Shown here: positions 1-34,862 of the stretch, in pieces
How positions within the stretch are numbered: the first letter of the stretch is position 1
Layout: each line of letters begins with the position of its first letter
NCBI GenBank assembly: GCA_011389655.1
Contig: JAABTX010000027.1
Coordinates: 1-34,862 of the forward strand
DNA length: 34,862 bases
Direction: 5' to 3'
DNA from: Thioalkalivibrio sp.
Lineage (GTDB): Bacteria; Pseudomonadota; Gammaproteobacteria; Ectothiorhodospirales; Ectothiorhodospiraceae
Notes under the pieces: generated by a model
Databases searched by the model: none
Seen by the model: the letters and a program-made list of their open reading frames with translations, nothing else
Told to the model about the DNA's origin: nothing
Position numbers and translations under genes: made by a program

Positions 1-1077
1 GGCAGCGTCGAGACCGCGGTGGCCGCGATGCGCGCGGGGGCCACGGACTTCCTGGTGAAGCCCTTCGGCGCCGGCGCGGTCGCGGACCGGGTCCGGCAGT
101 TCGGCATCGACGGCGGCGGGCCGGACGGACCGGTGCTGGAGGATCCGCGCAGCCTGGAGCTGCTGGAACTCGCCACGCGCGTCGCGGGCTCCGAGGTCAC
201 CGTGATGCTGAACGGCGAGTCCGGCGTGGGCAAGGAGGTCTTCGCCCGCTACCTGCACACCCGCTCGCGGCGCTCGGCGGGCCCGTTCGTTGCGATCAAC
301 TGCGCGGCGATCCCCGAGAACATGCTGGAGGCGGTGCTGTTCGGCCACGAACGCGGCGCCTTTACCGGTGCCCACGAGGCCCGGCCCGGAAAGTTCGAGC
401 TCGCCGAAGGCGGCACCCTGCTCCTCGACGAGATCTCGGAGATGGACCTCGCGCTGCAGGGCAAGCTGCTGCGGGTGCTGCAGGAGCGCGAGGTCGAACG
501 TCTGGGCGGCAAGCGCCCGATCGCGCTGGATGTGCGCGTGCTCGCCACCTCGAACCGGGACCTCCGCGCCGAGGTGCAGGCAGGCCGCTTCCGCGAGGAC
601 CTCTACTACCGTCTCAGCGTCTTCCCGCTGACGATCCCGCCGCTGCGGGACCGTCCGGGCGACATCCTGCCGCTCGCGCGGCACTTCCTGGCCCGCCAGG
701 GGCGCGGCATCGAGGCGCCCGAGCTGATGCCCTGCGCGGCCGCGCAGCTGATGAGCCATGCCTGGCCAGGCAACGTGCGCGAGCTCGACAACGTGCTGCA
801 GCGGGCGCTGATCCTGCGCTCGGGCCGGGGCATCGACGCCGCCAGCATCCGGCTGGACACCGTGGCGCCGGGCGACGGGGAGGCCGCGGTGGCCGCGGCG
901 CCCGAGATCCGGGTGCTCGGCGATGGCCTGCGCACCCGCGAGGAACAGCTGATCCTGGGCGCGCTGCACGCCGAGCGCGGCAGCCGCAAGGACGCGGCCG
1001 CGCGCCTGGGCATCAGCCCGCGCACGCTGCGCTACAAGCTGGCCCGGCTGCGCGAGGCAGGACTCGCGATTCCCTGA
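1..1077 (+). CDS. fleR: FleR/FlrC-type sigma-54-dependent response regulator (5' end outside window)
   Basis: The reading frame is open from base 1, so the gene is cut by the window edge; the first residues are the end of a CheY-like receiver domain (a KPF lysine motif near the start). Next comes an AAA+ sigma-54 interaction domain with Walker A GESGVGKE, the GAFTGA loop that contacts sigma-54, and a Walker B segment LLLDEIS. The C-terminus carries a Fis-type helix-turn-helix (KDAAARLGISPRTLRYKL). The family activates middle/late flagellar operons after phosphorylation by a FleS-type kinase. Its position directly before fliE is that of fleR in Pseudomonas, and the sigma-54 promoter before fliL (8759) is a plausible target; that link is inferred. 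FleR rather than another NtrC-family regulator is based on location. Confidence 0.93.
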   Translation, partial: GSVETAVAAMRAGATDFLVKPFGAGAVADRVRQFGIDGGGPDGPVLEDPRSLELLELATRVAGSEVTVMLNGESGVGKEVFARYLHTRSRRSAGPFVAINCAAIPENMLEAVLFGHERGAFTGAHEARPGKFELAEGGTLLLDEISEMDLALQGKLLRVLQEREVERLGGKRPIALDVRVLATSNRDLRAEVQAGRFREDLYYRLSVFPLTIPPLRDRPGDILPLARHFLARQGRGIEAPELMPCAAAQLMSHAWPGNVRELDNVLQRALILRSGRGIDAASIRLDTVAPGDGEAAVAAAPEIRVLGDGLRTREEQLILGALHAERGSRKDAAARLGISPRTLRYKLARLREAGLAIP

Positions 1078-1085
1078 GTCTGTAT

Positions 1086-1098
1086 TCTGAAAAACAAT
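1086..1098 (+). promoter_or_regulatory. 13-nt motif upstream of fliE shared with the fliL upstream region
   Basis: TCTGAAAAACAAT occurs here, 41 bases before the fliE start, and again without mismatch at 8723-8735 before the fliL sigma-54 promoter. An AT-rich 13-mer repeated at two flagellar operon heads in such GC-rich DNA suggests a common binding site or bend. No protein can be assigned from sequence alone. I found no GG-N10-GC sigma-54 element in the short fleR-fliE gap. Confidence 0.4.
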
Positions 1099-1139
1099 AG
1101 CCTGAAGAAAACAGCCAATGTGATGTCGAGGGATTAGAG

Positions 1140-1457
1140 ATGAGCGATATGCAGATCAACCAGGTCCTGGCCCAGATGCGGGCCCTGGCGCAGAGCGCCG
1201 GCCTCGAGGGCGCGGCGCCCACCGAGGCCGGGCGCCCGGACTTCGCCAACCTGCTCAAGCAGAGCCTCGATCAGGTCAGCGAGACGCAGAGCGCCGCGAG
1301 CGACCTCCGCAAGGCCTTTGAGACCGGTGACCCCAATGTCAGCCTCGTGGAGGTCATGGTGGCGTCGCAGAAGTCGAGCGTTTCCTTCGAGGCGGTCAAC
1401 CAGGTGCGCAACCGCCTGCTTTCCGCCTATCAGCAAGTCATGCGGATGCAGGTCTGA
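1140..1457 (+). CDS. fliE: Flagellar hook-basal body protein FliE
   Basis: 105 residues, the usual FliE size. FliE joins the MS-ring to the proximal rod and is among the first proteins exported. The C-terminal half has the conserved pattern of the family: F-A-N-L-L-K-Q-S-L-D-Q-V, then DPNVSLVEVMVASQKSSVSF, and a final helix EAVNQVRNRLLSAYQQVMRMQV. The ATG at 1140 follows GAGGG with about 8 bases of spacing. It stands 62 bases after fleR and 36 bases before fliF, in the canonical fliEFGHIJ order. Confidence 0.96.
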   Translation: MSDMQINQVLAQMRALAQSAGLEGAAPTEAGRPDFANLLKQSLDQVSETQSAASDLRKAFETGDPNVSLVEVMVASQKSSVSFEAVNQVRNRLLSAYQQVMRMQV

Positions 1458-1493
1458 ACGGGACCTTTCTGAACGGAGGACGGAAGCGCAACC

Positions 1494-3161
1494 ATGGCCA
1501 GCTCACTCGCAGTCATCAACGACCAGTTCCGCGGGCTTGTGAGCCTGCCGCTTGAACGCCAGATCGGGCTGATCGTGGCGCTTGCGGCGGCCCTCACCCT
1601 GGTGGTGAGCCTCGTGCTCTGGCTCACGCGGCCGAATTACGTGGTGCTCTTCCCGAATCTGCCGGAGCAGGAGAGTGCCCAGGTGCTGGAGGCCCTCGAA
1701 CAGAGCGGGGTCCCGTTCCGGCTCGATCCGGTCTCCGGCGCGGTGCAGGTTCCCGCCGCGCAGCTGCACGAGGCGCGGCTCAAGCTGGCGACCGAGGGCC
1801 TGCCGAAGGCCTCCGGGTTCGGCTTCGAGTTGCTGGAAAAGGACCAGGGGCTGGGCACCAGCCGCCTGATCGAGGATGCCCGCTACCACCGCGCGATCGA
1901 GGGGGAACTGGCACGGTCCATCGCCACGCTCAACAGCGTCGAGAGCGCGCGCGTGCATCTCGCCCTCCCGCGTCAGTCGGTCTTCGTGCGCGAGCGCAGC
2001 CAGCCGACGGCGTCGGTGCTGGTGAACCTCTATGCCGGCCGCTCGCTGGACGAGGGCCGGGCCGCCGGCATCGTGCACCTGGTTTCGTCCAGCATCCCCG
2101 ACCTGAATCCCGAGAACGTGACGGTGGTGGACCAGCGCGGGCGTCTGCTGACCCAGCCCCACAGCCACATGGACGGGCTTGCCGGGAGCGGCCGGCAGCT
2201 GGACTTCACGCGCCGCCTGGAAGAGGGCTACGTGCGGCGGATCATGGACATCATCAGCCCGATCGTCGGGAGCGACGCGATCCGCGCGCAGGTGGCCGCC
2301 GAAGTGGACTTCTCGCGCGTCGAGCGCACCACCGAGGCCTATGACCCGGAGCGTTCGGCGGTGCGCAGCGAACAGATCTCCGAGGACGAGCGCCGCGACC
2401 GCGGGATGGCGGGCGTGCCCGGCGCCCTGTCCAACCAGCCGCCGGAGACCGGCGTGATCGGCGAGGCCGGTGAGGCCGGGGTCCAGCAGGATCAGCCGGG
2501 TTCGGTGAGCCGGCGCTCGGTGCGGAACTTCGAGCTCGACCGCACCGTGAGCCACATCCGGGAGGCGCCGGGCGGCGTGCAGCGGCTGTCGGTGGCCGTG
2601 GTGGTGGATCACCAGGAGCGTCCCAACGCGGAGGGCGTGCTCGAACGCGGCCCGCTGAGCGACGACGAAATGGCACGGATCACCACCCTGGTGCGCGAGG
2701 CGGTCGGCTTCGACGCCGAGCGCGGCGACAGCGTGAACGTGATCAATGCCTCCTTCCGGCCGGTGGAGACGCCCGAGCCGCTGCCCGAGGCCCCGCTGTG
2801 GCAGGAGCCCTGGGTCATGGACCTGACCAAGACCGTGCTCGCGGTGATCATGGTGGTGGTGCTGGCGTTGACGGTGGTGCGTCCGCTGCTGCGGTCGCTG
2901 GCGGAGCGCGGTGTCGCATCCCGACAGGAAGGAGAGGACCTGGCGCGCCTCGCGCTGACCGACGAGGGCGCGGGCGCGGTCGGCACCGCGGAGGCCCCCG
3001 GGGTCGGGCAGGAGGCGCACAAGGCGCTCGCCGGGCCCCAGGCGGCCCAACGCAGCTACGACAACAACCTCGAGGCGGCGCGCAACATCGTGCGCGAGGA
3101 CCCCCGGCGCGTGGCGCAACTGATGAAGAACTGGATGGCGAGCGATGGCGGAGCAGTCTGA
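1494..3161 (+). CDS. fliF: Flagellar MS-ring protein FliF
   Basis: 555 residues, typical for FliF, which forms the inner-membrane MS-ring on which the basal body and C-ring assemble. A first transmembrane helix lies at about residues 23-44 and a second at about 443-465. Between them are the periplasmic ring-building modules (a YscJ/FliF domain with FPNLPEQESAQVLEALE, then the longer FliF-specific domain). The C-terminal cytoplasmic tail ends in a helix (RSYDNNLEAARNIVREDPRR) that in this family binds FliG. The 3' end overlaps fliG by 17 bases, consistent with translational coupling of these two partners. Confidence 0.97.
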   Translation: MASSLAVINDQFRGLVSLPLERQIGLIVALAAALTLVVSLVLWLTRPNYVVLFPNLPEQESAQVLEALEQSGVPFRLDPVSGAVQVPAAQLHEARLKLATEGLPKASGFGFELLEKDQGLGTSRLIEDARYHRAIEGELARSIATLNSVESARVHLALPRQSVFVRERSQPTASVLVNLYAGRSLDEGRAAGIVHLVSSSIPDLNPENVTVVDQRGRLLTQPHSHMDGLAGSGRQLDFTRRLEEGYVRRIMDIISPIVGSDAIRAQVAAEVDFSRVERTTEAYDPERSAVRSEQISEDERRDRGMAGVPGALSNQPPETGVIGEAGEAGVQQDQPGSVSRRSVRNFELDRTVSHIREAPGGVQRLSVAVVVDHQERPNAEGVLERGPLSDDEMARITTLVREAVGFDAERGDSVNVINASFRPVETPEPLPEAPLWQEPWVMDLTKTVLAVIMVVVLALTVVRPLLRSLAERGVASRQEGEDLARLALTDEGAGAVGTAEAPGVGQEAHKALAGPQAAQRSYDNNLEAARNIVREDPRRVAQLMKNWMASDGGAV

Positions 3162-4161
3162 TCACGGTTCACGCAGCGGCGGCGAGCGCGCCGCCGTCTT
3201 CCTGATGAGTCTCGGCGAGGAGGCGGCCGCCGAGGTGCTGCGGCACATGGGTCCGAAGGAGGTGCAGCGCCTCGGTACCGCGATGGCCAACCTGAGCAAC
3301 GTGTCCCGGACCGAGGTGGGCGAGGTGCTCGACGAGTTCGTGCGGGCGGTCGGCAACGAGACCGCGCTGGGCGTCGGTTCGGAGGAGTACATCCGCAATG
3401 TGCTGAACTCGGCGCTGGGCGAGGAGAAGGCCGGCGGACTGATCAACCGCATCCTGCTCGGCCGCAACTCCAAGGGTCTGGAGGCGCTCAAGCGCATGGA
3501 CCCGCGCGCCGTCGTCGGGGTGATCCGCAAGGAGCACCCGCAGATCGTGGCCATCGTGCTGTCCTATCTCGACCCCGACCACGCGGCCGAGGTGCTGGGT
3601 CTGCTGCCGCCGCAGCTGCAGTCGGACATCCTGATGCGGGTGGCCAGCCTCGACGACATCCAGCCCACCGCGCTGCAGCAGCTCGACGAGATCCTGGAGC
3701 AGCAGTTCGCCGGGGATCCGACCGCCCAGGCCTCGGCCGTTGGCGGCGTGAAGAGCGCGGCGGAGATCCTGAACTTCATGGATCCGTCCCAGGAGGCCGA
3801 GATCATCGAGCGCATCCGCGAGACGGACGAGGGCCTGTCGCAGCAGGTGGAGGATCTGATGTTCGTCTTCGACAACCTGCTCGAGGTGGACGACCGCAGC
3901 ATCCAGACCCTGCTGCGCGAGATCACCAGCGACTCGCTGGTGCTGGCGCTGAAGGGGGCCGACGAGCCGGTCCGCGAGAAGATCTTCCGCAACATGTCGA
4001 AGCGCGCGGCGGAGATGCTGCGCGACGACCTCGACGCGCGCGGCCCGGTGCGGCTCAGCGAGGTCGAGTCGGCGCAGAAGGAGATCCTGACCGTGGCGCG
4101 GCGCATGTCCGAGAACGGCGAGATCATGCTCGGCGGCAAGGGAGGCGAGGAGTTTGTCTGA
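3145..4161 (+). CDS. fliG: Flagellar motor switch protein FliG
   Basis: 338 residues, normal for FliG. FliG is the C-ring subunit that contacts the stator and generates torque, binding FliF by its N-terminus and FliM through the middle domain. The EHPQ motif of the middle domain is present (about residue 130), as is the C-terminal torque-helix region (MFVFDNLLEVDDRSIQTLLREI) with its charged residues. The ATG at 3145 lies inside the end of fliF. No anomalies seen. Confidence 0.97.
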   Translation: MAEQSDHGSRSGGERAAVFLMSLGEEAAAEVLRHMGPKEVQRLGTAMANLSNVSRTEVGEVLDEFVRAVGNETALGVGSEEYIRNVLNSALGEEKAGGLINRILLGRNSKGLEALKRMDPRAVVGVIRKEHPQIVAIVLSYLDPDHAAEVLGLLPPQLQSDILMRVASLDDIQPTALQQLDEILEQQFAGDPTAQASAVGGVKSAAEILNFMDPSQEAEIIERIRETDEGLSQQVEDLMFVFDNLLEVDDRSIQTLLREITSDSLVLALKGADEPVREKIFRNMSKRAAEMLRDDLDARGPVRLSEVESAQKEILTVARRMSENGEIMLGGKGGEEFV

Positions 4162-4248
4162 GCGGCTCCGGGCCGGTCCCGGGCGCGGCTCTGAACCCGC
4201 GCCGGATGGCCTTGCCCGGCCGGCATGCGGCGATCCGGTGAGGAAGGG

Positions 4249-5013
4249 ATGAAGATGGAGCGACAGGTGATGGACGGCGATTCCGGCGACGCGGTGAGGC
4301 GCTGGCAGGCACCGGAGGTGGGCGACCCGGTCCGGCGGCCGCCGGCCAGGGACGAGCGCGCGCAGCCGTCCGGGGACGCGGCGGTCCCGGCGGCCGCCGC
4401 CGAGCCGGCCGAGGCCGCGGCGCCGCCGCCGATGACCATCGAAGAGATCGAGCGGATCCAGCAGGAGGCGCGCGAGGAGGGCTTCCGGGAGGGCGAGGCG
4501 GCGGGCCGGCGCGAGGGCTTCGCGGCCGTGCAGGCCGAGGCCGAGAACCTCGCGCGCGTGCTCGATTCCCTGGTGCCGTCCGTCGAGGGCCTGGACCGGC
4601 GCCTGGAGCAGGAACTGGTGACCCTCGCGGTCACCGTGGCCCGCCAGCTGGTGCGGCGCGAGCTGCGCACCGAGCCCGGCCAGATCGTCGCCGCGGTGCG
4701 CGAGGCCTTCGCGCTGCTGCCCAGTTCCGATCGTCGGGTGCGGCTGCACCTGCATCCCGAGGACGCGCGCATCGTGCGCGAGGCCCTGCACCTGTCCGAA
4801 CTGGAGCAGCCCTGGAAGGTGTTCGAGGATCCGACCCTGTCCCGGGGCGGGGCCTGGCTGGAGACGGACACCTCCCGCGTGGATGCAACGGTGGAGAGCC
4901 GGCTCAATGCCGTGATCGCCGGGATGTGGGGCGGCGAACGCCGTGAGGACGGGCAGGCGCCGGAACGGCGCACCGACAGGCCGAAGGACACCGGCCCGGA
5001 GGCTGGGTTGTGA
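4249..5013 (+). CDS. fliH: Flagellar assembly protein FliH
   Basis: About 254 residues from the ATG chosen here. FliH is the peripheral stalk and negative regulator of the FliI export ATPase. The N-terminal third is low-complexity, rich in A, P, E and R. It is followed by a region with a glycine-spaced helix ([17 protein letters not shown]), the GxxxG-type repeat seen in FliH/YscL, and then the conserved C-terminal domain ([17 protein letters not shown]). In-frame starts exist at 4225, 4249 and 4255. I prefer 4249 (GAGG at 4240-4243, spacing 5), with 4255 almost as good. The stop overlaps the GTG of fliI. Confidence 0.9.
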
Positions 5014-6422
5014 CGCTCCCCGCCGCCCTGGATCCGGAGCGCCGCACCGCCGCGCTGGGCGAGTCGCTGGGCCGCTTCCGGCGGCGGGCGGAGCGCGCGA
5101 CGCTGCTCACCGCCGAGGGCCGGCTGGTGCGCATGGTGGGGCTGACGCTGGAGGCGGAGGGCCTGCAGATTCCGGTCGGGGGGCGCTGCCGCGTGGTGGG
5201 CATGGGTGGTGCCGAGGTGGAGGCCGAGGTGGTCGGCTTCGCCGGGGAGCGGGTCTACCTGATGCCCGTGGGATCGATCAGCGGCATGACGCCCGGTGCC
5301 CGGGTGATCCCGACCCAGCACAACCGGGAGGTGCTGGTCGGAGAGGGTCTCCTCGGGCGCGTGCTGGACGGTACCGGGCGGCCGCTGGACGGACGCGGGC
5401 CGCTGGCCTGCGAGGAACGCGCGTCGCTGGACGGACGGCCGATCAACCCGCTGGCGCGCCACCCGATCCACGAACCCCTGGACGTCGGGGTGCGGGCGAT
5501 CAACGGGCTGCTGACCGTCGGGCGGGGACAGCGCATGGGACTGTTCGCAGGCAGCGGCGTGGGCAAGAGCGTGCTGCTCGGGATGATGACGCGCTACACG
5601 GAGGCGGACATCACCGTGGTCGGGCTGATCGGCGAACGGGGCCGCGAGGTGAACGAGTTCGTCCAGAACATCCTCGGACCCGAGGGCATGGCCCGCGCGG
5701 TCGTGGTGGCGGTGCCCGCCGATCACTCGCCGCTGATGCGCCTGCACGGCGCGATGCTTGCGACCTCCATTGCCGAACACTTCCGCGACCGCGGGCGCAA
5801 CGTACTGCTGCTGATGGACTCGCTGACCCGGTTCGCCCAGGCGCAGCGCGAGATCGCGCTGGCGATCGGCGAGCCGCCCGCGACCAAGGGCTACACGCCG
5901 TCGGTCTTTGCACGACTGCCCCAGCTGGTGGAGCGCGCGGGCAACGGGGAACGGAATCAGGGCTCGATCACCGCCTTCTACACGGTGCTGACCGAGGGCG
6001 ACGACCACAACGACCCGATTGCCGACGCCGCCCGCGCGATCCTGGACGGCCACGTGGTCCTGTCGCGCCGCATCGCCGAGTCGGGGCGCTACCCCGCGGT
6101 GGACATCGAGGCCTCCATCAGCCGTCTGATGAACGAGATCGCCGACCCGGGCCAGATCCAGGCCGCGCGCCTGTTCAAGCAGGTCTACGCCACCTACCAG
6201 CACAACCGGGACCTGATCAGCGTCGGGGCGTACCAGCGGGGTTCCGATCCCCGCGTCGACGCCGCGATCGAATACTTCCCGCGGCTGGAGGCCTATCTGC
6301 AGCAGGACATGCGCGAGCCGGTCGCCTTCCGCGAGAGCGTCCGGCAGCTCGACGCCCTGACCGGCGGCGAGGAATCCGCATCCGCGACCGACGATGGCCA
6401 GGCAGTGCCGGCCAACCCGTGA
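5010..6422 (+). CDS. fliI: Flagellum-specific export ATPase FliI
   Basis: 470 residues. FliI is the F1-beta-like ATPase that feeds substrates to the flagellar type III export gate. Walker A (GSGVGKS) follows GLFA, Walker B is [17 protein letters not shown], and the region [20 protein letters not shown] is strongly conserved in the family. The start is GTG, overlapping the fliH stop in a GTGA arrangement, so FliH and FliI are probably translated in balance. About 12 C-terminal residues beyond the usual end are polar and probably non-essential. Confidence 0.97.
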
Positions 6423-6457
6423 ACCACCAGCCTTGACCAGGGAGCCTTCAGAAGACG

Positions 6458-6892
6458 ATGACACGCTCGAAACGCATGCAACCCGTCGCCCGGGTGGCCG
6501 AGAGCCGCCAGCAGGACGCCGCGCGAACCCTCGGCGAGCGTCAGCGGGCGCTGGAGGAACAGCTGCGCCGGCTGGAGCAGCTGACCGAGTACCGGGGCGA
6601 CTATGCCAGCCGCTTCGAGGACGGCGCGGAGTGGATCGGCCTGAATGTCCGCGACTATCGACTGTTCCTGTCCCGGCTGAACGAGGCCATCGAGGAACAG
6701 GCGGCGCGGGTGGAGCGGGCGCGCGCCGAACTCGAGCAGAGCCGCGGCCACTGGACCGAGTGCCGGGTGCACCAGGACGCGGTGGGCAAGGCGATGGAGC
6801 GCTTCCAGGAGGAGGAACACCTGGAGGAGAAGCGCCGCGACCAGGCCGAGAGCGACGAGTTCGGTCAGCGCATCGGGTCCCGGCGACGCTGA
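6458..6892 (+). CDS. fliJ: Flagellar export chaperone/coupling protein FliJ
   Basis: 144 residues, almost entirely charged heptad-like sequence predicting a long antiparallel coiled coil, as expected for FliJ, the central stalk that links the FliI ring to FlhA. Typical segments are RVAESRQQDAARTLGERQRA and the C-terminal EEEHLEEKRRDQAESDEF. It sits 35 bases after fliI in the conserved order. Sequence identity in FliJ is always low, so the call relies on coiled-coil character, length and position. Confidence 0.93.
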   Translation: MTRSKRMQPVARVAESRQQDAARTLGERQRALEEQLRRLEQLTEYRGDYASRFEDGAEWIGLNVRDYRLFLSRLNEAIEEQAARVERARAELEQSRGHWTECRVHQDAVGKAMERFQEEEHLEEKRRDQAESDEFGQRIGSRRR

Positions 6893-7006
6893 GGCCGGCC
6901 GCGTGTGGCATGAAACTTGGATACCGCTGGTGGAAGACCCGGCGGTCCTGCCGGTGAACCCCGGCGCACGACCGGCGTGACGCGGTCCCTGTCCTGGAAC
7001 AATCCG

Positions 7007-8233
7007 ATGCAGACATCAGCACTCCCGACAAACCTGCCCTCCCAGCTGCTGCAGGCCCTGGATGACCTCGGCGTCGCGCCACAGGGGCGGGACGGGGCGC
7101 CCGGGGGCGATTTCTGGACCCGGCTGGCGGCGCAGCTGGAGCAGCTGGAGGCGGTCGCCGCGGCCCTGCCGGAGGACGTCTCGGTCGAGGATCTGACGCC
7201 CCTGCTGGCGGCGGAGCTCGGCGGCGATGGGCTGCCGGAAGACGGCAGCGCGTTGCCGCTTCCACCGGGTCTCGGGCTGGAGTCCGACCTGTTGCAGCCG
7301 GATTCGATCGCGGGGGGCGAGGGCACCCATCCCCTCGAGCTGCTGGCGGCGGCCCTGCACGCGGCCGCCGCCGGTCGCCCGGCCGCGGCCGGCGAAGGCA
7401 CCGGCGACGACCTGGCCGCGCTTCGGGCCCGGCTCGGCGAGATGCTCGCCGGACTGCAGGGTGGGTCCGCGGCGCCGCCCGTGGACGCGCGGCCAGCTGC
7501 GGCGGCGCCATTCTCCCTCCTGCCGGGGGTCGTGACCGGCGGTCCGGGCACCGAGACGGCGGCGGGACCGCTGCCCGGATTCTCCGCGCTGTTCGCGGAC
7601 GCGCGCCTGCCCGATGCCGCGCTTGCCGCGGGGCTGCCGGGTGCCGGCGCCGGCGACGCCGCCTCCATGCGCGGCCTGCTCGAGGCGCGGCTTGCGGATG
7701 CCGGACCGCAGGCGGCATCGACCGCGGGGATCACGACCGCCCCGGGCGATGCCGCCACCGGCAGTCAGCCCGGATCGGCCAGCGCCCCCGGCGCCCGGAT
7801 CTTCCATGTGGATGTGCCGCTCCAGCAGCCCGGCTGGGACCGGGCACTCGGCAACGGGATCCGCTGGATGGTCAACCAGAACCTGCAGGCCGCGGAGCTG
7901 AAGCTCAGCCCGCCCCACCTCGGACCGCTGGAGGTCCGCCTGCAGGTGGACGGCGATCGCACGCACCTGAACATCATCGCGCCCCAGGCGACGACGCGCG
8001 AGGCGGTGGAGGCGGCGTTGCCGCGGCTGCGCGAGATGTTCGCCGAGAGCGGCCTGAACCTCGGCGACGTGAATGTCAGCGAGGACGGCAGGGAGCGGGG
8101 GGGCACCGACGGCAGCCGCGGGCACGGGGCGCAGTTGCCCGGCACAGCGGACGGCAGCGCCGGGGAAGCGGATGCCGGCGCAACCCGGTCCGGGCCCCCG
8201 GCTGTCCAGGGTCTGGTCGACTACTACGCCTGA
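7007..8233 (+). CDS. fliK: Flagellar hook-length control protein FliK
   Basis: 408 residues from the ATG at 7007. An upstream GTG at 6977 is in frame but gives a less typical N-terminus. FliK measures hook length and switches FlhB export specificity. The N-terminal two thirds are low-complexity (A, G, P, L), expected for the ruler part. The C-terminal domain (about residues 270-370) has the conserved FliK pattern: W..AL...I.WM, then LQAAELKLSPPHLGPLEVRL and EALPRLREMFAESGLNLGDV. The tail after it is Gly/Ser/Asp-rich. It is the last gene of the fliE-fliK block and is followed by a long non-coding interval. Confidence 0.92.
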   Translation: MQTSALPTNLPSQLLQALDDLGVAPQGRDGAPGGDFWTRLAAQLEQLEAVAAALPEDVSVEDLTPLLAAELGGDGLPEDGSALPLPPGLGLESDLLQPDSIAGGEGTHPLELLAAALHAAAAGRPAAAGEGTGDDLAALRARLGEMLAGLQGGSAAPPVDARPAAAAPFSLLPGVVTGGPGTETAAGPLPGFSALFADARLPDAALAAGLPGAGAGDAASMRGLLEARLADAGPQAASTAGITTAPGDAATGSQPGSASAPGARIFHVDVPLQQPGWDRALGNGIRWMVNQNLQAAELKLSPPHLGPLEVRLQVDGDRTHLNIIAPQATTREAVEAALPRLREMFAESGLNLGDVNVSEDGRERGGTDGSRGHGAQLPGTADGSAGEADAGATRSGPPAVQGLVDYYA

Positions 8234-8237
8234 TTTC

Positions 8238-8265
8238 CCCCCTCCCCCGCAAGCGGGGGAGGGGG
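8238..8265. repeat. 13-bp perfect inverted repeat after fliK
   Basis: CCCCCTCCCCCGC at 8238-8250 pairs exactly with GCGGGGGAGGGGG at 8253-8265, leaving AA between. A transcript would form a very stable hairpin 4 bases after the fliK stop, which could end or pause transcription or protect the fliK 3' end. There is no T-run after it, so it is not a classical intrinsic terminator. The following GTCGGGGTGAGGG resembles sequence that flanks such palindromes in many proteobacterial genomes, so a dispersed REP-like element is likely. Confidence 0.6.
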
Positions 8266-8381
8266 TCCATCGTCGGGGTGAGGGCCGGCGCATTGCGGTC
8301 TGGGGCCGAGGGCGTCGGACCGCTCTTGCGACCGGGGGTCCGTGGGTCGAGTGGCGTCCCGGTGCGGTCCCCCGCGGGTGT

Positions 8382-8589
8382 CGGCAGCAGGGATGCTGCC
8401 GTCAAGCCTACAGGGAGGTATTCACGGCGTCCCGCGGGGGGGCCGCAACGGGACGCTGCGACAGCGCCTGGCGGGCCCGCACGCCCAGCGTGGCCCGCAC
8501 CGAGTCGCAAATCTTTCCTCCGGTGTCCGGAGGCCTGCCTTCGTGGCAGGAGGCGAGCCTCCTGCAGGGCAAGGCGGCCGCAAGCCGCC
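8382..8589. repeat. Cluster of six further hairpins
   Basis: Perfect inverted repeats lie at 8382-8389/8394-8401 (8 bp), 8427-8434/8449-8456 (8 bp), 8471-8477/8492-8498 (7 bp), 8517-8523/8527-8533 (7 bp), 8534-8539/8545-8550 (6 bp) and 8573-8578/8584-8589 (6 bp). An alternative 9-bp pairing at 8546-8554/8557-8565 overlaps the fifth. The dense back-to-back layout suggests stacked extragenic repeats or a structured RNA; nothing indicates protein coding. Confidence 0.55.
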
Positions 8590-8722
8590 GCACTCCATAG
8601 GCTTGCGCTTGCATGCCCCGGGGCACTGCAGCGACTCCACGCCACGCGCCGGCATTCCGGCACCCGCCCCGGCCGGCGCCCGTCAAAACCTCGACGGACG
8701 GCTTGGATTGATCCGCCATCCA

Positions 8723-8735
8723 TCTGAAAAACAAT
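8723..8735 (+). promoter_or_regulatory. Second copy of the 13-nt flagellar upstream motif
   Basis: TCTGAAAAACAAT, identical to 1086-1098, ends 23 bases before the TGGCACG element of the fliL promoter. Both copies are followed by GCC after zero or one base. It could be an activator or bending site, but the protein is unknown. Confidence 0.4.
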
Positions 8736-8758
8736 GCCAATCCTCCTATCCGAGTGAC

Positions 8759-8774
8759 TGGCACGTCATTTGCT
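8759..8774 (+). promoter_or_regulatory. Sigma-54 (RpoN) promoter of the fliL operon
   Basis: TGGCACG at 8759-8765, four bases, then TTGCT at 8770-8774 gives the exact GG-N10-GC geometry and a full match to the -24/-12 consensus. The expected transcription start is near 8785, about 24 bases before the fliL ATG. Middle flagellar genes are sigma-54-dependent in polar-flagellate gammaproteobacteria, and a sigma-54 activator (FleR) is encoded at the left end of this window. Confidence 0.9.
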
Positions 8775-8801
8775 CCACCCCTTGCAGTGTAGAAGGGGTG
8801 G
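8775..8801. promoter_or_regulatory. 9-bp palindrome between the sigma-54 promoter and the fliL start
   Basis: CCACCCCTT (8775-8783) and AAGGGGTGG (8793-8801) are perfect inverted repeats with a 9-base spacer. The right arm abuts the fliL ribosome binding site (GGAG at 8801-8804). The left arm lies just upstream of the predicted sigma-54 start, so it would be present only in read-through RNA from upstream, where the hairpin could mask the site. It could equally be a DNA operator. Confidence 0.5.
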
Positions 8802-8808
8802 GAGCGAC

Positions 8809-9318
8809 ATGGCGGAAAAAGACGATCTGAACCTGGCCGAGGGCACGGAGGCGGCGCAACCGAAGGGCAGGGCGCTGAAGTGGGTGGTGGTGATCCTGGT
8901 GGTGGTTCTGCTGGGCGGCGGCACCGTCGGCGGTGTCCTCTATTTCGCCCTCGGCGGCGACCAGGAGCTGGCCGATCCGGCCGCCGCGGAGACCAAGCGG
9001 CCGCTGGTCTACAAGGCCCTCGAGCCGGAGCTGCTCGGCAACATCGAGGGACCGGGGCGCATCCGCTTCGTGCAGGTGGGCGTGGTGATGGCGCTGCGCG
9101 ATCCGAAGGCGATGGAGGCGGTGGATCAGCACAGCCCGATGATCCGGAACGACCTGATCATGTTGCTCAGCGGCAAGAACTACGAGCAGCTCAACAGCGC
9201 GGAGGGCAAGGAGCAGACGCGCCAGGAGATGCTCGAGACGATCCGGGCCGTACTCGAGCGCAGCACCGGGGATCCCGGGGTCGAGTCGATCTACTTCACC
9301 TCCTTCGTGATGCAGTGA
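8809..9318 (+). CDS. fliL: Flagellar basal body-associated protein FliL
   Basis: 169 residues from the ATG at 8809, which follows GGAG; an earlier in-frame start at 8770 falls inside the promoter and is rejected. FliL is a single-pass inner-membrane protein that rings the stator and supports torque. A short cytoplasmic N-terminus precedes one transmembrane helix (about residues 25-46, VVVILVVVLLGGGTVGGVLY), then a periplasmic domain with the family pattern RFVQVGVVMALRDPKAMEAV and a C-terminal ESIYFTSFVMQ. It is the first gene of the sigma-54-driven fliLMNOPQR-flhB unit and lies 7 bases before fliM. Confidence 0.95.
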   Translation: MAEKDDLNLAEGTEAAQPKGRALKWVVVILVVVLLGGGTVGGVLYFALGGDQELADPAAAETKRPLVYKALEPELLGNIEGPGRIRFVQVGVVMALRDPKAMEAVDQHSPMIRNDLIMLLSGKNYEQLNSAEGKEQTRQEMLETIRAVLERSTGDPGVESIYFTSFVMQ

Positions 9319-9325
9319 GGCCGCG

Positions 9326-10306
9326 ATGGCACCCGAAGAACTGCTCTCCCAGGAAGAGATCGACGCCCTGCTAGAGGGCGTCGACAGCGGCGAGGTGGAC
9401 ACCGAGACGGACCTGCAGGCCCGCGACGGAATCGCGCGCCCCTACGACTTCACCAGCAAGGAGCGCATCGTCCGAGGACGGATGCCCACGCTGGAGATGA
9501 TCAACGAGCGCTTCGCCCGCTTCCTGCGCATCAGCCTCTTCCGGCTGATGCGCCGAAACGCGGAGATCGCGCTGAACGGCGTGCATATGACCAAGTTCTC
9601 GGAGTACGTCCACTCCCTGGCCGCGCCGACCAGCCTGAATACCGTGAAGGTCCGCCCGCTGCACGGGACGGCCCTGTTCGTGCTGGACCCGCAGCTGGTC
9701 TCGATCCTGGTCGACAACTTCTTCGGCGGCGATGGCCGCTACAGCGCGAAGATCGAGGACCGGGAGTTCACCGCGACCGAGATCCGGGTGATCCGGGTGA
9801 TGCTGGATCAGGTCTTCACCGACCTGAAGAAGGCGTGGACGCCGGTGATCGAGCTCGATTTCGAGTATGTCAGCTCGGAGGTGAATCCGGAGTACACCGG
9901 CATCGTGAGCCCGTCGGAGGTGGTGATGGTGATGAGCTTCCGGGTCGACCTCGATGGCGGCGGCGGCGACCTCCACGTGACCTTCCCCTATTTCATGATC
10001 GAACCGATTCGCGAGGTGCTCGACGCCGGCTTCCAGAGCGACCGTCCGGACCAGGACCAGCGCTGGGTCCGCGGCCTGCGCGACGAACTGGACACCGCCG
10101 AGGTCGAGGCCGTGGCGCTGCTGACGGAGGCCAGCCTGACGCTGGGGCAGGTGATGCGGCTGAAGGCGGGCGACATCATCCCGGTGGAACTCCCCCGGCA
10201 GCACCTGCTGCGCGCGGAGGGCATACCCGTCGCCCGCGGCCGCTTCGGGATCTCCGGCGGCAGGAACGCCATCCAGGTGACCGAGCGCATATCGCGCTCG
10301 AACTGA
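9326..10306 (+). CDS. fliM: Flagellar motor switch protein FliM
   Basis: 326 residues. FliM is the C-ring subunit that receives phospho-CheY and passes the switching signal to FliG. The N-terminal CheY-binding peptide is intact (LLSQEEIDALLEG), the FliG-contacting middle domain holds the GGDG loop (NFFGGDGRYS), and a C-terminal SpoA domain follows (EVEAVALLTEASLTLGQVMRL). The intact EIDALL peptide implies that a CheY exists elsewhere in the genome although no che genes lie in this cluster. Confidence 0.97.
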   Translation: MAPEELLSQEEIDALLEGVDSGEVDTETDLQARDGIARPYDFTSKERIVRGRMPTLEMINERFARFLRISLFRLMRRNAEIALNGVHMTKFSEYVHSLAAPTSLNTVKVRPLHGTALFVLDPQLVSILVDNFFGGDGRYSAKIEDREFTATEIRVIRVMLDQVFTDLKKAWTPVIELDFEYVSSEVNPEYTGIVSPSEVVMVMSFRVDLDGGGGDLHVTFPYFMIEPIREVLDAGFQSDRPDQDQRWVRGLRDELDTAEVEAVALLTEASLTLGQVMRLKAGDIIPVELPRQHLLRAEGIPVARGRFGISGGRNAIQVTERISRSN

Positions 10307-10327
10307 CCATTCAGAGGATCACGAGTC

Positions 10328-10771
10328 ATGAGCGACGACAAGAACCAGGACACCGGACAGGAACCGCCGGTCGACGCCTCCGCGTCCCGCAGGGGCCCCC
10401 AGGATGACGGCGCCGGTCACACCGGGGCGCGCGCTCCGGAACGCGAGTCCTTCGAGAAGGCGAGCTTCGAATCGCTGGCCGATGAGCCCCCGGTCTCGGG
10501 GAAGAGGGACGAAGCGAACCTGGAGGTGGTGCTGGATATCCCGGTGACCCTCTCCGCGGAGATCGGGCGAACCCGAATCGCGATCCGCAGCCTCCTGCAG
10601 CTCAACCAGGGATCGATCGTCGAACTGGACCGGCTGGCCGGGGAACCGCTGGACGTGTTCGTGAACGGCACACTGATCGCGCACGGCGAGGTCGTGGTGG
10701 TCAACGAGAAGTTCGGCATCCGGCTCACCGACGTGATCAGCCCCGCCGAGCGCGTGAAGAAGCTGAAGTGA
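10328..10771 (+). CDS. fliN: Flagellar motor switch protein FliN
   Basis: 147 residues. The first 65 or so are polar and poorly conserved; the remainder is a SpoA-type domain ([58 protein letters not shown]), the C-ring base module that also docks FliH-FliI during export. The stop codon overlaps the fliO start region (TGATG). No anomalies. Confidence 0.97.
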
Positions 10772-11271
10772 TGACGGTTCCCGGCAACAGACGGTGGCCC
10801 GGCGCCGCGCATCGGCGCCGCGGGGCCCGTGCCGCGGCCGCGGTGGTCGCGGTGCTGCTTCCGGGCACGCTGGCGGCCGAGGCCTCCGGGGGCGCATGGC
10901 CGGTCCCCGCCGGCGCCGGAATCGACGCCGCCTATCTGGCGCAGCTGCTGGTGGGGCTGATCGTGGTGATCGCGGCCATCCTGGTCCTGGCCTTCCTGAT
11001 GCGCCGGGTCGGGGGGGTGCAGTCGCGCCTGGGCAGCGACTTCCGGGTGCTGGGAGGCATCTCCCTGGGCTCGCGCGAGCGCATGGTGCTGGTCCAGGTG
11101 GGCGAACGGCAGCTGCTGGTCGGCGTGGCCCCGGGCCGCGTGCAGGCCCTGCACGTGCTGGAGGAGCCGATCCGCGTCGAGGGCCGGGCTGCGCAGGAGG
11201 GCGCCGCGCGCTCGGACTCCCCCTTCGCCCGCCGCCTGCGCGCGGCGCTGAACCGGGAGCAGACGCCATGA
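10771..11271 (+). CDS. fliO: Flagellar biosynthesis protein FliO
   Basis: 166 residues from the ATG at 10771; a GTG one codon earlier is possible. FliO is an assembly factor for the FliP pore. The N-terminus has an Arg-rich stretch and a hydrophobic segment resembling a signal sequence ending near AAEA, followed by a transmembrane helix ([20 protein letters not shown]) and the conserved soluble part ([36 protein letters not shown]). It overlaps fliN by one base and fliP by four (ATGA). Confidence 0.93.
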
Positions 11272-12017
11272 GGCTCGGCAATTTCGTGCTGCCGGTGCTG
11301 CTCCTGCTGGGTGTCTCGATCCAGCCGGCCTGGGGGCAGTCGGGTCTGGAGGTGCTGAACGTGACCACCGGCGCCGAGGGCGAGCAGACCTACTCGGTCA
11401 CGCTGCAGATCCTGATCCTGATGACCCTGCTCAGCCTGCTGCCGGCCGGTCTGATCATGCTGACCTCGTTCACCCGGATCATCATCGTGCTGGCCCTGCT
11501 GCGCCAGGGCCTCGGGACCCAGCAGACCCCCTCCAACCAGGTCCTGATCGGACTGGCGCTGTTCCTGACCCTGTTCGTGATGACGCCGGTCTTCGACCGG
11601 GTCCACTCGGCCGCGGTGGAACCCTACATGCAGGAGCAGCTGGGTCCGGAACAGGCGGTGGTCGAGGCGAGCGGTCCGATCCGCGAATTCATGCTGGCCC
11701 AGACCCGCGAGAACGACCTCGCGATGTTCGCCCGCATCAGCGGACGCGACGGTTTCGAGTCTCCGGACGACGTGCCCTTCACGCTGCTGATCGCGTCCTT
11801 CGTGACCAGTGAGCTGAAGACCGCCTTCCAGATCGGCTTCCTGATCCTGATCCCGTTTCTGATCATCGATCTCGTGGTGGCCGGCGTACTGATGTCGATG
11901 GGCATGGTGATGCTCTCGCCGCTGATCATCTCGCTGCCCTTCAAGGTGATGCTCTTCGTGCTGGTGGACGGGTGGGCGCTGATCATGGGCACCCTCGCCT
12001 CCAGTTTCTTCACATGA
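11268..12017 (+). CDS. fliP: Flagellar export gate protein FliP
   Basis: 249 residues from the ATG at 11268, which overlaps the fliO stop. The reading frame is open further upstream but has no FliP features there. A cleavable signal peptide ([15 protein letters not shown] to about AWGQ) is typical of FliP. Hydrophobic helices follow, with the conserved [20 protein letters not shown] and the C-terminal pair ([39 protein letters not shown]). FliP forms the five-subunit core of the export pore with FliQ and FliR. Confidence 0.97.
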
Positions 12018-12071
12018 ACCCCGCCGCGGCATTCGCGCCGGCGGCAGCCGTTGCCAGGAGGTGACCCGATC

Positions 12072-12341
12072 ATGACCCCCGAGACCGTCGTCGAGATCGG
12101 ACGCGAGGCACTGCTGGTGATGGTGCTGCTGAGCGCGCCGGTGCTGCTGACCGCGCTGGCGGTCGGGCTGGCGATCGGCATGATCCAGGCCGCCACCCAG
12201 ATCCAGGAGATGACCCTGTCGTTCATCCCGAAGCTGCTGGGGATGTTCGTGGCGCTGGCGCTTGCCGGCAACTGGATGCTGGGCCTGGTCGTCGACTACA
12301 CGCTGCGCCTGTACGAGGCGATCCCCGGAATGATCGGCTAG
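12072..12341 (+). CDS. fliQ: Flagellar export gate protein FliQ
   Basis: 89 residues, the standard length, with two hydrophobic helices (about residues 15-40 and 52-75) and the family pattern GLAIGMIQAATQIQEMTLSF and PKL. An AGGAGG ribosome binding site precedes the ATG at 12072; an upstream TTG at 12051 in frame is rejected because it overlaps that site. FliQ surrounds the FliP-FliR core of the export gate. Confidence 0.97.
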   Translation: MTPETVVEIGREALLVMVLLSAPVLLTALAVGLAIGMIQAATQIQEMTLSFIPKLLGMFVALALAGNWMLGLVVDYTLRLYEAIPGMIG

Positions 12342-12365
12342 ACGGGCACCCGGGAGACCGCGAGG

Positions 12366-13139
12366 ATGCACTTCACCACCGCCGAGATCACCGCCTGGGT
12401 CGGGTCGCTCCTGTGGCCCTTCCTGCGGATTGGCGCGATGCTGATCGCCGCGCCGCTGTTCGGCGCGCGCATGGTGACGGTGCGGATCCGGCTCGCCTTC
12501 GCCCTGCTGCTCGCGCTGATCGTGGCGCCGCTGATCCCGTTGCCGCCGGCGGTGGAGCCCCTGAGTCTCGCCGGGCTGGTGATCAGCGTGCAGCAGATCC
12601 TGATCGGCCTGACCATCGGCTTCGTGCTGCAGATGGTCTTCAGCGCGATGACGCAGGCCGGCGAGACCATCGCGCTGTCCATGGGCCTCGGCTTCGCGTC
12701 GATGATGGACCCGCAGCAGGGCGTGCAGGTCCCCGTGGTCTCCAGCTATTTCGTGATCATGTCGACGCTGATCTTTCTCGCGCTGAACGGTCACGTGGCG
12801 CTGATCGAACTGACCCTGATGAGCTTCCACAGCATGCCCATCGCGGTCGACGGGATCGTGCGGGCGGATCTCTGGGCCCTGGTGAGCTGGGGCAGCACCA
12901 TGTTCGTCTACGGGCTGCTGGTGGCCCTGCCTGCGGTGGCCGCCATGCTGCTGGTGAACCTTGCCATGGGCGTGGTCACGCGCGCGGCGCCGCAGCTGAA
13001 CATCTTCGCGGTGGGTTTCCCGATGATGATCCTGCTCGGCTTCGTGCTGCTGTTGCTCACGCTGCCGGTACTGGTGCCGCAGTTCACCGAACTCCTCGCC
13101 GACGGCTTCACGCTGATCGGTCAGACCACCGGGCGCTAG
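12366..13139 (+). CDS. fliR: Flagellar export gate protein FliR
   Basis: 257 residues with about six hydrophobic helices, as expected for FliR, the single-copy subunit that closes the FliP-FliQ-FliR pore. Family features include FLRIGAMLIAAPLFGAR near the N-terminus, QAGETIALSMGLGFASMMDP in the middle, and the C-terminal LNIFAVGFPMMILLGF. It ends 3 bases before flhB, so the two are likely co-translated. Confidence 0.97.
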   Translation: MHFTTAEITAWVGSLLWPFLRIGAMLIAAPLFGARMVTVRIRLAFALLLALIVAPLIPLPPAVEPLSLAGLVISVQQILIGLTIGFVLQMVFSAMTQAGETIALSMGLGFASMMDPQQGVQVPVVSSYFVIMSTLIFLALNGHVALIELTLMSFHSMPIAVDGIVRADLWALVSWGSTMFVYGLLVALPAVAAMLLVNLAMGVVTRAAPQLNIFAVGFPMMILLGFVLLLLTLPVLVPQFTELLADGFTLIGQTTGR

Positions 13140-13142
13140 GCG

Positions 13143-14294
13143 ATGGCCGAGAACGACACCTCCCAGGAGAAGACCGAGCAACCGACCCCGAAGCGGTTGC
13201 GCGAGGCCCAGGAGAAGGGGCAGGTCGCGAACTCGCGCGAGCTGAACACCACCCTGGTGCTGCTCGCGGGTGCCGGGGGTCTGCTGCTGATGGGCGGACC
13301 CATCTTCGCGGGTCTGCAGGAGATCCTGCGGCGCAGCTGGACATTGGAACGCGAGCTGCTGTTCGATCCCGGCGCGCTGCACACGATGCTGCAGATGCGC
13401 ATCACCGAGGGGCTCGTGATGCTCCTGCCGCTGTTCCTGGTGCTGATGATCGCCGCCGTGCTCGGCCCGGTCGCACTGGGCGGCGGCCGGTTCTCGGCCA
13501 AGGCGGCGGCGCCGAAGTGGAGCAAGCTGAACCCGGGCTCGGGCCTGAAGCGCATCTTCTCGCTGCAGGGGCTGATGGAGTTCGGCAAGACACTGGTCAA
13601 GTTCGTGCTGATCGCGGCAATCTCCGGCGCGCTGCTGTGGCAGCTCTCGGACTCGCTGATCGGACTCGGGCACCAGCCGCTGGAGCGCGGGCTGATGCAC
13701 GCGGGCTACATGATCGGCTGGACCTTCCTGACCCTGTCCGCGACCCTGATCCTGGTCGCGCTGGTGGACGTGCCCTTCCAGCTCTGGAACCACCACAAGG
13801 AGCTGCGCATGACCAAGCAGCAGGTCAAGGACGAATTCAAGGAGACCGAGGGCAAGCCCGAGGTCAAGAGCCGGATCCGGCAGACCCAGCAGGAGATGGC
13901 GTCGCGGCGCATGATGGCCGAGGTGCCGAAGGCGGACGTGGTGGTCACCAACCCGACGCACTACGCGGTGGCGCTGCGCTACGACCAGGAGGGCATGCGG
14001 GCGCCGCGGGTCGTGGCCAAGGGCGCGGACCTGGTGGCGGCCGAGATCCGCGAACGGGCCCGTGCGGCGGGGGTGCCGCTGTTCTCGGCGCCGCCGCTGG
14101 CCCGGGCCCTGTACTTCAGCACCCGCGTGGACCAGGAGATTCCGGCGGGGCTGTACGTCGCGGTGGCCCACGTGCTGGCCTACGTCTACCAGCTGCGGAC
14201 CGCCGGCCAGGCGGGCGCGCGCCAGCCCGAACCGCCGACCGACCTTCCCGTGCCCGACGAGCTGCAGCGGCGCGCGCGCCCGCCAGAGGACTGA
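13143..14294 (+). CDS. flhB: Flagellar export switch protein FlhB
   Basis: 383 residues. FlhB sits at the export gate and changes specificity from rod/hook to filament substrates after self-cleavage. The N-terminus has the hallmark EKTEQPTPKRLREAQEKGQV, followed by four hydrophobic helices and the linker region MTKQQVKDEFKETEGKPEVK. The autocleavage motif NPTH is intact at about residues 270-273 (VVVTNPTHYAVAL). The polar C-terminal tail after about residue 355 is variable. It lies 3 bases before flhA. Confidence 0.98.
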   Translation: MAENDTSQEKTEQPTPKRLREAQEKGQVANSRELNTTLVLLAGAGGLLLMGGPIFAGLQEILRRSWTLERELLFDPGALHTMLQMRITEGLVMLLPLFLVLMIAAVLGPVALGGGRFSAKAAAPKWSKLNPGSGLKRIFSLQGLMEFGKTLVKFVLIAAISGALLWQLSDSLIGLGHQPLERGLMHAGYMIGWTFLTLSATLILVALVDVPFQLWNHHKELRMTKQQVKDEFKETEGKPEVKSRIRQTQQEMASRRMMAEVPKADVVVTNPTHYAVALRYDQEGMRAPRVVAKGADLVAAEIRERARAAGVPLFSAPPLARALYFSTRVDQEIPAGLYVAVAHVLAYVYQLRTAGQAGARQPEPPTDLPVPDELQRRARPPED

Positions 14295-14297
14295 TCG

Positions 14298-16388
14298 ATG
14301 AACGCCTTCGCGAACGCCCTTCGACACGTCGGCAAGGCCGGCATGGTCACGCCGCTGCTGCTGATGGCGCTGCTCACCATGCTGGTGATCCCGCTGCCGC
14401 CGCTGGCGCTCGACGTGCTGTTCACCTTCAACATCGCGCTGTCCCTGGTGGTGATCCTGGTCGCGGTGTACACCCCGCGTCCGCTCGAGTTCGCGGTCTT
14501 TCCCACCGTGCTGCTGGTGGCCACGCTGCTGCGCCTGGCGCTGAACGTCGCCTCCACGCGGGTGATCCTGCTGAACGGGCACACCGGGACCGAGGCGGCG
14601 GGCAACGTGATCCAGGCCTTCGGCGACTTCGTGGTGGGCGGCAATTACGCGGTCGGCCTGGTGGTGTTCCTGATCCTGGTGATCATCAACTTCGTGGTGG
14701 TGACCAAGGGCGCCGGGCGGGTGTCCGAGGTCAGTGCGCGCTTCACCCTGGACGCGATGCCCGGGAAGCAGATGGCCATCGACGCGGATCTGAACTCGGG
14801 CCTGATCTCGCAGGACGAGGCGCGCCGGCGCCGCGACGAGGTGGCGCAGGAGGCGGACTTCTACGGTTCGATGGACGGTGCGAGCAAGTTCGTGCGCGGC
14901 GACGCGATCGCCGGCATCCTGATCCTCGCGATCAACGTGATCGGCGGTCTGGTGATCGGCACCATGCAGCACGCGATGGCCCTGGAGGACGCGGCGACGA
15001 ACTACGTGCTGCTGACCATCGGCGACGGACTGGTGGCGCAGATCCCGTCGCTGCTGCTGTCCTCGGCCACCGCGATCATCGTCACCCGCGTCTCCGCCTC
15101 CCAGGACATGGGCCGGCAGGTCTTCCAGCAGATGTTCGAGACCCCGAAGGCGATGTATGTCGCCGCGGGCGTGGTCGGTTCCCTCGGCCTGGTGCCGGGG
15201 ATGCCGAACATGGTCTTCGTCTCGCTCGCCGGCCTGATGGCCTCGAGCGCCTACCTCACCGCCCAGCGCCGGGCCGCGGAGGCGGCGGACCTGGAGCCGG
15301 TGGTGACCTCCGGCCCGCCCTCGAGCCCCGAGCTGCGCGACCTGTCGTGGGAGGACGTGCCCCCGGTCGACCTGGTCGGCCTGGAGGTCGGCTATCGGCT
15401 GATCCCGCTGGTGGACCGCAGCCAGGGCGGACAGCTGATGGGGCGCATCAAGGGCGTAAGACGCAAGCTCTCCCAGGAACTGGGCTTCCTGATCCAGCCG
15501 GTGCACATCCGCGACGACCTGGATCTCGGCCCGAACCACTACCGCGTCACGCTGACCGGCGTGACCGTCGGCGAGGGGGAGGTCTTCCCGGACCAGGAAC
15601 TGGCGATCAATCCCGGACGCGTCTTCGGCGAGATCCAGGGAACGGCGACCAAGGATCCGACCTTCGGACTGGAGGCGGTCTGGATCGATCCCGCGCTGCG
15701 CGAGCAGGCGCAGGGCCTCGGTTACACGGTCGTCGACGCCGGTACGGTCGTGGCCACGCACCTGTCGCAGGTGCTCAAGGAACACGCGCAGAAGCTCCTG
15801 GGCCACGAGGAGGTCCAGCACATGCTGGACGCGCTGGCGCGGCAGTCGCCGAAGCTGGTGGAGAACCTGGTGCCGAAGACCATCGGTCTGGGCGTGGTGC
15901 TGCGCGTGATGCAGAACCTGCTGGAGGAGCAGGTCTCTATCCGGGACACCCGGACCATCGCCGAAACCTTGGCGGAACACGGCGCCAAGAGTCAGGATCC
16001 CGGCGTTCTGACCGCCGCCGTCCGGGTCTCGCTGTCGCCCGCGATCGTGCAGAACATCGCGGGGACCGCGTCGGAGCTGCCGCTGATCGCGCTCGACCCG
16101 TCACTGGAACAGATCTTGCAGAAATCCGCTCAGGCGGCCGGCGGCAGCGGCCCGGGCATCGAACCCGGACTCGCCGAGCGGCTCCAGAAGTCCATCGCCG
16201 AGGCCGCCCAGCGGCAGGAGATGGCGGGAGAGCCCACCGTGGTGGTGGTCTCTCCGGACATCCGGGTCTGGGTGTCGCGCTGGCTGAGATCGGCCGTGAG
16301 AGGGCTGCATGTGCTGGCCTACACGGAGATCCCGGACACCAGGCGGATCCGCGTGGTGGCCACGGTGGGACGGGAAGAACGCAAGTAG
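14298..16388 (+). CDS. flhA: Flagellar export gate protein FlhA
   Basis: 696 residues, standard for FlhA. The N-terminal half has about eight transmembrane helices and the FHIPEP signature region (ARFTLDAMPGKQMAIDADLN); the cytoplasmic C-terminal half forms the nonameric ring that docks chaperone-substrate complexes. The segment WIDPALREQAQGLGYTVVDAG is typical of this domain. It is tightly linked to flhB (3-base gap). The next clear gene, flhF, begins 138 bases downstream. Confidence 0.98.
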   Translation: MNAFANALRHVGKAGMVTPLLLMALLTMLVIPLPPLALDVLFTFNIALSLVVILVAVYTPRPLEFAVFPTVLLVATLLRLALNVASTRVILLNGHTGTEAAGNVIQAFGDFVVGGNYAVGLVVFLILVIINFVVVTKGAGRVSEVSARFTLDAMPGKQMAIDADLNSGLISQDEARRRRDEVAQEADFYGSMDGASKFVRGDAIAGILILAINVIGGLVIGTMQHAMALEDAATNYVLLTIGDGLVAQIPSLLLSSATAIIVTRVSASQDMGRQVFQQMFETPKAMYVAAGVVGSLGLVPGMPNMVFVSLAGLMASSAYLTAQRRAAEAADLEPVVTSGPPSSPELRDLSWEDVPPVDLVGLEVGYRLIPLVDRSQGGQLMGRIKGVRRKLSQELGFLIQPVHIRDDLDLGPNHYRVTLTGVTVGEGEVFPDQELAINPGRVFGEIQGTATKDPTFGLEAVWIDPALREQAQGLGYTVVDAGTVVATHLSQVLKEHAQKLLGHEEVQHMLDALARQSPKLVENLVPKTIGLGVVLRVMQNLLEEQVSIRDTRTIAETLAEHGAKSQDPGVLTAAVRVSLSPAIVQNIAGTASELPLIALDPSLEQILQKSAQAAGGSGPGIEPGLAERLQKSIAEAAQRQEMAGEPTVVVVSPDIRVWVSRWLRSAVRGLHVLAYTEIPDTRRIRVVATVGREERK

Positions 16389-16398
16389 GGGGGCGACG

Positions 16399-16530
16399 AT
16401 GAACGGAACCGAGATTGCGACTGGATGGCGGCAGGGCTGCCGCGGCACGGCAATGCGGTCCCGCTACGGTGCCGGCCGGTCGCGGCGGGCCGCGGTCGAC
16501 GCAGCCGCCACTGAGTATCCGGAATCATGA
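16399..16530 (+). CDS. Possible 43-residue ORF coupled to flhF
   Basis: The flhA-flhF gap holds an ATG at 16399 preceded by AGGGGGG (spacing 5). The 43-codon frame ends in TGA overlapping the flhF ATG (ATGA at 16527-16530). The peptide is Arg-rich, with no membrane segment and no motif I recognise; its composition could simply reflect GC-rich DNA. The good ribosome binding site and exact stop/start overlap support a leader or coupling peptide for flhF, but conservation is unknown. Confidence 0.3.
   Translation: MNGTEIATGWRQGCRGTAMRSRYGAGRSRRAAVDAAATEYPES
16426..16440 (+). promoter_or_regulatory. Weak sigma-54-like element upstream of flhF
   Basis: TGGCGGCAGGGCTGC keeps the GG-N10-GC spacing and the TGGC and TGC cores, but not the ACG and TTGC consensus bases. 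flhF is sigma-54-dependent in Pseudomonas, which makes the place sensible, yet GG-N10-GC is common by chance in DNA this rich in G and C. Confidence 0.25.
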
Positions 16531-17852
16531 AGATCCGGCGCTTTTTCGCACCGGACATGCGCCAGGCGATCCGGCTGGTGCGGGACGAGCAGGGACCCGA
16601 GGCGGTGATCCTCTCCAGCCGCCGGGTGGAGAGCGGGGTCGAACTCGTGACTGCGGTGGACTACGACGAGTCCGCCTTCAGCGCCGCCGAGCCGGCCGGC
16701 AGCCATCCGCTCGATTCGGTCTGCGAGCCGGATCCCGGGCGGCTGCCGGAACCCGACGCCGAGCCATCGCCGGAGGGCCCGGCGGACGTCTCGGCGGACG
16801 TCTCGGCGGCCGGGGACGTGGAGATGCTGGAGCCACTCAGGGTGCGCGAGGCGCCGCCTCCGGCGCCGCGGGCGACGCTGGAGCGCCCGGAGCGGGAACC
16901 GGCACGTAGCGAGAGCCCCACGCTGGCGGCGATGCAGCGCGAGATCGAACACCTGCGCTCGATGCTGGAGGGTCAGCTGGCCAGCCTCGGCTGGAACGAC
17001 CTCCGCCGGCGCGAGCCCGGACGCGCCCGGATCATCCGCCGCCTGGAACGGCTGGGTATCGAGGAGGGGCTGGCCCGGGCGGTCGCCGCGGACGTCTCCG
17101 ACACGGAAGCCGGAGACGCCGCCTGGCGCGAGGCGCTGGACCGCCTCGCGGGGCGGATCCGGGTCGCGCCCGAGACGTCGCTGGAGGGCGAGGGTATCAT
17201 CGCGCTGGTCGGGCCGAATGGCGTGGGCAAGACCACCACCGTCGCGAAACTGGCGGCACGTGAGGTGCGGCGGCACGGGGCCGGGTCCGTGGCCCTGGTG
17301 ACCACCGATGCCTACCGGATCGGGGCCCACCGCCAGCTGCAGACCTTCGGCCAGATACTGGACGTGCCGGTGTTCCTGGCACAGACGGGTCAGGAGCTCG
17401 GGGACGTGCTGATGGGGCTGGGGGACAAGCGTCGGGTGTTCGTCGATACTGCCGGCATGGGCCAGCGCGACCTGCGGATCGCCGAGGAGCTGGCCGGACT
17501 GGCGGCGCTGCCGAGTCTGCGCAGCCTGCTGGTGGTCGCGGCCACCACGCAGCAGCAGGTGCTGCGGGAGACCTTCCGCTCCTTCGACTGCCTGCGTCCG
17601 GCCGGTGCGGTGGTCACCCGGCTGGACGAGGCGGCAAGCCTCGGACCCCTGCTCTCGGCCCTGTGTGCCGCCGACCTGCCGCTGATGTACCTGAGCGGCG
17701 GGCAGCGGGTGCCCGAGGATCTGCAGCCGGCGAGGGCGGCGCGGCTGGTCGGCCGCGCGGTCGCACTGGCATCCGAAACCCCCGAGGAGCGCGTGCCGGG
17801 TGACCCGCGTGTCCTCCACAACCCGGATTCTGACAACCATGTATCAGCGTGA
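16527..17852 (+). CDS. flhF: Flagellar placement GTPase FlhF
   Basis: 441 residues. FlhF is an SRP-family GTPase that sets the polar site of flagellum assembly. The N-terminus (MKIRRFFAPDMRQAIRLVRD) is conserved. Residues about 70-140 form a low-complexity B domain containing an exact 12-base tandem repeat (16782-16805, giving ADVS twice). The NG domain carries the P-loop GPNGVGKTTT, the DAYRIGAHRQLQ motif, VDTAGMGQRD and a late TRLDEA nucleotide-specificity motif. The 3' end overlaps fleN by 14 bases, and the start overlaps the stop of a possible small ORF. Confidence 0.96.
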   Translation: MKIRRFFAPDMRQAIRLVRDEQGPEAVILSSRRVESGVELVTAVDYDESAFSAAEPAGSHPLDSVCEPDPGRLPEPDAEPSPEGPADVSADVSAAGDVEMLEPLRVREAPPPAPRATLERPEREPARSESPTLAAMQREIEHLRSMLEGQLASLGWNDLRRREPGRARIIRRLERLGIEEGLARAVAADVSDTEAGDAAWREALDRLAGRIRVAPETSLEGEGIIALVGPNGVGKTTTVAKLAAREVRRHGAGSVALVTTDAYRIGAHRQLQTFGQILDVPVFLAQTGQELGDVLMGLGDKRRVFVDTAGMGQRDLRIAEELAGLAALPSLRSLLVVAATTQQQVLRETFRSFDCLRPAGAVVTRLDEAASLGPLLSALCAADLPLMYLSGGQRVPEDLQPARAARLVGRAVALASETPEERVPGDPRVLHNPDSDNHVSA

Positions 17853-18726
17853 AGACCAGGCCGCCGGCCTGCGGCAGATGAGCGCCACGTCTCCGGTCCG
17901 GGTGATCGCCGTGGCCAGCGGGAAGGGCGGGGTCGGCAAGACCAACGTGTCGGTCAACCTGTCCGTGGCGATGGCGCAGGCGGGGCGGCGGGTGATGCTG
18001 ATGGACGCCGATCTCGGACTCGCCAACGTGGACGTGCTGCTCGGGCTGCAGCCGCGGCGCAATCTCTCGCACGTGCTGGCCGGGGACGCCGATCTCGACG
18101 AGATCCTGGTGGACGGGCCGGCCGGGATTGCCATCGTCCCGGCCGCCTCCGGCGTCGCGCGCATGGCGGACCTGGATCCCGCCGAGCATGTGGGCCTGAT
18201 CCGCGCCTTCAGCGAGATGACGCGGCCGCTGGACGTGCTGGTCGTGGACACCGCGGCGGGTCTCCACGACAGCGTGACCAGCTTCTGCCGGGCGGTTCAG
18301 GAGGTGCTGGTGGTCGTGTGTGACGAACCCGCCTCCATCACCGACGCCTATGCCCTGATCAAGGTCCTGAGCCGGGACCACGGCATCGCGCGCATCCGGG
18401 TGCTGGCGAACATGGTCCGGGGCCCGGAGGAAGGACGGGCGCTGTTCCGCAAGCTGACCGCGGTCTGCGACCGGTTCCTCGACGTGATCCTCGACCATGC
18501 GGGTTCGATCCCGCACGACGAATCCCTGCGCAAGTCGGTGCAGCGCCAGAAGGCGGTCGCCGAGGTCTATCCCGGCAGCCCCTCGGCCCGGGCATTCAAG
18601 GAACTGGCGCGCAAGGCCGACACATGGCCTGTACCGTCGGGCAGCAGTGGCAAGATCGAGTTCTTCGTGGAGCGGCTGGTGGGTTCCGGTTCCTTTGATC
18701 CGGACCAGTCGTCGGTCGCGGGCTGA
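17839..18726 (+). CDS. fleN: Flagellar number regulator FleN/FlhG (MinD-like ATPase)
   Basis: About 295 residues from the ATG at 17839; in-frame starts at 17800 (GTG) and 17878 are possible. FleN/FlhG is a MinD/ParA-type ATPase that limits flagellar number by restraining the master activator FleQ and by acting on FlhF. The deviant Walker A is KGGVGKTN, followed by DADLGLANVDVLLG and the VDTAAGL switch segment. The C-terminal part (QRKAVAEVYPGSPSARAFKEL) matches the family, and a short extension ends in VERLVGSGSF. It overlaps flhF and ends 2 bases before fliA. Confidence 0.95.
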   Translation: MYQREDQAAGLRQMSATSPVRVIAVASGKGGVGKTNVSVNLSVAMAQAGRRVMLMDADLGLANVDVLLGLQPRRNLSHVLAGDADLDEILVDGPAGIAIVPAASGVARMADLDPAEHVGLIRAFSEMTRPLDVLVVDTAAGLHDSVTSFCRAVQEVLVVVCDEPASITDAYALIKVLSRDHGIARIRVLANMVRGPEEGRALFRKLTAVCDRFLDVILDHAGSIPHDESLRKSVQRQKAVAEVYPGSPSARAFKELARKADTWPVPSGSSGKIEFFVERLVGSGSFDPDQSSVAG

Positions 18727-18728
18727 CC

Positions 18729-19493
18729 ATGTACCCGACCGAGAACATGGATCGCAATGCCCTGGTGGATCGGCACGTCCCGCTGGTCAAGCGGATCGCC
18801 TACCACCTGATGGGACGGCTGCCGGCGGACGTGCAGGTCGACGACCTGATCCAGGCGGGGGTGGTTGGACTGCTCGAGGCGGCGCGTCACTACGACGCCG
18901 GCCAGGGCGCCAGCTTCGAGACCTATGCCGGCATCCGCATTCGCGGCGCGATGCTGGACGAGGTCAGGCGCTCCGACTGGACGCCGCGCTCGGTGCACCG
19001 CAACGCGCGGCGGGTGAGCGAGGCGGTGCGGCTGGTGGAAAACCGCGAGGGCCGCGAGGCGCAGCCGCACGAGGTGGCCGAGGAACTGGGTGTGGGGATC
19101 GAAGAATATCAGCGCATGGTCAGCGATTCGGTGTCGAGCCGGGTGCTGAGCTTCGAGGACATCTTCGAGCCGGAGTCGGAGGGCGAGAACCGCCTGCGCG
19201 GCAGTGAGCCGGATCCGCTGGAGCGCTTGCAGGACGCGGACTTCCGGGAGGGGCTGGCCCGCGAGGTGGACCGGTTGCCGGAGCGGGAGAAGCTGGTGAT
19301 GTCGCTGTACTACGACGACGAACTGAATCTGCGCGAGATCGGCGAGGTCCTGGGCGTCACCGAGTCGCGCGTCTGCCAGCTGCACGGCCAGGCGCTGACG
19401 CGGCTGCGGGCGCGGATGAGCGAATGGACCGGGGTCGGACCGGGCCTGCCGCAACGCGCGGGCAGACGACCGCAGCGCGAGGGCAGGAGGTGA
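18729..19493 (+). CDS. fliA: Flagellar sigma factor FliA (sigma-28)
   Basis: 254 residues. FliA directs late flagellar, motor and chemotaxis promoters and is held inactive by FlgM until the hook is complete. Region 2 (LVKRIAYHLMGRLPADVQVD, GLLEAARHYD, FETYAGIRIRGAMLDEVR), region 3 and a region 4 helix-turn-helix (LNLREIGEVLGVTESRVCQL) are all present. It is probably co-transcribed with flhF and fleN. I saw no convincing sigma-28 promoter (TAAA with GCCGATAA) in the window. Confidence 0.97.
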   Translation: MYPTENMDRNALVDRHVPLVKRIAYHLMGRLPADVQVDDLIQAGVVGLLEAARHYDAGQGASFETYAGIRIRGAMLDEVRRSDWTPRSVHRNARRVSEAVRLVENREGREAQPHEVAEELGVGIEEYQRMVSDSVSSRVLSFEDIFEPESEGENRLRGSEPDPLERLQDADFREGLAREVDRLPEREKLVMSLYYDDELNLREIGEVLGVTESRVCQLHGQALTRLRARMSEWTGVGPGLPQRAGRRPQREGRR

Positions 19494-19533
19494 TCCGTGC
19501 GTGACCGGGACTTCGCGTCGGGCCGCCCGCGCC

Positions 19534-19560
19534 GGCCGGATCGGCCGGATTGGCCGGATG
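19534..19560 (+). repeat. Three tandem 9-bp units upstream of motC
   Basis: GGCCGGATC, GGCCGGATT and GGCCGGATG run head to tail, ending 10 bases before the motC ATG. They lie in the fliA-motC gap, where chemotaxis genes are found in related clusters. The array could be a protein-binding site, a replication-slippage product or a junction remnant. Confidence 0.5.
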
Positions 19561-19570
19561 GGCATCCGCA

Positions 19571-20311
19571 ATGGACATCCTGAGCGCCATTGGCCTGCTG
19601 CTGGCGCTGGTCGCCATCATCGGGGGCAGCATCGCCAAGGGGAGCGGCGTCGGCGCGCTGTGGAACGGGGCCGCCTTCGTCATCGTCGTGGTCGGGACCT
19701 TCGGCGCGGCACTGCTCCAGGCCAAGCTCCCGGTGTTCCTGCACGCGATGCGCCTGTTGCCCTGGATCTTTACCGCCCCGCGGATCGACTCGGAAGAGGC
19801 CATTCAGAAGATCGTCAGCTGGAGCCAGATCGCCCGCAAGGAGGGCCTGCTGGGCCTCGAGGCGCAGGCGGAACAGGAACCGGACCCGTTCTCCAGCAAG
19901 GGGCTCCAGCTGCTGGTGGACGGCACCGAGCCGGACACGATCCGGAACATCCTCGACGTGGAGCTCGGAACGCGGGAGCACTTCGACCTGCAGGGGGCGA
20001 AGGTCTTCGAGAGCATGGGCATCTACGCGCCGACGCTCGGCATCATCGGGGCCGTGATGGGCCTGATGGCGGTGATGCAGAACCTGGCCGAACCCGACAA
20101 GCTGGGCCCCGGTATCGCGGCCGCCTTCGTCGCCACCATCTACGGGATCGCGTCCGCCAACCTGTTCTTCCTGCCCGTCTGCAACAAGCTGAAGGCGACG
20201 ATCCAGGACCAGACGGCCTACCGCGAGATGATCATCGACGGGATCACGTCGATTGCGGAGGGCGAGAATCCGCGCAACATCGAGACCAAGCTGAGGGGCT
20301 ACATCAGTTGA
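19571..20311 (+). CDS. motC: Flagellar stator protein MotC (MotA/PomA family)
   Basis: 246 residues from the ATG at 19571; an upstream in-frame TTG at 19550 lies inside the tandem repeat and is rejected. The MotA-family stator subunit forms the ion channel with MotD and pushes FliG. Two N-terminal helices (DILSAIGLLLALVAIIGGSI, AFVIVVVGTFGAALL), a cytoplasmic loop with charged residues, and two later helices (IYAPTLGIIGAVMGLMAVMQ, GIAAAFVATIYGIASANLFF) match the family, including the PTLGIIGAVMGL proline segment. Size and pairing with motD make MotC the best name; the coupling ion cannot be told with certainty. Confidence 0.93.
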   Translation: MDILSAIGLLLALVAIIGGSIAKGSGVGALWNGAAFVIVVVGTFGAALLQAKLPVFLHAMRLLPWIFTAPRIDSEEAIQKIVSWSQIARKEGLLGLEAQAEQEPDPFSSKGLQLLVDGTEPDTIRNILDVELGTREHFDLQGAKVFESMGIYAPTLGIIGAVMGLMAVMQNLAEPDKLGPGIAAAFVATIYGIASANLFFLPVCNKLKATIQDQTAYREMIIDGITSIAEGENPRNIETKLRGYIS

Positions 20312-20373
20312 CCCGTACCGGGCGCGCCACGTCATCGGGGACGCGCAGCGGCATGGGGCCAGCCTGAGGAATC

Positions 20374-21321
20374 ATGGCCAGACGAAGAAAGAAGGGCGAG
20401 GATCATGTGAACCACGAGGCATGGGCGATCCCGTACGGTGACCTGATCACCCTGCTGCTCGCCTTCTTCGTGGTGATGTATGCGCTGTCGTCGGTGAACG
20501 AGGGCAAGTTCCGCGTGCTCGCCGAGTCCCTGCAGGCGGCGTTCCGCGGGGCACCCATGGCGCCCGAACCGATCCAGGTCGGACGGCCCGCGCGGGGCCT
20601 GGACCCGTCCGTGCTGGGTCAGCCCGGCGGACTCCCGACCCTGGGCCTGGCGGCCCCGCAAGCGCTGGCGGATCATTTCGGTGACTCCCCGGACGGGGAC
20701 CTGGGGGCCGGCGATGACGACGCGCCGGCGCTTCTGGAGGCGGAGCGCGGACTGCGGGAGATGGCCGACCAGATCCAGCGGGCCATGACGCCCCTGATCG
20801 AGGAGGACCTGATCCGGATCCGGCGCGAGCGGTTCTGGGTCGAGGTCGAGATCAACACCAGCCTGCTGTTCGACAGCGGCAGCGCGCAGATCTTTCCGGA
20901 GGCCAGGCCGATCCTCGAGGAAGTGGGGGAAATCCTTCGGGATCTTCCGGTACGGGTGCACGTCGAGGGCTTCACCGACGACGTGCCGATCAGTACGCCG
21001 GCCTTTCCGTCCAACTGGGAGCTCTCCGCCGGCAGGGCCGCCAGCGTGCTGCGCCTGCTGGCCGACCACGGCCTCGATCCGGTGCGCATGGCGGCGATCG
21101 GCTTCGGTGAGCACCGTCCCATCGCCGACAACGGGACCCCGGAGGGCAGGCAGCAGAACCGGCGGGTGGTCATTGTCGTGCTGGCGGACGAGCGGCCGCG
21201 GGCACAAACGGCATCATCACCGAAGAGCCTGCACGACGATCTCGATCGCAGGCCCGGGCCGTCCGGCCCATCCGGGGGCGAGGCGACCAGCACAGACCCG
21301 GGGGCAGGAGCGCAACCATGA
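20374..21321 (+). CDS. motD: Flagellar stator protein MotD (MotB/PomB family)
   Basis: 315 residues. The N-terminus MARRRKKGEDHVNHEAWAIP leads into a transmembrane helix with the essential aspartate (PYGDLITLLLAFFVVMYALS), followed by a plug/linker rich in Gly, Pro and Ala. An OmpA-like peptidoglycan-binding domain (about residues 160-275) carries VHVEGFTDDVPI, NWELSAGRAASVLRLL and GFGEHRPIADN. The last 40 residues are polar. It anchors the stator to the wall and pairs with MotC. The stop overlaps the next small ORF (ATGA). Confidence 0.94.
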   Translation: MARRRKKGEDHVNHEAWAIPYGDLITLLLAFFVVMYALSSVNEGKFRVLAESLQAAFRGAPMAPEPIQVGRPARGLDPSVLGQPGGLPTLGLAAPQALADHFGDSPDGDLGAGDDDAPALLEAERGLREMADQIQRAMTPLIEEDLIRIRRERFWVEVEINTSLLFDSGSAQIFPEARPILEEVGEILRDLPVRVHVEGFTDDVPISTPAFPSNWELSAGRAASVLRLLADHGLDPVRMAAIGFGEHRPIADNGTPEGRQQNRRVVIVVLADERPRAQTASSPKSLHDDLDRRPGPSGPSGGEATSTDPGAGAQP

Positions 21322-21539
21322 CAGCGGAATTCGACCCGGTGCGCCCGGTGCACCCCGCGTGGCCCGGCCGGCGCGTGCCCGGGAAAGGGGACGAGCGCAA
21401 GCGCCGCCCCGACGCGGATCAGGAGGGGGAATCCGGCAACGGGGACGCCGGCGGCAGCGAGCCGGGCGATCGCGATGACCGCACCGACAACCCGCCAAGC
21501 CCTGACGGGACCGGCCGCCACGTGGACGACTACGCATGA
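21318..21539 (+). CDS. Small hydrophilic protein of unknown function between motD and DUF2802 gene
   Basis: 73 residues, overlapping the motD stop by ATGA at its start and the next gene by ATGA at its end, so it is very likely translated. The N-terminus FDPVRPVHPAWP is proline-rich, the middle is strongly charged (PGKGDERKRRPDADQEGE, then Gly/Asp/Asn-rich), and the C-terminus is GRHVDDYA. There is no signal peptide, membrane helix or cysteine, and it looks disordered with short conserved-looking ends. I do not recognise a family. Its place suggests a link to the stator or to the DUF2802 protein, but nothing more can be inferred. Confidence 0.65.
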   Translation: MTAEFDPVRPVHPAWPGRRVPGKGDERKRRPDADQEGESGNGDAGGSEPGDRDDRTDNPPSPDGTGRHVDDYA

Positions 21540-21937
21540 CCGCGACGACCGTCCTTGCGGTGGCTGCGGCACTGATCGTCGCGGCGGCCTTCGGCCTCGC
21601 CCTGTGGTCGGCGATGGAGGTGCGGCGCCTGCAGCGCCGGCAGATGATCCAGGAGACCGCGCTGCTGGCGCTGAAGGGAGCCCTCAGCGCGGTCTGCTCG
21701 GACGAACTCGCGGTCGATCAGCGCCAGGCAGAGCTCGAACGGCGCATGCGCCAGCTGACCGAGCAGCAGGAACAGATGCTGAGCCGTGATGCGGAACAGG
21801 GCCCCTACCGCCACGCGGTGCGCCTCGCCGCGCAGGGTGCAGGCTGCGAGGAGATCATGAAGAACTGCGGCGTGAGTCGCGGCGAGGCGGAGCTGCTGCG
21901 CTCGCTGCACGGGCCTCAGGATGGCACCCGGGACTGA
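21536..21937 (+). CDS. DUF2802 domain-containing membrane protein
   Basis: 133 residues: an N-terminal membrane anchor (about residues 4-26, TTVLAVAAALIVAAAFGLAL), a coiled-coil stretch (RQAELERRMRQLTEQQEQML), and a C-terminal DUF2802 helix-turn-helix-like domain (YRHAVRLAAQGAGCEEIMKN, then CGVSRGEAELLRSLHG). The family commonly closes the mot/che part of polar flagellar clusters in gammaproteobacteria; its biochemical role is unknown to me. Coupled to the preceding 73-residue ORF by ATGA. Confidence 0.85.
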   Translation: MTATTVLAVAAALIVAAAFGLALWSAMEVRRLQRRQMIQETALLALKGALSAVCSDELAVDQRQAELERRMRQLTEQQEQMLSRDAEQGPYRHAVRLAAQGAGCEEIMKNCGVSRGEAELLRSLHGPQDGTRD

Positions 21938-22128
21938 CGGGTCCGCCTCATCCCGGTTGCGGACCGCGCGCCCGGCCGATGGACACAGGCTGCGGCAGTG
22001 CCACGGCGGGCGGCGGATGATCATGCACCGGAACGCGCAGGCGCGGTCCCGGGAGCGCTATGCTGGACAGGAACCTGCGTCCCTGCCGGACCTTCGCGGA
22101 CCGGCGCCGTCATCAGGAGCGAGCCTCG

Positions 22129-22938
22129 ATGAGATACCTTCTGCATACCCTGGTGCTGTCCCTGATGCTGGGCCTCGCCGCTGTACAGGCGCAGCCGCGG
22201 GCCTCGATCGAGGTGATCGACCTGCAGCATCGCAGCGCCGACGAGATCATTCCGCTGATCGAGCCCCTGCTGGGTCCGGAGGATGCGCTGACCGGAACGG
22301 GGATGCGGCTGATCCTGCGCAGCGGTCCGGAGACCCTGGCGCAGGTGCGGCAGGTCCTGGAATCGGTGGACGCCGCGCCCGCGAATCTGCTGATCAGCGT
22401 GCGGCGCGGGGCGCTCGGCGGGGCGCTTGAGCAGGAGGCCCAGGTGCAGGGGCGCGTTGGCCGCGTGATCATCGGCGACGGCTCCGGAACCCGGATCATC
22501 AGCCGCCGGACCACGGAACGCGATGCGTCGGTCCAGACGCTGCGGGTGTTGGAGGGGCAGACCGCGCTGATCCGCGCAGGCGAGTCGGTGCCCCGCGTGC
22601 AGCAGGGGCCGGTGGTGCTGCCCGGGGGCGGGCTGGTCGGCCCCGAAATCGAGTATCGCGAACTCGAGCGCGGGTTCCTCGTGCGGCCGAGCATCGCGGG
22701 TGGCGACCGGGTTCGCCTCGAGATCCAGCAGGTGCACGAAAGGGACGCCCGTGGTGGCGGCGGGCGGACCGAGTTCCAGCAGGTGGACACCGTGCTGTCC
22801 GGCCGACTCGGTGAGTGGATTCCGATCGCCGCCGCCGGGGAGCGCCGGGATCTCTCCGGACAGCGCATCCTCGGGACCCGTCGCGAGCAGGGCGACGGCG
22901 AGCTCGACATCCATGTGCGCGTGGACCGCACCCCGTGA
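22129..22938 (+). CDS. Exported secretin N-domain (NolW-like) protein without a secretin channel
   Basis: 269 residues from the ATG at 22129 (AGGAG upstream). A signal peptide (MRYLLHTLVLSLMLGLAAV, cut near QAQ) precedes a secretin N-type domain (about residues 25-85: IEVIDLQHRSADEIIPLIEP, MRLILRSG, LAQVRQVLESVDAAPANLLI). After it comes a region resembling the start of a secretin core (VQTLRVLEGQTALIRAGESV, FLVRPSIAGGDRVRLEI). The beta-barrel part of true secretins is missing, so it cannot form an outer-membrane pore alone; a periplasmic accessory role is likely. The stop overlaps the GTG of the next gene, implying a functional pair. Confidence 0.75.
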   Translation: MRYLLHTLVLSLMLGLAAVQAQPRASIEVIDLQHRSADEIIPLIEPLLGPEDALTGTGMRLILRSGPETLAQVRQVLESVDAAPANLLISVRRGALGGALEQEAQVQGRVGRVIIGDGSGTRIISRRTTERDASVQTLRVLEGQTALIRAGESVPRVQQGPVVLPGGGLVGPEIEYRELERGFLVRPSIAGGDRVRLEIQQVHERDARGGGGRTEFQQVDTVLSGRLGEWIPIAAAGERRDLSGQRILGTRREQGDGELDIHVRVDRTP

Positions 22939-23603
22939 GCGCGCGCCCCGGGTGGGGCCGGCTGGTCTCGACACTGATCCTGGTGACGCTGGGGTCACCT
23001 GCACCGGTGCTCGCCGGCGATGTGGTACTGCTGGGCGTCTTCCCGGACCGGGCACTGGTCGCCATCGACGGGCAGCGGGTGGTGCTGGTCGCCGGCCAGG
23101 AGGGACGGGAGGACGTCCGGCTGTTGTCGACCAATACGCTCGAGCGGCGTGCCTGGCTCCGGATCGATGGCCAGCGCCGCGAGCTGACCGTCGCGGGGCG
23201 CGCCGGGGAACTCCCGGAAGATCCCGCACCGGCGGCCACCCGCATTCACCGGGACGGGTCCGGGGCCTTCTCCGTCTCCGGCAGCATCGGCGGCCACGCC
23301 GTGCGGTTCCGGGTGGATCCGGGCGCGGCGGTCACCCTGCTGAACGCGGCAGAGGCCGAGCGCGTGGGTGTGGCCCCGGGGCAGGGTCAGCTGATCACGT
23401 TGCGGACCGACCGCGGACGCGCCTTCGGCCAGCGCGTGATCCTGCCGTCTGTGCGCATCGGCGGTATCGCCCTGGATCGCGTGGAGGCCGTGATCCTGCA
23501 GGGTGACCGGCCGCGGTTGCCGGTTCTCGGGATGAGCTTCCTGGAGCGCGTGCAGGTGCGGGAAGAGCAGGGAACCCTGCTGTTGCGGGGTCCGGGACGC
23601 TGA
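22935..23603 (+). CDS. Retropepsin-like aspartic protease family protein with D-P-G in place of D-T/S-G
   Basis: 222 residues from a GTG that overlaps the preceding stop (GTGA). An N-terminal hydrophobic signal or anchor (LVSTLILVTLGSPAPVLAG) indicates export. The middle region (DVVLLGVFPDRALVAIDGQR) resembles the periplasmic leader of TIGR02281-type proteins. The protease fold follows: GHAVRFRVDPGAAVTLLNAA at the active-site position, RTDRGRAFGQRVIL, and the C-terminal hydrophobic-glycine element LPVLGMSFLERV. The catalytic motif expected as D-T/S-G-A reads D128-P-G-A, so activity is doubtful. If inactive it may act as a scaffold or binding protein with its secretin-domain neighbour. Confidence 0.75.
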   Translation: MSARPGWGRLVSTLILVTLGSPAPVLAGDVVLLGVFPDRALVAIDGQRVVLVAGQEGREDVRLLSTNTLERRAWLRIDGQRRELTVAGRAGELPEDPAPAATRIHRDGSGAFSVSGSIGGHAVRFRVDPGAAVTLLNAAEAERVGVAPGQGQLITLRTDRGRAFGQRVILPSVRIGGIALDRVEAVILQGDRPRLPVLGMSFLERVQVREEQGTLLLRGPGR

Positions 23604-23653
23604 GCGGGGACCGTCTGCCGTTGCGCGGGTGACGTGACCGGGTGCCGCGACGA

Positions 23654-25501
23654 TCAGGCCGGGTCCATCGACTGCTGGACCGATCGGAAGGTCCGGATCC
23701 ACGGCTCGTTGCGTCGCACCTGGACCGGCAGCTGCGAGGCTGCAGCTCGGGCGCTGGTGAGGTCCGGGTATTGCCCGGTCACCAGCGCGTACCAGTCCTG
23801 TTCGCCCCGGCGCGTGCGGAACCACGCGACCTCCGTCTCGATCGCCATCCTGCGGGCGAACCGTTGCAGCGCCTCCAGGTCGGCACCCGCGATGACCTGG
23901 ATCGTGAACTGTTCCGGGGGGCGTTGCCGCACCCAGTCCGGGCCGAGCGGACCCGCGGCCGGCTCGGGCGGTGCGGGCTCTGCCGCCGCCTGCGTGGGCT
24001 CCGCGCGGCCCGGCACCGCGTCCTCCGCGATCTCGGGCGGGGCATCCCCCGCAGTCGGCTCCGGAGGTGACGGTTCCGCGTCCGGCCGCCCCGCCTCGGA
24101 CCCCTCGACCCCGGACAGAGCGAGAGCCGGTTCGTCGCCGGGACCCGCACCCGCCTCCGCGGCCGGCGAGGCGCCCGTGCTGGCGGAAGGGTCCTCCAGC
24201 GGCTGGGCATCGGCAATGCCGGCTGCCGGTTCCGTCCCCGGCGCCACGGCGTCATCCGTCTCCGGCAATGGCGCCAGGTCCGCGCCTGCCTCGCCCGGCG
24301 GTACCGGTTCGGGCAGCGGGCGCTGCCAGGGCAGTCCCTCGGGCACGAAGGCCACGGTGGGGAGCGGGGTCTCCGGCACCGGCTGCCGGGTGGGTGTCAC
24401 GGCTGCAGCGGGTGGCATCTCCCGGGACGCGGGTAGGTCCGGGGCCGGCAGTGGAGTTGGTTCAGGCACGGTCTGTACCGGGTCCCTCGCTTCTCCGGGT
24501 CGTTCTTCGTCGGGGTGCGCGCTCCGGTCGCCGGCCAGGAAGAAGAGGCTCGCGACCAGCGCGCCGATCAGCACGCCCATCGCGCCCGCGGCGGCCGGAG
24601 CGACCCAGTGCGGCCCGCCCGCAAGGGAGCCGGCGTAGGCATCCGTCCGCCGTGCCGGGGTTTCCGCGGATGGCTCGGAGGCCAGTTCCTGCAGATGGCG
24701 GTTCGCGACCGGATTGATTCTGCCGGGAAGGCCCGCGCTCTCCTGCTGTATGGTCTCGGCCACCGCTCCGGAGAGCAGGTCCGGATCCGGTGCCCCGGCG
24801 GCCTGAAGGCGATGCCTGAGGTACGCCTCCGTCTGCGATCCCGTCAGCGGGCGGAGGCGGATGACCGCATGGCGCTCGGCCGGCACGTCATCGCCGTAGG
24901 CGGCATTCACCAGGCCATTCAGCACCGGCTCGCCGGCGAGGACGATTCCCATGGTGTTGCCGCTGTGCCGGTTCACCTCGCGGCGCAGACGCAGCAGTGC
25001 GCCGAGCACCGCGGGCGTCAGCAGATGGGCGTCGTCGATGACGAGTACCGGCCGCTGTGTGCCCCGGGCGGTGGACAGCAGGATCCTGGCGAGCGAACTG
25101 CCCTCCGGTGCCGGATCGGCTGCCTCTTCCTCCGTCGCGCCCGGCGCCCGTTGCGCTGTCGCCGGGCCCCACTGCTGCCGGATCGCATGCGCGATGGCCT
25201 CGAAGCTGGCTCCGGTCCGGCCCTTGAATGCGCAGAAGGACAGGGCCGCCGCTCCGCGGGAAAGGAGCTGGATCAGCTGGGTGCTCTTCCCGACGCCGGC
25301 CTCTCCGACCAGCAGCAGCGGCTTGTTGTCGGTCTGCAGCCGCTGCAGCAGCACCCCCACCGGCATGTCGAGGGAGGGGTCGCAATAGACGAAGCCCTCG
25401 GTGGTCCTGTCGGCGAAGGGCTGGGTCCTGAGCCCGAGGCGGCGCAGCGTCGCCGCATCGAGTCCCGCCGTATCCGGAGCCGGTGTGGAGGGCTGGGTCA
25501 T
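23654..25501 (-). CDS. DamX-like AAA ATPase with transmembrane helix and C-terminal SPOR domain
   Basis: 615 residues. The N-terminal AAA domain has Walker A GEAGVGKS (residues 66-73) and Walker B VLVIDDAH (152-159), resembling ExeA/GspA-type ATPases. A single membrane helix lies at about 300-323. A long Pro/Ala/Glu-rich linker (about 330-520) is followed by a SPOR domain (about 530-605: FTIQVIAGADLEALQRFARR, WYALVTGQYPDLTSARAAAS) that binds denuded septal peptidoglycan. The layout matches DamX proteins of Pseudomonas and Vibrio, which act at the division site. It starts 3 bases after the HDOD-GGDEF gene, so both are likely one operon. It converges on the retropepsin-like gene with a 50-base gap. 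Confidence 0.85.
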   Translation of the reverse strand: MTQPSTPAPDTAGLDAATLRRLGLRTQPFADRTTEGFVYCDPSLDMPVGVLLQRLQTDNKPLLLVGEAGVGKSTQLIQLLSRGAAALSFCAFKGRTGASFEAIAHAIRQQWGPATAQRAPGATEEEAADPAPEGSSLARILLSTARGTQRPVLVIDDAHLLTPAVLGALLRLRREVNRHSGNTMGIVLAGEPVLNGLVNAAYGDDVPAERHAVIRLRPLTGSQTEAYLRHRLQAAGAPDPDLLSGAVAETIQQESAGLPGRINPVANRHLQELASEPSAETPARRTDAYAGSLAGGPHWVAPAAAGAMGVLIGALVASLFFLAGDRSAHPDEERPGEARDPVQTVPEPTPLPAPDLPASREMPPAAAVTPTRQPVPETPLPTVAFVPEGLPWQRPLPEPVPPGEAGADLAPLPETDDAVAPGTEPAAGIADAQPLEDPSASTGASPAAEAGAGPGDEPALALSGVEGSEAGRPDAEPSPPEPTAGDAPPEIAEDAVPGRAEPTQAAAEPAPPEPAAGPLGPDWVRQRPPEQFTIQVIAGADLEALQRFARRMAIETEVAWFRTRRGEQDWYALVTGQYPDLTSARAAASQLPVQVRRNEPWIRTFRSVQQSMDPA

Positions 25502-25504
25502 CTG

Positions 25505-27007
25505 TCAGGCAGCGTCGACGCCGATCCGGTCGCGCCCGCTGCCCTTGGCCTCGTACAGGGCCCGATCCGCGGCGCGCACCAGTTCCAGCGCGCTGCCGAC
25601 CCGGCGCTCTCCGTCCATATGGCTGGCAAGGCCAATCGACACGGTGATCCCGAACCTGGCGCCGCCGGTTCCCTGGAATCGCTGTTCCAGCACGGCCTCG
25701 CGCAGGCGCTCGAAGACGCCGCGCGCCTGCTCGATGCCGGTGCCTGGCAGGATCGCGACGAACTCGTCCCCACCGTAGCGCATGATGAAGTCGCGCTTGC
25801 GCAGGTGCGACTCGAGCACATGGGCCGTGGTGGACAGGACCGCGTCGCCGGCCAGATGGCCGTGAGTATCGTTGACCATCTTGAAGTGATCCACGTCCAT
25901 GAAGGCGATGGTCATCGGCCAGCCGTTCTCGCCGGCGAGCATGAACTCCGTCTCGAGCACCTCGTCGAAGCGCCGGCGATTCTCGAGTCCGGTCAACGCG
26001 TCGCGGTTCGCCGATTCCCGGAGATGCCGCGTGGTGTGTTCCATCTCCTGAAACTGCTGCTGCTGGACCTCCATCTGCTGGATCAGCTGCAGGTTGCGCG
26101 CGACCAGGATTTCCCGTGCCTGGTCGGTCACGCCGGCCGCCTGGCGCGCGGAGATGATATCCGTCTCATAGAGGGTCGCGACCTCCGGCAGGACCTGCGA
26201 GACCTGCGCAATCAGGTCCTGCAGGGCCTCGCCGTCGAGTCCGAGCAGGCCCGACCCGGCCTGCGCCAGACGGTCGGTGGCGGCCTCGCGATCCTCCGCG
26301 AGGAACAGGTCCGCGATCCTGCCGGCAACGGCCACGCACTTCACGAAGTCCCGGTGGTCGTCCGGGATGGGGGCGCCAACGGGGTCGTGTGCGGCGAATG
26401 CGATCGATGCCATGCGCTCCGGCAGCCTCCAGTGCCGCATCAGCCAGGTGCCGGCCTCCCCGTGATCGGATCCAAGCTGCTCCCGTTCCAGCTGGAGCAG
26501 GCCGTCGTGGTCCCGGGATTGTGCCAGCAGCGCGCGGTAATCCTCCGGCATCGCGGCATCCAGGGCCAGGACGCCGATATCCTGCAGCAGTGCCGCCAGG
26601 AAGGCCTCCTCCTGTTCGGGCAGATTGCGCAGTTCACTGATCAGGCGCGCGGCGGTCGCGGATATGAAGGCCCGCCGCCAGTAGCGGCTGATGCCCCGGT
26701 GCGAGTAGGCATCGCCGTTCAGCAGCTCGCCGAGCGAGAAACTCAGGGCGAGACTCATCGTCGCGTTCAGCCCGATCACGACCATCGCCTGGCGTAGATT
26801 GTCGCTGCGGCGCCGGCCGCCGTAGAGGGCGGAGTTGCTGGCGCGAAGCACCCGGCTCGCGAGGGCCGGGTCCTTCGCGAGCAGCCGGGCCAGTGCAGTC
26901 AGGTCGACGTTGGGATCGCGACCGAGTTCGACGATCCGGATCGCGATCGCCGGCGGCGTCGGCAGATTCGGGCAAAACTGCAAGGCATCGCGGATCCTGG
27001 GCTTCAT
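25505..27007 (-). CDS. HDOD domain - GGDEF diguanylate cyclase
   Basis: 500 residues from the ATG at 27007. The frame is open upstream, but those residues look non-coding and a promoter lies there. An HDOD domain (about residues 10-215: LPTPPAIAIRIVELGRDPNV, LASRVLRASNSALYGGRR) is joined by a Gln-rich coiled coil (QLIQQMEVQQQQFQEMEH) to a GGDEF domain whose active-site motif is intact (GGDEF at 412-416) with an RxxD inhibitory site (RKRD, 403-406). It should make cyclic di-GMP with product feedback. HDOD domains are signalling modules of mostly unknown ligand. Likely operon with the SPOR-domain ATPase gene downstream. Confidence 0.9.
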   Translation of the reverse strand: MKPRIRDALQFCPNLPTPPAIAIRIVELGRDPNVDLTALARLLAKDPALASRVLRASNSALYGGRRRSDNLRQAMVVIGLNATMSLALSFSLGELLNGDAYSHRGISRYWRRAFISATAARLISELRNLPEQEEAFLAALLQDIGVLALDAAMPEDYRALLAQSRDHDGLLQLEREQLGSDHGEAGTWLMRHWRLPERMASIAFAAHDPVGAPIPDDHRDFVKCVAVAGRIADLFLAEDREAATDRLAQAGSGLLGLDGEALQDLIAQVSQVLPEVATLYETDIISARQAAGVTDQAREILVARNLQLIQQMEVQQQQFQEMEHTTRHLRESANRDALTGLENRRRFDEVLETEFMLAGENGWPMTIAFMDVDHFKMVNDTHGHLAGDAVLSTTAHVLESHLRKRDFIMRYGGDEFVAILPGTGIEQARGVFERLREAVLEQRFQGTGGARFGITVSIGLASHMDGERRVGSALELVRAADRALYEAKGSGRDRIGVDAA

Positions 27008-27106
27008 TTGGACTCGTCCATTGCTTCGGCGCAACCGGCCTTCCGGCAAGTGATGGGGGACCAGTTTCCGAAAAACGAGCGGCGCACGCGGCCATTCTGT
27101 CCGGCT

Positions 27107-27136
27107 AAAATACTGGCGAAGGAATGACAGGGTCAA
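27107..27136 (-). promoter_or_regulatory. Sigma-70-like promoter for the HDOD-GGDEF gene
   Basis: Read on the minus strand, TTGACC (complement of 27131-27136), an 18-base spacer and TATTTT (complement of 27107-27112) form a -35/-10 pair about 100 bases before the ATG at 27007. The local drop in GC content supports a real promoter. It lies within the extension of the frame beyond 27007, arguing for the shorter protein. Confidence 0.5.
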
Positions 27137-27254
27137 CCAGTGTTTGCGGGTTGTTACTGATTTTACTTCGACACCATGGCCGCGGGCCGTGTAGCGCAGG
27201 CAAGTCGGGTGGCGGGGGCAACCGGCAGGGCGGAAGGGGGGCGGAGCCGCGCGT

Positions 27255-27674
27255 TCATTCACCCGAGAGGTGAAGAATGATCTGTCGCCGACCGGGCGCG
27301 CGCCGGTGTTCGAACAGGAAGATGCCCTGCCAGGTCCCCAGCGCCGGCCGCCCGTCGACCACGGGTATGCAGAGCTGTGTCTGGGTCAGGGCGCTGCGCA
27401 GGTGGGCCGGCATGTCATCGAGGCCCTCCGACTGGTGCCGGTAGGCGGTGGGCGATTCCGGCGCCAGCCGCTCGAAGAAATCCTCGAGGTCCGCGCTGAC
27501 ATCGGGGTCCGCGTTCTCCTGGATCAGCAGACTGGCGGAGGTGTGCTGCACGAAGAGGGTCAGCAGGCCGAGGTGGATTCCCGTCTGGCGCACCCAGTCG
27601 GACACCTCCCGGGTGCACTCGTGCAGGCCCTTGCCGGAGGCCCTGACCGTGAGCGTGTGCGTCGCCTGTCGCAT
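27255..27674 (-). CDS. yjbQ: YjbQ/UPF0047 family protein
   Basis: 139 residues, the family's normal size. The ATG at 27674 follows GAGG with a 7-base spacer; the frame upstream of it has no family match. Family features are the N-terminal strand with LHECTREVSDWVRQTGIHLG, LTLFVQHTSASLLIQENADP, the histidine-containing stretch YRHQSEGLDDMPAHLRSALT, and LGTWQGIFLFEHR near the end. E. coli YjbQ has been reported to have weak thiamin phosphate synthase activity; the physiological role is unsettled. Divergent from ppiD. Confidence 0.88.
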   Translation of the reverse strand: MRQATHTLTVRASGKGLHECTREVSDWVRQTGIHLGLLTLFVQHTSASLLIQENADPDVSADLEDFFERLAPESPTAYRHQSEGLDDMPAHLRSALTQTQLCIPVVDGRPALGTWQGIFLFEHRRAPGRRQIILHLSGE

Positions 27675-27825
27675 GATGATGCCTCGTTGTGGATCCTTTC
27701 CGCCGGCGGGCGGTCCGACCCGCGACCCCCCGCTCCGTGAACGCAGGGTAATGGCAAGGCGCACCGCCTGTCAGGCCCGGCCCTCGCGGGGCACGCTTCG
27801 GGGGCATGCCTCCGGGGTGGGCTCT

Positions 27826-27834
27826 TGATATGAT
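27826..27834 (+). promoter_or_regulatory. Extended -10 promoter of ppiD
   Basis: TG-A-TATGAT at 27826-27834 is an extended -10 element with five of six -10 consensus bases, 40 bases before the ppiD ATG. No good -35 hexamer is visible, as is usual for extended -10 promoters. Confidence 0.5.
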
Positions 27835-27874
27835 GCCCGACTGATCAAATTTCTGTATCGCCGCCGGAGAGACC

Positions 27875-29782
27875 ATGCTGCAATCGATTCGTGACAAGGC
27901 GAGCGGCTGGCTCGCCTACGTCATCATTGGCCTGATCGCCATCCCCTTCGCGCTCTGGGGACTGGGCGAGTACTTTGGCGGTGCCGGCCCCCTGGTGGCG
28001 GCGGAGGTGAATGGGCAGGAGATACCGGTTCGCCTCGTGCATCAGGAGACCCGGGCCCAGCGCGACCAGATCGCGAACATGTTCGGCGGCGAGATCCCCG
28101 CCGACGTGTTCGACGAGCGTGCGATTCGCGAGGCGGCCCTCGAGGCGCTGATCGAGCGGGAACTGCTTCGCCAGGCCGCGGAGGATGCCGGCTTCCGCGC
28201 CTCCAGCCGCGGCGTGGTGCGGGAGATCCAGGCGATTCCCGCCTTCCGCGAGAACGGGAGCTTCAGCCCGGAACGCTATCGCACCGTGCTCGAGGCGCAG
28301 CGCATCGCGCCGGGGGACTTCGAGCGCGACCTCGCGCAGTCCATCGTGCTGGCGCAGATCCGGCAATCGGTGCAGGCCAGCGGGGATCCGCCGATGACTC
28401 GCGCCGAGGAGTTCGACCGTCTGCGCAACCAGGTGCGCGTCGCGAGCTGGGGTATCTTCGCCGCGGCGGAGTTCGACCGCCCGGAGGTCGTCGAGGACGA
28501 GGCCGTCGAGGCCTTCTACCGCGACAACCAGGAACGCTTCACCACGCCGGAGCGTCTGCGCATCGAATACCTGCGCCTGGACCCGGCGGCACTCGAGGTC
28601 GCGGTCGATATCACGGAGGAGGACGTGCGCGAGCACTATCAACTGAACGCGCAGCGCTACGAAGAGCCCGAACTGCGGCGGGTACGGCAGATCCTGATCG
28701 ACGGCGACGGAGCGGATGCCGAGTCCCGGATCCGCGAGCTGCGCGACCGGATCGAGGCCGGGGAGGACTTCGCGGAGCTGGCCGCCGAGTACTCCGATGA
28801 CAGCCTGTCGGCGGACCGCGGTGGCGACCTGGGCCGGATCGCGCGCGGGGACCTGGACCGGGTGCTCGAGACGGTGATCTTCTCCCTGCCCGAGGGACTG
28901 GTCAGCCAGCCGGTGCAGACCGGTCTGGGCTGGCACGTGGTCGAGGTCACGGAGATCGAGGAGTCGCGCCGGCAGCCCTTCGAGGAGGTGCGCGGGGAGG
29001 TCGAGCGCGACCTGCGCGACCGGCGTGCGGAACAGCGGCAGATCCAGGTGCTGGACGACCTGCTGTCACAGAGCTTCGAGAATCCGGATAGCCTGGGTCC
29101 CGCGTCGGCCGCGACCGGTCTCGAGATCCGGACCACGGACTGGTTCACCCGGGAATCGGGAGAGGGTGTGGCCGAGTACCGCGGGGTGCGCGAGGCCGCC
29201 TTCAGTCCGGCGGTACGGCGCGACGGGCGCAACAGCGAGGCCGTGGATCTTCCCGACGGCAGCACCGTCGTGCTGCGCCTGGAGGAACGGCAGGAGCCGT
29301 CCGTACGGCCACTCGAGGAGGTCGCCGGTGAGATCCGCGAGATCCTGCAGCAGGACGCGGCGGCCCAGGCGGCCCGTGAGCGGGGTGAGGAAGTCCTCGA
29401 GACCCTCGCCGATGACCGCCGCGTGACGGAACTCGCCGAAGAGGAGCCGGAGCGGTGGACCCTGTCCGCGGCGGTCAACCGCGCCACCGGCCCGGAGGAC
29501 CCCGAGACCGAGCTGCCCGGCACGCTGTTGAACCGCCTGTTCCAGTTGCGTGCCCCGCGGGGGGACGAGGTCGTCACCGATGGCGTGCAACTGGCCGGCG
29601 GCGATTTCGCGGTGCTGGTGCTGGAGTCGGTCCGGATGCTGGAGGCCTCGGAGGCGGTCGAGGACCTGAACAGGGCCGCGGATGACCTGCAGGTGGCCTA
29701 CTCGAGCGCCGAATTGCGGGCCTATCTGGCCTGGCTGGAATCGCAGGCGGATATCCGCCGCTTCCCGGAGAACCTGGAGTAG
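27875..29782 (+). CDS. ppiD: Periplasmic folding factor PpiD (parvulin-like, SurA N-terminal domain)
   Basis: 635 residues, close to the E. coli length. A single N-terminal membrane anchor (WLAYVIIGLIAIPFALWGLG) holds a large periplasmic part: a SurA-like chaperone domain, one parvulin domain (about residues 268-365: RRVRQILIDGDGADAESRIR, SADRGGDLGRIARGDLD, GWHVVEVTEI), and C-terminal chaperone segments. It helps newly exported proteins fold near the Sec translocon. The C-terminal codons (LESQADIRRFPENLE) and stop are part of an 82-bp sequence duplicated immediately downstream, and the TAG stop lies within a GTAGGGTGGGC repeat terminus, so the native end may have been altered by the repeat. 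Confidence 0.94.
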   Translation: MLQSIRDKASGWLAYVIIGLIAIPFALWGLGEYFGGAGPLVAAEVNGQEIPVRLVHQETRAQRDQIANMFGGEIPADVFDERAIREAALEALIERELLRQAAEDAGFRASSRGVVREIQAIPAFRENGSFSPERYRTVLEAQRIAPGDFERDLAQSIVLAQIRQSVQASGDPPMTRAEEFDRLRNQVRVASWGIFAAAEFDRPEVVEDEAVEAFYRDNQERFTTPERLRIEYLRLDPAALEVAVDITEEDVREHYQLNAQRYEEPELRRVRQILIDGDGADAESRIRELRDRIEAGEDFAELAAEYSDDSLSADRGGDLGRIARGDLDRVLETVIFSLPEGLVSQPVQTGLGWHVVEVTEIEESRRQPFEEVRGEVERDLRDRRAEQRQIQVLDDLLSQSFENPDSLGPASAATGLEIRTTDWFTRESGEGVAEYRGVREAAFSPAVRRDGRNSEAVDLPDGSTVVLRLEERQEPSVRPLEEVAGEIREILQQDAAAQAARERGEEVLETLADDRRVTELAEEEPERWTLSAAVNRATGPEDPETELPGTLLNRLFQLRAPRGDEVVTDGVQLAGGDFAVLVLESVRMLEASEAVEDLNRAADDLQVAYSSAELRAYLAWLESQADIRRFPENLE

Positions 29783-29910
29783 GGTGGGCCAGCCCCAGCG
29801 CGCCCACCACTCCGGCCTGGGATCGGAAGCGAACATCCGCCGCTTGCCGGAGAACCCGGGGTAGGGTGGGCCAAGCGCAGCGGGCCCACCACTGCGCCCG
29901 TGTCGGCATG
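29747..29910 (+). repeat. 82-bp tandem duplication covering the ppiD 3' end
   Basis: Unit 1 (29747-29828) contains the last codons of ppiD, its stop and an extragenic segment. Unit 2 (29829-29910) repeats this; I count about 56 identities in the first 65 bases. Read in the corresponding frame, unit 2 gives ANIRRLPENPG and a stop, echoing ADIRRFPENLE and the stop of the real gene. Weaker similarity extends about 12 bases further upstream in both units. Confidence 0.8.
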
Positions 29911-29941
29911 GGGTGGGCACACGTGGTTTTGCCCACCCTAC
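29861..29941. repeat. Palindromic extragenic element with GTAGGGTGGGC ends
   Basis: GTAGGGTGGGC (29861-29871) and its exact complement GCCCACCCTAC (29931-29941) bound an 81-base element. Inside are two hairpins: GGTGGGCC/GGCCCACC at 29865-29872/29883-29890 and GGGTGGGC/GCCCACCC at 29911-29918/29931-29938. Another GTAGGGTGGGC end is at 29779-29789. It lies between convergent ppiD and fabI, and could end transcription from both sides although no T-run follows. The form resembles small mobile or REP-like repeats. Confidence 0.65.
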
Positions 29942-29975
29942 GGCGTTGCCTGCGCGCTCCGGAGTGCGGTGACAG

Positions 29976-30773
29976 TTACTCCAGTCCGGCCTCGCCCGGG
30001 CCGAGCCCGAGGATGTTGAAGCCGGAATCGACATAGGTGACCTCACCGGTGATGCCGGCCGCCAGGTCGGAGCACAGGAAGGCCCCCGTATTTCCGACCT
30101 GTTCGATGGTCACGTTGCGGCGCAGCGGGGCGTTCTTCTCCACGTGATCGAGGATGCGCCGGAAATCGCCGATGCCCGCGGCCGCGAGTGTCCGGATCGG
30201 TCCGGCCGACACGGCATTCACCCGGGTGGATTCCGGCCCGAGGGTGTAGGCGAGGTAGCGGACATTGGCCTCGAGGCTCGCCTTCGCCAGGCCCATCACG
30301 TTGTAGCTCGGCATCGCGCGCATCGCGCCGAGATAGCTGAGGGTGAGGATCGCCGCGTTGCGGTCCTTCATCATGCCGCGTCCCGCCTTCGCGAGCGCCG
30401 CGAGGCTGTAGGAGCTGACGTCGTGGGCGATGCGGAAACCGTCCCGGGTGACGTTGTCCAGGAAGTCGCCTTCCAGCTCCTCCTTCGGGGCGAAGGCGAC
30501 CGAGTGCACGAGGATGTCGAGTCCGTCCCAGTAATTGTCCAGATGCTCGAAGACCTGCTCGATCTCCTGGTCGCTCTCGACATTGCAGGGCACCAGGATG
30601 TCGGAGTCGAAGGCGGCCACCAGCTTCTCGACCCGATCGCGCATGCGGTCGTTCTGGTAGGTGAAGGCGAGTTCTGCGCCCTCGCGGTGCATTGCCTCGG
30701 CGAGGCCATAGGCGATGGAACGGTTGCTGGCAACACCGACGATCAGCGCGCGCTTGCCCTTGAGAAAGCCCAT
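29976..30773 (-). CDS. fabI: Enoyl-ACP reductase FabI
   Basis: 265 residues. FabI performs the last step of each fatty-acid elongation cycle, reducing trans-2-enoyl-ACP with NADH. The N-terminus [20 protein letters not shown] has the family's altered Rossmann motif. The catalytic residues are present as Y147 and Y157-x6-K164 ([19 protein letters not shown]). An ideal AGGAGG ribosome binding site precedes the ATG. Its place next to ppiD is common in gammaproteobacteria, here in convergent orientation. The short C-terminal tail after NILGL is normal. Confidence 0.97.
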
Positions 30774-30889
30774 GTATTCCTCCTGTTTTCGGTTTTGGCC
30801 CTGCTCCCCGCCGAGCGCATCCCGCGGGTCAGGGACCGTCCGGCAATGCTCCCGCGCGAAGACGACCCCTGTGTGCGCAGCCGCCTGCG

Positions 30890-30895
30890 ATCATA
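30890..30895 (-). promoter_or_regulatory. Possible -10 element for fabI
   Basis: TATGAT on the minus strand (complement of ATCATA), about 117 bases before the fabI ATG, has five of six consensus bases. The -35 region at 17 bases (TGGTGG) is poor, so this is tentative. Confidence 0.3.
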
Positions 30896-30973
30896 CCCAT
30901 GTCCCTGCTCTGCCACCACCGGTCGGTGGCGCACGGGCGCGCCCTGGCCGGCCGTCGCCGTGCGGATGCGACA

Positions 30974-30995
30974 CGCCGGGCAGGAGAGCCCGGCG
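30974..30995. repeat. 8-bp inverted repeat downstream of mltD
   Basis: CGCCGGGC (30974-30981) and GCCCGGCG (30988-30995) pair perfectly around AGGAGA, about 60 bases past the mltD stop. It may mark the end of the mltD transcript, but there is no T-run on the minus strand. The rest of the 282-base fabI-mltD interval shows no gene. Confidence 0.4.
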
Positions 30996-31055
30996 TTGCC
31001 CGGTATCGAGTCCACGGAAGATCCCGCTGGCGGCCGCCGCTGCAGCGGGGAGGGG

Positions 31056-32627
31056 TCAGCCTTCGCTCGCCGCGACCCTTCTTGCGACGTACAGCGTCAG
31101 GGTGTCGCCCGCGCGGATGCCGTCGCCGTTCAGGCTGTTCCAGCGCCGGAGATCCTGGATCTCGACATCGAAGCGCCGCGAGATCGCGCCCAGCGAGTCC
31201 CCCGGGCGGATGCGGTATTCCATGCGCGTGGTATCCGGATCCACGGCCGCATGCGGCAGTTCGAGGACCTGGCCCGGCTGCAGCAGCGCGTCGTGCGGCA
31301 GGCCGTTGGTCTCCCGGAGACCGGCGACCCCGACCTCGTGCCGTCGCGCGATGGTCCAGAGGCTGTCGCCGCTCCGGACCGTGTACTCCAGCGGTTGGGT
31401 CGAGGGCGGCGGGGCCGCGTTCCGGCCCGGGATGGCCTGGCCGGTGACCGGCACCCGCAGGCGCTGCCCGGCCCGGATCAGATCGCCGTCGAGTCCGTTC
31501 ATCCCCCGCAGCTCGGCGACACCGATTCCGTGCCTGCGCGCGATCCCGCCGAGATTGTCGCCGGCGCGTACCTCGTATTCCGCGTGGGGAACGAGACCGT
31601 GGTCCGGTCCGCGCTCGCGCAGGGCGGTCTCCAGCTCTCCGGCGGCAGAGGCGGGAAGCAGCAGATGCTGCGCCGCATAGGGATGGGTAACGGTCCGGTG
31701 GTACCCCGGGTTCAGCCGCGCGATCTCGGTGAATTCCACCCCCGCGAGTTCGGCAATGTACTCGAGGTCCGCCTGACGTCCCGGGTCTACCGGTCTCAGG
31801 TAGGGCTCGTTCGCGATCACCGGAATCCTGACGCCATGGCGTTCCGGTTCGTCGATCAGCGCGCGCAGCGCCAGCAGCCGGGGCACGTAGGACATCGCCT
31901 CGCTGGAGAGCTGCAGGCTCCAGTAGTCCGTCGGTTTTCCGGCCGCCGCGTTGGCGGCGATCGCGCGCGCGACGTTGCCCTGCCCGAAGTTGTAGGCGGC
32001 GAGCGCCAGATACCAGTCTCCGAAGCGGGCGTGAAGGCGTTCCAGATAGTCCAGCGCCGCGTGGGTGGACTGGTAGACGTCGCGCCGGCCGTCATACCAG
32101 TCGTCCTGGATCAGCCCGAAGTGCTCACCGGTGCCGGGAATGAACTGCCAGATGCCGGCCGCGCTACCGCTGGATGTGGCCTCGGGGGCGTAGCCGCTCT
32201 CCACGATCGGCAACAGCAGCAGTTCACCGGGTAGACCCCGCCGCTCAATCTCGGTCAGGATGAAATGGACAAAGGGTTCCGCCCTTGCGGAGGCGATGGT
32301 GATGATGTTCGGGTGCTGGCGGTAATGCCGTTTGTAGACTTCCACCCGCGGGTGATGCAGGTTCTCGGTCATTGCGAAGCCGAGCCTCGCCCGGCTCCAG
32401 ATGTCCGGGGCATCCTCCGGCTTCGTCGCGGCCTGGCGCAGCGCGCGGCCCGCGTCCTGCGCGAGCTCCCGCCGCGATCCCGGGCGCAGGACCTCGACCG
32501 GCTCTGCCGATCCGGTCGGGTTCGCCACCTGGGCCACCGCCCTCGGCTTGTCGTGGAGGCTGCAGCCGGTACCCAGCAGGGCGCCGACAATCAATACGAG
32601 GGGCAGGGGAAGAAGTCGGATAATCAT
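31056..32627 (-). CDS. mltD: Membrane-bound lytic transglycosylase MltD with three LysM domains
   Basis: 523 residues. The N-terminal hydrophobic segment ends in LGTGC (Cys22), a slightly atypical lipobox, so it is probably an outer-membrane lipoprotein. The SLT domain has the catalytic glutamate E143 in LLPIVESGYAP and the conserved SSGSAAGIWQF and ALAAYNFGQGNV motifs; it cleaves peptidoglycan to 1,6-anhydro products. Three LysM repeats follow (about residues 346-390, 410-455 and 468-514), each with Y-x-V/I-R-x-GD-x-L. Its start codon overlaps that of the divergent methyltransferase gene. E. coli has gloB between these two genes; here it is missing. Confidence 0.94.
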   Translation of the reverse strand: MIIRLLPLPLVLIVGALLGTGCSLHDKPRAVAQVANPTGSAEPVEVLRPGSRRELAQDAGRALRQAATKPEDAPDIWSRARLGFAMTENLHHPRVEVYKRHYRQHPNIITIASARAEPFVHFILTEIERRGLPGELLLLPIVESGYAPEATSSGSAAGIWQFIPGTGEHFGLIQDDWYDGRRDVYQSTHAALDYLERLHARFGDWYLALAAYNFGQGNVARAIAANAAAGKPTDYWSLQLSSEAMSYVPRLLALRALIDEPERHGVRIPVIANEPYLRPVDPGRQADLEYIAELAGVEFTEIARLNPGYHRTVTHPYAAQHLLLPASAAGELETALRERGPDHGLVPHAEYEVRAGDNLGGIARRHGIGVAELRGMNGLDGDLIRAGQRLRVPVTGQAIPGRNAAPPPSTQPLEYTVRSGDSLWTIARRHEVGVAGLRETNGLPHDALLQPGQVLELPHAAVDPDTTRMEYRIRPGDSLGAISRRFDVEIQDLRRWNSLNGDGIRAGDTLTLYVARRVAASEG

Positions 32628-33336
32628 GGACCTGAAGCATAGTCCAGAGAGAGGTTTTCACCAAGCATCCAGGGCCGATTGCCTGCGGGACTGGTATCGC
32701 GGTCCGCACGGGCTGCGCACCCTCGAGGGCCTGCGCCAGCACGTGCAGGTCTTGTGTCGGCCGCGCTTCGGCGATGCCTGGCTGGAGGTCGGCCCCGTGA
32801 GCCTGCTGCACCCGGAGTGGACCGGCCCGGTCCACGCGCTGCACGCGGATCCGCGGAGCAGGACCCTGCCGGCGCAGGGAGACCTTTTGCCGCTGGCCGC
32901 AGCGACGTTTTCCTGCGTGCTGGTCGCGCATGCCGTCGGTGATGCGGGAGACGCCGGGGATGTCATTGCCGAGGCCGCCCGCGTGCTGGCCCCCGAGGGC
33001 CACCTGTTCCTCCTCGAGTGCAGTCACTGCGGTTCGCCCGGCAGACACCGCCTGCGTCCGGGACTGCGGCGGCGCAGCCGGCGCCTGCTGCGCCGGGCCG
33101 TACTGGAGGTGCACCGCCAGGTCGCACTGAGCCTGCTGCCCGCCGTCCTCCCGGACGGCTGGCACCGGCGGCTGGGCCCCCTCGATGCCGCGGTGTCGCC
33201 CTGGCTGCCCGTGCTGGGAAGCTGCGTGCTGACGGTGGGCAGGCGCCGGGACCTGATGCCGATCGCCCCTGCACCGAGCCGCCTGCGCTGGTCGCGCGAC
33301 GCCGTGCGCGCGGGCGGGAGATCGCAATGGGCGTGA
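32626..33336 (+). CDS. YafS-like SAM-dependent methyltransferase domain protein
   Basis: 236 residues from the ATG at 32626. The fold pattern is that of class I methyltransferases related to E. coli Yaf[10 protein letters not shown] (a degraded glycine motif I), [35 protein letters not shown], and [20 protein letters not shown]. The SAM-binding glycine-rich loop is weak, as in other YafS proteins, and the substrate is unknown. The neighbourhood (mltD, then rnhA and dnaQ) is the yafS context in E. coli. It overlaps rnhA by 10 bases, so the two are co-translated. Confidence 0.8.
32636..32664 (-). promoter_or_regulatory. Possible mltD promoter inside the methyltransferase gene
   Basis: On the minus strand TTGGTG (complement of 32659-32664), a 17-base spacer and TATGCT (complement of 32636-32641) give a moderate -35/-10 pair. 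Transcription would start within a few bases of the mltD ATG, implying an almost leaderless message. Both hexamers have mismatches. Confidence 0.35.
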
Positions 33337-33797
33337 ACGGCGGCAAGGTCTTTGTCTTCACCGACGGGGCCTGCCGTGGCAATCCGGGTCCCGGTGGCTG
33401 GGGCGCGGTGCTGCGCTTCGGTGAGGTTGAACGGGAACTCTACGGGGCCGAGCCCGAGACGACGAACAACCGGATGGAACTGACCGCAGCCATCCGTGCG
33501 CTGGAGGCCCTGAAGCGGCCCTGCCGGGTGGAGCTGCTGACCGACTCGCAATACGTGAAGCAGGGCATCACCGCTTGGCTGCCCGGTTGGAAGCGGCGCG
33601 GCTGGCGCTCCTCCAGCGGCGGACCGGTGAAGAACCGTGACCTCTGGGAGCAGCTCGATGCGCTGGCCCGCCAGCACCAGGTGGAATGGTTCTGGGTTCG
33701 CGGTCACACTGGGCACCCCGAGAACGAGCGGGCCGACCGCCTGGCCAACCGCGCGATCGACGAGATGCTGCGCGCGCGTCCCAAGGGCGGTGGGTAG
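33327..33797 (+). CDS. rnhA: Ribonuclease HI
   Basis: 156 residues from the ATG at 33327; a GTG at 33333 is a less likely start. RNase HI removes RNA from RNA-DNA hybrids, including R-loops and primers. The four catalytic carboxylates are visible: D13 ([16 protein letters not shown]), E51 (NNRMELTAA), D73 (LLTDSQYV) and D137 (ENERADRLA), with H127 in RGHTGH. It overlaps the upstream methyltransferase gene and precedes dnaQ by 63 bases in the same direction; in E. coli rnhA and dnaQ are divergent. Confidence 0.97.
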
Positions 33798-33860
33798 ACT
33801 TCATGGAGGCTATGGGCGACGCTCAAGGCAGGCTTCCACCACGGCACGGAGAACCCGAAG

Positions 33861-34571
33861 ATGCGCCAGATCGTCCTCGACACCGAGACCACCGGCCTGG
33901 AGCCGGCGGATGGCCACCGGATCATCGAGATCGGCTGCGTGGAGATCGTGAACCGGAGGCTGACCGGCAACCGCCTGCACGAGTACCTGCAGCCCGATCG
34001 CGAGATCGACCCGCGGGCGATCGAGATCCACGGCATCAGCAATGAATTCCTGCTCGACAAGCCGCGCTTTGCGGACGTCGCCGAGCGCTTCCTCGAATTC
34101 ATCGCGGGCGCCGAGCTGATCATTCACAACGCGCCCTTCGATGTCGGCTTCATCAATCACGAACTGACGCTCGCTGCGGCCAGGGTGCGGCGTGTGGAGG
34201 ACGTCTGCGGGATTCTCGACACCCTCGTGCTCGCCCGCCGGATGCACCCTGGCACCCGCAACTCGCTGGATGCGCTGTGCAAGCGCTACCAGGTGGACGC
34301 CTCGACCCGCGTACTGCACGGCGCGGTGCTGGATGCCGGGCTGCTCGCCGATGTCTACCTGGCGATGACCGGCGGCCAGGTGGCGCTGGGTCTGGAGCAG
34401 GAGGGACCGGAGCTGGAAAACCCGGAGGTGCAGGAGAGGGCGCAACGGCGTGCCGGCGCTCTGCGCGTGATCGAACCCAGCCCGGAAGAGCGCGCGGCGC
34501 ACGCGGAGATGGTTGCGCTGCTCGACCAGAGCGCGGGCGGGACCTGCCACTGGCGCCGCCTGGACCGCTGA
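33861..34571 (+). CDS. dnaQ: DNA polymerase III epsilon subunit (3'-5' proofreading exonuclease)
   Basis: 236 residues. Exo I is LDTETTG (D7, E9), Exo II HNAPFDVGFINHEL (D94) and Exo III VLHGAVLDAGLLADVY (H153, D158), so the proofreading active site is complete. A short clamp-binding-like peptide GGQVALGL (about residues 171-178) follows the exonuclease domain, and the C-terminal tail that binds the polymerase alpha subunit ends in CHWRRLDR, like the E. coli end. It is followed by a dense palindromic repeat region. Confidence 0.97.
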   Translation: MRQIVLDTETTGLEPADGHRIIEIGCVEIVNRRLTGNRLHEYLQPDREIDPRAIEIHGISNEFLLDKPRFADVAERFLEFIAGAELIIHNAPFDVGFINHELTLAAARVRRVEDVCGILDTLVLARRMHPGTRNSLDALCKRYQVDASTRVLHGAVLDAGLLADVYLAMTGGQVALGLEQEGPELENPEVQERAQRRAGALRVIEPSPEERAAHAEMVALLDQSAGGTCHWRRLDR

Positions 34572-34580
34572 GCCGGCCCC

Positions 34581-34628
34581 TGTGGGAGCGCCCTCCTGTG
34601 GGAGCGGCCTCCTGTGGGAGCGGCCTCC
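34581..34628 (+). repeat. Three tandem 16-bp copies of the repeat arm
   Basis: TGTGGGAGCGCCCTCC, then TGTGGGAGCGGCCTCC twice, run head to tail from 34581. The third is also the left arm of the 78-bp palindromic element. Only one base differs among the three, suggesting recent amplification of the element's end. Confidence 0.75.
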
Positions 34629-34690
34629 CGGCCGCGATGGCCCTGGGCACCCAGGGCAGCCACACATCGCGGCTGGAAGCCGCTCCCACA
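34613..34690. repeat. Palindromic dispersed repeat, copy A
   Basis: TGTGGGAGCGGC at the left pairs with GCCGCTCCCACA-type sequence at the right (with a small mismatch next to CGGCTGGAA), with CGCGAT/ATCGCG as an inner pair and GCCCTGGG-C-A-CCCAGGGC at the tip. The whole 78-base unit can fold into a long cruciform or RNA hairpin. The outer sequence is typical of extragenic repeats scattered through many GC-rich gammaproteobacteria. Confidence 0.75.
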
Positions 34691-34767
34691 GCAGGTCAGC
34701 CCCCTCGCCGGTTCCAACGCCGGGGAATGTCGCCCGCGGGCCCCCGGCCCTTGTGGGAGCCGGCCCC

Positions 34768-34845
34768 TGTGGGAGCGGCCTCCCGGCCGCGATGGCCCTG
34801 GGCACCCAGGGCAGCCCCGCATCGCGGCTGGAAGCCGCTCCCACA
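34768..34845. repeat. Palindromic dispersed repeat, copy B
   Basis: The same 78-base unit as 34613-34690, 155 bases downstream in the same orientation, differing only in the few bases before ATCGCG. The flanking GCAGGTCAGC is also shared. A partial arm (TTGTGGGAGC) stands just upstream at 34751. Confidence 0.75.
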
Positions 34846-34862
34846 GCAGGTCAGCGCTCCGG

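Follow-up and report, generated by a model that had tools for sequence, protein, structure and literature searches.

A sigma-54 promoter with a perfect palindrome abutting it lies before the flagellar gene fliL on a 34.9-kb contig of a gammaproteobacterial genome; the whole contig is subsequently called the window, and its nearest named records are Thioalkalivibrio MAGs. As the best single account of this arrangement, with a probability of roughly 0.48 and on the basis of modelled RNA folds, we consider a translational lock against RNA reading through from upstream, restricted to certain lineages and quick to turn over. Some RNA would enter from the upstream fliE-fliK run or from stray upstream starts and carry the 5' arm of a hairpin that may block ribosomes at fliL, while RNA begun at approximately 8785 would be devoid of the 5' arm and expose an open ribosome site; the use of such an arrangement would be to tie production of fliL and of the genes that follow it to the firing of the fliL promoter alone. 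An initial annotation of this DNA had read promoter and palindrome as a possible transcript-specific translation switch. The presence of the two abutting elements is confirmed; in favour of the switch itself stand the predicted contrast between masked and open RNA and the recurrence of the arrangement at fliL, but the nearest relatives are without the palindrome and show no excess of covariation.

Promoter, palindrome and predicted stem

The genome comprises 3.46 Mb on 367 contigs. On the plus strand of the window, a flagellar cluster extends from a sigma-54 activator near the contig start through fliE, fliF, fliG, fliH, fliI and fliK to fliL, fliM, fliN, fliO and export genes. The last gene of the upstream fliE-fliK run is fliK (6917-8233, plus strand, PF02120), and the fliL-fliM-fliN-fliO run is headed by fliL (8809-9318, plus strand, 169 aa; FliL PF03748, E=4e-25), the ATG of which at 8809 has been matched in relatives and the likely Shine-Dalgarno of which, as judged by sequence, is GGGAG at 8800-8804 of the same strand, in a region of 70% GC around the start. 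The activator gene at the contig start (19-1077), probably cut short, encodes Sigma54_activat and HTH_8 domains with FlbD as the best NCBIfam model at 377.7 bits, below the cut-off of 750; by these domains it is a candidate for the enhancer-binding activator of sigma-54 promoters in this genome.

The promoter TGGCACGTCATTTGCT at 8759-8774 of the plus strand has the exact -24/-12 consensus with its GG and GC dinucleotides at consensus spacing and, as the initial annotation had stated, is without a single mismatch, being the sole zero-mismatch match to TGGCACN5TTGCW in the window and one of four exact matches genome-wide. By convention, transcription is expected to start 12 nt past the C of the -12 element, at 8785 on the plus strand. 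A sequence search for a sigma-70 promoter at the site found none. A looser sigma-54 pattern occurs at most 130 nt upstream of the fliL ATG in 60 of 76 related loci, the 60 having been obtained from an input of 79 after 3 duplicates and 16 loci without a pair of start and promoter had been set aside. Upstream of the promoter by 77 nt, the 14-mer GTCAAAACCTCGAC (8682-8695, plus strand), a possible enhancer site, agrees with 9 of the 13 specified letters of the FleQ consensus GTCaNTAAAtTGAC reported in excerpts of PMC6120874. The FleQ domain PF06490 had no match on the 367 contigs of this genome (G000), and the site is therefore named FleQ-box-like only, with FleQ as its named binder being rejected. 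In 27 of the 60 fliL loci, a count taken without shuffled control, GTCAA precedes the promoter start by 64-78 nt; at this distance it is mostly missing in other lineages of the genus such as L020, L028-L033 and L095.

The palindrome, a perfect 9-bp inverted repeat with CCACCCCTT at 8775-8783 and AAGGGGTGG at 8793-8801 around a 9-nt loop, adjoins the promoter end (8774/8775) on one side and overlaps the Shine-Dalgarno by 2 nt on the other, in agreement with the earlier statement that it touches the ribosome binding site of fliL. The pair of arms has a single occurrence in the genome even at 2 mismatches, by which the palindrome as a repeated operator is rejected. Repeats of 9 bp alone are common, with 27 perfect ones of at least 9 bp and a loop of 3-30 in the window and an average of 13.4 of this class in 10 dinucleotide shuffles of the window. 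The repeat is, on the other hand, the core of a longer imperfect stem predicted to consist of 20 pairs with two 1-nt bulges at 8800 and 8808, the 5' arm of which (8764-8783, plus strand) lies wholly upstream of the expected start and the 3' arm of which (8793-8814, plus strand) covers the Shine-Dalgarno and the start codon. In this fold the letters of the promoter spacer and the -12 element, which equally constitute the outer 5' arm, are predicted to pair with Shine-Dalgarno and start codon. The fold of 8770-8815 has a z of -2.76, reached by 1 of 200 shuffles, and that of 8755-8850 a z of -2.20, reached by 3 of 200; when the upstream DNA was shuffled 100 times with the letters of the promoter left in place, masking of the ribosome site had p=0.020.

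Folding of both transcript versions, which had been proposed as a check, predicts masked upstream-started RNA and open RNA from 8785 (24.0 versus 6.3 kcal/mol), and for this predicted start the whole left arm would be excluded from promoter-made RNA as had been claimed. When opening cost is taken as the predicted energy to open the ribosome site from -14 to +5 and the RNA ends at 8845, the cost is 24.0, 21.1 and 16.8 kcal/mol for starts at 8759, 8770 and 8775, and 8.5, 6.5 and 6.3 kcal/mol for starts at 8778, 8780 and 8785. As costs fall from 16.8 to 6.5, the step, from 8775 to 8780, lies upstream of the expected sigma-54 start, and the site is predicted to be open for all starts tested from 8780 to 8790. 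Extension of the RNA to 8900 narrows the contrast and smooths the step (14.8, 10.0, 7.4 and 5.6 kcal/mol for starts at 8759, 8770, 8775 and 8785), and far-upstream starts at 8234, 8380, 8500 and 8600 leave the site closed at 24.0 to 28.1 kcal/mol with both RNA ends.

Relatives, genus and controls

All five nearest relatives (L035-L039) have kept the promoter, 49-52 nt before the ATG, and none of them has kept the 9-bp palindrome in the six-row alignment. The annotation had named such a loss as evidence against the switch; the repeat is gone, but masking partly remains. Its excess over shuffled upstream DNA is 8.9 kcal/mol in the window, 6.1 in L037, 3.7 in L036, 2.4 in L035, 1.4 in L039 and 0.6 in L038, that is, from moderate in L037 down to nearly none in L038 and L039. 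Although 14 to 16 of the 20 pairs of the window's stem are kept in these relatives, part of the outer pairing is dictated by the promoter and the start codon. Compensatory changes in the arms, the presence of which had equally been suggested for inspection, did not materialize beyond control, with one pair changed on both sides, a level reached by 354 of 500 shuffles. Conservation in the alignment was rejected as support: the window's stem leaves 79.2% of cells paired, a share attained in 27 of 500 shuffles, but 8 of 20 pairs are invariant and covariation is at control level. Had the nearest relatives been the sole evidence, the switch would count as unsupported.

Three other fliL loci of this Thioalkalivibrio-type genus, from two lineages (L020, L101 and L102), share the arrangement but have unrelated letters. 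In L020, the stem CCCGTTGTG/CACAACGGG has its left arm at -8 to +1, a loop of 24 nt and a right arm that touches the Shine-Dalgarno, and the site is predicted to open only near the expected start, at costs of 16.5 at -6, 12.9 at -3 and 9.7 at 0. In L101, the promoter TGGCACCGGGATTGC pairs with GCAACCCGG and a TGTCA that runs into the ATG. From promoter to ATG, L102 has 5 differences to L101 over 57 bases, among them a change of position 9 from G to C together with position 44 from C to G, which keeps the pair in the register of L101, while the own best fold of L102 has a slid register at that pair. In both loci the leader is predicted to fold almost entirely into a single long hairpin, the outer stem of which is formed by the promoter core and encloses an inner stem. 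L030, L032 and L105 are weaker cases.

In the shuffle test over the 60 fliL loci, 8 had p<=0.05 with approximately 3 expected and a median of 0.43; five of the 8 belong to the genus and three (L065, L072, L075) do not. Outside the genus, an excess of about 5 kcal/mol is attained at L072 and L023, and one of 8 kcal/mol at no locus. An early test with swapped upstream halves over the 60 loci gave p=0.03 with the window's close clade and 0.15 without it. Performed on 21 genus loci, the swap test favoured native pairs by 2.24 kcal/mol (permutation p=0.0007), and on 48 loci outside the genus the difference was -0.10 kcal/mol (p=0.63); due to this null result the claim is limited to the genus and a family-wide claim is rejected. 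The genus set consists of the strongest FliL match per genome, whereby of 30 genomes 7 without FliL match, G019 (a fragment) and L031 (from G001, a duplicate from promoter to ATG) are not included. Nine genus loci were added after the 60-locus run, and L039, left out of that run as a duplicate of L038, is kept among the 21.

A masking excess of at least 5 kcal/mol is present in 8 of the 21 genus loci (8 of 20 without L039), and of at least 8 kcal/mol in 4, namely the window, L020, L101 and L102. Among 220 intergenic gene starts, drawn from 338 found by a rough ORF caller in stretches of eight genus genomes, 5 reach the lower and 2 the higher threshold with a virtual start 24 nt before the ATG, and 5 and 0 with one at 40 nt. 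This agrees with a smaller first control of 29 gene starts, of which 1 had at least 6 kcal/mol with the virtual start at 24 nt, 0 with that at 40 nt and none at least 8. Neither threshold is reached by any of 32 further sigma-54 promoters from the genus, which include several orthologues and were picked from 40 places among the matches listed and from other loci, with a start found for each; their genes, as judged from the first residues, are presumably flgB, fliE, pilA and a cheY-like gene, besides four unnamed sets that are recurring or resemble secreted proteins. Furthermore, when the site is shifted by 60 to 220 nt relative to these fliL starts, 4 of the 210 resulting positions have at least 5 and 1 has at least 8 kcal/mol, so that the placing on the ribosome site looks specific. 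Shuffling was uneven between these controls, as all upstream letters were shuffled for gene starts and displaced sites, while the -24/-12 letters were fixed for promoters. RNA from the expected start of genus fliL loci is no more folded than that of control genes (mean 7.3 versus 8.8 and 9.0).

When the genus loci are grouped into seven clusters, which we drew on the FliL tree, a rank test of the cluster means against the 220 controls gives p=5e-5, or 3e-4 without the window's cluster, and clusters with at least 5 kcal/mol number 3 of 7 (binomial p=0.0004), or 2 of 6 without the window's cluster (p=0.007). Masking measure and genus grouping behind these values were chosen after the window had been seen, with the same data having suggested the idea and given the figures. 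In the midpoint-rooted tree, the six-row clade of the window groups with L011-L014 and L024 of other genera, which are free of excess, and stands apart from the other 15 genus rows; the genus is therefore not one branch with respect to fliL. Any constraint would equally be loose, since 13 of the 21 loci remain below 5 kcal/mol, including near neighbours of positive loci (L100; L033 near L030; L105). It is possible, although with somewhat less than even chances, that the sigma-54 promoter doubles as an anti-Shine-Dalgarno element with complementarity under selection, and that locks with different arms arose separately in three lineages or more (window, L020 and L101/L102), while being absent or lost elsewhere. 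As the arms turn over quickly, what would be kept in part of the genus is their complementarity and placing and not their letters.

Alternative explanations

That a C-rich stretch after the -12 element just happens to match the G-rich ribosome site without any function is a serious, if unlikely, explanation, in line with the commonness of 9-bp repeats (27 in the window), the loss of the repeat in all five nearest relatives with covariation no better than control, the missing swap signal outside the genus and the 2 of 220 gene starts which also reach 8 kcal/mol. Such a coincidence would, however, have to happen again at the fliL loci L020 and L101/L102, the arms of which are unrelated, and is at odds with the cluster-level p of 3e-4 (rank) or 0.007 (binomial) obtained without the window's cluster and with 0 of 32 at other sigma-54 promoters. 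As the fliE-fliK RNA must end somewhere and the gap behind fliK holds hairpin repeats, the stem might alternatively be a 3'-end or processing hairpin of this RNA, as a stabiliser, RNase site or weak terminator, that overlaps the fliL site incidentally. We hold this for improbable considering that no T-run follows the stem, that a strong hairpin (8238-8265) is already located after the fliK stop and that displaced sites are rarely in excess (4 of 210).

The operator that the initial annotation had offered as its alternative, a DNA dyad that spans the transcription start and either binds a dimeric protein or is extruded as a cruciform, retains the perfect dyad around +4 and an antisense excess at least as large as the sense excess in the window (10.5 versus 8.9 kcal/mol) and L020 (13.6 versus 10.3 kcal/mol). 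It is the less favoured reading, given that lineages have wholly different arms and unequal spacing, with a loop of 9 nt in the window versus 24 nt in L020; together with the one genome occurrence at up to 2 mismatches, this makes the dyad quite improbable. Over the 21 loci, the mean sense excess slightly surpasses the antisense excess (3.69 versus 2.55, p=0.027), and with the antisense excess being larger in window and L020, RNA is only weakly favoured over DNA. Template switching at quasi-palindromes is a known mutational process, which perfects them by paired changes without selection. A by-product of this kind would account for the paired difference that separates L101 from L102, but would favour neither the ribosome site over displaced sites nor fliL over other promoters, and is judged most improbable.

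Known systems and the surroundings of fliL

Transposase genes of the IS10/IS50/IS200 type resemble the proposed translational lock in that transcripts arriving from outside have the ribosome site folded and those from the own promoter do not; these are mobile elements, however, the arms of which are terminal repeats, and nothing of the kind is found at fliL. In Salmonella, flgM is a flagellar gene translated differently from class 2 and class 3 transcripts depending on the promoter, but in contrast to fliL is not known to have a sigma-54 promoter or an arm inside the downstream promoter. The closest likeness is with gene e, the lysozyme gene of phage T4, where, according to excerpts of PMC3014915, the ribosome site is folded away in the longer early RNA but left open in RNA from late promoters, which lie within the 5' strand; a 100-fold effect is reported, and soc, 49 and I-TevI are named alongside gene e. 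As in that description, upstream-started RNA at fliL would hide Shine-Dalgarno and/or AUG and a promoter in the 5' strand would free them: in the modelled folds, Shine-Dalgarno and AUG lie in a stable helix and the promoter's own RNA is without the 5' arm. Of this structure, the 9-bp core is lost in 5 of the 5 nearest relatives, with analogous stems of other letters in L020, L101 and L102. Unlike the late promoters and the lysis gene so described for T4, the locus is situated on a bacterial chromosome with a sigma-54 flagellar promoter and is known by prediction alone, and promoter elements form part of the arm, most extensively in L101.

For Pseudomonas, excerpts of PMC6120874 describe activation of the fliLMNOPQ operon by FleQ, with the FleQ consensus matched at fliL, and equally call this consensus unreliable in the strain investigated. 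These excerpts contain no ribosome-site hairpin in their account of fliL and FleQ, and PF06490 was not found in the present genome. Within the portions of open-licence literature retrieved by a limited set of search terms, no comparable ribosome-site hairpin was found, either for fliL or for flagellar promoters of the sigma-54 class. If true, a chromosomal operon would be shielded from neighbouring transcription without a terminator, with the promoter itself as the lock, and the output of fliL and the genes behind would follow the fliL promoter only, regardless of the fliE-fliK run. Locks of this type would escape searches by motif or covariation, since their sequence is not kept; the opening-energy test with swapped upstream halves could serve to look for them at other internal promoters.

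At 575 nt, the gap between fliK and fliL, which lie on the same strand, is longer in the window than in four near relatives (263-323 nt), a difference that may be due to REP-like repeats. Two families of such dispersed repeats occupy 8374-8500 and 8522-8624, and a query with 8234-8680 has 46 match places in the genome among the matches listed, itself included. Directly after the fliK stop, a 12-bp perfect hairpin CCCCCTCCCCCG/CGGGGGAGGGGG (8238-8265, plus strand) is a dispersed repeat without T-run, the core of which has 14 genomic matches with up to 1 mismatch, itself included. An intrinsic terminator, that is, a G+C-rich hairpin with a T-run, was not found in 8150-8900, a stretch that includes the fliK-fliL gap of the window. 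The corresponding gaps of L101 and L102 (194 and 210 nt) are the shortest of 19 genus loci measured and have no T-tailed hairpin. The gap of L037 contains two hairpins of the 8238-8265 kind, each followed by a T-run.
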